DNA of 64,000 nt from NCBI RefSeq assembly GCF_003390325.1, contig NZ_QUOK01000001.1:1-64000 (forward strand). The letters run 5' to 3'. Every line of letters starts with the position of its first letter. Position 1 is the first letter of the stretch. Positions 1 to 64,000 of the stretch are shown one piece after another. Position numbers and translations under genes: made by a program. The stretch comes from Rhodohalobacter sp. SW132. Lineage in GTDB: Bacteria; Bacteroidota; Rhodothermia; Balneolales; Balneolaceae. Below the pieces are notes generated by a model. It saw nothing but the letters and a program-made list of their open reading frames with translations. It did no database searches and was not told the origin of the DNA.

Positions 1-2
1 TT

Positions 3-1037
3 TTTGAAAATCGCCTGAACAATCTTCGCGAGCGCATTCTGGATCAGCGCCAGGAGGTGTATTCCGGGCTCGATCTCAGTTTTAAGGCAGAAAGTGCCGA
101 ACTCATTCGTCAGCGCGCACTTCAGGCACCTCGTCAAATTTCCACCAATGAGGCAAAAATTCCCCAAATTCCGTTACAAGTTTATCAGTATCGATTTCTG
201 GATGAAGATCAAACTCCATACCTGGTCACGTTTATCGAAAGCGAACCCCGTGAGGCGTTTATGATCGATTTCTCCAGAAACAGACCCGATGATATCCCCT
301 TAGCAAGCTTACTTCGTTCAGATTCCGTGAATGTACTCGTTCCACAGTATGTCCTGGAGCATAGTCTGCAATCGTATGATTCCAGCTGGCTGATTGAAAA
401 TATAAAGTCGGATGAAGCTCCGTTCAGGATTCTTAGAAATGAATTTCTGCCCGGTGCACTTACCGTTTTCACATCACCGCACAACAAACGTGGTCAGCGT
501 TCGGTTTCTGCGGAATTAAAAAATATCGACCCGAATTCACAATCTGCCGCTCTCGATACACCCTATCCGAAAAGCACCCGCGGACTCGGAAGTATTCATT
601 ACCGTGAACCTGAGCCGCTTTTGGCAAACCCCGATTCACTTCAGCTTGCGGATCTCGTGCTGGGATATGATCTGCGTGAAGAACCATCAGACCACTTCTT
701 ACCCTTCACTGTTGCCAATAATCAAACCATTCCATGGCAGGAAACACTTGTACTCCATTTTGAAGTGTATAATCTCGCTGTACAACCCAACGGTTTCTCG
801 CGGTTTGAGCTCACCTACCGTATTCTTCCGATTGATGAGAGCGGGAAGGTTCTCACCGATCAAACCGAGTTTATTCTTACGCTAAACTTTACAAGCGAAG
901 AAAATCGCCTCACTGAAGATCTTGAAATTGAAACGGCAGATCTTAATCCCGGCCTCTACCAGCTGCGTGTTCAAATCACCGATGTACATAACTCGCAGAC
1001 GATGAACCGTACCACCCGGTTTGAAGTATTGGAATAA
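3..1037 (+). CDS. C-terminal part of an exported protein, possibly GWxTD family (5' end outside window)
   Basis: The reading frame is open from base 3, so the gene starts outside the window. The GTG at 57 is only an internal candidate start. About 344 residues are visible. They contain a 'YRFLDEDQTPYLVTF' stretch, a long linker and a C-terminal beta-rich module ending in 'GLYQLRVQITD' and 'RFEVLE', which reads like an Ig-like or transthyretin-like fold. That arrangement resembles the C-terminal half of GWxTD-domain proteins of Bacteroidota, but the diagnostic GWxTD motif would lie upstream and cannot be seen, so the family is a guess. A Ste24-type protease gene follows 29 bp downstream on the same strand, and the two may be co-transcribed. 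The function is unknown. Confidence 0.75.
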   Translation, partial: FENRLNNLRERILDQRQEVYSGLDLSFKAESAELIRQRALQAPRQISTNEAKIPQIPLQVYQYRFLDEDQTPYLVTFIESEPREAFMIDFSRNRPDDIPLASLLRSDSVNVLVPQYVLEHSLQSYDSSWLIENIKSDEAPFRILRNEFLPGALTVFTSPHNKRGQRSVSAELKNIDPNSQSAALDTPYPKSTRGLGSIHYREPEPLLANPDSLQLADLVLGYDLREEPSDHFLPFTVANNQTIPWQETLVLHFEVYNLAVQPNGFSRFELTYRILPIDESGKVLTDQTEFILTLNFTSEENRLTEDLEIETADLNPGLYQLRVQITDVHNSQTMNRTTRFEVLE

Positions 1038-1066
1038 GCGTACTATCACCTCATTTTTCAGAATAT

Positions 1067-2302
1067 ATGAACATCTTTACCATCATTATCCTGGCCGCAA
1101 TTTTGATCGATTTTACGCTGGGAATCATCTCAAACCGCCTGAATCTGAAGGCGCTGAGCCGCGAACTCCCGGATGAATTTGAGGATGTTTATGATGAGCA
1201 GACATATGCAAAATCCCAGGAGTATACACGCGTAAACACCCGGTTTGGCTTTCTTACCGGCACCGTCGACTTGCTGCTTTTGCTTGCATTTTGGTTTGCA
1301 GGCGGCTTTAACTGGCTCGACCAGTGGGCGCGAGGATTTGAATTTGGTGTGATCGGCACCGGCCTGATTTTTATCGGTGCGCTGGTTGTTGCTAAAATAG
1401 TCATCTCCCTGCCGTTCAGCGTCTATTCTACCTTTGTGATTGAGGAGCGATTTGGTTTCAATAAAACAGACGGCAAAACATTTGTGATGGACCGCCTGAA
1501 AGGAATGATGCTCTCTCTGCTAATCGGTGCACCGCTTTTGGCCGGAATTATCGCCTTTTTTGAATATGGAGGTACCTGGGCCTGGGTTTATGCCTGGCTC
1601 GCAGTTACGGCTTTTTCCCTGGTGATGCAGTACATAGCCCCCACCTGGATCATGCCGCTCTTCAATAAATTTGAACCGCTTGAAGATGGAGAGCTTCGGC
1701 AGGCAATCGAAGCCTATGCCGAAAAAGTAGATTTTCCGCTGCAGGGCATTTATGTGATGGACGGATCCAAACGATCATCGAAATCAAACGCATTTTTTAC
1801 CGGCTTTGGAAAAAATAAGAGAATCGCACTTTTTGATACACTGATTGAAAATCACACTACGGAAGAACTGGTGGCTGTTTTGGCTCACGAAATCGGTCAT
1901 TATAAAAAGAAACATATCGTAAAAAATATGGTGATCAGCACACTCCATACAGGGATCATGTTCGCATTGCTCTCCATTTTTCTGCAGGTGCCCGCGCTGT
2001 TTGATGCCTTTTTTATGGAGGAGATGAGTGTATACGCCGGTCTTTTGTTCTTTGGCCTGCTCTACTCACCGGTTGAGACACTGCTCGGTATTTTTATGCA
2101 GATGATGAGCCGTAAACATGAGTTCGAAGCGGATCATTATGCGGCATCCACCACAGGCCAGCCGGAACAGATGGTGAACGTGTTGAAAAAACTCTCAAAA
2201 GATAATCTGAGTAATTTAACTCCACATCCATTTTACGTATTCCTGAACTACTCCCATCCTCCGGTATTACGGCGGATTGAATCGATCCGGAGATCCGGTT
2301 AA
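1067..2302 (+). CDS. M48 family metallopeptidase, Ste24/CAAX prenyl protease 1-like
   Basis: An integral-membrane zinc endopeptidase of 411 residues, close to the usual Ste24 length. The sequence shows several hydrophobic segments (about 1-20, 63-80, 98-120, 150-200, 300-350). The zinc motif HEIGH is at 274-278 and the second glutamate motif EADHY begins at 354, inside the Ste24-typical 'SRKHEFEADHYAA'. In eukaryotes Ste24 cleaves prenylated CAAX proteins. Bacterial homologues have no such substrate and are thought to act in membrane-protein quality control, so that role here is inferred from the family. The ATG at 1067 gives a natural N-terminal membrane segment. The gene lies 29 bp behind an exported protein of unknown function. 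Confidence 0.93.
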   Translation: MNIFTIIILAAILIDFTLGIISNRLNLKALSRELPDEFEDVYDEQTYAKSQEYTRVNTRFGFLTGTVDLLLLLAFWFAGGFNWLDQWARGFEFGVIGTGLIFIGALVVAKIVISLPFSVYSTFVIEERFGFNKTDGKTFVMDRLKGMMLSLLIGAPLLAGIIAFFEYGGTWAWVYAWLAVTAFSLVMQYIAPTWIMPLFNKFEPLEDGELRQAIEAYAEKVDFPLQGIYVMDGSKRSSKSNAFFTGFGKNKRIALFDTLIENHTTEELVAVLAHEIGHYKKKHIVKNMVISTLHTGIMFALLSIFLQVPALFDAFFMEEMSVYAGLLFFGLLYSPVETLLGIFMQMMSRKHEFEADHYAASTTGQPEQMVNVLKKLSKDNLSNLTPHPFYVFLNYSHPPVLRRIESIRRSG

Positions 2303-2595
2303 AACATTATAATTATGCAAAACCTTCAGGAACCACGTTCTTATCGTGTCATCGACAAAATGTTGCATGGACATCGAATGTGTAATTAATATCGAGTTTT
2401 ACTGGATCAGGATATGATACAAGGTTAAATCAACCGATTATCTATTTTGAATAGCTCACCCTTTCGATGGCAATAGTTTTGCCGATTGTAAATTAAAAGT
2501 GGTTCCGTATATTGGCTCACAATATTGGGGCCCATTGCATTATAGGTTTTAGATTATTGAGTTCTCCATCTCATAACATAACGGATGATTTTTGG
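2303..2595. other. Intergenic region without recognisable gene
   Basis: About 290 bp between the M48 protease and the lipoprotein gene. The frame of the downstream gene is open from 2512, but its first 28 codons do not look like coding sequence and precede a clear lipoprotein signal. I see no tRNA, strong hairpin or repeat here. It presumably holds the promoter of the lipoprotein gene. Confidence 0.5.
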
Positions 2596-3705
2596 ATGAA
2601 GAAGCTATTTTCAGGCTTTTTAACAGTTCTTCTATCTGTTCTTTTCCTTAGCTGCGGAAGGGAAGAGGTACCACCGCCACCTGATACCGATTCTGAAACG
2701 CTCAACCAGCTTTTAAACGGTGCTCCTTTTAGCCGTATTAATCTGCATGAATCGGGTGCTGATACACTTATGTTGCCGGGCGGACAAGTTGTAGACCGTT
2801 TTCCAATTGGAGGAGAAACCCGCAGATTCAGAGGCCCGGACCAGGTTGTTGTACATGGCGAACAGCTTGTTGTGTTGGAGTATACCAACCCAGAGCTTTA
2901 TGTGCTGAATCGAGAGGGAGAATCCATCCGCATTTTGAATAGCGGGGATCAACTTAGCAGACCCACAGCGATTATGAGCGACGGGACCAATCTGTATGTC
3001 TATGATGATGATGAGAAAACACTGGCACGTTTTGATTCACAGCTCGAATATCAGGAGTCAGTATCTTTCCGGAACCCGTATTTTATGCCCGGATCCGTTG
3101 GAATGAACCGCTCATACATCCTGTATCAGCCTGATGAAGCAACCGGATTTCGCGTTTCAGAAACGGACAAAAAGCTGCTTACAGTTGTTCGGAATGATCA
3201 GGCGCACACAACGGCAGAAGAACTGATGCCGCGTATTATTCCTTCCGGCAAGCAACCCGGCGGATTTAACAACCTCACTTTTTCAATCAATCGTGAAAAT
3301 TCCATTGTTGCTGCATATCCGGCGCTTCCATATATCTTTATCTTCCATGAGTTTGAACACAGTCACACCATTCTATTTGATGAAGAGCCTTTCGCCGCAA
3401 TTGAGAACCCGCCTCTTTCGCCATTTCAGCCCGTTATGGGGGAAGCTGTAAGTGTCCGCAGTTTGATTGATTATCTCCATATTACAGATCATGGAGATGT
3501 TTTGGTTTTCAGTCAGGGTGAGCTATTTCATCTGAAAACCGAAAAATCTGGGACCTACACACTATCCTCACGATACGTGCTGGTTCGGGGTGATACAGGC
3601 GAGAGAATCAATTCGCTGAGCAGTATCAGCAACGTTCCCGACGATCCTGACCGGTTTTATGGAACCGGCGATGGAATACTTTTCGGCCTGATTCTGCCCG
3701 GATGA
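2596..3705 (+). CDS. Lipoprotein with predicted six-bladed beta-propeller
   Basis: A 369-residue protein starting at ATG 2596. The start was chosen because it begins a clean type II signal peptide (MKK, hydrophobic core, lipobox 'FLSC' with Cys20). The upstream open frame from 2512 would put 28 polar residues before the signal. After the signal come repeated beta-strand segments with propeller-like turns such as 'VVLEYTNPELYVLNREGES' and 'GTNLYVYDDDEKTLARFD', resembling the 6-bladed beta-propeller lipoproteins common in Bacteroidota. The mature protein should be anchored in the envelope by its N-terminal lipid. The ligand or role is unknown. It converges on fabF, and a hairpin lies at the junction. 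Confidence 0.8.
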   Translation: MKKLFSGFLTVLLSVLFLSCGREEVPPPPDTDSETLNQLLNGAPFSRINLHESGADTLMLPGGQVVDRFPIGGETRRFRGPDQVVVHGEQLVVLEYTNPELYVLNREGESIRILNSGDQLSRPTAIMSDGTNLYVYDDDEKTLARFDSQLEYQESVSFRNPYFMPGSVGMNRSYILYQPDEATGFRVSETDKKLLTVVRNDQAHTTAEELMPRIIPSGKQPGGFNNLTFSINRENSIVAAYPALPYIFIFHEFEHSHTILFDEEPFAAIENPPLSPFQPVMGEAVSVRSLIDYLHITDHGDVLVFSQGELFHLKTEKSGTYTLSSRYVLVRGDTGERINSLSSISNVPDDPDRFYGTGDGILFGLILPG

Positions 3706-3726
3706 TTTTATGTGTTCCCCGGGCAG
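3694..3726. terminator. Hairpin between convergent genes, possible terminator
   Basis: CTGCCCGG (3694-3701) and CCGGGCAG (3719-3726) form a perfect 8-bp inverted repeat around the stop codon of the lipoprotein gene and upstream of the fabF stop. There is no T-run on either side, so it is a weak intrinsic-terminator candidate, or simply a structured 3' end shared by two convergent transcripts. Confidence 0.35.
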
Positions 3727-3747
3727 TAACCGGCAATAACAAGTATG

Positions 3748-4992
3748 TTATTTGAACTTTTTAAACACTACGATACCGTTGTGGCCGCCGAATCCGAATG
3801 TATTGCTCATCGCAACATTCACATCTTTTTCGATTGAGTCGCCAAATACAATATTCATACTTTCCGGTACCTCCGGATCGCGGTTTACTGTATTTATCAC
3901 ACCGGGAATCACTCCATCCGTAATCGCCTTGATTGATGCGATAGCCTCTGCCGCTCCGGCTGCTCCCATCAGGTGACCGGTAATCGACTTGGTTGCCGTA
4001 ATACTGAGATGATCAGGGGTGTCACCAAATACTTTTTGAATGGCTTTGATCTCGCTGATATCGCCTACCGGAGTAGAAGTTGCGTGCATATTCAGGTGAT
4101 CCACATCTTCGGGATTCAATTCCCCATCCTTCAGTGCGCGTCTCATCCCTTCTGCCGCTCCAAGTCCTTCGGGGTGCGTTGCTGTAATATGATAGGCATC
4201 GGCGGTCATAGCTGCACCAGATACTTCTGCATAGATCGTTGCACCGCGGGCTTTGGCGTGTTCGTATTCTTCAAGGATCAGAGTACTGGCACCTTCGCCC
4301 ATCACAAATCCGTCGCGATCGGTGTCAAACGGCCGGGATGCGGTTGCGGGGTCATCATTTCTTGTACTCATCGCTTTCATCGCTGAAAAACCTCCAAATG
4401 AAGCCTCCGTGATCGGCGCCTCGGAACCTCCGGTAATAATCACTTTCGCTTTACCCCACCGGATGTAATTAAACGCATCCATAATTGCGGTGTTGGATGT
4501 GGCGCATGCAGATACAGTTGAGTAGTTGATGCCCATCAATCCATATTTCATGGAAATCATGCCGGCGGCCATATTCATAATGAGGCGGGGTACAAAAAAT
4601 GGGCTGAATCTCGGTTCAAAATCATTGGCTGCGTAGTTCCGGACTTCTTCCTCGAATGTTAACATTCCGCCCTGACCGGTCCCCCAGATTACACCCGTAT
4701 CAAAAGGGTCCATAGAATCGAAATCAAGCCCTGAATCTTCCACCGCTTCTATAGTAGAAACCAGTGCATATTGGGTGAAGGGATCGGTTCGCTTTATCTC
4801 ATTTCGATCAAGTTTTTCTTTTGGGTTGAACTCTTTCAGTTCAGAGGCAAAGTGAGTGCGAAATCTCGAAGCATCAAACTTCGTAATTCCGGCTGCGCCG
4901 CTTTGCCCCTCTTTTACCGAATTCCAAAAATCGTTTACATTATTACCTACCGGTGTAAGAGCACCGAGACCTGTTACGACAACTCGTTTCAT
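3748..4992 (-). CDS. fabF: Beta-ketoacyl-ACP synthase II (FabF)
   Basis: Condensing enzyme of type II fatty-acid synthesis. It joins malonyl-ACP to an acyl-ACP with loss of CO2 to extend the chain by two carbons in the cytoplasm. The 414-residue thiolase-fold protein has the full Cys-His-His triad: Cys163 in 'VSACATSN', His303 in 'NMHATSTPVGD' and His340 in 'SITGHLMGAAG', which are the same residue numbers as in E. coli FabF. The N-terminus 'MKRVVVTGLGALTPVG' supports the start. No acpP or other fab gene is adjacent. Two small membrane-protein genes lie upstream on the same strand, with about 100 bp between the nearer one and fabF. Confidence 0.97.
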   Translation of the reverse strand: MKRVVVTGLGALTPVGNNVNDFWNSVKEGQSGAAGITKFDASRFRTHFASELKEFNPKEKLDRNEIKRTDPFTQYALVSTIEAVEDSGLDFDSMDPFDTGVIWGTGQGGMLTFEEEVRNYAANDFEPRFSPFFVPRLIMNMAAGMISMKYGLMGINYSTVSACATSNTAIMDAFNYIRWGKAKVIITGGSEAPITEASFGGFSAMKAMSTRNDDPATASRPFDTDRDGFVMGEGASTLILEEYEHAKARGATIYAEVSGAAMTADAYHITATHPEGLGAAEGMRRALKDGELNPEDVDHLNMHATSTPVGDISEIKAIQKVFGDTPDHLSITATKSITGHLMGAAGAAEAIASIKAITDGVIPGVINTVNRDPEVPESMNIVFGDSIEKDVNVAMSNTFGFGGHNGIVVFKKFK

Positions 4993-5094
4993 TGTAGACG
5001 TTTAAATTTTTTATAGCTGTTACTGAAATCTTTTTGAAAGATAAGACAGAAATGAGTGGTATTGAAATTGTGCCTTACTCAAACAGTGCAAAAG

Positions 5095-5526
5095 TCAACG
5101 GTGGTTGCTGAGAGAAATTTGTTCCGGATCAGATATTATAATTTGTGGCAGGTTGTTATGCAGGCGTATCGTTCCGCTAATGCAAACGGAACGGTTTAAA
5201 AAAAACTCTTCCGGAGGAGAACGGAATTTATGTCTGTCTGACCCGAAGATTACCCCTGTAAACGCCGGTTCAGGATAGGGTTTGTCCAGGTTGAGAAACG
5301 TCGGGGTGCCATCAGACTGCGTTATATAGTCAGCCGAGACCACAGTTCCGCATACTTCAGCAGGTGTGCCGATGTGTTCCCCGGCCTCTAAAGCAGAGAT
5401 AGTTATTCCCGGCTCTGGCGGTGCTGACCCCGGATCTATAATGCGTGATAAAACCAGGGCCAGTACCAGCACCAGCGCTACCAGCGGCAGCAAGTACGGG
5501 ATTGATTTCCGGATCTTCTCAATCAA
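5095..5526 (-). CDS. Single-pass membrane protein with OB-fold-like domain
   Basis: A 143-residue protein with an N-terminal transmembrane helix (about 11-29) and an extracytoplasmic domain of about 100 residues. That domain contains 'HIGTPAEVCGTVVSADYI', 'FLNLDKPYPEPAFTGVIFG', 'VCISGTI' and 'PQIIISDPEQI'. The order of short strands (closed barrel, FLNL, VIxG, GxI, PQI) resembles the small OB-fold modules in bacterial exported nucleases and related proteins, though here the domain stands alone. The family assignment is from pattern only. It lies 10 bp downstream of another small membrane-protein gene, so the two are probably co-transcribed. The function is unknown. Confidence 0.7.
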   Translation of the reverse strand: MIEKIRKSIPYLLPLVALVLVLALVLSRIIDPGSAPPEPGITISALEAGEHIGTPAEVCGTVVSADYITQSDGTPTFLNLDKPYPEPAFTGVIFGSDRHKFRSPPEEFFLNRSVCISGTIRLHNNLPQIIISDPEQISLSNHR

Positions 5527-5536
5527 ACTTCAATGG

Positions 5537-5731
5537 TTACTTGCCACGACTCATTAATATACCAACTACCATAACCAGCGCAGAAATGACTATCGGTATC
5601 CAGTCGCCGGTACTCACTGCAACATCAGCACCCAATACTTCAAAAGATTCTGATTCCTGCATATATTCGTATGTGAAAAAGATTACACCCACTAAACCAC
5701 CAATTGAAAGTATATACCCAAGTATTTTCAT
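5537..5731 (-). CDS. Small two-helix membrane protein
   Basis: A 64-residue protein with two predicted transmembrane helices (about 3-22 and 44-60) joined by a polar loop 'QESESFEVLGADVAVSTGD'. Small proteins with this layout occur widely in bacteria without known function. The start ATG at 5731 and the 10-bp gap to the next minus-strand gene suggest a two-gene unit. I do not recognise a named family with confidence. Confidence 0.6.
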   Translation of the reverse strand: MKILGYILSIGGLVGVIFFTYEYMQESESFEVLGADVAVSTGDWIPIVISALVMVVGILMSRGK

Positions 5732-5919
5732 TTTTCCTGATTTTATTTAAAGGTTAACAGTAGTATAAGTTATTCAAATAAAATAAGTTTCAAGAATTTT
5801 ATACAGGTTAAGAATCATTTTTAAAGACCAAAGTTTAAAGGTCAACCTCTTCTTTCGTACCTTTCACGGCTTGATTAAAAAAAATAACCCCATTTAATAA
5901 ATTTCTTTTCTAAACCGAT

Positions 5920-6708
5920 ATGAGTATATCAACCCGTTTTATCGCTTTCTTTTTTTCGTCTGTATTTTTTCTTGTTTCAGTTTCTGTACTTCAGGCACAG
6001 GTATTGAATGTTGAGAGTTTCCGCACCCAGGCCGACGCTGATACCACAGCCGCCTGGAACGGAGAAACCGTATTTGATGTGAGTCTGAGCAAATTCAACG
6101 AGCAGGTTTTTAAGCTGGGCAACGAGACCAATGCCGCCTATTTCACTGGAAAGCACCGCTATCTCTTTTTAACCAGTGTGGAACTGATCAATGTGGATGG
6201 TTCGAGCGTAATCAGCAACGGTTATTTTCACCTGCGCGGCACATTTGTTGAGCAGCGCCGGTTTTCACCAGAAATTTTCACACAGTTTCAATACAATGAA
6301 AATCTTGGCCTGAAAGAACGCTTTCTGGCGGGTGGTTCAGTTCGGTACAGGTTTCTGAACCGGGATGATATTCGCGGGAGCGTGGTAACAGGACTGATGT
6401 ATGAACACGAAAAGTGGGGCACCCAGGAACAGCCTAATATTGTGAATGAATACATCAAGAGCACATCAAACGTCGCTATCCGGGGACAGCTGAGCGAAAC
6501 CACCCAGCTTTTAATGATCGGATACTACCAGGCCAGGCCCGATCAGTTTCTGAAACCCCGTGTTACGTCAGAGAATCAGCTTAACATGAGAATATCACGC
6601 CATCTCACCTATCGCGTTCGATTTACACTTACCTACGATACTGAGCCCGTCATTGATATTCCAAACCTCACGTATACACTACGCAACGGTTTGATAATCT
6701 CTTTTTAG
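5920..6708 (+). CDS. DUF481 family outer-membrane protein
   Basis: A 262-residue exported protein. A signal peptide of about 27 residues ends in 'LQAQ'. The rest is a run of alternating beta strands with aromatic ends ('HRYLFLTSVELI', 'GSVRYRFLN', 'YRVRFTLTYDTEP') closing in a C-terminal strand 'TLRNGLIISF', typical of an outer-membrane barrel. The order of strands around 'NLGLKERFLAGGSVRYRF' matches DUF481 proteins (putative salt-induced outer-membrane protein family). The physiological role is unproven. The gene stands alone on the plus strand between small membrane-protein genes and the GIY-YIG repeat region. Confidence 0.85.
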   Translation: MSISTRFIAFFFSSVFFLVSVSVLQAQVLNVESFRTQADADTTAAWNGETVFDVSLSKFNEQVFKLGNETNAAYFTGKHRYLFLTSVELINVDGSSVISNGYFHLRGTFVEQRRFSPEIFTQFQYNENLGLKERFLAGGSVRYRFLNRDDIRGSVVTGLMYEHEKWGTQEQPNIVNEYIKSTSNVAIRGQLSETTQLLMIGYYQARPDQFLKPRVTSENQLNMRISRHLTYRVRFTLTYDTEPVIDIPNLTYTLRNGLIISF

Positions 6709-6806
6709 ACCCAAACCCTATCAACGACATCACAGGCCCCGACCGGCGATCTCCTGTTTTGCTCGGCGAGGCCTATTATCAATGATTAAATTTCATCACT
6801 TCCTCC

Positions 6807-6856
6807 CCTCGTTTCGGTGCTCTGCACCGAAACGCTTACCCATAAAGCTCTGCTTT
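6807..6856 (+). repeat. 50-bp hairpin repeat, left copy flanking the GIY-YIG gene
   Basis: This 50-bp unit matches the unit at 7343-7392 at 44 of 50 positions and in the same orientation. It holds two consecutive hairpins: CGTTTCGGTGC / GCACCGAAACG around a TCT loop (6810-6834), then AAAGC / GCTTT around TCT. Together with the right copy it brackets the small nuclease gene at 6972-7229. Confidence 0.8.
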
Positions 6857-6971
6857 CTCTCCTCGTTATGGGCGGCATCACTCTTTGTGAGACACAAACC
6901 CTGATTAGTCACATCGCGTACCCCGAGCCGCGATCTCTGCCAGATCGCTTGGTTTCCAATCCAAATATGAG

Positions 6972-7229
6972 CTAAACACCTGAACTCTCAATCAGAGACT
7001 CCTTTTTTTCTTTTGAGTACTGTTTAATCTCGTATTCCCGTACGCACGCGGCAGAACGATCAGGAAGCTCCTCCATGTACACCATTGCCTTCGGTTTGTG
7101 TGCTTTTAGGTATTTAGCCCCCGTACCCTGCCTGTGTTGGTGCCATCGTCGGATGACATGATTTGTACTGCCGGTATAAAGGCTGCCATTCGTACATCGA
7201 ATAATATATGTGAACCAGGTTTCTTTCAT
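6972..7229 (-). CDS. Single-domain GIY-YIG nuclease
   Basis: An 85-residue protein that is almost only a GIY-YIG nuclease domain. It has 'TYIIRCTNGSLYTGST' (the GIY and YIG elements as YII and YTG), the catalytic-region arginine in 'RRWHQHRQGTGAKYLK', and the later glutamate in 'REYEIKQYSKEKKE'. Such YhbQ/UPF0213-like proteins are common in Bacteroidota and have no settled function; the family fold cuts DNA. The start is ATG 7229, where the domain begins; the frame is open further upstream to 7307. Two 50-bp hairpin repeats in the same orientation lie on either side, which suggests a mobile or repeat-associated gene. Confidence 0.88.
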   Translation of the reverse strand: MKETWFTYIIRCTNGSLYTGSTNHVIRRWHQHRQGTGAKYLKAHKPKAMVYMEELPDRSAACVREYEIKQYSKEKKESLIESSGV

Positions 7230-7342
7230 TTGATTGTGTGGTCGGGTCTTTTCATTAACATCGGGTATAACCACGATGGGGGCAAAGGATTTTTGCAAAG
7301 GTAACAAAGGAAGAGTTATTCCATGTCTCTCCTCACAGCGTT

Positions 7343-7392
7343 CCTCGTTCCGGTGCTCTGCACCGAAACGCTCGCACGTAAAGCTCCGCTTT
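7343..7392 (+). repeat. 50-bp hairpin repeat, right copy flanking the GIY-YIG gene
   Basis: Second copy of the repeat at 6807-6856, with six substitutions, equal length and the same orientation. The first hairpin (7346-7370) has one mismatch and the second is AAAGC-TCC-GCTTT. Conservation of both stems and of the short loops suggests that structure is preserved. Confidence 0.8.
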
Positions 7393-7463
7393 TCACAATA
7401 TCAAAGATACCGCACCGTGGCATAATACAATTTATTATCTGAAATCTATCACCTCAAACCTCC

Positions 7464-10055
7464 TCACGGCGCACTCGGCCCTAAAATCACCGCATTCAGG
7501 AACAGGCGATCCGCACCCCGCCAGTAACCGCGGAAGTTGATATCTTCAGCAAAGGCAATGACGCGTCCGGAGCCGACCCGCTCCTCATATGCAAAGACAC
7601 TGCCGGGGGTTCGTTCAAGATTCTCATCCCAGGCGTGGCCTGAAAGTTTCGATTCGCCTTCTGAAACCAGAATCGGCGTATTTCGGCGGGGTGTTGGAGC
7701 GCCTTCGGGTTTTGTATAGATCCGGCTGGAATTGATCAGCGCAGGAAATCCATACGAATATCCGGATGTGAGCCAGTTTTCCTCATCCAGATCCGTCTGA
7801 AAAAATGCCCCGGGAACCGTGACTCGCTGAGCATCTTCATTTTCTTCTTTGTCGTACCAAGTGGTTAATTCGGTAAGTTCAAGTTGATTTCGCACGAAAT
7901 CCGTAGCCGATCCAATGGCCACCAGTGTTCCGCCGTCACGAACCCATCTCTGCAGGCGGCTAATTCCATCCTCACCCAGCATTTCAGCAAACTGACCCGC
8001 ACTTGAAATCTCGGGAAGTACAATCACGTTGAATCGTTCCAGTTTCGTACTGCCAAGTGAGCGGGTTTTCATCACGATATGGGGAATTTCATAGGTACGA
8101 TCGAGTGTGTGCCAGGCCCATCCAAAGGAGTAAGCGTCAATCGGGTGATCCCCAATCAGCGCAATCTTCGGTTCTGATATCCGGGTTCCCTCAACAGATC
8201 CCAATGGCGGATATCCCTCATCCGCCTGGCCACTGTCAACCGGATCCACATCCAGACCAAACCGATCTCTCAGCTCCGACACTGCACGATGTACATCATC
8301 AATATTGCCATCGGTCCGAACGATCACGGTTCCAGATGCGTACGGCTTTTGGTTCACCTGCGTGGGTTTGAAAAGTACATGGATTCGGATATCCTGCTCC
8401 CGAAGGTAGGGAATAGCGGATAGCGCCTTCGACTGGTTTCCGTCAATAAGATAAGCGTACCGGGCGCGCTGCAGAGGCGTGTCGCTTCCGGTTTGAACCG
8501 GCTCTGTCACCCGTTCGGCGGAGACGGAACTGCTGCTCGTTGTGCTGAATCCCTGCAGGTTGTAGAGCAGCGGCAGCGACCACGATGTGATGTCATAAAA
8601 ACGCGGATTCTCGCCTCGATCCACCCGCTTACGCGCCTCTTCAAGAAACTCTTCGGGCATCGGTACTTCGGGGTCCAGTATATTTCTGATGAAGCTGTGT
8701 CGCGGCTGTGAGGCTTCAATCATGTAGGTGCCTTCTGCAAACGTGTGACTTCCCAACGACTCGCCGTTTCGGTCTGTCGTGTTTCGGATGGATGACTCTC
8801 CCGTCAGCCTGTATACCTCTACACCACTTCTCATGAGCAGATTCACGGCTTCAGCCACCAGGTTGGGATCTCCTTCCGGTTTGATCAGGTACCGGACCGT
8901 GCCGCTGGTTCCGGCATCAATCGCGCTGACGTTCTGTTGGTAGTAATCCGTAATGAGTTCATGACGACGATCGCTTGAAAGCTTCACCATCGCACGGAAC
9001 GCCAGGTACTGCTGATGAGCCGCGTCCGCCAGCGTACGAACCGAACCATCTGACAATTGCAGGCCAAAACCACGGCTTGATCCCTGCTCATACAGCATTC
9101 CAACCGCTCCCTGGTGAGTCATGTAGGAGGTAAAATAGGCCGGGTAGAAAAAGTTGAAGATCTCACCTTTCGTATACTCCACGTGGTTCTCATCAAAAAT
9201 ATCGGCGTGAGCATTGCCGTAGTGTTCAAACCATCTGCTGGCGTAGTCGGGGAAAAGGGGCGAGACGGGATCAGTCGGAGGATCCACGTAAAACTCAGTG
9301 TTTGCTCCCATCTCGTGTGCGTCAACCCCGGCTTGCGGCCTCCACTCGCGGAGAATAGCCGCACGATTCCGGGTCTCGTTATGTGTATGTGCAAACCAGT
9401 CGCGGTTTAGATCAAAATAGTAGTGGCTGGTCCGATATTTTCGAGCCTCCCAGCCGTTGAAGTCGTTCGACCAGTCGTCATTATCGGCGTGAACGGTCCG
9501 TCCCAGCATTTGATGATTGGTTTGGGCAAACGCATCGCGGCCATCGGAGTTGATGTTGGGATCGAGCACCATCACCGTATTGCGAAGCTGCTCGAGAGTC
9601 TCGGGATCATCCGATGTGGTAAAATGCTCCAAAAGCTTTAACACTCCCTCTGTGCCTGAGAGTTCAAACCCGTGAATCGATCCTGCCAGGTAAAGAATCG
9701 CCGGCTGGTTTTCGATAATCTGTTCCGCTTCCGATGAAGAGACTGTTCGAGGATCATCCAGCTTTTGCCCGTTCTCTTTGATCTCATCAATCCGTGCGTG
9801 GTTATCTGGGTGGGTCAATACAGCACCCATCTGTAGTTTGTGGTTGTAGGTGGTTCCGATTTCAAAAATTGTTACCCGGTCGGAGGCTTCATCCAGGTAT
9901 TTAAGGTAATCTGCAATCTGGTGGGTTTTTGTGATGCGGTCGCCAAAGTCATGGCCCACAACATCCTGGAAACTTTTTACCTGACCAAAAAGAAGAACGG
10001 GGATCAGGGCAAATATTGATAAGAAGAGCGATAAACGGAGTAAGGGTCGTGGCAT
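7464..10055 (-). CDS. M14 family zinc carboxypeptidase with C-terminal amidotransferase-like domain
   Basis: An 863-residue secreted metallopeptidase. A signal peptide of about 24 residues ends in 'LLFGQ'. The M14 domain (about 45-370) carries the zinc ligands His128 and Glu131 in 'SIHGFELSGTEG' and His247 in 'VDAHEMG', plus 'NINSDGRDAF' and 'YYFDLNRDWF' as seen in this Bacteroidota M14 subgroup. Residues about 635-740 ('ALIGDHPIDAYSFGWAW', 'VIVLPEISSAGQF', 'RWVRDGGTLVAIG') look like a class-I glutamine-amidotransferase-type fold without a catalytic Cys, a common appendage in this subgroup. It should trim peptides in the periplasm or outside the cell. It is a single gene. Confidence 0.92.
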   Translation of the reverse strand: MPRPLLRLSLFLSIFALIPVLLFGQVKSFQDVVGHDFGDRITKTHQIADYLKYLDEASDRVTIFEIGTTYNHKLQMGAVLTHPDNHARIDEIKENGQKLDDPRTVSSSEAEQIIENQPAILYLAGSIHGFELSGTEGVLKLLEHFTTSDDPETLEQLRNTVMVLDPNINSDGRDAFAQTNHQMLGRTVHADNDDWSNDFNGWEARKYRTSHYYFDLNRDWFAHTHNETRNRAAILREWRPQAGVDAHEMGANTEFYVDPPTDPVSPLFPDYASRWFEHYGNAHADIFDENHVEYTKGEIFNFFYPAYFTSYMTHQGAVGMLYEQGSSRGFGLQLSDGSVRTLADAAHQQYLAFRAMVKLSSDRRHELITDYYQQNVSAIDAGTSGTVRYLIKPEGDPNLVAEAVNLLMRSGVEVYRLTGESSIRNTTDRNGESLGSHTFAEGTYMIEASQPRHSFIRNILDPEVPMPEEFLEEARKRVDRGENPRFYDITSWSLPLLYNLQGFSTTSSSSVSAERVTEPVQTGSDTPLQRARYAYLIDGNQSKALSAIPYLREQDIRIHVLFKPTQVNQKPYASGTVIVRTDGNIDDVHRAVSELRDRFGLDVDPVDSGQADEGYPPLGSVEGTRISEPKIALIGDHPIDAYSFGWAWHTLDRTYEIPHIVMKTRSLGSTKLERFNVIVLPEISSAGQFAEMLGEDGISRLQRWVRDGGTLVAIGSATDFVRNQLELTELTTWYDKEENEDAQRVTVPGAFFQTDLDEENWLTSGYSYGFPALINSSRIYTKPEGAPTPRRNTPILVSEGESKLSGHAWDENLERTPGSVFAYEERVGSGRVIAFAEDINFRGYWRGADRLFLNAVILGPSAP

Positions 10056-10474
10056 GCTTTTTATGGTTGATTTACAATTGGAGAGTTCCGCTTACAGAAT
10101 ATTTAATTGAAGGGTAATGTGAAAGGTGAAAATCGTGAAATAATAATCTTTTAGCGTTTTAAAAAGCAGAACCTGCAAGAGTCCGTCAGGTCCTCGCAGA
10201 GTTCTATATAAAAGGAATAACGATTTTTTCCGATGAATCTCTTCATAACTCATCCCCCGACTCCAATAATTAACATCACTAATAAAAACTTTCACCTTCA
10301 ATATTCATCACTTTTGTTTAACCTTGGGGTAGGTTCCATAAAGCCCGTACGAAAGGAATAATCATACAATGCGGGCTGTAAACTACGCTGGAAATCACAA
10401 ATCAGGTTTGGGATCACGAGCACAATCGTTTTCCAATCCTGATGTTGCTGATCCAAAATCTGCAATAATTCTTT
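10056..10474. other. Divergent promoter region with a palindromic repeat
   Basis: About 420 bp between the divergently transcribed M14 peptidase and penicillin-acylase genes. It contains an intergenic hairpin at 10169-10204: GAAC-CTGC pairs with GCAG-A-GTTC, around the core AGAGTCCGTCAGGTCCT. I see no gene in it. The promoters of both neighbours must lie here. Confidence 0.55.
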
Positions 10475-12901
10475 ATGAGAAATATATTTTCATTCCTGGT
10501 TGTCTTGCTTATAACAGCATTAACTGTCTTTCTGCTATCTATTCCCCTTGGGCCGCTGCCACCCGCCGGGGCCTTTTTCCAGCCTACACAAGGGTTTTGG
10601 GCCAACGCAGAAACGCGATCGGTAACGGGTGAACTGAATCTAAATGAAGCAGGCTTGAATGAGCCAGTAGATGTCTTTTTTGATGAACGCGGCGTCCCAC
10701 ACATTTTTGCAGAGAATGATGAGGATCTCTATTTCGCCCAGGGATATGTAACGGCGCGGGACCGTCTATTCCAGATGGAGCTGCAGATTCGTGCTGCCGG
10801 TGGTAAACTGGCGGAATGGCTCGGGCCGGATCTGATTGAGCACGATCGCCATCAGCGAAGGCTGGGCATGCTTTACGGAGCGGAACAGGCGATGGAAAAG
10901 ATTGGTGAAAATGATACCGTCCGTACTGTAATCGAAGCGTATGCTGCCGGAGTAAACGCGTATATCAATACTCTGACCTACGAATCCTACCCGCTGGAGT
11001 ATAAAATTCTGAATGTGAAACCGGCCGGGTGGGAGCCGATAAATACCGCTCTTCTGCTCAAATATATGACCCAGATGCTGGCTGGCCGTTCCGATGATTT
11101 CAGGACCAGCAACACAATGGCTTATTTCGGCGAGGAGTTTGTTGATGAATTTCTAAGTACCCGCCCATCGCTCATGGATCCAATCATTCCGCCGGAAACC
11201 GAATGGGAGTTTTCCGCCGAGTTGCCGGAACGGCTTGGCACACTCTATCAAGCCGGGTTCACAGAGCAGATTGAACCCTGGCAGCCCGATCCGCTAAACG
11301 GCAGCAACAACTGGGTGGTGGACGGCTCAAAAACGGAAGGCGGGTACCCAATCCTATCCAACGATATGCACCTGAACATGAGCCTGCCCTCCATATGGTA
11401 CGAGGTACAGCTTCGAACTCCCGATTCCAACGTGTATGGGGTTAGTCTGCAGGGCACACCCACGGTGATTGTCGGGTTTAATGAACAGATTGCCTGGGGT
11501 TCCACCAACACCGGCGCTGATGTAATGGACTGGTATGAAATCACATTCCGGGATGAAAGTAAAAACGAATATCTGCATGACGGGGAGTGGAAACAGGTCA
11601 GCCTCCGCACAGAAACAATCGCTGTAAAAGGTAGAGAAGCCGTAACCGATACGATTCGTTTCACCCATCACGGGCCGGTTTATGAAACAGAACAGGAGAC
11701 ACCGGTCAGCCAGACGATCCAGCACGATCATGCACTGCGATGGATTGCTCACGACCCGTCCAATGAACTGATCACCTTTTATATGCTCAATCGAGCCGGG
11801 GATGTTGATGATTTCCGCGAAGCATTCCGAAACTATCAGGCACCGGCACAAAACATGAATTATGCCGGTGTGGATGGCAACATCGCAATGCAGACCGGCG
11901 GGCGCTTTCCGCTGAAGTGGGAATACCAGGGAAGGACTGTTAGTGACGGATCGGACTCTCGCTACGACTGGGGCGAGTACATTCCGTTTGAACAAAATCC
12001 ATATTCGATCAATCCCGAGCGCGGATTTTTGAGTGCTGCGAATCAATTTCCAACAGCAGAAAACTACCCGCATTACCTGGGTGAGGCGTTTGCACCTTAT
12101 GAACGGGGACGACGAATCAATGACCTGCTTCGGGATATGAACTCCATTACCGTTCAGGATTTTGATGAGATGCTGATGGATGAATTTAGCTACCACGCTT
12201 ACACGCTTCTGCCCGTTTTGCTCGAACACATAAACGAATCAGCCCTGGATGACAGTCAATCAGGGCTGCTTAACCTGCTCCGTAACTGGAACTATCAAAA
12301 CACGGCGGATCAAATAGAGCCATCTGTTTTCAGGCAATGGTGGCTGGAGTTAAACCGTGCCATCTGGGACAATAAGTATGATACTGAATTCCCGATGCGA
12401 AGACCGGATCGGGATAAAACCGTGGATCTTATTACACAAGATCCGGACTCTGACTGGTTTAATAATGTAGATTCAAATGAACGGGAAACTCTGGCTGATT
12501 TAGCTCTCTCTTCATTTACAGAAGCGATCGACCATCTCTCTTCACGATATGGCGAACCCGGAGAGCCCTGGCATTGGGGATATGTAAACCGGACTCCCTT
12601 AAACCATATCGGCCAGATTCCAGGGATGGGGATCGAAAACGTATTTACCGGCGGAGGTGCTGAATCAATCAACGCCATCCGCGGCAGTCATGGTCCTTCC
12701 TGGAGAATGGTTATGGTGCTTGATCCGGCTGGGGTGCGGGGTTACGGCGTCTATCCCGGCGGACAAAGCGGCAATCCGGGTTCTAAAACCTACGATGAGT
12801 TTGTAGAAATCTGGCAGGCAGGTGGCCTTTACGAACTGCAATTTCTGAGAGAAAAACCATCAGAAAAAGAGGGATTTCCGCTGATCATTCGGTTTGAGTG
12901 A
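10475..12901 (+). CDS. Penicillin acylase family protein (Ntn hydrolase)
   Basis: An 808-residue precursor with an N-terminal membrane segment or signal (about 4-24). The alpha-chain region begins 'GVPHIFAENDEDLYFAQGY'. The autocatalytic cleavage site and nucleophile are Ser277 in 'NGSNNWVVDGSKT', the usual G-S-N-N-W signature. Later conserved segments include 'NDMHL', 'QGTPTVIVGFNEQIAWGSTN' and 'LSAANQ'. Family members hydrolyse amide bonds of acylated small molecules (beta-lactams, acyl-homoserine lactones, cyclic lipopeptides). The substrate here cannot be read from the sequence. It should work in the periplasm after maturation into two chains. It is a single gene, convergent with the lipoprotein gene at 13012. 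Confidence 0.93.
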   Translation: MRNIFSFLVVLLITALTVFLLSIPLGPLPPAGAFFQPTQGFWANAETRSVTGELNLNEAGLNEPVDVFFDERGVPHIFAENDEDLYFAQGYVTARDRLFQMELQIRAAGGKLAEWLGPDLIEHDRHQRRLGMLYGAEQAMEKIGENDTVRTVIEAYAAGVNAYINTLTYESYPLEYKILNVKPAGWEPINTALLLKYMTQMLAGRSDDFRTSNTMAYFGEEFVDEFLSTRPSLMDPIIPPETEWEFSAELPERLGTLYQAGFTEQIEPWQPDPLNGSNNWVVDGSKTEGGYPILSNDMHLNMSLPSIWYEVQLRTPDSNVYGVSLQGTPTVIVGFNEQIAWGSTNTGADVMDWYEITFRDESKNEYLHDGEWKQVSLRTETIAVKGREAVTDTIRFTHHGPVYETEQETPVSQTIQHDHALRWIAHDPSNELITFYMLNRAGDVDDFREAFRNYQAPAQNMNYAGVDGNIAMQTGGRFPLKWEYQGRTVSDGSDSRYDWGEYIPFEQNPYSINPERGFLSAANQFPTAENYPHYLGEAFAPYERGRRINDLLRDMNSITVQDFDEMLMDEFSYHAYTLLPVLLEHINESALDDSQSGLLNLLRNWNYQNTADQIEPSVFRQWWLELNRAIWDNKYDTEFPMRRPDRDKTVDLITQDPDSDWFNNVDSNERETLADLALSSFTEAIDHLSSRYGEPGEPWHWGYVNRTPLNHIGQIPGMGIENVFTGGGAESINAIRGSHGPSWRMVMVLDPAGVRGYGVYPGGQSGNPGSKTYDEFVEIWQAGGLYELQFLREKPSEKEGFPLIIRFE

Positions 12902-12930
12902 ATCAGTCCTGATTTTAAAAAATAAAAAAA

Positions 12931-12956
12931 GCCGAAGGAGATTTAACTCCTTCGGC
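12931..12956 (-). terminator. Intrinsic terminator of the 13012-14328 gene
   Basis: GCCGAAGGAG (12931-12940) and CTCCTTCGGC (12947-12956) form a perfect 10-bp stem with a 6-nt loop. The A-rich tract just before it on the plus strand becomes a long T-run after the hairpin on the minus strand, so it terminates minus-strand transcription. On the plus strand there is no T-run. Confidence 0.9.
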
Positions 12957-12966
12957 CTGAATAATC

Positions 12967-13005
12967 CACAATATAGTGTCCGGTTTACCGGCCGTCTATA
13001 TTGTG
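12967..13005 (-). other. Perfect nested hairpin in the 3' untranslated region
   Basis: CACAATATAG (12967-12976) and CTATATTGTG (12996-13005) form a perfect 10-bp outer stem enclosing CCGG-TTTA-CCGG. It lies between the stop codon of the minus-strand lipoprotein gene (13012) and its terminator, so it would be in that mRNA's 3' end. It could be a transcript-stabilising structure or a protein-binding site; nothing in the sequence decides. Confidence 0.6.
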
Positions 13006-13011
13006 CTTTGG

Positions 13012-14328
13012 TTACGAGTAAAGATTAATCAGAATAAAAATTTCAGCCATTGCTTCCAGGTCAAGCTCAACCAGATCTTCGCTCCGGCTTTCAACTTCTG
13101 ACTCCACACTGCTGGTAAATGTAGTGTAGATATCACCCAGCAGATTTGCATCAATTACGCCGGAAATTGCATTTTCAAATACAAACTTAGCTCCGCCGTT
13201 TGAATTGATTTCCGCATCAATATCAACAATCACCTGAGCTTCCACGTTGGAGTCATTCTCCATCGCTGTTCGCACTTCTTCGTGATACGCTTCAAATGCA
13301 GCTTCAATCTCTGATGAAGCTCCGCTGCTTGCTTCAATTTCAGTTTTCAGATCTGCACCCGCATCTGCGATTGCTGATACTGTAGTTTCTGACATGCCGG
13401 ATGCTTCTGCATTCGTCTGGGCAGCAAAGTCAACCGCTGTAGCAGCATAGAGAGACGCAGACGCTCGAACGGAGTTTTGAATCTCTTCAGATTGATTGGA
13501 AATGCTGTTATGGAGCGCATTTTTCTGCATGTGAATCATAGTAGCAACTTCACCGGCTTGAGCTCCCGCTTCGGTATAGGCATCAATCTTGGCGTCAATC
13601 AGTGATTTAAACGCTGCGCGAAGATCCTCGGAATCAGCGGCTGCTTCAGCATTTGTTTCATATTCAAACTGGGCTTCAGCAATCAAATCGGCAGATTGTT
13701 CAAGAATTGCTTCGCCGTCACCATCAGCAGCTTCTGCAAAAAAAAACTCGGCTCTCGCTTCTGCATAATTTGTAATTGCGGTGGCGATATCAGCCGATGC
13801 CGAACTTTCTGCGTTTATTTCAGCAGCCGTTTCCGGACGGATCACGGTTTCAATATCCGTTTTCCAGACAATGTCTGCATTCCCAACTGAAACAATTTCA
13901 GCAAATACAGCCGTTTCAGCAGTTGATTCACCGTTCAAAGGCTTCAGGCGATACGATTGATTGTTTTCGATCTCAGCCGAGATGAATCCCCTCAACTCGC
14001 CTTCGCTATGTTCTGCGATCACTACAATCTGATTTGCAGCATTTACATCCACTTGCAGGGAGAATTCACCGGATGCATTTGCTTCTGTTTCCGTTCCCGC
14101 AATCGTTTCAAACGACCCGTCAGTCGTAATTCGTGCGGCAGTTACGGTAGTGCCCTCCACGTTAGAGTTGGAGGTTTGAGCTTTCGCCTGGGATTGGTTG
14201 GTTTCTATGGATCCGTGGATCGTCGCTTCCTGGTCTTCAGATACACCAGTGCTGCTATCGGAGCAAGCAGCTAGTCCAATTATTAAAATAAAACTTAATA
14301 TTGTTCCAATTTTATACTTTAAAAACAT
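13012..14328 (-). CDS. Ala/Glu/Ser-rich helical lipoprotein of unknown function
   Basis: A 438-residue lipoprotein. A type II signal ends at lipobox 'LAAC' (Cys22) and is followed by a Ser/Thr/Asp linker. Residues about 35-150 look like a beta-sandwich ('ATIHGSIETNQ', 'GEFSLQVDVNAANQIVVIAE'), probably a carboxypeptidase-regulatory-like fold. Residues about 165-420 are almost entirely Ala, Glu, Asp, Ser and Thr with helical periodicity ('AEINAESSASADIATAI', 'AEARAEFFFAEAADGDGEA'), implying long amphipathic helices. The composition is strongly biased and acidic compared with its neighbours. No domain was recognised. The gene ends in a nested hairpin plus a strong terminator, which suggests a discrete and perhaps abundant transcript. 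Confidence 0.85.
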   Translation of the reverse strand: MFLKYKIGTILSFILIIGLAACSDSSTGVSEDQEATIHGSIETNQSQAKAQTSNSNVEGTTVTAARITTDGSFETIAGTETEANASGEFSLQVDVNAANQIVVIAEHSEGELRGFISAEIENNQSYRLKPLNGESTAETAVFAEIVSVGNADIVWKTDIETVIRPETAAEINAESSASADIATAITNYAEARAEFFFAEAADGDGEAILEQSADLIAEAQFEYETNAEAAADSEDLRAAFKSLIDAKIDAYTEAGAQAGEVATMIHMQKNALHNSISNQSEEIQNSVRASASLYAATAVDFAAQTNAEASGMSETTVSAIADAGADLKTEIEASSGASSEIEAAFEAYHEEVRTAMENDSNVEAQVIVDIDAEINSNGGAKFVFENAISGVIDANLLGDIYTTFTSSVESEVESRSEDLVELDLEAMAEIFILINLYS

Positions 14329-15059
14329 ATAGATGAATCTTTTAGTTTTAGGTTCAATCCCTTCTATAGAAGTTTTGAGATGATGTTCCGATTTCTAATA
14401 TAAACATGTTTAAGTCATTGAAATTAAATAGTTTATAGCTATTTATAATTAAAAATACTACGAATGGTATAACGAAATTTATTGCAATTAAAATGAATAT
14501 TTGAGATTGTGAATGGCAATGGCGGAAACAGTCCATTAAGGGCGATAATTAAGTTGGTTCGGCAATAATTATGTCATGCCACGCCCCGGCGTGGCATCTC
14601 CTGCCCACTTCCCGAGGCTTAGGGATGCGAGATGACGCCATTGATTAGACTGTTTTTGTGATATCCGTCAAATTTTAGAATCGAACTCATGCCAAAAGTA
14701 AATTTCCGGCAGGTATACAGCACTTGAGTAATCAATGAATCATATATAAACTACCGGCACTCGTTTTTTTGAAATTCACTTATCTGTTGCCAATCCGGTA
14801 TAACAACTGTGGCATATTCTATATAATGTTGTGAATATATATCGCAGGTAAGAGTATTTGAATCAACAGTTTAATTGGGTTTAGACTGAATAGGATGCAA
14901 TATTTTATCTGATATTCTCCCTTTTCAACTCTATATTGGCTCGCTGAATTGAATCGTGGCAGAAAAAATCTATATCCGGACAGTTATATAGATTGCATTC
15001 GATTTCGTATATTAGGGACTTATTTATTCTTTCATTTTTCAAGAACGTATTCGTTCTAT
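14329..15059. other. Long intergenic region with an old MITE-like copy
   Basis: About 730 bp upstream of ileS. It holds no convincing gene. The minus-strand frame at 14354-14536 and the frame running into ileS from 14949 look non-coding. Its main content is the degenerate repeat element at about 14500-14692, plus AT-rich sequence before ileS that presumably carries the operon promoter. Confidence 0.55.
14500..14692 (+). repeat. MITE-like element, degenerate copy
   Basis: It aligns along its length with the reverse complement of 63581-63790. Shared blocks are AATGGCAA, GGGCG, AATTATGTCATGCC, GGCATCTCCTGCC, TCCCGA, GGATGCGAGATGACGCC and, at the right end, AGAATCGAACTCA. The right terminal repeat is nearly intact (14677-14689); the left one is eroded (TTGAGATTG). 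The palindrome GCCACGCCCCGGCGTGGC sits inside. No coding capacity is seen. Confidence 0.65.
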
Positions 15060-18000
15060 ATGAGCAAAAAATTTGACGAAGTAAAGCAACTGGCTTATCC
15101 AAAGGCTGAAGTTGAAATTTTGAACTGGTGGAAGGAGAACAAGATTTTTGCAAAAAGCCTTAAATCACGGGCTGACGGCATTCCATTCACCTTTTTTGAA
15201 GGACCACCTACAGCGAATGGGAAACCGGGCATTCATCATGTAATGGCCCGGACTGTAAAAGATCTGTTCTGCAGATATAAAACGCTGAAAGGTTTCAGGG
15301 TTGATCGCAAAGCAGGGTGGGATACCCACGGCCTGCCGGTAGAGATCGAAGTGGAAAAAGAGCTCGGGTTAGACGGCCGTGCACAGGTTCAGGATTATGG
15401 TGTGGCAGAATACAATGCCAAATGCCGTGAGAGTGTGCTTAAATACAAACATCTATGGGATGATCTGACCAACCGAATGGGGTACTGGGTGGATCTTGAC
15501 AACCCGTATGTTACCTTTGAAAACGATTATATCGAATCGGTTTGGTGGGCATTTAAGCAACTGTACGAAAAAGATCTTGTCTACAAAGGATATAAAATTC
15601 AATGGTACTCTCCAGGCAGCGGAACCGTTCTTTCTTCACACGAAGTAAGCCTTGGATATAAGGAGACGCAGGATCCCTCGATCTATGTGAAATTCCCGCT
15701 GGATGCCGATCCCAATGTTTACTTCCTTGCCTGGACCACTACACCGTGGACTATCATTTCCAATATGGCTCTGGCTGTAAATCCTAAACTCGACTACGTT
15801 AAAATAAGGGTTGAGCAGGATGGAAAAGAGGAATTTTTGATTCTTGCCGAGGGTTGTCTTGAGGATGCGATCGATGGTGATTATGAAATTGTAGATCGCT
15901 ATAAAGGCAGTGACCTTACCGGCTGGATTTATAAACCGGTCTTCGATTACGCCCTGAAAGAGTTTAAGAAAGAGGATGCCTGGCGGGTTGTTGAGGCGGA
16001 TTATGTAACCATTGATGATGGTACAGGGGTTGTGCATACTGCTCCCGCATTTGGTGCTGATGACTTTGCAACAGCTCAGAAGACCGATATCCCGATGTTC
16101 AACCCGGTAAACGCAGAAGGTCGTTTTGAAGATGTGATTGAAGAGTTTGCCGGTCAGTGGTTTAAAGATGCTGATAAAGAAATTAGCCGCGCAATCAAAG
16201 AAAAAGGGCTGATGTACAAGCATGAGACCTATCTTCACAACTACCCGTTCGACTGGCGCAAAGGCACACCGCTGATGTCGTACCCGGTGGAGTCTTGGTT
16301 TATCAAAACCACCGATGTGAAGCAAAAGATGGTGGATTACAACAAGAAAATTAACTGGAAGCCGGAAAGTACCGGTACCGGACGATTCGGCACCTGGCTT
16401 GAGAATAACGTAGACTGGGCCGTATCACGCCAGCGCTATTGGGGAACGCCGCTCCCGATCTGGATGAGCAGTAAAGATCCCGAATACATTGAGTGTGTGG
16501 GCAGCGTGGAAGAGCTTAAGAAAAAAGCTGGACTTTCTGATAGTGAAGAGATTGATCTCCATCGTCCGTATATCGACGAGCTGACCTGGGATGCCCCCGA
16601 TGGCGGCACAATGGTACGTGTGCCGGATCTGATGGATGTTTGGTTTGATTCCGGGGCAATGCCGTGGGCGCAATGGCACTATCCGTTTGAGAATAAAGAT
16701 AAGTTTAAAGATAACTTCCCGGCAGATTTTATCGCCGAAGGTGTGGATCAGACACGCGGGTGGTTCTACACCCTGCACGCCCTGGGCACCATGTTGTTTG
16801 ATAAGCCGGCGTACAATAATGTAGTCTCAAACGGGCTTGTGCTCGATGAGAATGGCGAAAAAATGAGTAAATCGAAAGGCAATACGGTTGACCCTTTTGA
16901 AATGCTGCAGAACTATGGGGCTGACACGGTTCGCTGGTATATGATGAGTAACTCATCACCCTGGGAAAATCTTAAATTTGGAGAAACCGGCCTGCAGGAA
17001 ACGCAGCGTAAGTTTTTCAATACCATTGTGAATACATATTCCTTTTTTGCAATGTATGCCAATATCGATGGGTTTACCTATTCCGGCTCACCGCTGCCTA
17101 AATCGGAGCGCACCGAGATGGATCGCTGGATCACTTCCCGGCTCAACACGACCATCAAACAGGTGGATGAACATCTGGATGAATATGAACCAACACGTGC
17201 TGCCCGGGAAATCGAGCAGTTTGTGGAAGAGCTGAGCAATTGGTATGTACGACGCAGCCGCCGCCGTTTTTGGAAAGAAGGCAAAAGCATCAACAAAACG
17301 GCCGCCTACCAGACGCTTTATGAATGTCTGACAAGCCTGGCCAAAATAATGAGTCCGATTGCACCGTTTACGGGCGAATGGTTGTTTCAGAAGCTGAATG
17401 ATGTAACCGGCAAAGATGAAAAATCGGTACACCTTTCCTTCTACCCAACGGTAGAAGAAACAGCGATTGATAAGCAGTTGGAGCGCCGTATGGAGGTTGC
17501 ACGGACAGTTACATCTGTAGTATTACGGTTAAGGAATCAGATCGATATCAACGTGCGTCAGCCGCTCTCAAAAATCATTTTGCCGATGGATGAGGAGAAC
17601 CGCGCAATGGTTGAAGCGGTAAAAGATATAATTTTAGACGAAGTAAACGTTAAGGACATCCGGTTTGTCGACGATGATTCAGGAATAGTGGATAAAACTG
17701 CGAAACCAAACTTCCCAAAACTGGGTAAACGTCTTGGTAAACGAATGAAAAGCGTTGCTGCTAAAATCGGCAGCCTGACGAACGAGCAGATCGGAATATT
17801 TGAAAAAGCTGGTTCAATTACATTATCTCTGGATGACGAATCTGAAGTGTTGATCAGCAGTGATGAACTGGAGATTCAGCGCACCGGCCTCGAAGGCTGG
17901 TCTGTGGAAACTCAGGACGGCATCACCGTTGCACTGGATACCGAAATCTCCGAAGCGTTGCTGAAGGAAGGCATGACTCGGGAATTCATGAACCGGATAC

Positions 18001-18230
18001 AAAATATGCGAAAAGAGGCTGATTATGACGTAACCGATCGTATTGTGGTTGGCTACGAAGGATCAAACCTGCTCGAAGCGGCTATAACTGAACGACTGGA
18101 AACCATAAAAACGGAAACTCTTGCAGAACATTTAAAAAGTGAACTGCTCGAATCCCCTGACTTCATCAAAACATGGGATATAGAGGGTGAACCCTGCGAG
18201 ATTTCTATTCAACGAAAGATTAATAATTAA
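15060..18230 (+). CDS. ileS: Isoleucyl-tRNA synthetase
   Basis: Class I aminoacyl-tRNA synthetase charging tRNA-Ile, with a CP1 editing domain; cytoplasmic. The length is 1056 residues from ATG 15060. The frame is open back to 14949, but those codons do not resemble IleRS, and 'MSKKFDEVKQLAYPKAEVEIL' is the natural N-terminus. The HIGH-region signature is 'GPPTANGKPGIHH' (48-60), with HIGH degenerate as GIHH. KMSKS is intact at 601-605. The PPTANG form and the length fit the eukaryote-like IleRS2 branch usual in Bacteroidota, a branch in which mupirocin tolerance is common (family knowledge, not tested here). It leads the operon ileS-dksA-lspA with 11-bp gaps. Confidence 0.96.
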   Translation: MSKKFDEVKQLAYPKAEVEILNWWKENKIFAKSLKSRADGIPFTFFEGPPTANGKPGIHHVMARTVKDLFCRYKTLKGFRVDRKAGWDTHGLPVEIEVEKELGLDGRAQVQDYGVAEYNAKCRESVLKYKHLWDDLTNRMGYWVDLDNPYVTFENDYIESVWWAFKQLYEKDLVYKGYKIQWYSPGSGTVLSSHEVSLGYKETQDPSIYVKFPLDADPNVYFLAWTTTPWTIISNMALAVNPKLDYVKIRVEQDGKEEFLILAEGCLEDAIDGDYEIVDRYKGSDLTGWIYKPVFDYALKEFKKEDAWRVVEADYVTIDDGTGVVHTAPAFGADDFATAQKTDIPMFNPVNAEGRFEDVIEEFAGQWFKDADKEISRAIKEKGLMYKHETYLHNYPFDWRKGTPLMSYPVESWFIKTTDVKQKMVDYNKKINWKPESTGTGRFGTWLENNVDWAVSRQRYWGTPLPIWMSSKDPEYIECVGSVEELKKKAGLSDSEEIDLHRPYIDELTWDAPDGGTMVRVPDLMDVWFDSGAMPWAQWHYPFENKDKFKDNFPADFIAEGVDQTRGWFYTLHALGTMLFDKPAYNNVVSNGLVLDENGEKMSKSKGNTVDPFEMLQNYGADTVRWYMMSNSSPWENLKFGETGLQETQRKFFNTIVNTYSFFAMYANIDGFTYSGSPLPKSERTEMDRWITSRLNTTIKQVDEHLDEYEPTRAAREIEQFVEELSNWYVRRSRRRFWKEGKSINKTAAYQTLYECLTSLAKIMSPIAPFTGEWLFQKLNDVTGKDEKSVHLSFYPTVEETAIDKQLERRMEVARTVTSVVLRLRNQIDINVRQPLSKIILPMDEENRAMVEAVKDIILDEVNVKDIRFVDDDSGIVDKTAKPNFPKLGKRLGKRMKSVAAKIGSLTNEQIGIFEKAGSITLSLDDESEVLISSDELEIQRTGLEGWSVETQDGITVALDTEISEALLKEGMTREFMNRIQNMRKEADYDVTDRIVVGYEGSNLLEAAITERLETIKTETLAEHLKSELLESPDFIKTWDIEGEPCEISIQRKINN

Positions 18231-18241
18231 AGGATAGGCTT

Positions 18242-18646
18242 ATGGCATCTTCAAAAGATACCAAAAATAGCGGACGCGTTTCTCCATATACGGATGAAGA
18301 GCTCGAGTATTTTAAAGAGATCATCATAAAAAAACGCGATGAAGCTGAAAATGAGTTGAACACCCTTCAGAGCTCTCTGCGCGAAAGTATGGAGAATGCT
18401 TCCGATGAATCGGCGTATTCATTTCATATGGCAGATGCAGGTACAGACGCCCAGGAACGCGAAAAAACCTACATGCTATTCAACAGAACCAAGAAGTTTA
18501 TCCGTTACCTGGATGATGCATTGGTGCGTATTGAAAACAAAACGTATGGAGTATGTAAGGTGACCGGCAAAAAAATTGCCAAAGGACGCCTGGAGGCAGT
18601 ACCTCATACACAGCTCAGCATCGATGCTAAATTAAAACGCCGCTAA
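18242..18646 (+). CDS. DksA/TraR-family transcription factor with reduced zinc site
   Basis: A 134-residue DksA-like protein: an N-terminal coiled-coil region (about 18-95) with the acidic tip-like segment 'MADAGTDAQERE', followed by the C-terminal zinc-finger region. Classical DksA has four Cys. Here only Cys105 remains ('YGVCKVTGKKIAKGRLEAVPHTQ'), the partner positions being Thr, Ala/Val and His. This Cys-poor form is usual in Bacteroidota, where the fold is kept without a full C4 site. DksA proteins bind the RNA polymerase secondary channel and tune transcription with ppGpp. Its position between ileS and lspA (11-bp gap on each side) is the standard Bacteroidota arrangement. Confidence 0.92.
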   Translation: MASSKDTKNSGRVSPYTDEELEYFKEIIIKKRDEAENELNTLQSSLRESMENASDESAYSFHMADAGTDAQEREKTYMLFNRTKKFIRYLDDALVRIENKTYGVCKVTGKKIAKGRLEAVPHTQLSIDAKLKRR

Positions 18647-18657
18647 AAGGAAAGCTT

Positions 18658-19332
18658 TTGTCGCTACGAAAGAAGAAACTGCTGATACTATTCACACCTG
18701 TTCTGATCGTTTTTATACTGGATCAGGTTACGAAACAGCTCGTCCGGACAAACCCGGGCCTTCACCGTGTGAATGTAATTGACGGATGGCTCGCGCTGAA
18801 TTTTACCAAAAATCCGGGAATGGCAATGGGAATGGACTTTTTGTCAACTCCCGTGATTAGTATCGTAGCGATTGTAGCGACAATTGCAATTTTTGCGTAC
18901 ATCCTCTCCACCATGAAGGATGCAAACTTTGCATACCTGCTCTGTATGGGGTTGATACTGGGGGGAGCGCTCGGCAATATTTCAGACCGTATCTTTATGG
19001 GAATTGCAGGCGGATATGGCGGCGTGCTGGATGGTCATGTTGTGGATTTTATTCATTTTAACCTCACCATTGGCGAAACACCCGTATTCCCGTATATCTT
19101 CAATGTGGCCGATATTGCCATTACCACAGCAATTATTACCATGCTTGTGTTTCACAAACGGATTATGCCCGTGGATAACGAACCAAAGGATGATGAAATT
19201 CAAAGCGGGGAGACTGGGGGCATCGATTTACATCAGGAAAAAACTACCGAAAGAACAGAAGAGATAACGGCAAGCGAACCTGCAGATTCCGCTCCGGATT
19301 CTGCATCGGAGAGGCAAAAACCAGAATTGTAA
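18658..19332 (+). CDS. lspA: Lipoprotein signal peptidase II (LspA)
   Basis: Aspartyl protease of the inner membrane that removes signal peptides from diacylated prolipoproteins. The window has many predicted lipoproteins as substrates. The 224-residue protein has four membrane helices (about 9-24, 63-84, 92-108, 146-166). Conserved elements are 'NFTKNPGMAMG', 'GGALGNISDR' with Asn107, and the catalytic pair Asp130 ('HVVDFIHF') and Asp152 ('FNVADIAI'). The start is TTG 18658, preceded by AAAAGG; no better start exists. The C-terminal 50 residues are an acidic, low-complexity tail not needed in the family. It is the third gene of the ileS operon. Confidence 0.95.
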   Translation: MSLRKKKLLILFTPVLIVFILDQVTKQLVRTNPGLHRVNVIDGWLALNFTKNPGMAMGMDFLSTPVISIVAIVATIAIFAYILSTMKDANFAYLLCMGLILGGALGNISDRIFMGIAGGYGGVLDGHVVDFIHFNLTIGETPVFPYIFNVADIAITTAIITMLVFHKRIMPVDNEPKDDEIQSGETGGIDLHQEKTTERTEEITASEPADSAPDSASERQKPEL

Positions 19333-19413
19333 GCGGCACTAAACAATCTGTTGAATTTGATCTGCAAAGAGAGTTAATTCCTACTATGCTAACCTCATGC
19401 AGATGCCGCCTTC

Positions 19414-20184
19414 ATGCGAACCGACAGGGAATTAAAAGAACTACTCTATAAAGACGAGGCCGGGTTTTTACTGGCAGCCGCTCCTGTTATTGATAAAGTT
19501 GTCAATCGATTTGTTAACAATGGATTTATCCCCCGTCAGGATCGCAGCCAGCTGATGTCGCATATCCATGAATCGCTTTTAGATGGCAAAATCTCAGCCA
19601 TGCGAAGTCAATTCAACGGCCAGAGTTTGGTTTCAACCTACCTGACCCGAATTGTGTACAATCTCTGTGTTCGGTATGGCAAAAAGAACAGGAAATATAA
19701 CCAGGTAAACCAATTCCGGGCCGATGAACTGCATCAGAGAATTTCCGGGGACGATCCGCATAAAGAATCCGTACTGATTCAGGAGACAGAGCGGTTGAAC
19801 TACCTGATCACTCTTTATGGGGAGAAATCGGGACGCCTGGTTCTGCTATTGAAAATGGTGCTGCGCCTGAAAATTACCCGTGAAGATGTGCTCAACCCGT
19901 ATCCGCATGCAGAACAGGATCTGGCTGAATCGCTGATGGATGAATATCACCAGTTAATTGCCGAACCGGGACTGACAGATCAAAACTTGTTTGCAGGTAT
20001 TTCCCCCGGCATTAATCGGCTGGATCAAAAGGAGAATTCGCCGGATGCACTTCGCAAATGGATCGCATCAAAACTGGAAGAGCTGGCTGCAGCACTGAAT
20101 GCTCCCCCCTCCGGGGCAGCCTTTGATAAAGAGTCGGTTAAATTACTGGCTGAACAGTACTTCACAAAACTCCAAACCCGCTGA
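19414..20184 (+). CDS. Sigma-factor-like protein (region 2-like), probable partner of the CHAT locus
   Basis: A 256-residue soluble protein. Residues about 10-95 resemble sigma-70 region 2: helices with 'RQDRSQLMSHIHESLLDGKI' and 'SLVSTYLTRIVYNLCVRYGKKNRK', where ECF sigma factors have the helix that melts the -10 element. A recognisable region 4 HTH is missing; the C-terminal half (about 110-256) is helical and unfamiliar. Similar sigma-like proteins often precede a membrane anti-sigma-like gene in Bacteroidota. Here that gene follows after 48 bp, and a TPR-CHAT gene converges. Whether it still binds RNA polymerase is unknown. Confidence 0.6.
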   Translation: MRTDRELKELLYKDEAGFLLAAAPVIDKVVNRFVNNGFIPRQDRSQLMSHIHESLLDGKISAMRSQFNGQSLVSTYLTRIVYNLCVRYGKKNRKYNQVNQFRADELHQRISGDDPHKESVLIQETERLNYLITLYGEKSGRLVLLLKMVLRLKITREDVLNPYPHAEQDLAESLMDEYHQLIAEPGLTDQNLFAGISPGINRLDQKENSPDALRKWIASKLEELAAALNAPPSGAAFDKESVKLLAEQYFTKLQTR

Positions 20185-20232
20185 TGCGATGTATCTAATT
20201 AAAAAGAGAAAACATGTATTGAGAATCAAAAA

Positions 20233-20922
20233 ATGAGCATCCAAACAGATTCATATTTCAACAAAGATGGAAAGCTGAACGATAATGGCATTGCGCTGTG
20301 TGCGGAAGCTGTTGTTCTCGGCAAGATGGGTCAGCTTCCTGAAAGGTTGAGAAAAGCTGCTGAAGAGGACCCGGAAACAAGGAGAGAGATTGCTGCTCTT
20401 GCAACCCTTCTGGATAAACAAGAGCTGAAATCAGATTCACACCCTTTTTTTGATGCAGGGCATCAGGCGCGGGTATCTACATTCCCAACGCTCAAAGCAG
20501 TGGCTGTGATTTTGATGACCGTAATGCTTGGAACACTGATCGCCTATTTCAGCGGCCAGGTTGACCCTAATGATTCTGATCCGGTTAGGGAAGATTATTC
20601 TGAAAACTTTGAGCCCAATGTCTTCTTTGAATCGCTAACCGGTCAGACAACCCGTTCAGATGAACTGGAAATCCTGGAACCTGAACTGGATGCTGAAAAA
20701 CAGAATGGGATGAATTTCAGATGGGCCGCTGAGCAGGATGAGAATTTTAGCCTGATTATACTATCAAACCGCGGAGATGAAATCATTCGTGCCGATTCAC
20801 TCCATGATAGTTTCCGGCTGGAACAAGACTTGGTACCCGGACTCTACTATTGGCGCCTTGAAACGGGGGATGAGCTGATGTACGTGGGGAGGTTTACGGT
20901 TAGGCGATCAGGTGAGAGGTAA
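20233..20922 (+). CDS. Single-pass anti-sigma-like membrane protein
   Basis: A 229-residue protein. An acidic cytoplasmic N-terminus (1-83) contains 'GQLPERLRKAAEEDPETRREIAAL', similar to the helical N-termini of anti-sigma factors without a zinc motif. One transmembrane helix follows (about 86-107), then an extracytoplasmic tail. The tail ends in a beta-domain 'FRWAAEQDENFSLIILSNRG' to 'LVPGLYYWRLETGDEL' and 'YVGRFTV', a pattern seen in Bacteroidota anti-sigma-like proteins. It lies 48 bp after the sigma-like gene, so a sigma/anti-sigma pair is the simplest reading. This is inferred from layout; no motif proves it. Confidence 0.55.
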   Translation: MSIQTDSYFNKDGKLNDNGIALCAEAVVLGKMGQLPERLRKAAEEDPETRREIAALATLLDKQELKSDSHPFFDAGHQARVSTFPTLKAVAVILMTVMLGTLIAYFSGQVDPNDSDPVREDYSENFEPNVFFESLTGQTTRSDELEILEPELDAEKQNGMNFRWAAEQDENFSLIILSNRGDEIIRADSLHDSFRLEQDLVPGLYYWRLETGDELMYVGRFTVRRSGER

Positions 20923-20990
20923 TCAGGTGATAGGAGAAAGGTGACAGGTGGTAAGATTTTTGGTTTATGGTGGGATTGGGACACATTTTG

Positions 20991-21064
20991 TTGAACTGTT
21001 GAACTGTTGAACTGTTGAACTGTTGAACTGTTGAACTGTTGAACTGTTGAACTGTTGAACTGTT
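20991..21064. repeat. 8-bp tandem repeat, nine units of TTGAACTG
   Basis: Nine uninterrupted identical copies of TTGAACTG (20991-21062), followed by TTG. They fill the junction between the anti-sigma-like gene (stop at 20920-20922) and the convergent CHAT gene (stop at 21067-21069), outside both coding regions. A degenerate AGGTGATAGG-type repeat precedes them. Copy number is likely to vary between strains. Confidence 0.95.
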
Positions 21065-21066
21065 GG

Positions 21067-24000
21067 TTATTTTCCAATATGGATAAATCCGCTCCAGAAG
21101 CCGGGGAATGAGGTGGTTTCGTGTTCGATCATTCTAAGTTTTGCGAGGCGGAGGGCGTCGCGGGTGGGGTGGCCCTCAAGCAGCTCTTCGTAAAAGGCAA
21201 CCATCAAGTTTTTGGTCTGCTCATCGTACACTTTCCAGAGGGAAACGAGCAGTTCATCGGCTCCGGCATAGAGCCAGCTTCGAGTCATGGCCATAAGTCC
21301 TTCACCCCGGTGAACGCGGCCGATTCCGGTTTCGCATGCGCTCAGAATAACCAGCCCTGCATTTAACTGCATGCCAAGAAGCTCACCTGAATAGAGAATT
21401 GGATCACCCGGAGCATCGGGAGAATCGTGAAAAAGAAGACCGGAGAGACTGGGATGCCTGTCATCAATAAATCCATGTGTGGCTATGTGCAGGATTGAAT
21501 AGTTCTCTGCGGTGGACAAAAAGTTCGTTTTGGAAGCTTCTTCATCCAGGAAACGATCGAACGTGAAGCCACGGCTTTCAACCCGGTCTGAAATTGTAGA
21601 TATCTCATCCCTGCTAAACGGAAGCGGATTTGCATCGCGGGGATTTAATCCCAGGAAAAGCTCGCGTAAACTTCCATTTTCTACCGACAACCCCGGTTCA
21701 TCAAATGTCATCGCTGATGCTTCATCTGAGGAAGTACTATCAAATACCGGCGCAAATCCGGCGATTCGAATCTCGCTGGTGTCGGCAACGGTGAAAGGAT
21801 TTAAATCTGAATCCGGCTCACGATTCAAAAACAGGTCTGCGGAATATTGATATGAAATCGAGACATCTTTGACCAGGTAGGAAAAGGCCGAAAAATCTGT
21901 GGCCCGATCGGCAGGCGGATCTGAAGTGAGCAACGCTTCAAATGGAATGGTATAGAGTGGACCGTCGGGAATGATAGTGAGTGCATTTTTTCCCTCTAAA
22001 AGGTTTTCAAAAGAAGAGGTAAGTGTACGGTAGAGATCCGAGGCCGGTTTAATAAAGGCGGCAGGATCAGCCATCGAAAGCGATCTTCGTAGCTTTAAAA
22101 TATCTGCCTCGGTGCCGGCTAGGTCTATTTTTCCAAAGTGGTTGTTTTCGGGGTCTATCGCAAAGGAAAACAGGTGATCACTTCCGAAAAAATAGCTGAC
22201 AAACAGTTCATCATCATGCAATTTATCGCCGATCTCTGCAGGTGAAATAGAGGTTTTATTGTGACGAAGATCGTAGTAGTTGGGGTATTTTTGTTCCAGG
22301 TGGCGGACAAGTTGACTGTACTCCTCTCGTGCGTCAAAAAGCAGCGATCTAAAATCTGCATCCTGTTGATCGTGAGCTTCCTGTTTGAACTGTTCGAGGT
22401 TGTAAAACCGGATCTGCTCACTCAGGTCCTTTTCACGCAAAAGAAGACTGTCCGGCAAGCCACTATAGGAGATCGCCTGAACATCATAAATCGACTCGCG
22501 GAGAAGCGCAGACCGGTTTTGTTCAGATAATTTGAATGCGGTTTCTAAATATGAGGGATCTCCGCTCTCCGTGTAGGCCTGATGGAGGTCGTAAAGTGCA
22601 TTTTCAAACACGGAGTAGACCGTTTCTGTGAGTCTTATTTTAGACTCATCACTACGGTACTCTCGGCGAAGTTCAGAAGTGGCATCCGCAAAAAGTGTGT
22701 AGTGTTTCAGCAGCAGCTCATTATTCGCATTCCGGTTCCGAAGCAAGTCGAGACGGGCACGCAGCGTATGCTGCAACTCAGTCAGTGAGATCATATCATC
22801 CAGTTCGGGAAGGTCACTCGGACCTCCCGATTCAAAATCGTAGCTGTTAGCCGTGAGCGATTTTCTGAAAAAATGATCCGCTTCATCAGGAAGTGAAAGC
22901 GCAGCGTAAATCTCACCATGTTTGCGGTAAATTGCGGCAAGATCTCCATTCCGTTCACCGAAAAGATCGGCCTGGAGCTCTGCGGCGGCTTCAAGGTGTT
23001 GAAGCGCTGACTGTTGGTCATCTTGGTTGAGGTGCAGGTCGGCCAGTGAGTTCAAAAGCAGCACATGCCGATTGCTTTTTTCGCCCCAAATTTCGTCCGA
23101 CATCACAAGACCTTCACTGAACAGAAGTTCAGCCTCTTCAAAATCCCCGGTTTGAATGGCAATATCACCCAGGCGCCGGATACTGTCGAATAAATCGGGG
23201 TGGGTTGAATCAAAAAAATTTCTCCGGATTTCAAGCGATTGCGAATAATATTTCCGGGCTGATGCGGCATCACCCAGACCTTCGTAAACCGCGCCGATCG
23301 CTTCATAGGTTGTGGCTGTATGCGGATGGACTTCGCCCAGGTAACCCATGCGGATATCGAGCGCCCGAGTGTAGTAGTCGAGGGATTTTTCATGATCGCC
23401 GGTCTGCAGAAAGAGCTGCCCCATCGTAAAATAAAGATGTGAGGTAAGTGAAGGTGACGGGGAATCGAGCTGGTCTAACAAGTCGCGGCTTTGGTAGAGA
23501 TATTCCATCGCGCGCCGTGTATTCCCGCCGCTCAGCAGTGTGCTGGCAAGGTTGCCGATTATACCAATCGTTTGCTGGCTGGCCTGCGGTTCAGGGCCGA
23601 ATAACGTTAGCGCCTGTTCATACGACTGCACGCTTTTTTGATATCTGCCCAGTGATTGGTACAAAATCGCCAGGTTGTTGTGGCCGGTTGCTATCCACCC
23701 GGGATTTCCTCCCAGTTTTTCGCGGAGAACAACCGACTTCTCACAGTATTCCACAGCTACCGTGGGAAGTCCCATTCCGTGATATCCGCCGCAGATATTT
23801 CCGTACGCCCTGGCAACTCTGTAGTGCTCTTCGCCGTGCATATCACGGGCAAGATCGAGCATGCTGAACGATACCTGGATGGCATGCATGTACTCACCCA
23901 TCATAAAGTGAACCCTGAAAAGATTGTTATAGACCGGGAAGAGTTTCTCCCGGTCCACATCAAACCGTTCAACAGCACTCTGAATATTCAGGAGATTCTT

Positions 24001-24282
24001 TTTTGCAGACGTATACTCTTCGGTCTGAATATAGAGATCAGCAATTCTCTGGAGTGTGGCTGCATATTGATCATACTCTCCGGAATCTTTAAACGAGTAG
24101 GCAGCTATATCAAAATAGGCCAAAGCGCTGTCGATTCGGTTGACCTCAAGGTGTTCTTCCGCCTGTTCAAGAAAGATTTCAGCCGGAGTGGTCGGGTTCT
24201 GCGCGGTTGCCGGAAGTACGGCAAAAATGGCCGGAAGCCAGAGGAGTATCAATCCATATAAAATTGAGTAGCTGTTCTGCAT
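21067..24282 (-). CDS. Secreted TPR-CHAT caspase-like protein
   Basis: A 1071-residue protein with a signal peptide (cleavage near 'ATAQ', residue 27). Tetratricopeptide repeats span about 33-500 ('GHNNLAILYQSLGRYQKSVQSYEQAL'-type units), followed by a helical linker. A C-terminal CHAT domain (about 760-1071) has an intact caspase-like dyad: His936 in 'LHIATHGFIDD' and Cys983 in 'ILSACETGIG'. CHAT proteins are clan CD proteases; some are cleaved or activated by partners (separase, TPR-CHAT/Craspase), but most bacterial ones, including exported TPR forms, have unknown substrates. It is convergent with a sigma-like/anti-sigma-like pair, which suggests an envelope-signalling set. The protease activity is inferred from the dyad only. 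Confidence 0.93.
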   Translation of the reverse strand: MQNSYSILYGLILLWLPAIFAVLPATAQNPTTPAEIFLEQAEEHLEVNRIDSALAYFDIAAYSFKDSGEYDQYAATLQRIADLYIQTEEYTSAKKNLLNIQSAVERFDVDREKLFPVYNNLFRVHFMMGEYMHAIQVSFSMLDLARDMHGEEHYRVARAYGNICGGYHGMGLPTVAVEYCEKSVVLREKLGGNPGWIATGHNNLAILYQSLGRYQKSVQSYEQALTLFGPEPQASQQTIGIIGNLASTLLSGGNTRRAMEYLYQSRDLLDQLDSPSPSLTSHLYFTMGQLFLQTGDHEKSLDYYTRALDIRMGYLGEVHPHTATTYEAIGAVYEGLGDAASARKYYSQSLEIRRNFFDSTHPDLFDSIRRLGDIAIQTGDFEEAELLFSEGLVMSDEIWGEKSNRHVLLLNSLADLHLNQDDQQSALQHLEAAAELQADLFGERNGDLAAIYRKHGEIYAALSLPDEADHFFRKSLTANSYDFESGGPSDLPELDDMISLTELQHTLRARLDLLRNRNANNELLLKHYTLFADATSELRREYRSDESKIRLTETVYSVFENALYDLHQAYTESGDPSYLETAFKLSEQNRSALLRESIYDVQAISYSGLPDSLLLREKDLSEQIRFYNLEQFKQEAHDQQDADFRSLLFDAREEYSQLVRHLEQKYPNYYDLRHNKTSISPAEIGDKLHDDELFVSYFFGSDHLFSFAIDPENNHFGKIDLAGTEADILKLRRSLSMADPAAFIKPASDLYRTLTSSFENLLEGKNALTIIPDGPLYTIPFEALLTSDPPADRATDFSAFSYLVKDVSISYQYSADLFLNREPDSDLNPFTVADTSEIRIAGFAPVFDSTSSDEASAMTFDEPGLSVENGSLRELFLGLNPRDANPLPFSRDEISTISDRVESRGFTFDRFLDEEASKTNFLSTAENYSILHIATHGFIDDRHPSLSGLLFHDSPDAPGDPILYSGELLGMQLNAGLVILSACETGIGRVHRGEGLMAMTRSWLYAGADELLVSLWKVYDEQTKNLMVAFYEELLEGHPTRDALRLAKLRMIEHETTSFPGFWSGFIHIGK

Positions 24283-24487
24283 AGGATGTGAAATTAAATG
24301 AAACGACTGCGTGAAACACTCTCTCTGTTGCTTCCGATACCGGCCGGATCCGTGAACTGCAGATACAGATTTAACCAGCCATGTAAATAATGTAAAAAAA
24401 TTTCTCCAAAAGTCAGTTTAAAGTTGATCTAATACTAATAACGGCTCTTCAAAGAGAGTGAGACTCGTAAATTAAATCAATCCAATA

Positions 24488-27205
24488 ATGATAAATCGAT
24501 ATTTACGCTTACTGATTTTTGTATTTGTGATACTAAACTTTCCGCTGATGGTTGAGGCACAGCTTTCGCATCCTCAGGATCAAAGCAGACTTTCAAACAG
24601 AGTTTTTATACCATCAGCGGAATTAGGACAACTATCTGCTATGGATAATTTTCGGTTTGATCAGAGTATGATATCCGGTTTGAATGTGATGTCAACAGAT
24701 AATGGCAGTTCCGATGTGATCGAACCAATCGTCACCGCATTTCAATGGGTGTTTGTACCTGAAATTTTCAGATTTGGCGACGGAAGACGAACTATTGTGA
24801 ACAATAACGGCAGTGTAATCGGTACCAATAATAATACCGCATGGTACTACGATCAGTTCGGCTACACTATAGATACACAACATAATACAATCGTTTGGTC
24901 GATCAATAATTTCGGTATCGCAAGTGGATATATCGGAGATTTCCCGCCTTTGGTAAATTCTGAACATATTCATCGCGATGATTTTGGCGCTTTCAGATGG
25001 AATAGTAGCCCGAACGTTGAGCCCTTCAGGGAATACGCTTATCAAACACATATCAACGACCATGATGTTGTTGCCGGAATTAACCTTTCGCCGGATGGAC
25101 ATAATGGATTGTTTACAGATCCCGGCGGAAACGTTGCGGGCACTAACGGTTTATACCAACCACGTGTGAATGGTATCAACAACAGGGGACATATCGTGGT
25201 GCACTCTTTTACTCAATCCGGAAACGGATTGCTCCATATTATTCGTGACGGCAGTATTACAAATTATGGGAATCTTGGCACGTCTATTGAAGGCGGCCTG
25301 AATATCACCGGATTTAATAACCGCGATCAGGTTCTCTATTTTGAGGCAGCACGCAGCCCGAGTGACGATATTGACAGGTCTTATCTTTTTGAGGATGGAG
25401 AAATCACACAAATCAATTCCAACGAATTACAGTGGGATAGCTACCACGACCTTAATAATGCAGGGCAGATTGTGGGAGAGTATTTTCATGGCGGGTCCGG
25501 CCCACAACGGCGTGCTATATTACTTCAGGATGGTAAATATTATGAATTGACCGAATTGGCCGCAGATTTTCTCGGAGACAACCAGGTACTGACCCGTGCA
25601 TCAGGTATTTCACAAAATGGCTGGATTGTCGGGAATGCGAGTCGCGGCCCCGCTTCAAGATTTCTGCTCAAGCTTGCGGTACCTGAGATCTATTGGGAAG
25701 ATCATCCCGATGATGATCAATTTGCAAATATGTTAAACTGGCTTCAGGTGCAGGTCCCCGGTCCGGCCAATGCAGCAGTTTTCGATACGGACTCTGACGA
25801 ACCCTATTCCGTAGAATTTGCAGCTTCTGGATCAGATAATGATGATGATGACTCAAACGGCTTTGGGGACTGTCCCCCTTATTGTGTTGCCAAGATGGTA
25901 AACAGTAGACAAACGCCGGCTCGCCTGATCGTTCGCGATGACGATGTGACATTGAATCTGAACGAAAACGAAATTGAAATTCCCGGAAATCTACATGGGC
26001 CCGGACTTACTGTTGGAGAGAGTGAGGGTGATGATGGAAAGCTCTCTTTTAAAAACGGAACTCTTCATGCAGTGGAAGCTGTGATTGGCGTGTTTACGGG
26101 CAGTAAAGGTGAGTTAAAAATTTCTGAGAGTTCAGCCAGGATGAATAGCCTGATGACGGTAGTTGGCATAGACGGTACCGGTAAGCTTGAACTATCGAAC
26201 AGTGCAAAAGCAGATATCAATTCACTGATCGTAAACACTGCCGGATTAGCGGTTGGAGGAGGCCTGCCGGGTAAAGGTGATGTTGAAGTTAAATCGGGAG
26301 CGAAACTTGAAGCCTCATCAATTCTAATTGGCGATAAAGGAAAACTGAAATCAGATGAACTAAAGCTTGAACCATTGAGTGGCCAGTCAGAATACCCCGA
26401 AATCAGCACAGATGGCGTGGTGAAAACACCGTTTTTATATATATCCGGTGGTGGAAAAGTTGAACCTGATGATACAGTTTCAGTAAAACCGGGAGCAACA
26501 CTTGCGGGTTTTGGAAAGATAGAGGAGAGTGTTATAAACAGTGGTCATCTCGATCCCGGAATGGTGTTGGATAGTCTCCTTGCTGAACAACAAATGCTGA
26601 CAACCTTTACTATCGATGGCGATTACATACAGAAAGAAGATGGGACGTTATTCATCACTCTCTCTAACGAAAACGGTGATTTAAAAAACGATGCACTGAA
26701 AGTGAATGGCGATGCAAAACTCTCCGGTGCCCTGGTGCTTTCTCTAACCTTAGAGAGTGAAATACTCAATGATGGGCGATTTCTTATCCTTGAGGCGGAT
26801 TCTGTCAGCGGGGAGTTTGATGGATTTTTTGGCCCGGAAGGATTTCCCGATTTTCATATGATCTATGATTCAAACCGGGTCTATATCGAAATCGGTGAAG
26901 TCGCAACAACTATTGCGGGGGATGAAGCAGACCAGCTGCCGAATGAAATCGGGCTCTATCAAAACTATCCCAACCCGTTTAATCCCTCAACAACCATACG
27001 TTTCGCGCTGCCGGAAAGAAGCAACGTTCGACTTGAAGTCTATTCAATGCTTGGTCAGCGTGTTGCCGTACTGGCAGATGAAAATAAGCAGGCAGGATTC
27101 CATCAGGTGGAGTTCAACGCCTCCGGACTCGCCAGCGGCACCTATATATACAGGATGACAGCCGGTGAAGAGGTGATTTCAAGAAAACTGACACTGATTA
27201 AGTAA
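24488..27205 (+). CDS. T9SS-sorted surface protein with HAF-like and adhesin-type repeats
   Basis: A 905-residue secreted protein. A signal peptide of about 25 residues ends in 'MVEAQ'. Residues about 75-400 carry HAF-like repeats of the type 'INDHDVVAGIN' and 'LNNAGQIVGEYF'. Residues about 490-700 contain 'LTVGESEGDDGKLSFKNG', 'GVFTGSKGELKIS' and 'VGIDGTGKLELSNSAKADI', resembling the repeats shared by autotransporter passengers and PEP-CTERM proteins, then a passenger-like beta-helix end 'ATLAGFGKIEESV'. The C-terminal part 'LYQNYPNPFNPSTTIRF' to 'SRKLTLIK' is a classic type A T9SS sorting domain. It should cross the outer membrane by T9SS and be surface-attached or released. The ligand is unknown. 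Confidence 0.9.
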   Translation: MINRYLRLLIFVFVILNFPLMVEAQLSHPQDQSRLSNRVFIPSAELGQLSAMDNFRFDQSMISGLNVMSTDNGSSDVIEPIVTAFQWVFVPEIFRFGDGRRTIVNNNGSVIGTNNNTAWYYDQFGYTIDTQHNTIVWSINNFGIASGYIGDFPPLVNSEHIHRDDFGAFRWNSSPNVEPFREYAYQTHINDHDVVAGINLSPDGHNGLFTDPGGNVAGTNGLYQPRVNGINNRGHIVVHSFTQSGNGLLHIIRDGSITNYGNLGTSIEGGLNITGFNNRDQVLYFEAARSPSDDIDRSYLFEDGEITQINSNELQWDSYHDLNNAGQIVGEYFHGGSGPQRRAILLQDGKYYELTELAADFLGDNQVLTRASGISQNGWIVGNASRGPASRFLLKLAVPEIYWEDHPDDDQFANMLNWLQVQVPGPANAAVFDTDSDEPYSVEFAASGSDNDDDDSNGFGDCPPYCVAKMVNSRQTPARLIVRDDDVTLNLNENEIEIPGNLHGPGLTVGESEGDDGKLSFKNGTLHAVEAVIGVFTGSKGELKISESSARMNSLMTVVGIDGTGKLELSNSAKADINSLIVNTAGLAVGGGLPGKGDVEVKSGAKLEASSILIGDKGKLKSDELKLEPLSGQSEYPEISTDGVVKTPFLYISGGGKVEPDDTVSVKPGATLAGFGKIEESVINSGHLDPGMVLDSLLAEQQMLTTFTIDGDYIQKEDGTLFITLSNENGDLKNDALKVNGDAKLSGALVLSLTLESEILNDGRFLILEADSVSGEFDGFFGPEGFPDFHMIYDSNRVYIEIGEVATTIAGDEADQLPNEIGLYQNYPNPFNPSTTIRFALPERSNVRLEVYSMLGQRVAVLADENKQAGFHQVEFNASGLASGTYIYRMTAGEEVISRKLTLIK

Positions 27206-27212
27206 AGACAGT

Positions 27213-27449
27213 ATGTTTTTTCCCAACGCTTTTTTCGAAACTCCTGCCAGAGCCGGTATGAACGGAGCCGCCCATCATCTTTACGTGCAAGATGAAGAAC
27301 TGATTGCAGGCGGCTGGTTTACCGCATCCAGTGAAACGGAGATAAACTACCTCGCCCGGTGGGATGATGATACGTGGCAGCTGGCAAAACCAGTTTTTAA
27401 TGAGAATCGATATACAGAATTCAATAACCTGAAAAACCCATGTTTTTAA
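27213..27449 (+). pseudogene. Remnant of a propeller-type secreted protein
   Basis: A 78-codon open frame right after the T9SS gene. It encodes 'HHLYVQDEELIAGGWFTAS' and 'INYLARWDDDTWQ', which match one blade of the Kelch/delta-60-like repeats ('GGxFxxAxxxxxNYIARWDGxxW') frequent in long T9SS-sorted proteins. It has no signal peptide, and a single blade cannot form a propeller, so I read it as a fragment left after deletion or recombination. It overlaps the next frame by 10 bp. Confidence 0.5.
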
Positions 27450-28300
27450 TCACCTTTTACGAAGATAAGCCACAAGACGTGAAGTCAGGTCATGCGGATA
27501 TTGAAGAGAACAGTATAACAGATTCCGGCGCCGGTTTTTCCGTTACTATTCCAGTAAAATGGGTGCATCAGTCCACATCAAATGCAATTATTCTCGGACA
27601 TAACACCATTCCGGGAATGGTATTAATATCGCCGGTGGTATCTGATTCAATGGAAAGTCTCAGCAACGAAATTCAGGCGTCTCTGCAACAGAGTGGCGGG
27701 GAGTTTGTTCTTCATGCCCGAGATATGAATGTTGAGGATAATAAAACTCTCAAAGTGACGGTCAGCGGATATTCAGGATTTCAGCAAATCTCAGGTTACT
27801 CGGTGAACCGGCTTTCGCCGCATGGCGGTGGAATTTCTGTAAGCAATGTTGTGGCTTCACAACTTTACAACGAATCGTATGCCGATCTGGTCGGGGAGAT
27901 TTTAAGATCACTAAGATTTTTTGTGCCGGAAGAGACGGAAAAAACCCGATACTGGAAAGGCCGGCTAAGCGGTAAACGCATCTCTAATTCATCGGGTAGT
28001 TACGGGCAGCAAGGAGGCTGGCACGAACGCAATGAGTTCCATCTCTGCAGTGACGGATCCGTTCATGGGAGCAGCAGTTCTGGAGTTTCCGTTGATGTAG
28101 GGTCGGCATACGGTGGCTCACATGGAGGTAGCGGGACAATGCGGGGCAGGTGGCGAATTCGATCGTTCGCGGGGTATCCTGCCATAGAGGCAATGTTTAC
28201 CGACGGCACCGTGAACCGCGTAGTTCTGGCAGAGCAAAATGGGAATATATTTCTGAATAGTGAGCGGTGGTTTGTAACAAATGACGCAAATTGTGGTTGA
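27440..28300 (+). CDS. Hypothetical two-domain protein, probably 5'-truncated
   Basis: A 286-residue frame. Residues about 25-155 ('AGFSVTIPVKWVHQS', 'GMVLISPVVSDS', 'VGEILRSLRFF') have the look of a PsbP/DUF1795-like alpha/beta module. Residues about 165-286 form a small beta-barrel ('YWKGRLSG', 'NEFHLCSDGSVHGSSSS', 'GRWRI', 'GNIFLNSERWFVT') common as a C-terminal module in bacterial exported proteins. Both domains are normally exported, yet there is no signal peptide, no ribosome-binding site before ATG 27440, and an in-frame stop at 27425. This supports loss of the original 5' end. The upstream fragment at 27213 adds to the impression of a rearranged locus. Confidence 0.55.
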   Translation: MFLITFYEDKPQDVKSGHADIEENSITDSGAGFSVTIPVKWVHQSTSNAIILGHNTIPGMVLISPVVSDSMESLSNEIQASLQQSGGEFVLHARDMNVEDNKTLKVTVSGYSGFQQISGYSVNRLSPHGGGISVSNVVASQLYNESYADLVGEILRSLRFFVPEETEKTRYWKGRLSGKRISNSSGSYGQQGGWHERNEFHLCSDGSVHGSSSSGVSVDVGSAYGGSHGGSGTMRGRWRIRSFAGYPAIEAMFTDGTVNRVVLAEQNGNIFLNSERWFVTNDANCG

Positions 28301-28398
28301 TAACCAGATTAAAACGTCGTTGAAATGTCAGCGCGGATGGAGAAGAGTTTCGGGATTTGAAATCTATCCGAAGAGACCAGTAATTATCAATCTTAGAA

Positions 28399-30030
28399 TT
28401 ACCGATTACTCTCTTCAAAATAACGGCGAAGTTCTTCGAGCTCTTCACGACTCCACCCTTCCGGTTCGGTGAGTGCATACCACGAATCGAAATAGTGTTC
28501 GGCAGCGTATTCATGGCCATATCCTGTGGGTTCGGTTCCAAGAAGCATATCAACCGCGAGCTGCACCATCGTAACAACCGGGAACCACCGAAGCTGCTCG
28601 GAAACATCCGGACCACGCGGCTCATTCATCCAGGCAGGGGCGCGGCTAAAGGAACGCGGCTCAAAAAACGTAATCGGGTCACTGGCATATTGTAAATATG
28701 CAATGCGGAACGAACCCCACTCTGCCTCTGCATTATGCAGCCCGCCATTCTGATTGGCAAATCGAACAACCGACCCATCCCGGAATTCAGGCAGCCAGGC
28801 GGGCGAACCGGGATTTCGGCGATCGGTGGTCGTTCGCCAGGTGGTTTTTCTGAAGGGCGGCCCCACCCAAAGTGCACCGTGAAACGGATCATCAATGATA
28901 TCAAACAGATCAAACGAGCGGTCAGAATTGAGAGCGCCCAGGCTAAGGCCATGTAAGTAAAGTCTTGGGCGTGTATCAGCCGGCAGCGATTTCCAGTAGT
29001 TGTAGACCTCATTGAATAGGCCCTGTGCCATTTCTACACCATACTCATCACGAAACATCAGCGAAAGCGGACTCGGGAGATAAGAGTACTGTGCCGCAAT
29101 ACTGGCCACATTCCCGCGATGCAAAAATTCAAGTGTGCTGATGGAGGCCGGATCAACCCATCCTGTTCCGGTAGGAGTGATGATCACCAGGATCTCTCGT
29201 TCAAATGCATTCACCCGAATCATCTCCTGGAGGGCAAGAGCGGCCCTCTCCTCCACCGATTCTGCTGTGTGCATTCCCACATACACACGAATTGGTTCCA
29301 TTACCGGTTGATTTGTGAATGACTGAATTTCTTCCGCTGATGGCGTACGGAAAAGGAAACTTCTACCCGTTCGACCCATGTCTTCCCAGCTTAGCAATGA
29401 GGCCAGGCTCCCTACTTTCATTGGATCGTCCGGTTTTTCAACTTCCGGTTCAATCAGCGAGTCTACCTGTTCATAGGTTGAATCAGCAGTATGCAGTATT
29501 GAAGAGAACAAAACCCCGTCTACAATAGACCAAAACAGGAAAAAAGAGATGATCAGCCCGATTACCATCGAAACCCGCTGCGGCAGAATCAGCTCTATTT
29601 TACGGGTAACAAAACGAAAGGTCCAGCGAATAGCGCGGGCAATCATAATTACTGCTAAAAAAACCATGAGCGCGATCGCACCAATGATCAGGGGCTGTCC
29701 GCTTGCGGTCTCCTCCATCTGCATGAGTTCCCGAATTGAATTTTGCCAGCCGTTAGCCCGCCACAAGAAAATTACAGCAGTTAGAATACTGATTACTGCA
29801 GCAGTAATTTGAAGTTTCTTCTGCGTTTTCTGTTTTGGCTGGGGCATCTGGAAATAGGTATACAGCCAGATAAAAAGCACGCCAATACCATATCCGGCAG
29901 CCATAGAGAGACCTGAAACCAGCCCCTGGTAGAAGTCTGTACGTGGAAGAAGGCTTGGGGTCATGGAGAGGGCGAAGAAAAATGTGCCCACCAATAACCC
30001 GGATGTAGAAAAGTATCGTTTAAAAATCAT
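28399..30030 (-). CDS. Membrane alpha/beta-hydrolase (Abhydrolase_9 type)
   Basis: A 543-residue protein from ATG 30030; a TTG at 30075 would add 15 unlikely residues. The N-terminal half has four to five membrane helices (about 9-25, 38-60, 74-90, 113-133, 153-178), beginning 'GTFFFALSMTPSLLPR', the hallmark of the Abhydrolase_9 N-terminal domain. The C-terminal half is an alpha/beta-hydrolase with nucleophile elbow 'GLSLG' (Ser363) after 'RPRLYLH'. The substrate is unknown; the membrane location suggests a lipid or ester. It is a single gene, convergent with the fragment locus at 27.4-28.3 kb. Confidence 0.88.
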   Translation of the reverse strand: MIFKRYFSTSGLLVGTFFFALSMTPSLLPRTDFYQGLVSGLSMAAGYGIGVLFIWLYTYFQMPQPKQKTQKKLQITAAVISILTAVIFLWRANGWQNSIRELMQMEETASGQPLIIGAIALMVFLAVIMIARAIRWTFRFVTRKIELILPQRVSMVIGLIISFFLFWSIVDGVLFSSILHTADSTYEQVDSLIEPEVEKPDDPMKVGSLASLLSWEDMGRTGRSFLFRTPSAEEIQSFTNQPVMEPIRVYVGMHTAESVEERAALALQEMIRVNAFEREILVIITPTGTGWVDPASISTLEFLHRGNVASIAAQYSYLPSPLSLMFRDEYGVEMAQGLFNEVYNYWKSLPADTRPRLYLHGLSLGALNSDRSFDLFDIIDDPFHGALWVGPPFRKTTWRTTTDRRNPGSPAWLPEFRDGSVVRFANQNGGLHNAEAEWGSFRIAYLQYASDPITFFEPRSFSRAPAWMNEPRGPDVSEQLRWFPVVTMVQLAVDMLLGTEPTGYGHEYAAEHYFDSWYALTEPEGWSREELEELRRYFEESNR

Positions 30031-30329
30031 TTCAACCTGTAATACGGCTGTCGGCAGTTTTTGTGACGATTGCAACGGAAGAAATTAAGAAAATTGTGGA
30101 TGCAAAGCTGAATTAGAATAATAGAGTGGCTTCCAGATATATTTTACCTGTCTGAGTTCTGTTTATGTCTTTCTCTTACGGTCTTCAAATTTAAAAAAGT
30201 ACTCACGTTATCTTGTATTGCGGTCGGTTTACCGGGAACGAAATAAGCAGTATATTGTTTAATATTAAATCAAATAGTTCGGCGCATTGCCGAAACAGAT
30301 TTTTTTGAACAACAATAAAGGGAAGCAAT

Positions 30330-31190
30330 ATGATTTTAGTAACAGGGGCTAATGGTTATCTTGGTTTGGAAACGATACGGAATCTTCGCAGAATTTCGCC
30401 CGAAACTGAAGTGTCGGGATTGGTTCGCAGCCGGGAAAAAGGAGAAAAAGTCAGCGAAGCGGGTGCAGAAGTAAAAATTGGTGATTATTTTGATCCGGCA
30501 TCCCTGGAGAAAGCGTTTAAAAATATTGATGTGCTCCTGCTGATCTCATCCAGCACGATTGAAGATCGGGTAAAGCAGCATGAGAACGTTATTCGTGCCG
30601 CTGAAAAGTCCGGGGTGAAACAGCTGGTCTACACAAGCATGGTAAAGGCCAGTGAAAAAATCAGCCCGCTCGCTTATGATCACGCGGAAACGGAAGAGAT
30701 TTTAGACCGTTCAAATATCGAAACCACGATCAGCAGACACACATTTTATTCCGAACTATTCCCGATGTTTCTTGGAAACGCTCTTGATACCGGGCAGTGG
30801 CATTTCCCATCATCAGGTGAGAAAATGAATGTTGCCTTCCGCACAGAAATGGGTGAAGCACTTGCAGGAATTCTTGCAGATCCTGATCCGCATCGTGGGA
30901 AAACCTATGAATTGACTTCAGGCAGCGCACATACATTCACCGAACTTTCAGAGATGCTGAGCAACATCTCGGGCAAAAAAATCACCTATACCGACGTGCC
31001 GGTAGATTCCTATGTGGAACAGCTGAATAAGGCCGGTCTGCCGGATGAAGTTGTGGGGATGGCTAAACTATCTGCCGAAACCGTGAGCAGCGGTGCCCTT
31101 GATATCACAACCAGCGATCTCAAAAAACTGCTTGGACGAAAACCGGCATCGGTTGAAACCTTTATAAAGGAATTTTTGTCGCAGCATTAA
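30330..31190 (+). CDS. NmrA/QorB-like NAD(P)H:quinone oxidoreductase
   Basis: A 286-residue atypical short-chain dehydrogenase. The dinucleotide motif 'GANGYLG' is at residues 6-12, 'LLLISSS' follows strand 4, and the C-terminal substrate lobe begins near 'RHTFYSELF'. The pattern matches the NmrA/QorB (YtfG) branch that reduces quinones with NADPH. The usual YxxxK catalytic pair is not conserved in this branch. A nitroreductase gene follows 50 bp downstream, so the two may form a redox-stress unit (inference). Confidence 0.88.
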   Translation: MILVTGANGYLGLETIRNLRRISPETEVSGLVRSREKGEKVSEAGAEVKIGDYFDPASLEKAFKNIDVLLLISSSTIEDRVKQHENVIRAAEKSGVKQLVYTSMVKASEKISPLAYDHAETEEILDRSNIETTISRHTFYSELFPMFLGNALDTGQWHFPSSGEKMNVAFRTEMGEALAGILADPDPHRGKTYELTSGSAHTFTELSEMLSNISGKKITYTDVPVDSYVEQLNKAGLPDEVVGMAKLSAETVSSGALDITTSDLKKLLGRKPASVETFIKEFLSQH

Positions 31191-31240
31191 GCAAGACAGT
31201 ATCGGATAAAAATTTACATGACGAACAGCTATATAATTTT

Positions 31241-31900
31241 ATGAACAGACAAACGATTACAGAAACTGAAATGGATTTAATTGATGCCCTGAACTGGCGA
31301 TATGCTGCCAAACGAATGAACGGGCAGCGGGTTCCGGAAGAGAAAGTAGAACGGATAAAAGAAGCGATCGGTTTGTCGGCCTCATCGATGGGACTCCAGC
31401 CCTATTCGATTCTCACCGTTACCGATGATGAGATGAAAAAGAAAATTCGTGCCGCTGCATACAACCAGCCACAGGTGGTTGAAGGCTCGCATATACTTGT
31501 TTTTGCAGCCTGGAAAGAGATTAACGATACATACATTGATGAGTACATGGAGAGGATATCTGATGTGCGGGGAGTTTCGCTGGAATCACTGGCTGATTTT
31601 CGAAATTCAATCAAAAAGATGGTGGCCGGCAACAGCGAACAGCAGAACCATGAATGGGCTGCAAGGCAGATTTATATCGCGCTGGGAACCGGACTGACCG
31701 CAGCCGCTGTTGAAAAAGTTGATGCCACACCCATGGAAGGTTTTGTGCCGGAAAAAGTAGATGAAATACTGGGTCTCCCCGCCCAGGGATTACAAAGCGT
31801 ATCCCTGCTGGTTCTTGGCTACAGAGATGAAGAGAACGATTTCCTCGCTGGTGAGAAAAAAGTGCGGCGTGAAAAGGAGAAACTTTTTGTGGAAGTATAA
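31241..31900 (+). CDS. NfsB-type nitroreductase family protein
   Basis: A 219-residue FMN-dependent NAD(P)H oxidoreductase. N-terminal 'LIDALNWRYAAKRMNGQRVP' and 'LSASSMGLQPYSILTV' are the FMN-binding arginine and serine regions of the NfsB subgroup, and 'WAARQIYIALGTGLTAA' and 'GLQSVSLLVLGY' complete the fold. Such enzymes reduce quinones, nitro compounds or flavins in the cytoplasm as dimers. The ATG at 31241 is used; the ATG at 31271 (MDLIDALNW) would give a length closer to E. coli NfsB and is equally possible. It probably shares a transcript with the upstream QorB-like gene. Confidence 0.9.
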   Translation: MNRQTITETEMDLIDALNWRYAAKRMNGQRVPEEKVERIKEAIGLSASSMGLQPYSILTVTDDEMKKKIRAAAYNQPQVVEGSHILVFAAWKEINDTYIDEYMERISDVRGVSLESLADFRNSIKKMVAGNSEQQNHEWAARQIYIALGTGLTAAAVEKVDATPMEGFVPEKVDEILGLPAQGLQSVSLLVLGYRDEENDFLAGEKKVRREKEKLFVEV

Positions 31901-32627
31901 GCTAAATGTGTTCATTCCTGATTCGATTGAAATACCTTTGTAACCTGAGTGCTATTTAAAAAAATGGCAAAATCAGTATTACTTAAACTTGATCCTGAAT
32001 GAAAAACTATCAGTGGATCTAACTGCCGGCAGTGATTTTATAGCGATCACAGACCGGAGTACAAATGTATTTAATCCGACACGACGGCCGGGTCAAGTCC
32101 GTGAATATCTGATTGGATTGCAATTTTGTGTCTGGAAATAGATTTAAGGCAGCAATCATCTTTATGAAGAGTTCTTTTTGATTGGGATCTGACTTAAATA
32201 ATGAGCCACTCATGCAGGGAAAGGACTGCGTATTTCACGCGATTGACTGTAAATGGATGTAAACCGATGCCCAATATTCCCCTTCTCACTCCATTTAAAA
32301 TGTATTAACGGAATTAAATTTTAACCTTCAATTTGAAATGGTTACCATATCCCGTCTTTCAAAATATTGAAACCATGAGTTGAGTCATGAAATTTGGCAA
32401 TAAATTGATCTCCATGGAGTGAATTTACTTTTACTGCCGCCATAGAAACGTATAAAACTGGTTTTCGGAAAAATATCATCACAGTTATTTATGTGTGAAT
32501 CCATTCACAAACTATTCTGAATGAAGTATTGCTGTAAAATCATGGAAATGTATTTACAGCAAAAATATGGCGACACAAAACCAACCGATCCTATCACATC
32601 AAAAACAGAATTAGCGAAATACATTAG
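31901..32627. other. 727-bp intergenic region with candidate operator
   Basis: No convincing gene; the minus-strand frame at 32019-32213 has no coding character. It includes the 10-bp palindrome CTGCCGGCAG (32023-32032) and, close to the transporter start, the long inverted repeat at 32529-32562. The size and AT content suggest regulatory sequence for the metal-transport genes, or remains of lost sequence. Confidence 0.5.
32529..32562 (+). promoter_or_regulatory. Candidate operator upstream of the NRAMP-like gene
   Basis: TTGCTGTAAA (32529-32538) and TTTACAGCAA (32553-32562) form a perfect 10-bp inverted repeat with a 14-bp spacer, centred about 80 bp before ATG 32628. The spacing of the half-sites (24 bp centre to centre) is more like binding by two dimers, or a looped dimer, than a compact 19-bp Fur box. 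The Fur-family gene at 34812 is a plausible but unproven regulator. Confidence 0.5.
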
Positions 32628-33875
32628 ATGAAAGAACTCTTTAACAACTTCTTTGACAAGTACGGTCTCTCCTTCATTATGGTTGCAAGTTATTTTGGCT
32701 CGGGCTCCATTTTTATTGCGAGTCAGGCTGGCGTAGAATATGGCTATTTGTTGATTTGGGCGGTAATTGGAGCCGTTCTTCTCGGGTTTATGGCGCAGGA
32801 TATGAGTGCACGGCTGGGAATATTCGGGGATACGCTGATGACATTCATCCGAAAAAAACTTGGCAAACAGCTCTCCCTGGTCATAGCACTGTTTCTTTCT
32901 ATTGGCTGTATCGCATGGACGCTCGCCCTGACCGGTGCGGTGGGAATGAGTTTTGAAGTACTGACCGGCGGGGCTGTCTCATGGCAGCCGCTGGCGGTGG
33001 TTACCGGAATCTGCGCCATACTGGTTGGAATTTTGAATTATAACTACGTAGAGAAAGTGATGACAGCCATGATGTTTCTGCTCTTGGTTCTCTATTTGGT
33101 CGTAGCCGGAGCCAGCGGCCCAGACATGATGGAGGTAGCGGCAGGGTTTGTTCCCTCTATCCCTGACGTAAACGCGATGCTTCTGGGCGCTGCAATTCTG
33201 GGAACAACGGCACTTTGGCCAAATTTCTTTCTCGAATCCATTCTTGTAAAACGAAAAGGGTGGCATTCAAAAAAACACGTGAAAGCGATGCGCACCGACC
33301 TGAAGATGGGGTACACGGTGGGAGGAATTATCACTGTGTCTATTATCATTGTGGCAGCTGCAGTGTTGAGGCCGGCGGGGTATACCGAGCTGTCAACTTT
33401 TACAGCACCGGGTGAAGCACTCGAGATGGTGCTGGGCCAGTGGGCCATGATTGTGTTTCTTATCGGTGTGATCGCGGCGGCGTTTAACAGCATTGTGCCA
33501 ATTATGTGGACGGTGCCTTTTATGATTCTTGAAGCACTGGATATTGACCACGAAGATGGCACCAGTAATTTGTTTAAACTCATTTTTTCTGGTGGGATTT
33601 TAATCGGGATGTTCTCTCCGCTTGTTGCTCACATCACCGGTTTGAGTGTGGTTGAGATGATTACACTTTTCCCGGCGTATAACGGCGTGTTTGGACTTCC
33701 GATTACAGCAGCTCTCCTGTTCTGGGCAGTGAATGACAAAAAACTGATGGGTGTGCATGCAAACGACTGGAAGCTGAATGCGGTCAACAGTATCTTGGTT
33801 ATTTTCTCAATCTACATTGCAATCAACTCCGCACGGGGTGTTCTCAATGCGATTTTCGGTGGAATGTTAGTGTAA
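32628..33875 (+). CDS. Divergent NRAMP-like transporter lacking canonical metal ligands
   Basis: A 415-residue inner-membrane protein with about 11 helices and the NRAMP/APC fold pattern. The helix-1 region 'VASYFGSGSIFIASQAG' aligns with NRAMP 'DPGN', but the Asp, Pro and Asn are absent (GSGS). The helix-6 region 'LGTTALWPNFFLESILV' aligns with 'GATVMPHNLYLHSALV', but the metal-binding Met and the His are replaced. It therefore belongs to an NRAMP-related branch whose substrate cannot be assumed to be Mn2+ or Fe2+. The neighbours (TauE/SafE permease 16 bp downstream, Fur-family regulator, Zn/Cd ATPase) suggest a metal-linked role. A strong inverted repeat lies upstream. Confidence 0.85.
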   Translation: MKELFNNFFDKYGLSFIMVASYFGSGSIFIASQAGVEYGYLLIWAVIGAVLLGFMAQDMSARLGIFGDTLMTFIRKKLGKQLSLVIALFLSIGCIAWTLALTGAVGMSFEVLTGGAVSWQPLAVVTGICAILVGILNYNYVEKVMTAMMFLLLVLYLVVAGASGPDMMEVAAGFVPSIPDVNAMLLGAAILGTTALWPNFFLESILVKRKGWHSKKHVKAMRTDLKMGYTVGGIITVSIIIVAAAVLRPAGYTELSTFTAPGEALEMVLGQWAMIVFLIGVIAAAFNSIVPIMWTVPFMILEALDIDHEDGTSNLFKLIFSGGILIGMFSPLVAHITGLSVVEMITLFPAYNGVFGLPITAALLFWAVNDKKLMGVHANDWKLNAVNSILVIFSIYIAINSARGVLNAIFGGMLV

Positions 33876-33891
33876 ATTAAAAAGGATTTTT

Positions 33892-34722
33892 ATGAGCCTT
33901 ATGGCGCTCTTTATGTTTCTCGGTGGTAGTTCAATAAGCACGGGAATACTTATTCTACTGATTATTATCGCCCTGATTGGCGGGGTTTGCATCACAACCA
34001 TAGGCCCCGGCGGGATTTTTGTTACGATCGCACTGTTTGCTCTCCTCCCCCTCGACCCCAGTACAGTTGCAGGTACAGCCAGTGCTACATTTATCGCCAC
34101 GGGAATTGTGGGGAGCCTGGGGTATTTTCGATCCGGCCAGTTAAAAGGACGTGTGGCAGGAAAAGCAGCTTTTGTGCTGAGCATCGCATCAGTGATCGGA
34201 GCGTTCGCAGGTGCACAAATCAACACACTGCTCGATGCATCTACATTTGCAGTTCTTCTTGGCCTGTTTGTGTTTTTTACGGGTGGATTGATTCTGTACC
34301 GTCAGCGTAACCAGCTTGAGGCAAATAAAAAATTGAATATTGAAAGTACCCGCGGATTGATCTGGCTGGCCGGAGTGGGAATTGCGGTTGGTTTGCCAGG
34401 CGGATTGTTAGGTGTTGGAGGGCCGGTTCTTGCTGTGCCGCTGATGGTAGTGCTCGGCGTTCCAATGCTGCTCTCCGTTGCACTGGCACAGGTACAGTCG
34501 ATCTTTATCTCCGGAATGGCCACATTTGGGTATATGCTCCACGGTGCGGTTGATTGGGGGCTGGCAGTTTTGCTCACTGTTCCGCTGCTGATCGGAACCG
34601 TAACCGGTTGGTACGTAGCTCAGAAAATCAAAGCGAGCCGGCTGCAGGTGGTCCTGGCCCTGGTACTTCTGGTTCTCGGGGTATACCTGGTCGCAGGCGG
34701 CGCAACCCCGGGCGGTGGATAA
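33892..34722 (+). CDS. TSUP family permease (TauE/SafE)
   Basis: A 276-residue membrane protein with about eight helices and the internal duplication of TauE/SafE permeases: 'GGVCITTIGPGGIFVTIALF' in the first half and 'GLPGGLLGVGGPVLAVPLM' in the second. The family moves small anions such as sulfite, sulfoacetate or other organosulfur compounds across the inner membrane. The substrate here is unknown. It lies 16 bp downstream of the NRAMP-like gene, so the two should be co-transcribed. Confidence 0.92.
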   Translation: MSLMALFMFLGGSSISTGILILLIIIALIGGVCITTIGPGGIFVTIALFALLPLDPSTVAGTASATFIATGIVGSLGYFRSGQLKGRVAGKAAFVLSIASVIGAFAGAQINTLLDASTFAVLLGLFVFFTGGLILYRQRNQLEANKKLNIESTRGLIWLAGVGIAVGLPGGLLGVGGPVLAVPLMVVLGVPMLLSVALAQVQSIFISGMATFGYMLHGAVDWGLAVLLTVPLLIGTVTGWYVAQKIKASRLQVVLALVLLVLGVYLVAGGATPGGG

Positions 34723-34811
34723 AATCATAAAATTTATAATTATATTTCAGGGTTGAATTAGTTAGAATTTCACCAAATTCAGTCAACCATCATTCCACAC
34801 CATCCGGATCC

Positions 34812-35243
34812 ATGGATACACAAACCACAGAAAAACGTCTGAAATCAAGGAATATTCAGCCCACAGCCATGCGGCTTCTGGTTCTTGACTTCCTGATCAG
34901 GAACAGATCTGCCGTCAGTCTTTCAGATCTTGAAGAGTCGTTTGACCGGTCTGACCGAACCACACTCTACCGAACACTCAAAACATTCCTGGAGCACGGA
35001 CTGGTTCACCAGATTCATGACGAGAGCGGAACGGCAAAATATGCGCTCTGTGCTGAAGACTGCACCTGTTCGTACCCCGATGACCTTCATCTGCATTTTT
35101 ACTGCTTATCCTGTGAAAACACCTTCTGTTTTCCGGAGATGGGAATCCCGCAATTCAATCTTCCTGAAAATTTCACCCCATCTCACGGAAATTTTGTGAT
35201 TTCCGGGCAGTGCCCGTCCTGCCCTGCTTCCTCTTTGCAATAG
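34812..35243 (+). CDS. Fur-family metalloregulator (Zur-like)
   Basis: A 143-residue repressor with an N-terminal winged helix (about 10-75, 'TAMRLLVLDFLIRN' and 'DRTTLYRTLKTFLEHGLVHQ') and a C-terminal dimerisation domain with metal ligands. 'DLHLHFYCLSCENTFCF' carries the His pair and the first CxxC, and 'GQCPSCP' the second, together forming the structural zinc site. Fur relatives repress metal genes when metal-loaded. The next gene (73 bp) is a Zn/Cd-type exporting ATPase, so a zinc-responsive role is more likely than iron, though the sensory metal cannot be decided from sequence alone. Confidence 0.9.
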   Translation: MDTQTTEKRLKSRNIQPTAMRLLVLDFLIRNRSAVSLSDLEESFDRSDRTTLYRTLKTFLEHGLVHQIHDESGTAKYALCAEDCTCSYPDDLHLHFYCLSCENTFCFPEMGIPQFNLPENFTPSHGNFVISGQCPSCPASSLQ

Positions 35244-35316
35244 AGTTGCACCGCCCTGCTTCCTATTTTTCCAATCGAATAGAATTCACATCAAAACAGA
35301 TTCTTGAAGTTTGGAC

Positions 35317-37260
35317 ATGAGCAATCATCACGATCACAATCAAAACGGATGCTGCACAACATCTGAAGAAGCAGCCGGCGGCTCAATCAACAAAAACGCC
35401 GTTCTGAAGCACTGGAAACCTGCTATAGGATTCATTCTGCTATCGGCCGGACTGGTGATGGATTATCTCCTGCAGCCGGGCTGGTTTACGGGTCCGGTAC
35501 GGCTGGCATGGTATCTGGCAGCGTATCTTCCGGTGGGGATTCCCGTGTTGAGGCAGGCTGCGGTTCACCTTAAAAAAGGCGATATTTTTACCGAGTTTTT
35601 CCTAATGGGAATCGCAACACTGGGTGCATTCTATATCGGCGAATATCCCGAAGGTGTTGCCGTGATGCTTTTCTACTCTATCGGCGAGGCGTTTCAGCAC
35701 GGAGCGGCATCGAAGGCTCGTGCAAATATCAAAGCGCTGCTGGATGTGAGACCCGAAGAGGCGCTGCTGCTGCGTGATGGAGATGCCGTAACTGTCCACC
35801 CAGGTTCGGTGTCGCCCGGACAGAAAATCAGGGTGAAACCGGGCGAGCGGATTCCGCTGGACGGAACGCTGCTTTCAAAAAGAAGTGCGTTTGATACATC
35901 CGCACTGACGGGCGAAAGCAAACCGCGCCATTTTAAGGAGGGCGATTCTGTTCTGGCCGGTATGATCAACCTGAATAATGTGATTGAGCTGCAGGTCACA
36001 AAATCGTATGAAAACAGCTCCATCTCCCGAATTTTAAAGATGGTCCAGGAGGCATCCTCCCGAAAGGCAAAAACGGAACTGTTTATCCGCTCGTTTGCAA
36101 GGGTATACACGCCGGCCGTGGTCTTTCTCGCGACGCTGCTGGTGATTCTCCCCTCTTTTTTTGTCGACCCCTATATTTTTGATGAATGGCTGTATCGCGG
36201 CCTCGTTTTCCTGGTGATCTCCTGCCCGTGTGCGTTGGTCATCTCCATACCGCTTGGATATTTTGGAGGGATCGGCGCGGCGTCCCGCAATGGAATCCTG
36301 GTCAAAGGCGGCAACTACCTCGATGCATTGAAAGATGTGAAAACCGTGGTATTCGATAAAACCGGAACACTTACAGAAGGAGTTTTTGCGGTACGGGATG
36401 TACATATATCTGATGAGGATCTTCATGAGGTTCTGCCGATGGTGCTCGCTGCTGAGAAAAATTCCACGCACCCCATTGCAAAAGCGATCACAGATACGTT
36501 TTCCGGAAAGTTTGCGATGCAGCTGGATGTGGAGAATCAAAAGGAAATTCCAGGACATGGAGTTGAGGCCAGTATTTCCGGCAAAGAGATTCTAATTGGA
36601 AACAGGAAGCTGCTGGAGAGCTATGATGTGACGCCAAACGGGCAGCTGCAAGAAGATTCTGCAACCGTAGTCTACGTCGCGGTAGATCGTGTTTATAAAG
36701 GCTCGATTGTGATAGCTGACCGGGTGAAAGCGGATGCGGCTGATGCGATCCGTGAACTGAAAAAAGCTGGTGTTCGACAAACGGTGATGCTCAGCGGCGA
36801 TACTGAAGAGACGGCACAAAGTGTGGGGAAAGCGCTGGGTATTGACCGGGTGTACGGCGGACTCCTGCCGGAAGAGAAAGCTGAGAAACTGGAACAGCTG
36901 AAACGGGAATTTCCCGGGGTGATCGCATATGCAGGCGACGGCATTAACGACGCGCCGGTTCTGGCACTCAGCGATGTGGGAATCGCGATGGGTGCCATGG
37001 GCAGCGATGTGGCGGTTGAAACGGCCGATGTGGTGATCCAGTCTGATCAGCCGTCACGAATTGCCACGGGCATCAAAATTGGAAAAGAGACACGAAATAT
37101 CGTCTGGCAGAATATCGGTCTTGCGATGGGGATTAAAATCCTTTTTTTAGGACTCGGGGCGTTCGGGATCGCATCCCTCTGGGAGGCCGTATTTGCCGAT
37201 GTCGGCGTGGCACTGCTGGCTATTCTGAACGCAATTCGAATTCAGAAGATGGAGTTTTGA
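35317..37260 (+). CDS. Zn/Cd/Pb-type P1B ATPase (ZntA/CadA-like)
   Basis: A 647-residue ATP-driven heavy-metal exporter of the inner membrane. The start is ATG 35317; TTG 35311 is two codons upstream. The short N-terminus is His/Cys-rich ('HHDHNQNGCC') in place of a full HMA domain. Motifs in order: TGES at 198-201, CPC in the membrane at 303-305, DKTGT with phosphorylated Asp347, HP at 385-386 and GDGINDAP starting at 540. These identify a P1B ATPase; the CPC motif with an N-terminal His/Cys stretch fits the Zn/Cd/Pb subgroup. The upstream Fur-family gene probably controls it. Confidence 0.93.
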   Translation: MSNHHDHNQNGCCTTSEEAAGGSINKNAVLKHWKPAIGFILLSAGLVMDYLLQPGWFTGPVRLAWYLAAYLPVGIPVLRQAAVHLKKGDIFTEFFLMGIATLGAFYIGEYPEGVAVMLFYSIGEAFQHGAASKARANIKALLDVRPEEALLLRDGDAVTVHPGSVSPGQKIRVKPGERIPLDGTLLSKRSAFDTSALTGESKPRHFKEGDSVLAGMINLNNVIELQVTKSYENSSISRILKMVQEASSRKAKTELFIRSFARVYTPAVVFLATLLVILPSFFVDPYIFDEWLYRGLVFLVISCPCALVISIPLGYFGGIGAASRNGILVKGGNYLDALKDVKTVVFDKTGTLTEGVFAVRDVHISDEDLHEVLPMVLAAEKNSTHPIAKAITDTFSGKFAMQLDVENQKEIPGHGVEASISGKEILIGNRKLLESYDVTPNGQLQEDSATVVYVAVDRVYKGSIVIADRVKADAADAIRELKKAGVRQTVMLSGDTEETAQSVGKALGIDRVYGGLLPEEKAEKLEQLKREFPGVIAYAGDGINDAPVLALSDVGIAMGAMGSDVAVETADVVIQSDQPSRIATGIKIGKETRNIVWQNIGLAMGIKILFLGLGAFGIASLWEAVFADVGVALLAILNAIRIQKMEF

Positions 37261-37405
37261 TGATGGTTTGCGAACCATGACATACCTTGTATCTATCCAT
37301 TGTTTTCATCAATTCTCCAAACCTCAAACACTTTACTCATACGTATTTTTGCCGATAAGGAGTTGTAGCCACGGGTAATTATTAATTTCAACATCTGGTT
37401 CAGAA

Positions 37406-38200
37406 ATGCGAATGTACAGACGGATTGCAGTTCTTTTGGTGATGGCGGCGCTTTGCCTTCCTGGCAGAGCTGCATTTGCTCAATCAGGCGGGGAAATCGA
37501 CCAGCTGTTTGCTTTGGCTTCAGATGACGGACAGATCGAGCAGATCATCAGCATTCCGGAAGAATATTCCATACTTGCCGATCTTTCACATTTTAGCGAT
37601 CATGCGGTCAGCGGGTTGAATTCTCCCGGGCTGCTATCGACTGATTTTATGAGGCGTTCGCTCTTCATACCTCAGGTTGAACGGCAGGGACTTGCGGATA
37701 GCAGCCGTTCGTTTCTGGATGCACTGCGCAAAAGAAACGAACCTGAGATCGATGGCGAACAGGAGGAAGAGTGGCTGAAAGCGCTGGCAGATTTTGGCGA
37801 AAAATCTGATGAGGCCCGGGTTGAATCGTTTCGGAAAATTTTTGAAGCAGTTCTTCAGGAAGAAGAAAATCGTACAAAGGCTGAGGGGATATCTAAACCG
37901 GTTCTTGAACTTAGCGGTATAGTGCTTGATGAAACCCGCACGAAAGCTGGCCGAGACTTCTATGAACGGTTCTATTCCGAATTTGATCTTCCAAAAAAAG
38001 ACGGGCAGATAACTCTCCGTATTGAAGAAAGGGTATTTCCGGGGTCTGGTTCACTCATCTTAATTGAGGTGAACCAAAATGATGCGTTCACTGTGCAGCT
38101 TCGGCCCGGAGCCGAACAAGTGGAGCAGGCCGTGCAGCAAGCTATTGAAATAGCAAGCGAGCTGGTTGACCGCAATAATGAAAACTACGCAATCTACTAA
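37406..38200 (+). CDS. csgE: CsgE-like curli export specificity factor with N-terminal extension
   Basis: A 264-residue exported protein with a signal peptide of about 26 residues ending in 'AAFAQ'. The C-terminal about 100 residues ('LELSGIVLDETRTKAGRDF', 'ITLRIEERVFPGSGSLILI', 'VEQAVQQAIEIASELV') match CsgE, the periplasmic adaptor that caps the CsgG channel and selects curlin subunits. The middle region (about 27-165) is a helical extension absent from the 129-residue E. coli protein and of unknown role. It leads csgE-csgF-csgG with gaps of 11 and 3 bp. Confidence 0.9.
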   Translation: MRMYRRIAVLLVMAALCLPGRAAFAQSGGEIDQLFALASDDGQIEQIISIPEEYSILADLSHFSDHAVSGLNSPGLLSTDFMRRSLFIPQVERQGLADSSRSFLDALRKRNEPEIDGEQEEEWLKALADFGEKSDEARVESFRKIFEAVLQEEENRTKAEGISKPVLELSGIVLDETRTKAGRDFYERFYSEFDLPKKDGQITLRIEERVFPGSGSLILIEVNQNDAFTVQLRPGAEQVEQAVQQAIEIASELVDRNNENYAIY

Positions 38201-38211
38201 ACTGAACGACT

Positions 38212-38637
38212 ATGAAAAAAACACTTCTGATAAGCGTCGTATCCGTCCTCTTTTTACTATTTGGCGGAATTGAAAAAGCAACGGCTCAACAATTTGTCTA
38301 TCAGCCGCTAAATCCGGCATTCGGGGGGAACCCGGGGAATTACGGATGGCTGCTGAACAGCGCGAATACACAAAACCTGTTTGAAGCAACCCGCCAGGCT
38401 GGTTTTCAACGCGATCCGCTGCAGGATTTCCAGGATTCTCTGCAGCGCCAGGTCCTTTCACAGCTTACACGCGATATCGTGCGGCGTGAATTTGGCGATG
38501 GGGAAGAACTTCAGGAGCAGGTCTTTGAATTCGGTGAATTCAGTATCGAAGTGATCCCGGGCGCAGATGGCGTTCAAATTCAGATATTCAATATCCTAAC
38601 CGGTGACGAAACAAGAGTAACGGTTCCAAATTTTTAG
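38212..38637 (+). CDS. csgF: CsgF-like curli assembly factor
   Basis: A 141-residue protein with a signal peptide of about 26 residues. The mature N-terminus 'FVYQPLNPAFGGNPGNYGWLL' is the conserved CsgF segment that inserts into the CsgG channel. The helical and C-terminal parts ('LQDFQDSLQRQVLSQLTRDIV', 'GEFSIEVIPGADGVQIQI') also fit. CsgF links the CsgG pore to surface nucleation of curli. The length is close to the E. coli protein. It is the second gene of the operon. Confidence 0.94.
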   Translation: MKKTLLISVVSVLFLLFGGIEKATAQQFVYQPLNPAFGGNPGNYGWLLNSANTQNLFEATRQAGFQRDPLQDFQDSLQRQVLSQLTRDIVRREFGDGEELQEQVFEFGEFSIEVIPGADGVQIQIFNILTGDETRVTVPNF

Positions 38638-38640
38638 ATT

Positions 38641-40017
38641 ATGAGAGCAACAATTCTGCTACTTACTTCCGCATTTATACTTTCAGTTCTGACCGCCTGC
38701 AGCGGAACTATGCGCCCGATGCATACCGAGCCGGCAACGCATGGAACCGTAAGCAAAAGTTATCACTCACTGAAACAACTGCCCGAACCGGAGGAGAAAA
38801 TCGTGGCGGCTGTCTACCGTTTCCGTGATCAAACCGGTCAGTATAAACCGTCTGACCGGGTAGCAAGCTGGTCGACTGCCGTAACCCAGGGAGCAACGTC
38901 TATCCTGATGAAAGCGATGGAAGAGTCCGGCTGGTTTGTGCCGATTGAGCGGGAAAGCATTTCAAACCTGCTGAATGAGCGGCAGATTATTCAGAATATC
39001 CGTCAGCAGCATTCGGGCGGACAGGCACCACAGCCGCTCCCCCCGCTTCTTTTTGCCGGGGTGATGCTTGAAGGCGGTATTGTCGGGTACGACACGAACG
39101 TAATTACTGGCGGACTCGGCGCGCGCTACCTCGGTACCGGCGGATCGGGCCAGTATCGAAAAGACCAGGTGACCATCTACCTAAGGGCGGTTTCCACCCA
39201 GAGCGGACGCGTATTGAAAACGGTTCACACCACAAAATCGATCGTATCACAGCAGCTCGACAGCGGCCTGTTCCGGTTTATTGACACCAACCGGCTCCTC
39301 GAAGCGGAAACCGGCTACACCTATAACGAACCTCCGGTGATGGCGGTTACCGAAGCGATTGATGATGCGCTGAAACAACTGATTTTGGAAGGGATTGAAG
39401 AGCAGGTCTGGACCGCAAGAGATTATGATGAAGTGCTGGCCTACCGCGAGCAGTTCAATTACGAGAAGAAGAAAGAGGAGCAGCTGAAACGAGATTATTT
39501 TGGGATGATTGACCGCCCTGAACTGCGCGGCGGATGGAGTTTTGGAACGAACGCATCGATCGGCAGCGTGATCGGGAATTACAACAATCCGGATATCAAC
39601 CCCGGCGTTTCTCTGCAGATTGAGCGCGCTATCAATTCAACATTTTCATTTCGGGCTAACGGCCAGCGAACCCGGGTTAGTGCTCCATCAGCCTACTCAA
39701 ACCCGGTCAATTCTGCGGAGCTGCTGCTGAACGCATACATCACCCCGAGGTATTCACTCTCGCCATTTGTGGCAGCGGGAGGCGGAGCGTTTATTTTTGA
39801 TAAGAAGTTTGATGATATCAGCGAGCAGATATTTCCCTTCGTAGCTTTACAGGCGGGATTTGATTACCGTTTCAACAATCGGCTTGGGATGAACATCAGC
39901 ACCAGTTACCGTTACCTGCTCATTGACGGGCTTGATGGCGTCTCCTTTGGAAAGTTCAACGATCAGCACTGGGGTGTGAATGCAGGTGTTACCTGGCGTC
40001 CAGGGTTTTTGAACTGA
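38641..40017 (+). CDS. csgG: CsgG outer-membrane secretion channel with C-terminal beta-barrel-like extension
   Basis: A 458-residue lipoprotein: signal with lipobox 'LTAC' (Cys20), then the CsgG domain (about 30-275) with 'KIVAAVYRFRDQTGQYKPSD', 'ERESISNLLNERQII' and 'GGLGARYLGTGGSGQYRKDQVTIYLRAV' (shown here only in part in the family sense). E. coli CsgG is 277 residues. Here about 160 more residues follow after a charged linker ('YEKKKEEQLKRDYF'), built of alternating strands like an eight-stranded outer-membrane protein ('GWSFGTNASIGSVIGNY' to 'HWGVNAGVTWRPGF'). The channel should export curli-like subunits, yet no curlin gene is in the window. Confidence 0.94.
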   Translation: MRATILLLTSAFILSVLTACSGTMRPMHTEPATHGTVSKSYHSLKQLPEPEEKIVAAVYRFRDQTGQYKPSDRVASWSTAVTQGATSILMKAMEESGWFVPIERESISNLLNERQIIQNIRQQHSGGQAPQPLPPLLFAGVMLEGGIVGYDTNVITGGLGARYLGTGGSGQYRKDQVTIYLRAVSTQSGRVLKTVHTTKSIVSQQLDSGLFRFIDTNRLLEAETGYTYNEPPVMAVTEAIDDALKQLILEGIEEQVWTARDYDEVLAYREQFNYEKKKEEQLKRDYFGMIDRPELRGGWSFGTNASIGSVIGNYNNPDINPGVSLQIERAINSTFSFRANGQRTRVSAPSAYSNPVNSAELLLNAYITPRYSLSPFVAAGGGAFIFDKKFDDISEQIFPFVALQAGFDYRFNNRLGMNISTSYRYLLIDGLDGVSFGKFNDQHWGVNAGVTWRPGFLN

Positions 40018-40063
40018 TTAAGATGTAGTTGGGTGACTAAAACCTAAGAGAGTATTGTAAACG

Positions 40064-40618
40064 TTATCCAAATACATCGTCAGCGGTGAGAGTAAGTTTT
40101 TCAAGTACCACAGAGGAAAGTTTTTGGGTTCCACTGACGGTTGCAAGTAGCTGAAAAGAGTTCTTTTTTAACACAAGCTGTTCGATTGTTTTTGCTTGTG
40201 AATCAACGATCCAGTACTCTTTCACACCATATTTTTCATAGAGGACCGACTTCTTCTGTCGGTCGATGTTTTCAGTGTTATCGGACAAAACCTCCACTAC
40301 AAGATCGGGAGCATCAACTATATTCTTTTTGGTGATGATATTCAGTCGTTCACGAGCTATGAAAATCAGATCAGGCTGAACGACATCAGTCATCGACAGT
40401 ACGACATCGACGGGAGCAATAAGGATCTCACCGATTTCATTCTCATTCACAAATGGATCCAGAAGCCGAAATATATTTAAAAGTATTCGCTGGTGCTGAG
40501 TGGTTGGTGCTGGTGTCATATACAGTTCTCCCCCAATGATTTGATGCTGATTTCCATCATCGGGCAGACCCCGGTAATCATCGTATGTCGTCAATTGTGA
40601 TAGTGTAGATATAGGCAT
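40064..40618 (-). CDS. Uma2 family (DUF820) endonuclease-like protein
   Basis: A 184-residue PD-(D/E)XK-fold protein: 'EYRG/IIGGELYMTPAPTTQHQ'-type N-terminus with Glu31, 'DVVQPDLIFIARE' with Pro82-Asp83, 'DLVVEVLSDNTENIDRQKK' with Glu109, and 'YEKYGVKEYWIVD'. All match Uma2, a family abundant in cyanobacteria and found sporadically elsewhere, presumed to be nucleases of mobile origin with no established role. It stands alone between csgG and a barrel gene. Its AT content is somewhat higher than csgG, in keeping with transfer. Confidence 0.9.
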   Translation of the reverse strand: MPISTLSQLTTYDDYRGLPDDGNQHQIIGGELYMTPAPTTQHQRILLNIFRLLDPFVNENEIGEILIAPVDVVLSMTDVVQPDLIFIARERLNIITKKNIVDAPDLVVEVLSDNTENIDRQKKSVLYEKYGVKEYWIVDSQAKTIEQLVLKKNSFQLLATVSGTQKLSSVVLEKLTLTADDVFG

Positions 40619-40784
40619 TATGATCCCTTTTTATCTGTTATCATATTTTAGATACTAAAAAGACGAAAATCAAATGAAGGTTATTTTATCAGATTCTACA
40701 TAATTTAAAGTGCCTTCGTCTTCTCCCAGAGGAGACCTGCCTATGGAACAATCGGCAGTCGAATTGCAACTGATAGTTCTTTTT

Positions 40785-41408
40785 CTAAAAAACAAAACCG
40801 CTTATAATTCCGGCACTTCTCGTATTGTGCGTCAAATCAAAAGTAAGTGAAGGTGATACAATAAATAGTAAACGCCTGGTTAGTTCAACGCTCAGTCCCA
40901 TGTCAACCGCAAGTGATGAGGCCTGGTCCGGTTTGCCGGCAACGAATGGAGAGTAGATATACGATATTCCGGGGTAGAGTGATGCTTTCTCCATCTGCAG
41001 CTCCCGCACTACATATGCCCCCATAAACGCAGAAAGTCCTCTCTGAACGTCCGCCTCTTTGGAGTACGTTTTTGTTCCTCCAACAATCGCCTGAAAGGAA
41101 AATGGGTTATCTTCCCACTGTTTCAGCGGTGAAAATGTAATGCTGCCGCCTACGTTTCTGAAGGAGTATGGATAACCACCACTAAACGTACCCTCAAAAT
41201 CAGAGACTGTGAAGGAAAAATCTGTTCCGCGGGCCGGTGACATACCCAGTGCAAATGATCTGCCGTTTAGATCAGAATTGTTTGCTGATAGGCCAAAACC
41301 TGCTGAAATACTGCTTCCTTTTTGCTTTGTATAGATGCTTTGTGAAAAAATTTGTTGAACAGAGAGGATAAGCGTGATTGATATCAATAGAAGGAATTTG
41401 AAACGCAT
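40785..41408 (-). CDS. Small outer-membrane beta-barrel protein
   Basis: A 207-residue exported protein with a signal peptide of about 22 residues ending in 'IFSQ'. About eight amphipathic strands with aromatic girdles follow ('SSISAGFGLSANNSD', 'FSFTVSDFEGTFSGGY', 'VGGSITFSPL', 'LYPGISYIYSPFVAG'), ending in 'SAGIISGFVF' with a terminal Phe, the BAM recognition signal. The size suits an eight-stranded OmpX/OmpA-type barrel. No specific family was recognised. Confidence 0.75.
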   Translation of the reverse strand: MRFKFLLLISITLILSVQQIFSQSIYTKQKGSSISAGFGLSANNSDLNGRSFALGMSPARGTDFSFTVSDFEGTFSGGYPYSFRNVGGSITFSPLKQWEDNPFSFQAIVGGTKTYSKEADVQRGLSAFMGAYVVRELQMEKASLYPGISYIYSPFVAGKPDQASSLAVDMGLSVELTRRLLFIVSPSLTFDLTHNTRSAGIISGFVF

Positions 41409-41554
41409 CTGATTCTCCCCGGAATTTTAACCCGGATCTTGTTAAAGGTGAGCTTAAAAGTGAAATTATGGAGTTTTTAAATCACTTTAAATAGCCTGGA
41501 GAGTGATAAAACAAATATTTTTTACAGCAACAAAGCCCTGTTGCAAGATCTCTG

Positions 41555-44461
41555 TCAAAAATCGCCCACCAAATAATTCACATGGCCGGTTCCCGGCTCC
41601 CAGCCGACGGCAATTCCCAAATCAAACTGGAGATTACCTATTTTAAACCGCGTTCGGATTCCGCTGCCAAGTACCGTACGTGCTGAATCTGCGGTATTGT
41701 TCAGATCGGCTACGGTCTGGCTGAAGAGCACGAGATAGATATTTGAGAGATATACCGGCAGTAAAAATCCACCGTCATCCGGGTAAATCAAAGGGATCGT
41801 ATACCGGGTTCCTACAATACCAAGATTCGGAGCGCCCGGCGCAGGCAGGGTTTCAAATAGGTTTGAGATGACGGACTGCGTATCAAAAACGGGCGCCGGT
41901 GTTTGGGTATACACCTGTGCCGACAACCGCAGGGATTGATTGAACCGCTGAAGCGGGGCCGCGAAAATATTCACCCCGGCCCGAAATCCTTTTCTTTGGG
42001 AAAATGTGCTGGATGCGGTCCCGCCAGGAAGCTGAAGCGTAAACGGCACCGAATTCAGACCGTACCTTGTCTGTGTGAAGAGCTGCACACCCGCATTCGG
42101 CTGCAGATCACGTGTATTTTGACGCAGATTGTAATTTAGGGTAGTATTCAGTCCGGCTGAATAGAGCGGATCTCCGAAATCGGAAAGTGGCTGACGGGCA
42201 TCCGATGGCGACGTAAACCGTGTTTGCGAGACGGTGAACTTCGGTTCAATGAGAAAGGACGAAAATCGCACATTTTGTTCCATTCGGTAGCGAAAAGGAA
42301 CAGAGAGCGTTGCACCGCGATTTTGAGCAATCGTTGAAAGAAGGGACGTTTCTCCATCGGAAGAGATCTGAAACGTGCTGAGTGACGGGCGGTTGTAGAG
42401 TTCAATTTCAAAGCCGGGGTAGCGTCCGGTGTAGCGGTAGGTGCCATCAAACCAAAATGCCCTGGCAAAATGGCTTACTTCAAGAGAGTAGGCGTGGCGA
42501 CTCATCCGATCGGCACTTTCAAGCGAAATGCCAATCCGGTCGGCAGGATCGTTCATCTGCTCGATGGATGGAAGCCAGATCCTGGGCCGCAGCCATCCGA
42601 ACCCGGTTCGATAATCTGAACTCTGCCAGTCAGAGCGGTCCGCGTCTTCCTGCCGGTTTAGGAGCGGACGGTCAAGATCATGTTCAACTGCGGCGGTTAC
42701 GGACCACTCCGACCGGTCGAGCTGCCGGTCGTAAAGCTGTAACACTCCGATTCGAACAGGGAGCTGTTCATTTTCCCGCTGAATAATGTAGGTGAAAATT
42801 TCTTCATTCGGATCATAGGAACCCTCGAAAGCGCTGTACCTTGAATCTGTAATTTGGGTGATTTCATCCTGTTCAGCATGATATTCGTAGATATTCATCA
42901 CACCACCGGCATCCGCCGTAAAAACCAGCCGTTCACCATCGGGCGACCAAACTGGATCAAAAATGGAGGCCCGCTCAAATACAATATCGGGATCATCCCG
43001 AAAGAGCACGGTTTCGGAATCGGGATCTTTAAACCAGATCGCCTGAACGCCATGTTTTTTGCCAAGAATTGCGATGGAGCCGTTGCGGCTGTCGCCGGGA
43101 GCCACCGCTGTAACTGAGGTGTGATCCGCCATCTCGTAGGTGCGCGTGATTTCTCCCGTTTCAGGATCAACTGTTACCAGACGTCGGGTAATGCCCTCCG
43201 TTTGTGTGGCGTATAGACTGCCGCCGCTGAAAGATGGCGAAGCGAGGCGCTGGTTGCGTGTGATCCTCCGTGAGGTGCCGTCGAAAAGATCGAGCTGGTG
43301 GAGATCGGCGCGAAACTGGTTGTCGTAAATGGAATCGGTATGATAGCGGGAATAGATCAAAGAGCTGCCATCCGGCGAGAGGGAGTAGTGGTTGTCGCCG
43401 GTGATGGTCACTTCATAAAAAAGCCGGCTGTTTGAGCTGCCGGAAGAGTGTTTGTAAAACCCGGTGGTGCGGTTGCAGGATCGTCCGAAAAAGAGGATGT
43501 CATCATTGCTGAGTGTGAGCGGACGGTTGGCTCGTCTGCACGTTGCCCGAAAGGGGATCGATTCTGAAAGTGCATCAGTATCCGCATCGAGATCATCAAG
43601 CCGCTCTGCTTCCTGCCGGCGTTGATCGGCCATAAAATCGGAGTAGAGGCTGCCGGGCCACTCGCCGGTTGTGGTTCGGAGAGCAAAGCCAAATCCAAAA
43701 AACGGCATCTGATAGTGGCGATTGATCGACCGGCGGATTACATCCTCACCATAATTTGAACGCAGCCAGTTGATAAACGCATATCCGCCGATGTAGTGAC
43801 GATTAAACGGAGGGGTGTAGGTGGTGGTGTGAACGAGCTGACCCATCGACCACGGGTTGCCTGCGCCCATCATGGCGTAGAGCTGATTGTTAAAATAGGG
43901 GTAATTTCCTCGGCCGGAAGCAGGCATGGTGTTGTGGCTTTCATGCTCAACGGCAACACCTTCCAGAATACCGAGCGGAGCTGCCGCGTGAATAGAGCGT
44001 CGGGCATCGGGTGAAAAGAGCCCCAGTGGTCTGACGATCGACGGCGGATTGGCACTGAAATGAAGGGCGTGTACCAGCTCATGCGGTACAACAGATTCCA
44101 GCCAGTCGCCCGATCTGGGGCTCAGCGATTTACCGAGGAACGGCGCGATCTCAATCTCAGACCGGAAGTTGAATGGCGAAACAAATCCGTTGGATCGGTC
44201 ATTTTCGGGATTTAAAATGACGGGGAAATCACGCAGCTCACCACCAACAAGTCCCTGGATATCTCTATATTCAAGTTCAAGGATCGAGAGCGTCCGTTCG
44301 GCTTCCTGGCGGTATCTTTCAGGAAAAATTACACGGAATTGCTCTGTCTGAAGCTGCTGCCAGTTCTGCCCGGGTGAGCGGTATTGAGTGCCGTAAAACT
44401 GAGCCTGCAGATCGGCAGTGATCATCAGGAAAAGAAGAGAAAAAAGCAGAGATGTCTTCAT
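41555..44461 (-). CDS. Secreted gluzincin-like / TolB-propeller / beta-barrel fusion protein
   Basis: A 968-residue exported protein with a signal peptide of about 20 residues ('ADLQAQ'). Residues about 25-290 resemble M1/M61-like peptidases: HExxH at 127-131 in 'VPHELVHALHFSA', and a downstream 'LGILEGVAVEHES' with Glu167 as likely third zinc ligand. Residues about 310-620 form a TolB/WD40-like propeller ('SLSPDGSSLIYSRY', 'DPVWSPDGERLVFTADAGG'). Residues about 640-968 are long alternating strands ending in 'NYLVGDF', an outer-membrane barrel. This fits a surface-tethered peptidase or sugar-related protein of Bacteroidota; the substrate is unknown. A gap of 21 bp separates it from the upstream NRAMP-like gene. 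Confidence 0.85.
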   Translation of the reverse strand: MKTSLLFSLLFLMITADLQAQFYGTQYRSPGQNWQQLQTEQFRVIFPERYRQEAERTLSILELEYRDIQGLVGGELRDFPVILNPENDRSNGFVSPFNFRSEIEIAPFLGKSLSPRSGDWLESVVPHELVHALHFSANPPSIVRPLGLFSPDARRSIHAAAPLGILEGVAVEHESHNTMPASGRGNYPYFNNQLYAMMGAGNPWSMGQLVHTTTYTPPFNRHYIGGYAFINWLRSNYGEDVIRRSINRHYQMPFFGFGFALRTTTGEWPGSLYSDFMADQRRQEAERLDDLDADTDALSESIPFRATCRRANRPLTLSNDDILFFGRSCNRTTGFYKHSSGSSNSRLFYEVTITGDNHYSLSPDGSSLIYSRYHTDSIYDNQFRADLHQLDLFDGTSRRITRNQRLASPSFSGGSLYATQTEGITRRLVTVDPETGEITRTYEMADHTSVTAVAPGDSRNGSIAILGKKHGVQAIWFKDPDSETVLFRDDPDIVFERASIFDPVWSPDGERLVFTADAGGVMNIYEYHAEQDEITQITDSRYSAFEGSYDPNEEIFTYIIQRENEQLPVRIGVLQLYDRQLDRSEWSVTAAVEHDLDRPLLNRQEDADRSDWQSSDYRTGFGWLRPRIWLPSIEQMNDPADRIGISLESADRMSRHAYSLEVSHFARAFWFDGTYRYTGRYPGFEIELYNRPSLSTFQISSDGETSLLSTIAQNRGATLSVPFRYRMEQNVRFSSFLIEPKFTVSQTRFTSPSDARQPLSDFGDPLYSAGLNTTLNYNLRQNTRDLQPNAGVQLFTQTRYGLNSVPFTLQLPGGTASSTFSQRKGFRAGVNIFAAPLQRFNQSLRLSAQVYTQTPAPVFDTQSVISNLFETLPAPGAPNLGIVGTRYTIPLIYPDDGGFLLPVYLSNIYLVLFSQTVADLNNTADSARTVLGSGIRTRFKIGNLQFDLGIAVGWEPGTGHVNYLVGDF

Positions 44462-44482
44462 TTGTAAAGCTGAACAGTGGGG

Positions 44483-45733
44483 TTAAAAGCCTGTCATCCA
44501 GTATACATAAAATATTGCAAATCCTGTGAGGAACAGGAGTCCGCAGATCGCCAGAAGTTTGAGCCATGCGGGAGGACGGTATTTCTCATCCAGGCCGGAG
44601 TGGAAGATGAGCCGGTAGTTTATGAAAGCCAGGATCGGGGCGGTCAGGAAGGAGAGCGTTGTCGCGAGGTCGATCATCAGGCGAAACCTATCTCCCATAA
44701 AAAGCAGAAAACTGAGTGATCCGAGTGAGATGGTGATCAGCAGAACCCGGTATTGCAGATTGCCGGGACTGTCGTTTTTTTCTTGTGATTTGAATGAGCG
44801 GATCAGCAGGCTGCAGACGCGCGGGTAGGTGTCGGTTACCGTGAAGGTTGTGCTGAACATCGTTGAAAATGCACAGATGGTAATCAGCAGGTAGGACCAC
44901 TCACCGAGAGTTTGGGTATACAGGCTAATCAGCTGTTGCGAAAAGAGCGCAGCGCTCGGGGCGAAAGCCTGGCCCGTACCGTACATCACCTGGGCGCCGA
45001 GTACCAGGAATCCCACGGCAAAAAGGGCCGCACCAAGATACCCGATATTGAAATCGGTTAATGATTCGCGGAGTGTTGGAGTGTAATGGGTCTGCTTTGA
45101 ACGCTCGAGTGTCCAGATGGAATGCCAGACGGAGGCGTCGATCGGGATCGGCATCCATCCCATCAAAGCAATAAGAAAGGCAACGCCGGAGACGGTCCAG
45201 ATTTCCGGAGCCAAAAAATCTGTGGTTGTAGATGGTTCCGCTTTGAAAAGTGCGGCACAAACGGCAATAAGTGTGGAAACCGCAAGTACGACGATAAAGA
45301 GTTTAATCACGCCATCGAGTACGGCATAACTGTTTTTAAAAAGAAAGAGCAGGCAGATGGCCAGGATGATTGCGCTCCAGACTCCGGGCGAGAGCGCTAT
45401 GCCGGTAAGCTCGGCCGCTAAACTTGCGGTAACTACGGTAACGGCCGCCTGGATGGCAAACATGGTTCCGGTTGTAAAGAGAATAAAAATCCAGATCGCC
45501 CACGATCCGAGTTTTTTATATCCGTCGATCATGTGCCGGCCGGTGGCAATGGCGTAACGCGGACCGAATTCCAGAAATGGATATTTAAACAGGTTGGCCA
45601 GCAAAACGGCCCATATGAGAGCATAACCAAACTCTGCACCTGCCCGGGTGGATTGCACAAGATGGGAAACTCCAATCGCGGCAGCGGCCATTAATAATCC
45701 GGGACCGAGGCTTTTTTTTAAATTACTACTCAT
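44483..45733 (-). CDS. Second divergent NRAMP-like transporter
   Basis: A 416-residue membrane protein with about 11 helices; ATG 45733 (MSSNLKKSLGPGLL) is preferred to 45772. 'GPGLLMAAAAIGVSHLVQST' replaces the canonical NRAMP helix-1 DPGN with IGVSH-like residues, whereas helix 6 'ALMGWMPIPIDASVWHSIW' keeps Met-Pro but not the His. It shares the overall pattern of the transporter at 32628 ('AGAEFGYALIWAVLLANL') but is clearly a different branch. The substrate is uncertain. It lies upstream of the gluzincin/propeller gene on the same strand and diverges from the baeRF gene. Confidence 0.82.
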   Translation of the reverse strand: MSSNLKKSLGPGLLMAAAAIGVSHLVQSTRAGAEFGYALIWAVLLANLFKYPFLEFGPRYAIATGRHMIDGYKKLGSWAIWIFILFTTGTMFAIQAAVTVVTASLAAELTGIALSPGVWSAIILAICLLFLFKNSYAVLDGVIKLFIVVLAVSTLIAVCAALFKAEPSTTTDFLAPEIWTVSGVAFLIALMGWMPIPIDASVWHSIWTLERSKQTHYTPTLRESLTDFNIGYLGAALFAVGFLVLGAQVMYGTGQAFAPSAALFSQQLISLYTQTLGEWSYLLITICAFSTMFSTTFTVTDTYPRVCSLLIRSFKSQEKNDSPGNLQYRVLLITISLGSLSFLLFMGDRFRLMIDLATTLSFLTAPILAFINYRLIFHSGLDEKYRPPAWLKLLAICGLLFLTGFAIFYVYWMTGF

Positions 45734-45844
45734 TATTTTGAAACAAATGCTTTTGAGTTCAATTGGAACCATTATAGTAAAGTTTTTTTTGTACTAACAA
45801 AGCAAATATCTACACATAACGCCAACTCACACAAGAGGTAAAGA

Positions 45845-46972
45845 ATGGTAAGTGAAAAAACGGTTGATGAAATCCTTGAACAAAACGGAAACCCGCTTAT
45901 AACCCTGTCTATGCCCACTCATAAAAAAGGGGAAGAGGTGAAACAGGATCCGATTCGTTTTAAGAACCTGCTCACGAAAGTACAGGAACGACTCGATGAA
46001 ATGGGAATGAAGCAGGCGGAATATGATAAACTGCTCAAAAAAGCCCACAATTTGCTGGAACAACCGCGATTCTGGACCCACCAGGATCATGGGCTGGTGG
46101 TTTATATTGCGAAAAATCATTTCAGCTACTATAAGCTTCCCTATGATGTGGAAGAGCGGGCATACGTAAATACCCATTTTTTAATTACACCGATACTGCC
46201 CATGGTAAGTATGGACGGAGTTTTTAACGTGCTGGCAGTTAGCAGAAGTAATGCAAGATTGCTTCAGTGCACCCGAAATGAAGTGCGTGATATCACACCG
46301 GAAGGTGCAAATACAAGCGTTGACGACTACCTGGAAGAAGCGCCTGAACAGGAACTTCAGTTCCATACCGGTGCCGAAGGAAACGACGCGATGTTTTTCG
46401 GACACGGAGCAGGAGATGAAGACCGCAGGATTGTGGTTGAACAATACTTCCGTGAACTGGAAAAAAATATCACGGATATGCTGAAGCAGTCCAATGATCC
46501 GCTGGTGATGGTCGGACTGGAAGATAATATCGCATTCTACAAAAAAATCAATAACTATAACCGGACAGTTGATAATATCATAGATGCAAATCCTGATGAA
46601 ATGAAAGACGCCGAGTTAAAAAGTGCCGGTTGGAAAGTGATCCAGGAGCATTTCCTGAAGGATATGTACCGCTCTCTGGAACAGTTTTCAGAACATAACA
46701 ATGAGAAGGTTTCGAATAACATAGCCGACGTTATAGAGTCAACGGTGATGGGGCGTTCGAAAACTATTTTCATCACCCGCGGGGAAGATCGCTGGGGACA
46801 TTATGATGAGGAGAAACACGAAGTTCACCTCACAGATGAGCCTTCAAACGGTGATGTGGACCTGCTGAACTGGCTTGCTGCGAAAGGACGTGAAACGGGG
46901 AGCAACGTATATATGCTTCCGCGCGATCAGATGCCGCTGAAAGCCACCGTAGCAGCTGAATTCCGGTTCTGA
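45845..46972 (+). CDS. baeRF-family (release-factor-like) protein
   Basis: A 375-residue cytoplasmic protein of the bacterial archaeo-eukaryotic release-factor-like group (baeRF, type 3/7). N-terminal 'NPLITLSMPTHKKGEEVKQDPIRFKNLL' and 'FWTHQDHGLVVYIA' are typical, and the later segment 'NDPLVMVGLEDNIAFYKKINNY' corresponds to the eRF1 central domain. The C-terminal 'VDLLNWLAAKGRETGSNVYML' matches the L7Ae-like third domain. The GGQ loop of true release factors is not present, so peptide release is unlikely. The family is proposed to act at stalled or damaged ribosomes. AAGAGGTAA just before ATG 45845 is one of the few clear ribosome-binding sites here. Confidence 0.88.
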   Translation: MVSEKTVDEILEQNGNPLITLSMPTHKKGEEVKQDPIRFKNLLTKVQERLDEMGMKQAEYDKLLKKAHNLLEQPRFWTHQDHGLVVYIAKNHFSYYKLPYDVEERAYVNTHFLITPILPMVSMDGVFNVLAVSRSNARLLQCTRNEVRDITPEGANTSVDDYLEEAPEQELQFHTGAEGNDAMFFGHGAGDEDRRIVVEQYFRELEKNITDMLKQSNDPLVMVGLEDNIAFYKKINNYNRTVDNIIDANPDEMKDAELKSAGWKVIQEHFLKDMYRSLEQFSEHNNEKVSNNIADVIESTVMGRSKTIFITRGEDRWGHYDEEKHEVHLTDEPSNGDVDLLNWLAAKGRETGSNVYMLPRDQMPLKATVAAEFRF

Positions 46973-47003
46973 GTGGATTCAAAACGTAATCAATTAAAAA
47001 AAT

Positions 47004-47037
47004 GCAGTGTCGATTTGGTTCGGCACTGCGTTTTTTT
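47004..47037 (+). terminator. Intrinsic terminator of the baeRF gene
   Basis: GCAGTGTCG (47004-47012) pairs with CGGCACTGC (47021-47029) with one G-T pair, an 8-nt loop and a following run of seven T. It lies 32 bp after the stop codon at 46972. An A-run before the stem would also allow weak function on the minus strand. Confidence 0.92.
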
Positions 47038-47145
47038 GTTAAATACAGATTTAGTAACCATATAAAAAACGATCTGATATCTATTTGAATTTACATTTTT
47101 TTTGCCATTTTTAGAGTGTTAATACTCAACTAAACAGGTAAGAAA

Positions 47146-48240
47146 ATGGCGCAAAACATTTCCCGTAAAGATTTTTTGGTCAGGGCAGGATCGGCACTGG
47201 CAGTTTCATCCATAGGTTTTCCATCCATCATTATTCCCCGAAAAAATGAGAAACTGGGAGTAGCCCTGGTGGGGCTTGGGAATTATAGTACCAACCAGCT
47301 GGCCCCCGGTCTTCAGGAGACAGAACACTGTGAACTTCGCGGAATTGTCACTGGTTCACCCGAGAAAATTCCGGTTTGGCAGGAGCGGTATGGCATAAAA
47401 GACAGCAACGTCTATAATTATGAGAATATGCACCAGATCGCTAATAATGATGATATTGATATCGTGTATATCGTCCTGCCGAACAATATGCACGCTGAAT
47501 ACTCAATCATAGGGGCCGAAGCGGGTAAACACGTATGGTGCGAAAAGCCGATGGCTATGAATGCTGAGGAGTGCAGGGAAATGATACGTGCGGCCGAAAG
47601 AAACAGGGTGCAATTGACCATTGGTTACAGAATGCAGCACGAACCCAACACCCAAACCATCATAGGGTATGGCCAAGACGAAACCTATGGCGAGATTACA
47701 GAGATTCGCTCCGGTGGCGGATTTAACGGAGGCTTTCTGGAAGGGACCTGGCGAACGGTTGCCAATATGGGCGGTGGTGCCATGTACGATATGGGCGTTT
47801 ATCCGCTGAATGCAGCCCGTTACTCTTCCGGAATGGAACCGGTTGCCGTTCGTGCAAAACAGTGGACTGACAGGACCGATATATTTCCCAATGTGGATGA
47901 ACACATGGATTTTGATCTTGAATTTCCTGACGGAATGATTGCAAACTGTAAAACCAGTTTCGGTAATAACATGAACTATCTTGAGGTCGACTGCACGGAT
48001 GGCTGGTATCGGCTGGAACCATTTTTATCTTATACTGGCGTCCAGGGAGAAACCAGCAGCGGCACAGAGCTTCCTGAAGATCCCAATCATCAGCAGGCGC
48101 GCCAGATGGATAACGATGCCCTTGCCATCAAAAACAGCACACAACCTGTCGTACCGGGCGAGGAAGGGCTGGCCGATATGGTTGTTGTGGATGCCATTTT
48201 TAAATCTGCTGCCAATGGCAATGAATGGGTTGAGTTGTAA
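47146..48240 (+). CDS. Gfo/Idh/MocA family oxidoreductase with Tat-like leader
   Basis: A 364-residue NAD(P)-dependent sugar or polyol oxidoreductase. The leader 'ISRKDFLVRAGSALAVSS' is a Tat-type signal (RK in place of RR), so it is probably exported folded with its cofactor. The Rossmann motif is 'GLGNYS' at 43-48, and the family signature 'CEKPMA' has Glu133-Lys134-Pro135. It resembles glucose-fructose-oxidoreductase-like members. The GMC dehydrogenase pair converges on it only 22 bp away, suggesting a shared theme of periplasmic carbohydrate oxidation (inference). Confidence 0.92.
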   Translation: MAQNISRKDFLVRAGSALAVSSIGFPSIIIPRKNEKLGVALVGLGNYSTNQLAPGLQETEHCELRGIVTGSPEKIPVWQERYGIKDSNVYNYENMHQIANNDDIDIVYIVLPNNMHAEYSIIGAEAGKHVWCEKPMAMNAEECREMIRAAERNRVQLTIGYRMQHEPNTQTIIGYGQDETYGEITEIRSGGGFNGGFLEGTWRTVANMGGGAMYDMGVYPLNAARYSSGMEPVAVRAKQWTDRTDIFPNVDEHMDFDLEFPDGMIANCKTSFGNNMNYLEVDCTDGWYRLEPFLSYTGVQGETSSGTELPEDPNHQQARQMDNDALAIKNSTQPVVPGEEGLADMVVVDAIFKSAANGNEWVEL

Positions 48241-48262
48241 TTATTTCGAGGCAAAAACAGGC

Positions 48263-49963
48263 TTATAAAGTACCGTTCGATATCTGGCTATCTGCATAAT
48301 CCACGGCCCGGGCAGTAAGTGCCATGTAGGTGATGCTTGGGTTTTGAGTTCCGGCGCTGGTCATACAGGAGCCGTCCGTCACAAAAACGTTGGGAACTTC
48401 ATGCAGCTGATTCCAGCGATTCAGTACGCTCGTATCCGGGTCGTGCCCCATTCGTGCGGTACCCATTTCGTGAATGCAGGCTCCAACTGCAGTGGCGTTG
48501 TTGCTTGATGTAATATTCACACATCCTGCGGCTTCCAGCATCTCTACCGCGCACTGAACCCCGTGCTCGCGAAGTTTCTCCTCATTCTCACGCAGTTTAG
48601 CATCAAACGTGATGATGGGAATGCCGTACTGATCGGTTTTATTGAAATTGAGGTACATTCGATTTTCATGATAAGGGAGCAGCTCACCAAAACAGGTCAT
48701 CCTGATTTGCCAGGATCCCGGCTGAAAGATGATCTCTTTCAGCTCTTCACCAATCACACCCTCCGGATATTCGGGAATTCGCTGGGCTGAACCCTGGTAA
48801 CCGAATCCACGCAAATAATCACTCTGTTTTGTCTCTTCATCCAGGTTTGTAAACCTCGGGATATAAAACCCAACAGGCTTGCGGCCCGAGTAATAGGAAT
48901 CTTCCAGCTTAGGAAGGATTCCCGCTGCACCCATTCCATAATGGTGGTCCATCATGTTATGGCCCAGTTCACCGCTTGAATTGCCCAGCCCGTTGGGAAA
49001 CGCTTCTGAGCGGCTGTTCAGTAAAATTGCTGTAGATCCCACCGTACTGGCGCAGCAAAAAATAATTCTCGCTGATATTTCAATCTCTTCTTTGGATTCG
49101 GCATCAATCAAACGAACACCGGTGGCATTTCCGGAATCTTCATCATAAACGATCTCTTTCACAATACTGAACGGGCGAACCGTTAGATTTCCTGTCTCCT
49201 CAGCAACCGGCAGAGTAGCCGACTGACTGCTGAAATAAGCACCGAACGGGCAGCCGCGCCAGCAGCGGTCACGCACAACGCACTGTCCCCGATTTCCTTT
49301 ATGCACTTCGGGATCATATTCCGAAAGGTTTGCGACACGCCCGGGTGTTACCACACGGCCGGGGTATTTTTGCGCTACGGATTCCCGCAAATGCTGTTCA
49401 GCCGCGTTCAGGGGGAAGGGTTTTAAAAATTTTCCGTCGGGAACCTGCTTCAATCCCTCTGCCTGACCGCTGATGCCAACAAAAGGCTCTACATAGTCGT
49501 ACCACGGCTCAATATCTGCATAGCGAATCGGCCAGTCGATGGCAATTCCCTCTTTTTTATTGGCTTCAAAATCAAGATCACTGAAGCGATAGCAGTGCCG
49601 CCCCCACATCAGTGAACGGCCGCCTACATGATGGCCGCGAATCCAGTCAAAACGCGCATCTTCCTCATATGGATATTCATCATCTTTATTGATCCAGTGC
49701 TTATTATCCTGACGAACCCACCAGGGGAGCCGGTCCTGTTTATTATAGTGCTGCTCAATTTCTTCACGGGGTACCCTGTTTTGATAAGGGAGCTCCCAAA
49801 TGTCATCGTTTGCCGTAGGATACTCTCCGTGCCTTACCATGCGTCCGCGTTCGAGTACAATGGTTTTGTATCCCTTCTTACAGAGCTCCATGGCTGCATA
49901 ACCGCCGCTGATTCCCGAACCAATTACAATAGCATCAAAATCTTTTGAATCTGATTTTTCCAT
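48263..49963 (-). CDS. GMC family oxidoreductase (membrane dehydrogenase large subunit)
   Basis: A 566-residue FAD enzyme of the glucose-methanol-choline family. The FAD motif 'IVIGSGISGGYAAMEL' lies at about 12-27, 'HHVGGRSLMWGR' is the GMC signature region, and the C-terminal 'ACIHEMGTARMG'-like segment holds the catalytic His, followed by 'VFVTDGSCMTSAGTQNPS'. In gluconate 2-dehydrogenase-type complexes the large subunit pairs with a Tat-exported small subunit 3, encoded here 1 bp upstream. It should oxidise a sugar, sugar acid or alcohol in the periplasm. No cytochrome subunit gene is adjacent. Confidence 0.93.
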   Translation of the reverse strand: MEKSDSKDFDAIVIGSGISGGYAAMELCKKGYKTIVLERGRMVRHGEYPTANDDIWELPYQNRVPREEIEQHYNKQDRLPWWVRQDNKHWINKDDEYPYEEDARFDWIRGHHVGGRSLMWGRHCYRFSDLDFEANKKEGIAIDWPIRYADIEPWYDYVEPFVGISGQAEGLKQVPDGKFLKPFPLNAAEQHLRESVAQKYPGRVVTPGRVANLSEYDPEVHKGNRGQCVVRDRCWRGCPFGAYFSSQSATLPVAEETGNLTVRPFSIVKEIVYDEDSGNATGVRLIDAESKEEIEISARIIFCCASTVGSTAILLNSRSEAFPNGLGNSSGELGHNMMDHHYGMGAAGILPKLEDSYYSGRKPVGFYIPRFTNLDEETKQSDYLRGFGYQGSAQRIPEYPEGVIGEELKEIIFQPGSWQIRMTCFGELLPYHENRMYLNFNKTDQYGIPIITFDAKLRENEEKLREHGVQCAVEMLEAAGCVNITSSNNATAVGACIHEMGTARMGHDPDTSVLNRWNQLHEVPNVFVTDGSCMTSAGTQNPSITYMALTARAVDYADSQISNGTL

Positions 49964-49964
49964 A

Positions 49965-50522
49965 TTATATCGTCCAGGCTCTGTTATTTACTTCATCAAT
50001 GGTTATAGTGGGTCTGTAATCTCCCGGTATGGGAAGGTAGTTGAGATAATTTTTACCGATCTCCTCGGTTGTCAGATAATACGCAATCGTCTGCTGTTTA
50101 AGCTCTGTATACGCACGTTTAGCGGATGATGTGCAAACTCCGTTGTTCAACTCGATACTCCGCACCAGTTCTACCCGCTCCGATTGGCTCAGATTCAAAA
50201 AATTCCGGTCGTCAAGAAAGAGTTCTAGCTCTTCCCACTGTTCTCTGAAGCTGGTTTTAAAATCCATATCGAATACCAGGCCTATCATGGTATCAATGGT
50301 ATGATGAACGTTCACATCCGTTGCGGAGGGGCTGTCGGTTCGCGGAAGGATTGTATCGGCCATCAAAGAAACCCGTTCAAATGCATCTTCTCCGAAAAAG
50401 TGCAGTTCAGACGTGTCTGTTTCCGGCTTTGAGCAGCCGGATAAAAAAACCGATGTAAAAGAAGCGGAAAGGGCACCGCCTGTTATAAGGGCGGTGTATT
50501 TGAGCATTTCGCGTCTGTTCAT
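49965..50522 (-). CDS. Gluconate 2-dehydrogenase subunit 3 family protein
   Basis: A 185-residue small subunit with leader 'MNRREMLKYTALITGG', a twin-arginine signal, ending in a possible lipobox 'LSGC' (Cys30). The mature helical domain ('SLMADTILPRTDSPSATDVNV', 'LNLSQSERVELV', 'TEEIGKNYLNYLPIPGDY') is characteristic of subunit 3, which carries the FAD subunit through the Tat system. It starts the two-gene unit with the GMC dehydrogenase, whose start is 1 bp away. Confidence 0.92.
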   Translation of the reverse strand: MNRREMLKYTALITGGALSASFTSVFLSGCSKPETDTSELHFFGEDAFERVSLMADTILPRTDSPSATDVNVHHTIDTMIGLVFDMDFKTSFREQWEELELFLDDRNFLNLSQSERVELVRSIELNNGVCTSSAKRAYTELKQQTIAYYLTTEEIGKNYLNYLPIPGDYRPTITIDEVNNRAWTI

Positions 50523-50702
50523 AGAAGCAAGGCTAAATGTGGCTGTAAATCATAGATAACAACTCATAAGAGAGCTGTTTATTTCGATAGTGCAAAATAT
50601 ATCAACACAGAAACTGTTAAGCCAATCTATTAAAAAATCGATAAACATCAAGCAGAAAATGGCCGGAAGGCTCTGTGTTATATTGCTGATTGTGCGATCT
50701 GT

Positions 50703-52070
50703 TTACCCGCCCACTAAACTCATCAGAAAATACGTACTCAGTCCCAGGTAGATCGTCACACCGGTGATATCGGTAATGGTCGTCAGTACCGGGCCGGTCA
50801 TCATTGCGGGATCGCCGCCCCACCGTTTGATGAGAAAGGGGAGCGTACCTCCTACAATTCCGGCAACGAGCACGTTAATTCCAAGCGCGGCGCCGGCAAC
50901 CAGGCCGAGTATCATATTGGCCTGAACGATATATGCAATCACTGCGAACAGCGCACCAAGTGCAAGCCCGTTAATCAGCCCAACGACAATCTCCTTCTTT
51001 GCTGCCCGCCAGTATTCGCTGAGACGAACTTCTCCCAAGGCGATACTCCGAATCGAAACCGATAGCGCCTGGATACCCACGTTTCCGCCCATGTCGGTAA
51101 TCATTGGAAGAAAAATAGCCAGAGCGGCAATGGCCTCGATGGTTGCTTCAAAAGAGGCGATAACCGCAACTGCACCAAGGTTCAGAAACACATTACCGGC
51201 CATCCACGGCAGGCGCTTTTTCACGGATCCAAGCGGCGGTGTATAAAACGATTCGTCAGCAGAAGCAGCACCTATATGCATAAACATATCGGCCATATTT
51301 TCTGATAAAATTTCAATCGCATCGTCCAGCAGAAGCACGCCAGCGATGCGATCTTCTTCATTCAAAACAGGAAGCATCTGGAACCGGCGATTTCTGAGCA
51401 GCTGAGCGGATTCCAGAGCATCGTCATCAGTGTACACCGCAACCACATTTTGAGTCATGATTTCATCCACAAGCTTTTTAGGGTTGGTGCGGATCAGGTC
51501 TTTCATGGATATAACGCCTTCGGGTGTCCCCTTTTTATTCACAACAAAAACGTAATTTTTATTCTCAATCTGCACCGGTGCATCTTTTATGGCAAGCATT
51601 GTATCCGCAATACTCGCCCCCTTTTTCACAGCTGTAAAATGGGAGTTCATCACCGCGCCAACCGTACCTGATTCGTAGCGCATCAGGTCACGAATCATCG
51701 CCTCCAGGTTCGGGTTGATCATGCTGAAAAGCTCTGAGGCTTCATCCTGATCCATGAGCTGCATAATATCGGCGGCATGATCGATCGGGATGTCATCAAG
51801 CAGTGTAGAGCCAATTTTCGGATCCATCTGTTCCAGAACCTCAACGGACATTTCCGGTGAGAAATGAGCCAGGATTTGCCCGGCCTGTTTTTGATCGGCT
51901 TTTTCCAGGAATGGAATTATTACATTGTAATCACGATTGGTAAGCACCTGTGCAACCCGACCTGCTGAAATGTTTTGGGCGCTGATTACTGCTTCATCAA
52001 TTTTGTTTTCAGCAAGATGCGCTTCAAAAGTTTCGCGGTAGGATTGAAGAATATCCGGTTCAAGAATCAT
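50703..52070 (-). CDS. mgtE: Magnesium transporter MgtE
   Basis: A 455-residue Mg2+ channel. A helical N domain (about 1-130, acidic repeats 'LEQMDPKIGSTLLDDIP' and 'DQDEASELFSMI') and two CBS domains (about 135-255, 'FVVNKKGTPEGVISMKDLI' and 'LPVLNEEDRIAGVLLLDD') sense Mg2+. Five membrane helices form the pore (about 280-455) with 'ITDMGGNVGIQAL' and 'GPVLTTITDITG', whose Asp lines the ion path. The order and length match MgtE. The gene stands alone; the gate is controlled by Mg2+ binding between the N and CBS domains in known members. Confidence 0.96.
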   Translation of the reverse strand: MILEPDILQSYRETFEAHLAENKIDEAVISAQNISAGRVAQVLTNRDYNVIIPFLEKADQKQAGQILAHFSPEMSVEVLEQMDPKIGSTLLDDIPIDHAADIMQLMDQDEASELFSMINPNLEAMIRDLMRYESGTVGAVMNSHFTAVKKGASIADTMLAIKDAPVQIENKNYVFVVNKKGTPEGVISMKDLIRTNPKKLVDEIMTQNVVAVYTDDDALESAQLLRNRRFQMLPVLNEEDRIAGVLLLDDAIEILSENMADMFMHIGAASADESFYTPPLGSVKKRLPWMAGNVFLNLGAVAVIASFEATIEAIAALAIFLPMITDMGGNVGIQALSVSIRSIALGEVRLSEYWRAAKKEIVVGLINGLALGALFAVIAYIVQANMILGLVAGAALGINVLVAGIVGGTLPFLIKRWGGDPAMMTGPVLTTITDITGVTIYLGLSTYFLMSLVGG

Positions 52071-52182
52071 GATTTCGCCTGGATTTTAGATTGGTTAGCC
52101 GGTAATAATTAGAAATATTGATACCGATTGCAGGGCAGAATACGATATATGTCAAATGTATTGCCAAAAATATTGAGGCGTC

Positions 52183-52500
52183 TTAGTAGACAGGCAGCGA
52201 CGGGTCAATTTTTTTAGACCACTCGTTAATTCCGCCTTTCAGGTTTGAAACCTGGTCAAACCCGTTCTCCATTAGCAGGGTGCAGGCTTTTGCACTTCGG
52301 GCGCCGGAACGACACATAACTACGATTTCCTGGTTTTTATCGAGCTCATCCAGTTGGGAGGGGAGATCATCAAGCGGGATCAGTGTACTATTTTCGATTT
52401 TTGAGATGTGCACTTCATGATGCTCACGGACATCAAGCAGAGTAAATGAATCTCCGGAATCTTGTCTTTTCTTCAGTTCTACTACAGTGGTTTCCTGCAT
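52183..52500 (-). CDS. Single-domain rhodanese-like protein
   Basis: A 105-residue rhodanese domain. The active-site loop is 'VMCRSGARS' with Cys63, with 'LLDVREHHEVHISKIENS' before it and 'NLKGGINEWSKK' after. Single-domain rhodaneses carry persulfide sulfur from thiosulfate or other donors to acceptors in the cytoplasm; no partner enzyme is adjacent. It lies about 110 bp upstream of mgtE on the same strand. Confidence 0.93.
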   Translation of the reverse strand: MQETTVVELKKRQDSGDSFTLLDVREHHEVHISKIENSTLIPLDDLPSQLDELDKNQEIVVMCRSGARSAKACTLLMENGFDQVSNLKGGINEWSKKIDPSLPVY

Positions 52501-52954
52501 GGGATTGGGTTTTTAGAGGGTGATTTTATTTGATAATTGAAATGTCATGCCCCATTCCTCTGAAAGGGCTCCCTTCGGGGGATGATGCATCTCCTTATGT
52601 TGTTTGAGTGCTGTTTTTTAAATGATCAGAGAACGGATTTTCATCAAGGAAACTTTAATTTTTAAGTTTTACAGGAATTGTTGTGGACGACGAAAATCTG
52701 TAGGAAAATGATAGAATTAAGGGCAATAAACCATCAACCGTTCCGGCCACGAAGTCACGAAAACACGAAGGTTTCACGAAGGCTAATAATTTGATTATTA
52801 TACACTTCGTGGTACTTCGAGTCTTGGTGCCCTCGTGGTAAAAAAAATCCATATTTTAAGATTCTCTATTTCTTTCCGACATTGTCAAAGGATATTTAAA
52901 AGCTTTAAAAAAATCACCCACAACCCAAAACATTTGGGGCTGTAGAACCAATTT
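52501..52954. other. Repeat-filled intergenic region
   Basis: About 450 bp with no credible gene. The small frame at 52655-52852 reads through a repeat and is not coding. It contains a possible decayed relative of the TGTCATGCC...GGCATCTCCT repeat (52543-52597) and the large imperfect inverted repeat of CACGAAG units (52747-52838). Confidence 0.6.
52747..52838. repeat. Imperfect inverted repeat built of CACGAAG units
   Basis: Left arm 52747-52782 (CCACGAAG, CACGAAAA, CACGAAGG, CACGAAGG) is matched by the reverse complement of 52803-52838 (CCACGAGGGCACCAAG...). The two arms of about 35 bp are separated by a 20-bp AT-rich loop. Such 'CACGAAG' palindromes recur between genes in many bacteria. 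It would form a long stem in RNA between the rhodanese and lptB genes. Confidence 0.75.
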
Positions 52955-53692
52955 TTATTTTTTATACCGGTCGAGCTTAAACTGACGGCCGAGGTAGAGT
53001 TCTTTTGCCTCTTCATCTTCGGCGAGCGATTCAGCGGTTCCTTCACGTAAAATTTTTCCTTCAAACATCAGGTAGGCGCGGTCGGTGATCGCCAGGGTTT
53101 CGTGAACGTTGTGATCGGTAATAAAGATGCCAATATTTCGCTTTCCAAGATCCGCCACAATCTCCTGGATATCTTCCACAGCAATCGGGTCAACGCCCGC
53201 AAACGGTTCATCAAGCAGGATAAATTTCGGATCGGTAATTAGTGCGCGCGCAATTTCTGTTCTGCGGCGTTCACCACCTGAAAGGCTGATCCCTTTGCTA
53301 TTCACCACTTTCTGCAGCCCAAACTCCTCAATCAGCTGATCCGCTTTTTCGCGGATCTCTTTTTTGGGCACCGAGTGAAATTCAAGAATCGATTCGAGAT
53401 TCTGCCGGACAGTAAGATTCCGGAACACGCTCGCCTCCTGCGACAGGTACCCGATTCCCATTCGGGCCCGCTGGTACATCGGTTTTTTGGTCAGCTTCTT
53501 GTCGTTCAGGTACACGTTTCCTTTGTTGGGACGGATCACGCCCGTAAACATGTAAAATGTGGTCGTCTTACCCGCTCCATTCGGGCCAAGCAGCCCCACA
53601 ATTTCACCCTGCTTTACATTGATGGAAACGTGATCTACCACTACCCGGCCGCGATAGCTTTTCACCAGGTTTTCGCTGTAAAGATTAAGCAT
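52955..53692 (-). CDS. lptB: LPS export ABC transporter ATPase LptB
   Basis: A 245-residue cytoplasmic ATPase of the LptB2FGC complex that pulls lipopolysaccharide from the inner membrane to the outer membrane. Walker A 'GPNGAGKT' is at 36-43, ABC signature 'LSGGE' at 137-141, Walker B 'FILLDEP' at 157-163 and H-loop His194. The LptB-specific sequence '[20 protein letters not shown]' separates it from amino-acid ABC ATPases. It is the last gene of the minus-strand operon starting with miaA, 19 bp after the M42 peptidase gene. Confidence 0.95.
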
Positions 53693-53711
53693 GGCTTCGG
53701 GTGTTTAAAAG

Positions 53712-54743
53712 TTACATGGAGTAGCCGCCGATCGATTCAATGCAGGCCGTGGTGAGCTTGATGCCCTCTTCAACATCCGTCTTCGATACGGTCTCAACCG
53801 TACTGTGGATGTAGCGGGTGGGTGTGGAAATACAGGAAACATGGCTGCCGATTCCAACAAGATACTGCATGCCGGAGGTGTCGGTGCCGCCAGCTGTTAA
53901 TACTTCACGCTGGTGAGTAATGTTATTTCTGCCGGCCAGCTCTTCAAGAAATTCTACAAGCGATGGCGTGCAGATCACACTTTTGTCCATCACTTTAATA
54001 GCGGTGCCCTTGCCGAGTTTTGTACACGCTTCATGATCTCCCGATCCGGGCAGATCATTGGCAATCGTGGTGTCGAGTGCGATGCCGATTTCCGGCTGGA
54101 TGCGCTGCGCTGCAACACGTGCGCCCCGGATGCCGACCTCCTCCTGAACGGTGAAAACAGCGTAAATATCAGCATTTGTTGATGCGGCCTGTTTCAGGGC
54201 TTCAATCAGAATAAATACAGAAATTCGGTTATCGAGCGATTTGCCGGTCAGGCAGTCACCCAGTTCCATCAGTTCACCCATCCGCGTAACGGTGGAGCCA
54301 TCGCGCACAATCTCTTTCACCCGATCCCCTGAAAGGCCCGTATCGATAAACAAATTTTTCAGTTTCGTTTTTGCTTTCTTCTGCTCATCGGTCTGCGTGT
54401 GGATCGGTTTGCCGCCGATTACTCCGGGAACGGTTTCTGTGCCGTGTACCCAAACCCGCTGGTTGACCAGCGTCTCGGGATCAAACCCGCCCAGTGTAGA
54501 GAACCGGATAAAGCCGTTGTCGTCGGTATGGGTAGTGATGAGCGAAATTTCGTCCATATGCGCAGCCATCATCACCCTGGGACCATCCCCTTTTTTGCGG
54601 GCAATCAGGTTGCCGATCGGATCAGTGAAAACTTCATCCACGTGAGGTTTAATCTGCTCCTCAATGACTTTTCGGATGGGCGTTTCGTGCCCCGGTGCTC
54701 CGGGAGTTTCCACGATTTTTTTCAGGAGTTCGAGGTCCATCAA
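53712..54743 (-). CDS. M42 family metallo-aminopeptidase
   Basis: A 343-residue dinuclear-metal peptidase of the FrvX/PepA-M42 type. Metal and catalytic residues in family order: His62 in 'AAHMDE', Asp171 in 'SLDNRIS', Glu201/Glu202 in 'TVQEEVGIRGA', Asp224 in 'ALDTTIA' and a His in the C-terminal 'RYIHSTVE'. Such enzymes form dodecameric tetrahedral cages and remove N-terminal residues from peptides in the cytoplasm. The gene abuts purQ (0-bp gap) and sits upstream of lptB. Confidence 0.94.
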   Translation of the reverse strand: MMDLELLKKIVETPGAPGHETPIRKVIEEQIKPHVDEVFTDPIGNLIARKKGDGPRVMMAAHMDEISLITTHTDDNGFIRFSTLGGFDPETLVNQRVWVHGTETVPGVIGGKPIHTQTDEQKKAKTKLKNLFIDTGLSGDRVKEIVRDGSTVTRMGELMELGDCLTGKSLDNRISVFILIEALKQAASTNADIYAVFTVQEEVGIRGARVAAQRIQPEIGIALDTTIANDLPGSGDHEACTKLGKGTAIKVMDKSVICTPSLVEFLEELAGRNNITHQREVLTAGGTDTSGMQYLVGIGSHVSCISTPTRYIHSTVETVSKTDVEEGIKLTTACIESIGGYSM

Positions 54744-55445
54744 TCAGGCGATCTGTAGTTCATCAAAAATGGAATCAAACAGAATCTTGCCGTCCGTATT
54801 GCCGAGCACGGATTCCATTGCGCGTTCGGGGTGGGGCATCATACCGAGAACATTGCCGTTTTTGTTCAAAATTCCGGCGATGTTGTCAACCGAACCGTTG
54901 AAATTCGACTCTTTGGTGAGGTTTCCATCCGCATCAGAATAGCGGAACAGGATTTGTTCAGCGTCATTCAGCTCTTTAAGGCCGTCATCATCAATAAAAT
55001 AGTTTCCTTCACCGTGTGATACGGGGATATTCAGGACGTCGCCTTTGTTCAGCTTTGAGGTGAATATCGACCCCGACTTTTCTACGCGGATATTCACATT
55101 TTTGCACACAAACCGCAGTTTTTCGTTATGCAGCATGGCGCCGGGCAGCAGGTTTGCCTCCAGCAGAATCTGGAATCCGTTGCAGATTCCCATCACCGGG
55201 TTGCCCGCATCCGCATACTCCACAACCGACTGCATGATGGGGGAAAATCGCGCGATGGCCCCTGAGCGGAGATAATCGCCATACGAGAACCCGCCGGGAA
55301 TAATGAGCAGGTCGATTCCCGAGAGGTCGGTATCTTTATGCCATAAAAATTTGGTTGTGGCGCCCATCACTTTGCTCATCGCGTGGTAGGCGTCGTGGTC
55401 GCAGTTGGAGCCCGGGAATACAATTACGCCGATCTGTTTTGACAC
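54744..55445 (-). CDS. purQ: Phosphoribosylformylglycinamidine synthase subunit PurQ
   Basis: A 233-residue glutaminase subunit of FGAM synthase (purine step 4): it releases ammonia from glutamine for PurL. The triad is Cys88 in 'GICNGFQ', with His205 and Glu207 in 'MMPHPERA'. The N-terminus 'IGVIVFPGSNCDHDAY' is typical. PurS, the third subunit of the three-part bacterial enzyme, is encoded just upstream, with clpS in between. A purL gene is not in the window. Confidence 0.97.
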   Translation of the reverse strand: MSKQIGVIVFPGSNCDHDAYHAMSKVMGATTKFLWHKDTDLSGIDLLIIPGGFSYGDYLRSGAIARFSPIMQSVVEYADAGNPVMGICNGFQILLEANLLPGAMLHNEKLRFVCKNVNIRVEKSGSIFTSKLNKGDVLNIPVSHGEGNYFIDDDGLKELNDAEQILFRYSDADGNLTKESNFNGSVDNIAGILNKNGNVLGMMPHPERAMESVLGNTDGKILFDSIFDELQIA

Positions 55446-55449
55446 GTTC

Positions 55450-55782
55450 TTATCCTTTAATTTCTGTAATTAGTTGAATTTCCTGCAATACTGAATTGAT
55501 TTTCAGGCACTCTTCGAAAGCCCCTTCATACACCAGGGCCTTGCCGTCATTATGTACTTTCAGGGTGATCTCTTCCGCCTTTTCGTGGCTGCAGCTCAAT
55601 GCTTTGATGAGCTGATTGATCACCTCGTCGAATGTGTGGACGTCATCATCGTAAAGAATCAGCCGCCAGGGAGTGGCTTCCGATTCCTCCTCCTCCGTTG
55701 CAACCATAACCTCCACTTCAGGTGCTTTTTTGGGGGATTGCTCCCCTGCCTGCATCCTATGTAAGTGAAAGGGATGTATCAT
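55450..55782 (-). CDS. clpS: ClpS adaptor of ClpAP/ClpCP protease
   Basis: A 110-residue N-end-rule adaptor. After a variable N-terminus comes the ClpS core 'WRLILYDDDVHTFDEVINQLIKAL' (shown in pieces: 'LILYDDDVHTFDEV'), the histidine 'CSHEKAEEITLKVHNDGKA' and 'VLQEIQLITEIKG'. It binds destabilising N-terminal residues and passes substrates to a Clp AAA+ unfoldase. The start overlaps the purS stop by four bases (ATGA at 55779-55782), so translation is coupled. A proteolysis adaptor between purS and purQ is an unexpected place. Confidence 0.94.
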   Translation of the reverse strand: MIHPFHLHRMQAGEQSPKKAPEVEVMVATEEEESEATPWRLILYDDDVHTFDEVINQLIKALSCSHEKAEEITLKVHNDGKALVYEGAFEECLKINSVLQEIQLITEIKG

Positions 55783-56036
55783 TCCGTAACAGGTTTTGTG
55801 ATTTCAATCTCGTAATCTTCCATCACTTCATTAGCCAGGAGTTGTGTGCAGGCGTTTTCGGCAATTACTAAGGCCTCTTTTTCGGATTCTGCATCGATAT
55901 CGAGTTCAATAAATTTCCCGATACGGACACCCTCCACGCTGTTAAGCCCCAGGTTGTGGAGCGCGTGGTGCGCCGCTTTTCCTTTTGGATCGAGGATGGA
56001 TTTGCGAAGTGTAATATTTACGTTTGCTTTATACAT
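55779..56036 (-). CDS. purS: Phosphoribosylformylglycinamidine synthase subunit PurS
   Basis: An 85-residue small subunit that bridges PurL and PurQ in the bacterial FGAM synthase complex. The sequence fits the family: 'VNITLRKSILDPKGKAAHHAL', 'GVRIGKFIELDID' and 'LLANEVMEDYEIEI'. It lies 37 bp after miaA and overlaps clpS by four bases. Confidence 0.96.
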   Translation of the reverse strand: MYKANVNITLRKSILDPKGKAAHHALHNLGLNSVEGVRIGKFIELDIDAESEKEALVIAENACTQLLANEVMEDYEIEITKPVTE

Positions 56037-56073
56037 AGAATGAATTTTCAGCGGTTTGATGACAACCTGAAAG

Positions 56074-57006
56074 TTAACCTTTATTCACGTCAGCCGCTAC
56101 CTGATGTTGAATCGTTTCGATAAGTTCGCTCCGGCTATGTTTGCTGCAGTCGAGCCACGTGAGAAACGGCCATCGCCGCAGCCAGGTGATCTGCCTCTTG
56201 GCATAGCGCCGGGTTGCCGTTTTAAAATCTTTGATCATCTGTTCGCGGTCGATTTCTCCATTCAGATATTGAATCACCTGTTTGTAACCTACCGTTTGCA
56301 GCGCCTGAAGTTCCGGGGAATATCCTTTGGCCAGAATTGATTTTGTCTCCTCAACAAGGCCGTTTTTAATCATCTCATCACAACGCTCCTCAATTCTTTG
56401 ATGGAGTATTTTTCGCGGCCAGTGCGTGGCAAAAACCTGGATATTATCCGGCTGCCGGAATTTGTTTTTGGTGTGATAGGAAGAAAACGGCTTCCCGGTC
56501 TGCATCCAGACATCCAAAGCACGGATGATCCGCCGGTGGTTGGTGCCGTCGGCTTTTTCGGCGTATTCGGGATCAACCTGCTGCAGTTTTTTAAAAAGGG
56601 CGTCAACCCCGTGCTGATCCAGTTCCGCTTCAAGCTGTTTAATATTTTCCCGGTTTGATGAGGGCATGTCATCCAGCGGACGAACCAGGCTCTGCAGATG
56701 CAAGGTGCTGCCGCCGCAGTAGATCACCGTGTTGCCACGCGATTCAATCTCATCTGCCCACGTTTCTGCACGGCTGTGAAACTGCATGGCGGAATCTTCT
56801 TCATCGAGATCGAGGTTAGAAATGTTGAAGTGCTGAACCGCATCGAGCTGCTCTTGCGTCGGTTTCGCCGTTCCAACGTTGATTTGCCTGTAACACTGAC
56901 GCGAATCCACGGAGATAATTTCACCGCCAATCTGCTCAGCAAGTGCTACAGCCAGAGAACTTTTTCCCGATGCCGTCGCCCCGGCGATCATTATTCGCTG
57001 TTTCAT
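56074..57006 (-). CDS. miaA: tRNA dimethylallyltransferase (MiaA)
   Basis: A 310-residue enzyme that transfers a dimethylallyl group to N6 of A37 in tRNAs reading codons that start with U. P-loop 'GATASGKSS' is at 9-17, catalytic-region 'VDSRQCY' at 33-39, and 'VGTAKPT' and 'TNHRRIIRALDVW' follow, as does the C-terminal 'ATRRYAKRQITWLRRW'. It heads the operon miaA-purS-clpS-purQ-M42-lptB. The intergenic region before it carries a MITE-like element, so the promoter lies beside or in that element. Confidence 0.96.
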   Translation of the reverse strand: MKQRIMIAGATASGKSSLAVALAEQIGGEIISVDSRQCYRQINVGTAKPTQEQLDAVQHFNISNLDLDEEDSAMQFHSRAETWADEIESRGNTVIYCGGSTLHLQSLVRPLDDMPSSNRENIKQLEAELDQHGVDALFKKLQQVDPEYAEKADGTNHRRIIRALDVWMQTGKPFSSYHTKNKFRQPDNIQVFATHWPRKILHQRIEERCDEMIKNGLVEETKSILAKGYSPELQALQTVGYKQVIQYLNGEIDREQMIKDFKTATRRYAKRQITWLRRWPFLTWLDCSKHSRSELIETIQHQVAADVNKG

Positions 57007-57033
57007 GAATCGGTTTTTGGTTACTGCTATGGT

Positions 57034-57284
57034 GTCATCGGATGAGTTTTAATCTGAGTTCGATTCATAAATATTTCATTTATTCGGTATCAAGTCTCCC
57101 CTAAAAAGGGGAGATTTAGAGGGGTGTTCATCGGTTTATTCACAGATCTGATGGACATCCCCCCCAATCCCCCTTTTCAAAGGGGGACTTTCTTAACTCT
57201 AATTCAAGAATCGAACTCAGGTTTTTAATAAAAATCGAACCACACCGGATCAAAATCTAAATTATGAATATCTCATCCGATGAC
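57034..57284. repeat. Outer inverted repeat GTCATCGGATGAG around a MITE-like element
   Basis: GTCATCGGATGAG (57034-57046) and CTCATCCGATGAC (57272-57284) are a perfect 13-bp inverted repeat. They enclose the element at 57053-57221. They may be the ends of an older repeat into which the inner element inserted, or a structured target preferred by it. Confidence 0.7.
57053..57221. repeat. MITE-like element with TIR (C)CTGAGTTCGATTC
   Basis: A 169-bp non-coding element with terminal inverted repeats CTGAGTTCGATTC (from 57054) and GAATCGAACTCAG (ending 57220), flanked by GTTTTAA (57046-57052) and TTTTTAA (57222-57228), which look like a 7-bp target duplication with one change. The interior has two GC-rich hairpins (CTCCCC...GGGGAG and CCCCCTTT...AAAGGGGG) and differs from the interior of the 63581 copy. 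Confidence 0.75.
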
Positions 57285-57326
57285 TAAGGTACTGTATTAG
57301 TGGATTGATAATTAGCCTGAATGAGA

Positions 57327-58391
57327 TCAGATCGTAACTCTCAAAGAAATCCGGTGGGTAACTCCGAGAACGCTGGAAGCACCACCAAAGTTGGCAAATC
57401 CGTAATCCACAAAAATTGCGCGCAGGTGGAGTCCGGCGCCGAGGGTGGGTGAAATGTAGACGCTTCTGTCGGGATCGGTGGTGACATCCGTGAGCCCGGC
57501 GCGAAGGCTGAGCCGGTTTTTGTAAGTTGATTCCACACCAAGATGCGGTTCAAAACTTACTCTGCCAAGATTGATAAAGTACGCCCGGCGATTTTCGAAG
57601 CGAACATCTACATCGGCAGCTGCGGTGACCAGAAAGTCGCCGAATTCCCGGGAGTGTCCGGCACCAAGTTTTACCGTTGGCAGCACCCGCTCATTCTGCC
57701 CGGTGGGAATTTCATCTCCAAAAGTCTCTTCAAAATCACCAAATTCGGAACGGTTGATCGACCAGAATTTCATCATGGTGGTCAGGTCCATTACGTGCAG
57801 TCCAACCACGGTGTTACCAAACCGCATCTGCGTGCCGGCATCTAGTGAATATCCCCAGGCATCGGCAAAAGGGCCCAATCTGTGGTTAATCACTTTGGCG
57901 TTCACTCCCCAGGAGAGGCGATCACTGGCCTTTGTGGCATAGGAGAGAATAAATGCCATATCGGCGACGCTGAACTCTTCGATATAGTCCTGCACATTTT
58001 CGCGGGGCAGGTTGCGTTCGCGGTCCCAGGCGTTCAGCGTATTGGCGATGTTATCCACACCCTGACGAAAGAAACTCAGTGCGATGGTGGCATCAGAATC
58101 TCTCAGCGGGTAGGCGATGGCGCCGTAATCGTAGCTGACAATCCCGGCAAACCGTTCGGAGTGCATGTAGGCGATATCGATTCTCTCCACGTGCGCCAGT
58201 CCGGCGGGGTTCCAGTAAGCTGAGGTGACGTCGTTAGAGATTGCTGCGTGAGCGCTCCCCATGCCGAGTGCGCGAGCCCCGGCACCTACAGACATAAAAT
58301 CACCGCCATACTTGGCGTTGGTGAACGACTGTGCCGCAACATCAGAAATGCAGAAGAATGCAGCGATTAAGAGAATTAGAAATGACTTCAC
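57327..58391 (-). CDS. PorV/PorQ family outer-membrane protein
   Basis: A 354-residue barrel protein starting at GTG 58391, which places a normal signal peptide ('KSFLILLIAAFFCISDVAAQ') at the N-terminus; the ATG at 58451 would add 20 residues. The mature sequence 'TNAKYGGDFMSVGAGARALGMG' and 'SNDVTSAYWNPAGLA' is the signature of the PorV/PorQ (UPF0164) family. PorV shuttles T9SS cargo to the sortase complex and PorQ is a related T9SS barrel, so this may serve the sorting system that exports the 24.5-kb protein. Which of the two it is cannot be decided. Confidence 0.92.
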   Translation of the reverse strand: MKSFLILLIAAFFCISDVAAQSFTNAKYGGDFMSVGAGARALGMGSAHAAISNDVTSAYWNPAGLAHVERIDIAYMHSERFAGIVSYDYGAIAYPLRDSDATIALSFFRQGVDNIANTLNAWDRERNLPRENVQDYIEEFSVADMAFILSYATKASDRLSWGVNAKVINHRLGPFADAWGYSLDAGTQMRFGNTVVGLHVMDLTTMMKFWSINRSEFGDFEETFGDEIPTGQNERVLPTVKLGAGHSREFGDFLVTAAADVDVRFENRRAYFINLGRVSFEPHLGVESTYKNRLSLRAGLTDVTTDPDRSVYISPTLGAGLHLRAIFVDYGFANFGGASSVLGVTHRISLRVTI

Positions 58392-58499
58392 GAAAAAAAA
58401 TATGGTTGAATCTGGTGCCCCAATATAGGATTTCTTACCGGCAGATAACAAACGAACGAATAAAATGACCCGATCATATACCTCCGGTGAAAAGAGCGG

Positions 58500-58985
58500 T
58501 TAGAATATTGGATAACTCATATCTTGAGCAATCTTGATTATTTTATTGGTTTGAATATCAATAACCTCAAGTCCATTTTTCGATTTAGAGGAGTTGGCCA
58601 ACTTTTTTTGCTGAACCATTCCTTCAAACCTAAAAGATAAACTACGTTTAACTCTGTCCTCGGCAGTTATTTCATTATTTAGTAACCAAACAGCTAATGA
58701 ACACGACTCTAAGACTGAACGACTACATGTAAATGGCGCTACTGTTTGGATTGGTTCTTTAAGAGTTCTAGAAAAGGCCATTAGTTGGTCGCATGCCACT
58801 TCGACAAAGGTATGACCTTGACTATATGCTGTTTTTAGGGACAGGGGACGTTGAAATGTTTCTAATTCCTTCGACGATATTGAACCAGGTTTTGAATTAA
58901 CGCCATGTATGTTTATTAACTCTCCGGATTTATCGATAAGATTTTCAATTGCTGAAACTATGTTTTCAGTATCTCTTTTATTCAA
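58500..58985 (-). CDS. Hypothetical protein, probably C-terminally truncated
   Basis: A 161-residue helical protein with 'TCSRSVLESCSLAVWLLNNEI' and 'RVKRSLSFRFEGMVQQKKL'. From memory of similar proteins, this is the N-terminal half of a roughly 300-residue family whose conserved C-terminal part continues after the point where this frame stops ('DMSYPIF'). The gene is AT-rich compared with its neighbours and lies next to an orphan antitoxin, so it may be a decaying horizontally acquired gene. The function is unknown. Confidence 0.6.
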   Translation of the reverse strand: MNKRDTENIVSAIENLIDKSGELINIHGVNSKPGSISSKELETFQRPLSLKTAYSQGHTFVEVACDQLMAFSRTLKEPIQTVAPFTCSRSVLESCSLAVWLLNNEITAEDRVKRSLSFRFEGMVQQKKLANSSKSKNGLEVIDIQTNKIIKIAQDMSYPIF

Positions 58986-59193
58986 AATATAAGTTTTGAA
59001 ATTTCGGTTTCAATCAAACAACTAACGGTCTTGCGGCTAAGTGGCTAGGCGACCAACTCTGCTAAAATCCCAAAACGCGAATTTGTCATTTTGAGTGGTA
59101 TTGTGAAGGTACTGGTTCTTCATACCACCAATACGTTTTGTCAAAATCACGTTGAGCTTATGGGGTAATTATGAATGGTTTGCCCACAATACC

Positions 59194-59406
59194 TTATAAA
59201 TAATTTTTTCTGAATTCGCTCCAGGGCTCTCCCTTCTCTCTATCCTCATCAAGAGTTTTTAGACGCTCATCCAAAATGGTTTTATGATGTTCTGGTAATG
59301 GAACATCCTCGGGCTCGGATGCGATGGAATCCCACAGAGATTCTACCAAAAGCAGTTTCTCACTCGTATTTAGCTTTTCAATCTCTTTGCTAAGTGTGTC
59401 TTTCAT
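59194..59406 (-). CDS. Addiction-module antitoxin, RelB/Unstab_antitox type, without adjacent toxin
   Basis: A 70-residue protein from ATG 59406 (ATG 59427 and TTG 59436 are alternatives). The sequence 'LNTSEKLLLVESLWDSIASEP' and 'LPEHHKTILDERLKTLDEDREKGEPW' matches the 'putative addiction module component' family, which normally neutralises a RelE/ParE toxin encoded directly downstream. The 208 bp downstream (58986-59193) hold no toxin frame, so it appears to be orphaned. The stretch is AT-rich. Confidence 0.85.
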   Translation of the reverse strand: MKDTLSKEIEKLNTSEKLLLVESLWDSIASEPEDVPLPEHHKTILDERLKTLDEDREKGEPWSEFRKNYL

Positions 59407-59514
59407 AATAGTTCGACTAAGATTCATAGTATTCAATTTCTTTAAAAATGGGTAAGAAAGTACCCTATCATCAGAATTTTGCGAACTTTAATTATTATTT
59501 ATCCCGCCCATTCA

Positions 59515-60711
59515 TCACCTCTCATCCCATTTCGGCGTCGGAAAACGGGGTTCGGTTTGTGAGAGGTCATCAGGCCAGACGATCACTTTTTCGCCATCCT
59601 GCCACTGGATAATCAACCCGCGGTTTGCGGTTTGATATCCGCGCTCATCCACGGCAAAGTCGCTGAAAATGGTTGTGGTTTCGAGATTTAGCAGCTCGTC
59701 ACGGATGGCGTCCGAATCAAGAGTGCCGGCCAGTTCAATCGCCTCCGCAAAAAGCTGACAGCTTCCGTACGCTCCCGCAGCGTGAAAACTGGGCTGCCGG
59801 CCAAACTCTTCTTCATACGACTCTGTAAACTCTTCGATGCCGGGATTTGGCAGGCCCGGCTCCCAGGCGGAGAGTCCGTACGCATATTCGGCCAGTTCCC
59901 CCAGTTCATCCCGGAATTCAGTTACGGCGCCTGATGTGCCAAACATCTGCACGTTCACATCCAGCTCTTTCATGCCGCGAACAACGGCCGTAAAATCGCC
60001 CAGTGAGGAAGCCGCCATCCCGATCACGTCTACATCGCTAAATTTGATGAGATTAAGAATTGGAGAAAAATCATCCAGACCGGATGGGTAGGTGTATATA
60101 ACCGGTACGTTCATGCCTCGTTCCCGTGCCATTTCAACGGCGCCTGATCCGGCAGCTTTAGGAAAAAGCTGATCTTCCTGGATGATGGCAACCGACTGCA
60201 GGCCATTCCGGTCCGCCATATCAATCAAACCGGCAAGAAAATATTCTGCCGGGGGCAGCACCATAAACAGGTATTCGCGTCCCTGTTCCCAGATGGACGT
60301 AGTTGCCGCCAGCGGGGAGATGTGAACCATTTTATGCGCTTCCGTGACGGGAGCTACCGCTTCGGTCAGAGTTGAACCGTACGGACCCATCACCAGGTCA
60401 ACTTCATCTTCGGTAATGAGCTGCTCATAAAGAGCAATTGCCCGGTCGGTGCTCGATTCATCATCGTAAATCAAAAATTCAATATTTCGTCCAAGTATGC
60501 CGCCCTGTTCGTTGAGATGTTTCTCGCAAAGCAGATATCCGTCCCTCGCCGGAATACCCTGCGTGGAGTACGCCCCGGTTTCTGACATCGTGGCACCGAT
60601 ACGGATGGGCGGATCATCATTTGGTATAAAAGCTGTTGCCATAAGAAAAACAGCCAGGATGAAGGCAGAAATTAAACGGGTTGAAAACGTGGAAGCGGGA
60701 TGATAGGCCAT
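59515..60711 (-). CDS. ABC-type branched-chain amino acid substrate-binding protein (LivJ-like)
   Basis: A 398-residue exported receptor-type binding protein. A signal segment lies at about 12-29. The N-lobe shows 'IRIGATMSETGAYSTQGIPARDGY' and 'LVMGPYGSTLTEAVAPVTEAHKMV', the C-lobe 'VIGMAASSLGDFTAVVRGMKEL'. These are hallmarks of Leu/Ile/Val-type periplasmic binding proteins. No permease or ATPase genes are nearby, so it may work with a distant transporter or as a sensor. The ligand is unknown. Confidence 0.92.
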   Translation of the reverse strand: MAYHPASTFSTRLISAFILAVFLMATAFIPNDDPPIRIGATMSETGAYSTQGIPARDGYLLCEKHLNEQGGILGRNIEFLIYDDESSTDRAIALYEQLITEDEVDLVMGPYGSTLTEAVAPVTEAHKMVHISPLAATTSIWEQGREYLFMVLPPAEYFLAGLIDMADRNGLQSVAIIQEDQLFPKAAGSGAVEMARERGMNVPVIYTYPSGLDDFSPILNLIKFSDVDVIGMAASSLGDFTAVVRGMKELDVNVQMFGTSGAVTEFRDELGELAEYAYGLSAWEPGLPNPGIEEFTESYEEEFGRQPSFHAAGAYGSCQLFAEAIELAGTLDSDAIRDELLNLETTTIFSDFAVDERGYQTANRGLIIQWQDGEKVIVWPDDLSQTEPRFPTPKWDER

Positions 60712-60861
60712 CGTTCGGAATGATTAATGCGCAATAGTTTTTCGGTTCACAGAAGAATATGGTTAAATATGATTTAAATAGAAAAACCGCTCTCGATTTT
60801 CCTCTTCAAAAACGATCAGCGGATATTTGCATTGAGGCGGCTAAGGCGTATTTTTAAAACT

Positions 60862-61785
60862 ATGCCCGGACAAAGCTGGAATAAATTTAAAGAGTACTGC
60901 CGCCTTGCCGCACGCCTGGCGCTGAAAAAGAACATTTTTTTTAATGCTTCCGCAATTACGTTCAACTTGTTCCTCTGTGCGATACCATTTTCACTGATAC
61001 TGATCTCCTTCCTTGGATATGTGCTATCTGCAGAAGCGGCTTTCGATGAGCTGATGCGCTATGCCCGCGAACTTTTCCCTACATTTACCTACGAAACGCA
61101 GGGAGGAGATGTCATCGAAGGCGTAGTTACTCTCGAAGCACTGATTATGCCGCTTGTGGAAGCGAGGAGAATTTTCGGGATTGTCGGTCTGATAGTGCTG
61201 ATGTTTTTTGCCCAGGGATTGTTTCAATCCCTCAAACATGTGCTGTTTGAAGTGTATGATATCGAGGAAAGAAAACACCCGATCCTTGAGCTGGTCTACA
61301 ATTTCTTTACGTTTGGTGTGGTGGGCGGTGTTTTTCTTTTCTTCACGATTGCAATTTCGCTGCTTACACTCTATCCGCTCGATTCCATCGTAATTCCCGT
61401 TACGGATACGGTGATTGTATTAGGCTGGCTCAGTGATGTGCTGAATTTTCTGGTTCCCGTAATTTTCACTCCCATTTTGTTCTATGTGATCTACAGGTAT
61501 ATCAGTGAAAAACGAATCACGAGAAAAGTAGCTCTGCTTTCAGCACTTACCTATACCATTCTTTTTGAAGCCGCCAAATATGGCGTTGGTCTTTATATTG
61601 AATACGCCTTCACCGCATACCGGTATTTTTACCAGGGCTATACGGTTATCGTAATTATCGGCGTTTGGGTGTTTTACACGGCCGCACTTTTTGTGATCAC
61701 CGCAATACTGGCCCGCGCATACCAGGATGTGTACGAAGAAGATCAGCCGTCGATCGAAAAAAATCCTTATACCGCTATTTCCTGA
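60862..61785 (+). CDS. YihY/BrkB family inner-membrane protein
   Basis: A 307-residue protein with six to seven membrane helices and the family pattern 'FFNASAITFNLFLCAIPFSLILI', 'FAQGLFQSLKHVLFEVYDIEER' and 'YVIYRYISEKRITRKVALLSAL' (quoted in parts). ATG 60862 is chosen; TTG 60832 would add ten basic residues and is possible. Once called a virulence factor or RNase BN by mistake, the family has no firm function. Its stop codon overlaps the start of the next gene (TGATG at 61783-61787), so the two are translationally coupled. Confidence 0.9.
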   Translation: MPGQSWNKFKEYCRLAARLALKKNIFFNASAITFNLFLCAIPFSLILISFLGYVLSAEAAFDELMRYARELFPTFTYETQGGDVIEGVVTLEALIMPLVEARRIFGIVGLIVLMFFAQGLFQSLKHVLFEVYDIEERKHPILELVYNFFTFGVVGGVFLFFTIAISLLTLYPLDSIVIPVTDTVIVLGWLSDVLNFLVPVIFTPILFYVIYRYISEKRITRKVALLSALTYTILFEAAKYGVGLYIEYAFTAYRYFYQGYTVIVIIGVWVFYTAALFVITAILARAYQDVYEEDQPSIEKNPYTAIS

Positions 61786-62384
61786 TGATTAACAAAGAGG
61801 CACTTCCCGGCCACGATTTTTATGCACGTCCGGATGTGGTTCAGGTCAGTAAAGATCTGCTTGGCTGCACACTTCACACATTTTTTGATGGAGAACACAC
61901 CTCAGGAATTATCGTCGAAACGGAGGCGTACTGCGGGCGAAACGACAAAGCGTGCCACGCCAACAACGGAACCCGCACGGATCGCACCGAAGTGATGTAT
62001 GGTCCGCCCGGCCACTGTTATGTATATCTCTGTTATGGAATTCATCACCTGTTTAATGTGGTTACGAACCGGGAGGGGCTGGCAGACGCTGTGCTTGTTC
62101 GTGCACTTCAGCCGCTGAACGGAGTTGAAATCATGAAAAAACGCCGGGGGATGGAAAAGATCAAACATCTCACCGATGGCCCCGGGAAACTCTCCCAGGC
62201 GCTTGCCATTCATACCAACATGACCGGGAGCGCCCTCTCCGAACCCCTGCTCTGGATTGAACAACGCAGGCAGGAAATTTCTGATGAACATATTGAAGCC
62301 TCAAAACGTATAGGGGTGGACTATGCAGGGGAAGATGCACTTCGTAAATGGCGTTTTACCGTTGATAGCGGTCTTTTTAGATAG
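61785..62384 (+). CDS. DNA-3-methyladenine glycosylase (Mpg/AAG type)
   Basis: A 199-residue base-excision repair enzyme that removes 3-methyladenine and related alkylated purines. Start ATG 61785 overlaps the stop of the YihY gene; the frame is open upstream to 61665, but that part lies inside YihY. Conserved features are 'DLLGCTLHTFF', the general-base glutamate in 'GIIVETEAYCG', 'MYGPPGHCYVYLCYGIHHLFN' (in part) and 'DGPGKLSQAL'. The length matches bacterial Mpg. Confidence 0.95.
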   Translation: MINKEALPGHDFYARPDVVQVSKDLLGCTLHTFFDGEHTSGIIVETEAYCGRNDKACHANNGTRTDRTEVMYGPPGHCYVYLCYGIHHLFNVVTNREGLADAVLVRALQPLNGVEIMKKRRGMEKIKHLTDGPGKLSQALAIHTNMTGSALSEPLLWIEQRRQEISDEHIEASKRIGVDYAGEDALRKWRFTVDSGLFR

Positions 62385-62486
62385 GTGTAAAATAGTTTAA
62401 TGTTTAATGAAACGATTGTTGAATTGCCTTGGTTTATCGCTGAAGATTTATCAAACAATTAATATCTAACATTAAATTACACGGTT

Positions 62487-63104
62487 ATGCTGAACAAAAT
62501 TACAACCTCACTTTTTTTACTTTTCTTTGCCTTTTCGGGTACAATCCTTGCCAATGGTGATCATGAAGAAAATCTGCGCTCCACAGCGTGGGAGATCGAC
62601 AAATCACACAGCGCGATCAATTTTAAAATCAATCACTTCTTTACTCCGGTTGATGGAACGTTCGAAGATTATGAAGCAACCGTGTTATTCGATCCGGAAA
62701 ATCTCGAAGGGAGCAGTTTAGATGTGGTGATTCCGGTTAATAGTATCAATACAAGAAACGACCGGCGCGATGGTCACCTGCAATCTGAAGATTTCTTCAA
62801 TGCTGAGCAGTGGCCAACCATCACATTCAACAGCACAAGCATTGAAAGCCGCGGTGATAACGAATTTGTAGCGATTGGTACGATGACAATCCGCGACGTA
62901 ACCCACGAATTTGAACTTCCGTTTTCGCTTTTAGGTGTGATGGATCATCCGATGAGAGAAAACACGCGCGTTGCCGGAATTGTGGCAAATGCTGAATTGA
63001 TGAGAACCGACTACGGAGTGGGTGTCGGCGATTGGGCCGCTACTGCTGTTGTAGGCGACCGGGTAAACATTGAGCTGAATCTGGAATTGACAACAGGCAT
63101 CTGA
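62487..63104 (+). CDS. YceI family lipid-binding protein
   Basis: A 205-residue exported protein with a signal peptide of about 22 residues ending in 'ILAN'. The lipocalin-like barrel reads 'AWEIDKSHSAINFKINHFF', 'FDPENLEGSSLDVVIPVNSI', 'FFNAEQWPTITFNST' and 'MRTDYGVGVGDW', all standard for YceI. Homologues bind isoprenoid chains such as ubiquinone precursors in the periplasm. It is a single gene followed by a strong terminator. Confidence 0.95.
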   Translation: MLNKITTSLFLLFFAFSGTILANGDHEENLRSTAWEIDKSHSAINFKINHFFTPVDGTFEDYEATVLFDPENLEGSSLDVVIPVNSINTRNDRRDGHLQSEDFFNAEQWPTITFNSTSIESRGDNEFVAIGTMTIRDVTHEFELPFSLLGVMDHPMRENTRVAGIVANAELMRTDYGVGVGDWAATAVVGDRVNIELNLELTTGI

Positions 63105-63128
63105 TCTGTTAAATGTATACCTTTTAAG

Positions 63129-63158
63129 CCGCAGGGAGTGATTCTTGCGGTTTTTTTT
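63129..63158 (+). terminator. Intrinsic terminator of the YceI gene
   Basis: CCGCAGGGA (63129-63137) pairs with TTCTTGCGG (63142-63150) with G-T pairs and a 4-nt loop, followed by eight T. It lies 25 bp after the stop at 63104. Because it is before ATG 63190, it also argues against the earlier start candidate at 63145 for the next gene. Confidence 0.92.
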
Positions 63159-63189
63159 GTTTTACTCAACCTATTCTGGAATTCCAATC

Positions 63190-63585
63190 ATGTTTAATCT
63201 TACGTTCGATCACTACACCATTAAAGTTAACAGTCTGGACGAAAGCGCGCGATTTTACAAAGAGGTGCTGAAACTAAAGGAGATCAAAAACCGCACGGAA
63301 AAAGAGTATATCCGATGGTTTTCTCTCGGCGATGGCAGTGAACTTCATGTGGTGGAAGGTGATCAAACCGGAATTGAAACCAATGTTGGGCTGCACCTTG
63401 CGCTCCGGCTAAAAGAGTTTGATGCTTTTATCCGTCAACTTGAGGAGAATGGCGTTCGTCAGCACAACTCAAAGGGTGAGCCGGATCAGATTAACGTCCG
63501 GGCAGACGGAATTCGGCAGGTCTATTTTAAAGATCCGGATGGCTACTGGATTGAGGTAAACGAGGCCGCAATATTGGAAACCTGA
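63190..63585 (+). CDS. VOC superfamily (glyoxalase-like) protein
   Basis: A 131-residue protein with one complete beta-alpha-beta-beta-beta pair set: 'FDHYTIKVNSLDESARFYKEVL' (in parts) with His, 'GSELHVVEGD' with a metal-type His, and 'VYFKDPDGYWIEVNEA' with Glu. The residues suit metal binding, but the reaction (glyoxalase, dioxygenase or resistance type) cannot be told. The start ATG 63190 follows the terminator. The stop codon TGA (63583-63585) lies inside the terminal repeat of a MITE-like element, so insertion has set the present C-terminus. Confidence 0.9.
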   Translation: MFNLTFDHYTIKVNSLDESARFYKEVLKLKEIKNRTEKEYIRWFSLGDGSELHVVEGDQTGIETNVGLHLALRLKEFDAFIRQLEENGVRQHNSKGEPDQINVRADGIRQVYFKDPDGYWIEVNEAAILET

Positions 63586-63790
63586 GTTCGATTCTTAAAT
63601 ATGACGTAAATCATAAAATCAGTCAAACAAGGGCGTCATCTCGCATCCGAGCGTTCGGGACGTGATCTACTTTCCTTAACAAAGGCAGGAGATGCCGGAT
63701 CTAAGTCCGGCATGACATAATTTTTGACGAGTTAGTTTAACTAACGCCCTTTTTTGAACTGATTTTGCCATTTTTTAATCGAACTCAGGT
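63581..63790 (-). repeat. MITE-like element with TIR CCTGAGTTCGATT
   Basis: A 210-bp non-coding element. The left end is CCTGAGTTCGATTC (63581-63594) and the right end AATCGAACTCAGG (63778-63790), a perfect 13-bp terminal inverted repeat. It is flanked directly by TTGGAAA (63574-63580) and TTGGAAG (63791-63797), consistent with a 7-bp target duplication. Inside are GCCGGATCTAAGTCCGGC and GTTAGTT-T-AACTAAC palindromes. The core matches, in reverse complement, the element at 14500-14692. Confidence 0.8.
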
Positions 63791-63797
63791 TGGAAGA

Positions 63798-64000
63798 AAA
63801 TTAAAGAAAAATTCGCGGTGGGCGTTCAAGGCGTTAATCCAATGCCCATGACATCTCTTCCTTCAGAACCTGGCAGCAGTTTTCACGTTGATACTGCCTG
63901 CAGGGCATCCGGATTTAATTTTCAACTTACGATTCAAAAGCTTTACTTGGTCAGAAATGGAAAAAGACTGAAATCTAACACTACAGGCGCATCATGGAAG
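63798..64000. other. Right-edge region without assigned gene
   Basis: About 200 bp with no convincing gene on either strand. On the minus strand a short frame enters from the edge and stops after 18 codons near 63943, too short to judge. A minus-strand stretch around 63850-63890 faintly recalls the SRP RNA loop but lacks the key AGCA motif, so no RNA gene is called. Confidence 0.4.

Follow-up and report, generated by a model that had tools for sequence, protein, structure and literature searches.

Two short repeats in Rhodohalobacter sp. SW132 read as non-autonomous MITEs with the ends of an IS982-family insertion sequence

The first 64,000 nucleotides of contig NZ_QUOK01000001.1 of Rhodohalobacter sp. 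SW132, here called the window, contain two short stretches that end in the same inverted repeat and have different interiors. This arrangement raises the question of what the two stretches are and what could have moved them. A preliminary description of the window had read them as a MITE-like family, and that reading holds up. The analysis turned up numerous copies with common ends, duplicated targets, a site as it was before insertion and, between the same ends, a transposase gene. We put the probability at roughly 95% that both loci are non-autonomous MITEs using the ends of an IS982-family insertion sequence.

Limits, copies and insertion sites of the two elements

The two elements, MITE 1 and MITE 2, and the features around them are listed by window position, with a strand where a feature has one.

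57034-57284: 75-bp dispersed repeat (GTCATCGGATGAG...CTCATCCGATGAC) split by MITE 1; 251 = 75 + 171 + 5
57047-57051: target duplication TTTTA of MITE 1, left copy
57052-57222: MITE 1, 171 bp, with IS982-type ends, 14-bp TIRs and an exact 5-bp duplication
57052-57065, plus strand: left TIR of MITE 1, ATCTGAGTTCGATT, 1 mismatch to the consensus
57093-57190: cargo of MITE 1, a palindromic CTCCCC/GGGGAG repeat with 30 genome matches and a folding z of -5.4
57209-57222, minus strand: right TIR of MITE 1, complement of ACCTGAGTTCGATT
57223-57227: target duplication TTTTA of MITE 1, right copy
63145-63585, plus strand: ORF with its last codons replaced by MITE 2 (empty, ...AAILEEN and stop; occupied, ...AAILET and stop)
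63575-63579: target duplication TGGAA of MITE 2, left copy
63580-63790: MITE 2, 211 bp, with IS982-type ends
63580-63593, plus strand: left TIR of MITE 2, which gives a stop codon (ACC TGA) to the interrupted gene
63623-63636, plus strand: inner inverted repeat, left arm, TCAAACAAGGGCGT; the flippable core lies between this arm and the right one
63637-63743: core of MITE 2, CATCTCGC...GGCATGACA..., found in both orientations in the family
63744-63757, minus strand: inner inverted repeat, right arm, ACGCCCTTTTTTGA
63777-63790, minus strand: right TIR of MITE 2
63791-63795: target duplication TGGAA of MITE 2, right copy

Both inverted pairs of the preliminary description are present, and the repeat, given there as 13 bp, is 14 bp long (consensus ACCTGAGTTCGATT) once the flanking A/T is counted in. 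The limits were corrected from 57053-57221 and 63581-63790 to 57052-57222 and 63580-63790. The left end of MITE 1 differs by one mismatch from the other three ends of both elements. The near-identical 7-mers described on the flanks proved to be exact 5-mers (TTTTA/TTTTA and TGGAA/TGGAA) plus one base of the TIR and one of the flank. Neither element contains an ORF of 80 aa or more, and their interiors, rightly called different, represent two separate multi-copy families.

The window alone cannot exclude a chance resemblance, because it has 23 TIR matches at up to 3 mismatches where 20 are expected. The host assembly (G000) is a 45-contig draft of 5.08 Mb and 98% completeness, for which an element inventory was built from pattern searches and fetched stretches. 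Across it, the 12-mer CTGAGTTCGATT has 54 exact copies (0 for the reversed control), and the 14-mer at up to 2 mismatches has 194 matches (16 for the control), which correspond to the ends of roughly 85-90 elements, many of them decayed or solo. Four of the 54 exact 12-mers were set aside as not belonging to elements, being inside an unrelated coding tandem array (C5:204885-205076). That array (L076 1264-1482; G000 C5:204863-205081) comprises 7.3 copies of a 30-bp coding repeat of the TEFDSIRLDS type within an ORF of more than 930 codons that has several hydrophobic stretches, and the TIR 12-mer occurs there by coincidence. Among the 14-mer matches of the host we also observed a recurrent variant end, ACCTGAGTTCTATT (position 11, G to T), which suggests a second subfamily of IS982-ended elements. 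A literature search for the TIR string itself returned nothing relevant.

Target duplications were scored just outside ACCTGAG...CTCAGGT in 33 distinct inverted pairs with flanks and compared with shuffled flanks. An exact 5-bp duplication was present in 17 of the 33 (shuffle mean 1.5, maximum 6), and 26 had one with at most one mismatch (shuffle mean 7.5). The consensus target TNNNA fits 16 of the 17 exact sites. The many copies that the preliminary description had asked for are there, but the 7-bp duplication it expected of them was rejected, since no excess was seen at 7, 8 or 9 bp among these pairs.

The insertion site of MITE 1 can be reconstructed from within the genome. The 13-mer GTCATCGGATGAG lies at 57034 and its complement at 57272, with MITE 1 between the halves; deleting the 171 bp of the element and one TTTTA leaves exactly 75 bp, which align with intact copies of a dispersed repeat. 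This repeat is seen empty at about a dozen other host loci. Its 13-mer has 144 genome matches at up to 1 mismatch (1 for the control), often as 75-bp inverted pairs with the 13-bp ends GTCATCGGATGAG / CTCATCCGATGAC (other copies are found, for example, in L363-L375), and the copies of the 75-bp repeat show no obvious target duplication.

Orthologous loci were compared with the congener G003 alone, as no second flank aligned at the sites in G001 and G002. The intergenic space that holds MITE 1 measures 105 bp in G003 versus 322 bp here, and it contains no TIR in G003, where divergence prevents the junction from being placed to the base. G003 likewise lacks a TIR at the locus of MITE 2, yet the space is longer than in the host genome. 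Deleting MITE 2 restores a reading frame that ends ...AAILEEN and stop; the G003 relative of this ORF reads ...WIEVNEAGLQSS and stop. The empty sites that the preliminary description had asked for therefore exist both as the paralogous 75-bp repeat and as an orthologous locus of G003 that lacks the element.

IS982-family elements that share the ends

The preliminary description could match the TIR to no nameable insertion sequence. The TIR does belong to a known family, because transposase-bearing IS982 elements share it. Among 58 relatives searched with the TIR pattern, a member of the same order, G043, has five inverted pairs of identical spacing. They share the 14-bp ends, span 1043 bp each once the outermost A and T are included, and have 5-bp duplications, TATTA and TTATG among them. 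Each copy encodes an intact 298-aa protein that was identified as an IS982-family transposase (NCBIfam NF033520, 252 bits against a cut-off of 130; Pfam DDE_Tnp_1_3); this is the gene between like ends that the preliminary description had proposed looking for. In two of these copies (L096 and L100) the outer flanks of the one match those of the other once reverse-complemented, a pattern that recombination between the two IS982 copies would leave by inverting the intervening DNA.

A reference-genome scan with the G043 protein returned relatives in Balneolaceae and Bacteroidota. The 14-mer ACCTGAGTTCGATT is identical at both ends of six of the IS982 loci (L196, L199, L200, L202, L203 and L204) and at the one readable end of three others (L197, L198 and L201), and the elements with these ends have duplications such as TATGA, TCATA and TTCTA. 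The ends of MITE 1 and MITE 2 are those of the IS982 elements, except for a single mismatched base in the left TIR of MITE 1, and the dispersed host copies share the 5-bp duplication of their presumed parents. A second IS982 subgroup has the end ACGTGAGTTCGA, and G003 carries an intact element of that subgroup.

The published features of the IS982 family are ends that open with AC and carry T at position 9, an end consensus of AC(N)6T(N)5TT, and direct repeats of 2-10 bp (PMC7335449). The ends here (ACCTGAGTT...) show the AC start and the T at position 9, and their 5-bp repeats fall within the range; positions 15-16 vary (CT, AA, TA), where the published logo of the best-conserved positions shows TT, which is no strict criterion. 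A transposase of about 290 aa in an element of 845-1282 bp is found in the 1043-bp partner of G043, whereas the window elements, at 171 and 211 bp, are non-coding; without a transposase they are MITEs rather than insertion sequences.

No autonomous parent was found in the draft host assembly. Profile NF033520 detected no IS982 transposase there, while matching G043 and G003 in the same search, and a protein search detected none either, be it a whole transposase or pieces of one. The copies therefore look orphaned, unless an IS982 copy lies in a gap of the 45-contig draft. Within the MITEs themselves, tblastn over the fetched loci of the host genome revealed no transposase remnants. Apart from the ends and a few AT-rich bases, the MITE interiors have nothing in common with the interior of the insertion sequence.

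In the mechanism we propose, an IS982 transposase supplied in trans would recognise the 14-bp ends ACCTGAGTTCGATT and would move the DNA between them whatever its content, with insertion at TNNNA producing the 5-bp target duplication. The interiors, as other palindromic intergenic repeats and not transposase remnants, may have been enclosed by IS982 ends and then multiplied together with them, in that probable order. Judged from the sequences, mobilisation in trans is the likely route, and it was probably active in the past rather than at present; the activity may be ancient, because many copies are decayed or solo.

Cargo of the elements and alternative readings

Matches in the host genome number 30 for the 98-bp interior of MITE 1 and 35 for the 144-bp interior of MITE 2, and nearly all of the strong matches are bounded by IS982 ends. 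Among 30 matches to the MITE 1 interior that were examined in congeners, 6 have both ends, 9 one end and 15 none; they include clustered or isolated copies that bear no trace of IS982 ends. Other genera have the same ends around other sequences. The cargo of one of them, G055, is itself repeated, mostly inside IS982 ends, so that the case for cargo outside the ends comes mainly from the congeners G001-G003. Compared with shuffles that preserve dinucleotide content, the interiors form much more stable folds (45 elements, median z -5.1, 31 of the 45 below -3), an excess that is weak in other genera.

The interior of MITE 2 is a nested CAGTCCAAAAAGGGCG / CATCTCGC...GGCATGAC family. Its core, between the inner arms CAGTCCAAAAAGGGCG and their complement, occurs in the two orientations at a ratio of 6:6 among 12 family copies, a count of copies with scoreable outer arms that leaves out a duplicate scoring of one locus. 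When the sequences were re-oriented and placed on a tree, the inverted copies fell into more than one group: four make up one clade (support 0.97), and the inverted copy L174 groups with non-inverted copies (0.97). The core would thus have flipped twice or more, unless copies exchanged sequence. On the simplest reading, the flips would come from recombination between the short inverted arms, or from replication switching from one arm to the other.

The fold of the interiors bears on a different account, in which the hairpins of the interior and the inverted ends make up a conserved regulatory or terminator motif, acting in transcription or RNA processing and maintained by selection, and not a transposon. 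The stability of the interiors and a terminator-like stem-loop in MITE 1 at 57168-57187 speak for such a motif; no terminator-like site was found in MITE 2, and the 5-bp duplications, the 75-bp pre-insertion repeat and a transposase gene between the same ends are not expected of one. We rejected this as the main explanation on account of the duplications and the shared insertion sequence ends, and consider it very improbable, although the elements may possibly have gained terminator activity secondarily. It is also unlikely that the mobiliser in this genus was an IS982 element with the related but different end ACGTGAGTTCGAGATAAG. G003 has such an element intact, flanked by a TAAATA duplication and with one difference in its first 12 bp, but the ends of the MITEs are exactly those of the ACCTGAG subgroup, whose elements (G043, L196 and L199-L204) are separate from the ACGTGAG subgroup.

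A closer contender concerns how the cargo came to lie within the ends. Rather than being repeats enclosed by forming ends, the interiors may be independent MITEs that nested into one ancestral IS982 MITE, a possibility to which we give somewhat less than even odds. Clear cases of nesting exist: in L069 a GAGGCTGTCCAAAAAGGGCG unit sits within a CTCCCC-type element, in its left part, and three MITE 1 family copies (L062, L070 and L071) contain a unit with GGCTGTGAGAAAAT ends. Interiors outside IS982 ends in the congeners fit nesting as well. Against it, little apart from the 14-bp ends is common to the two families, which leaves no single ancestral MITE in view, and no cargo-free MITE was found, except possibly a 98-bp pair in L087. 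The unit in L062, L070 and L071 (at about 1340-1540 in L071) has ends like GGCTGTGAGAAAAT...ATTTTCTCACAGCC and an interior of the CACGAAG type.

Known systems and biological meaning

Read as IS982-ended MITEs, the two loci belong to a largely familiar class, and the novelty is modest; less expected are the composite nature of the palindromic cargo and the flipping of the core. An IS982-derived MITE has already been published, MITECca01 of Cardinium (PMC9769881). Like the elements here, MITECca01, at about 240 bp, has no transposase gene, has inverted ends of the IS982 family, reaches very high copy number and lies mostly in intergenic DNA or in other mobile elements (PMC9769881). It differs in having intact parent copies in the same genome and in keeping subterminal sequence of the parent (PMC9769881), whereas in the host assembly a parent was not detected and the interiors are unrelated palindromic repeats of at least two families. 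BrickBuilt and other MITEs of Porphyromonas gingivalis are also intergenic, with repeat cargo in inverted ends and a host in the Bacteroidota (PMC4596501). This likeness is one of description, and the cargo of BrickBuilt, unlike that found here, is a tandem 23-bp minisatellite (PMC4596501).

These results give the repeat family a name and a probable mobiliser, and reveal a genome with dozens of IS982-ended passengers and yet no detectable IS982 transposase. More tentatively, and at less than even odds, IS982 ends may serve in Balneolota as a general vehicle that has repeatedly enclosed and dispersed unrelated palindromic intergenic repeats. On this view the cargo would differ by lineage, one core would have flipped more than once between its own inverted arms, and borrowed insertion sequence ends would have spread much of the intergenic palindrome load of these genomes. 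From the cargo, it seems that intergenic palindromic repeats of this group could have a way to spread that needs no transposase of their own.
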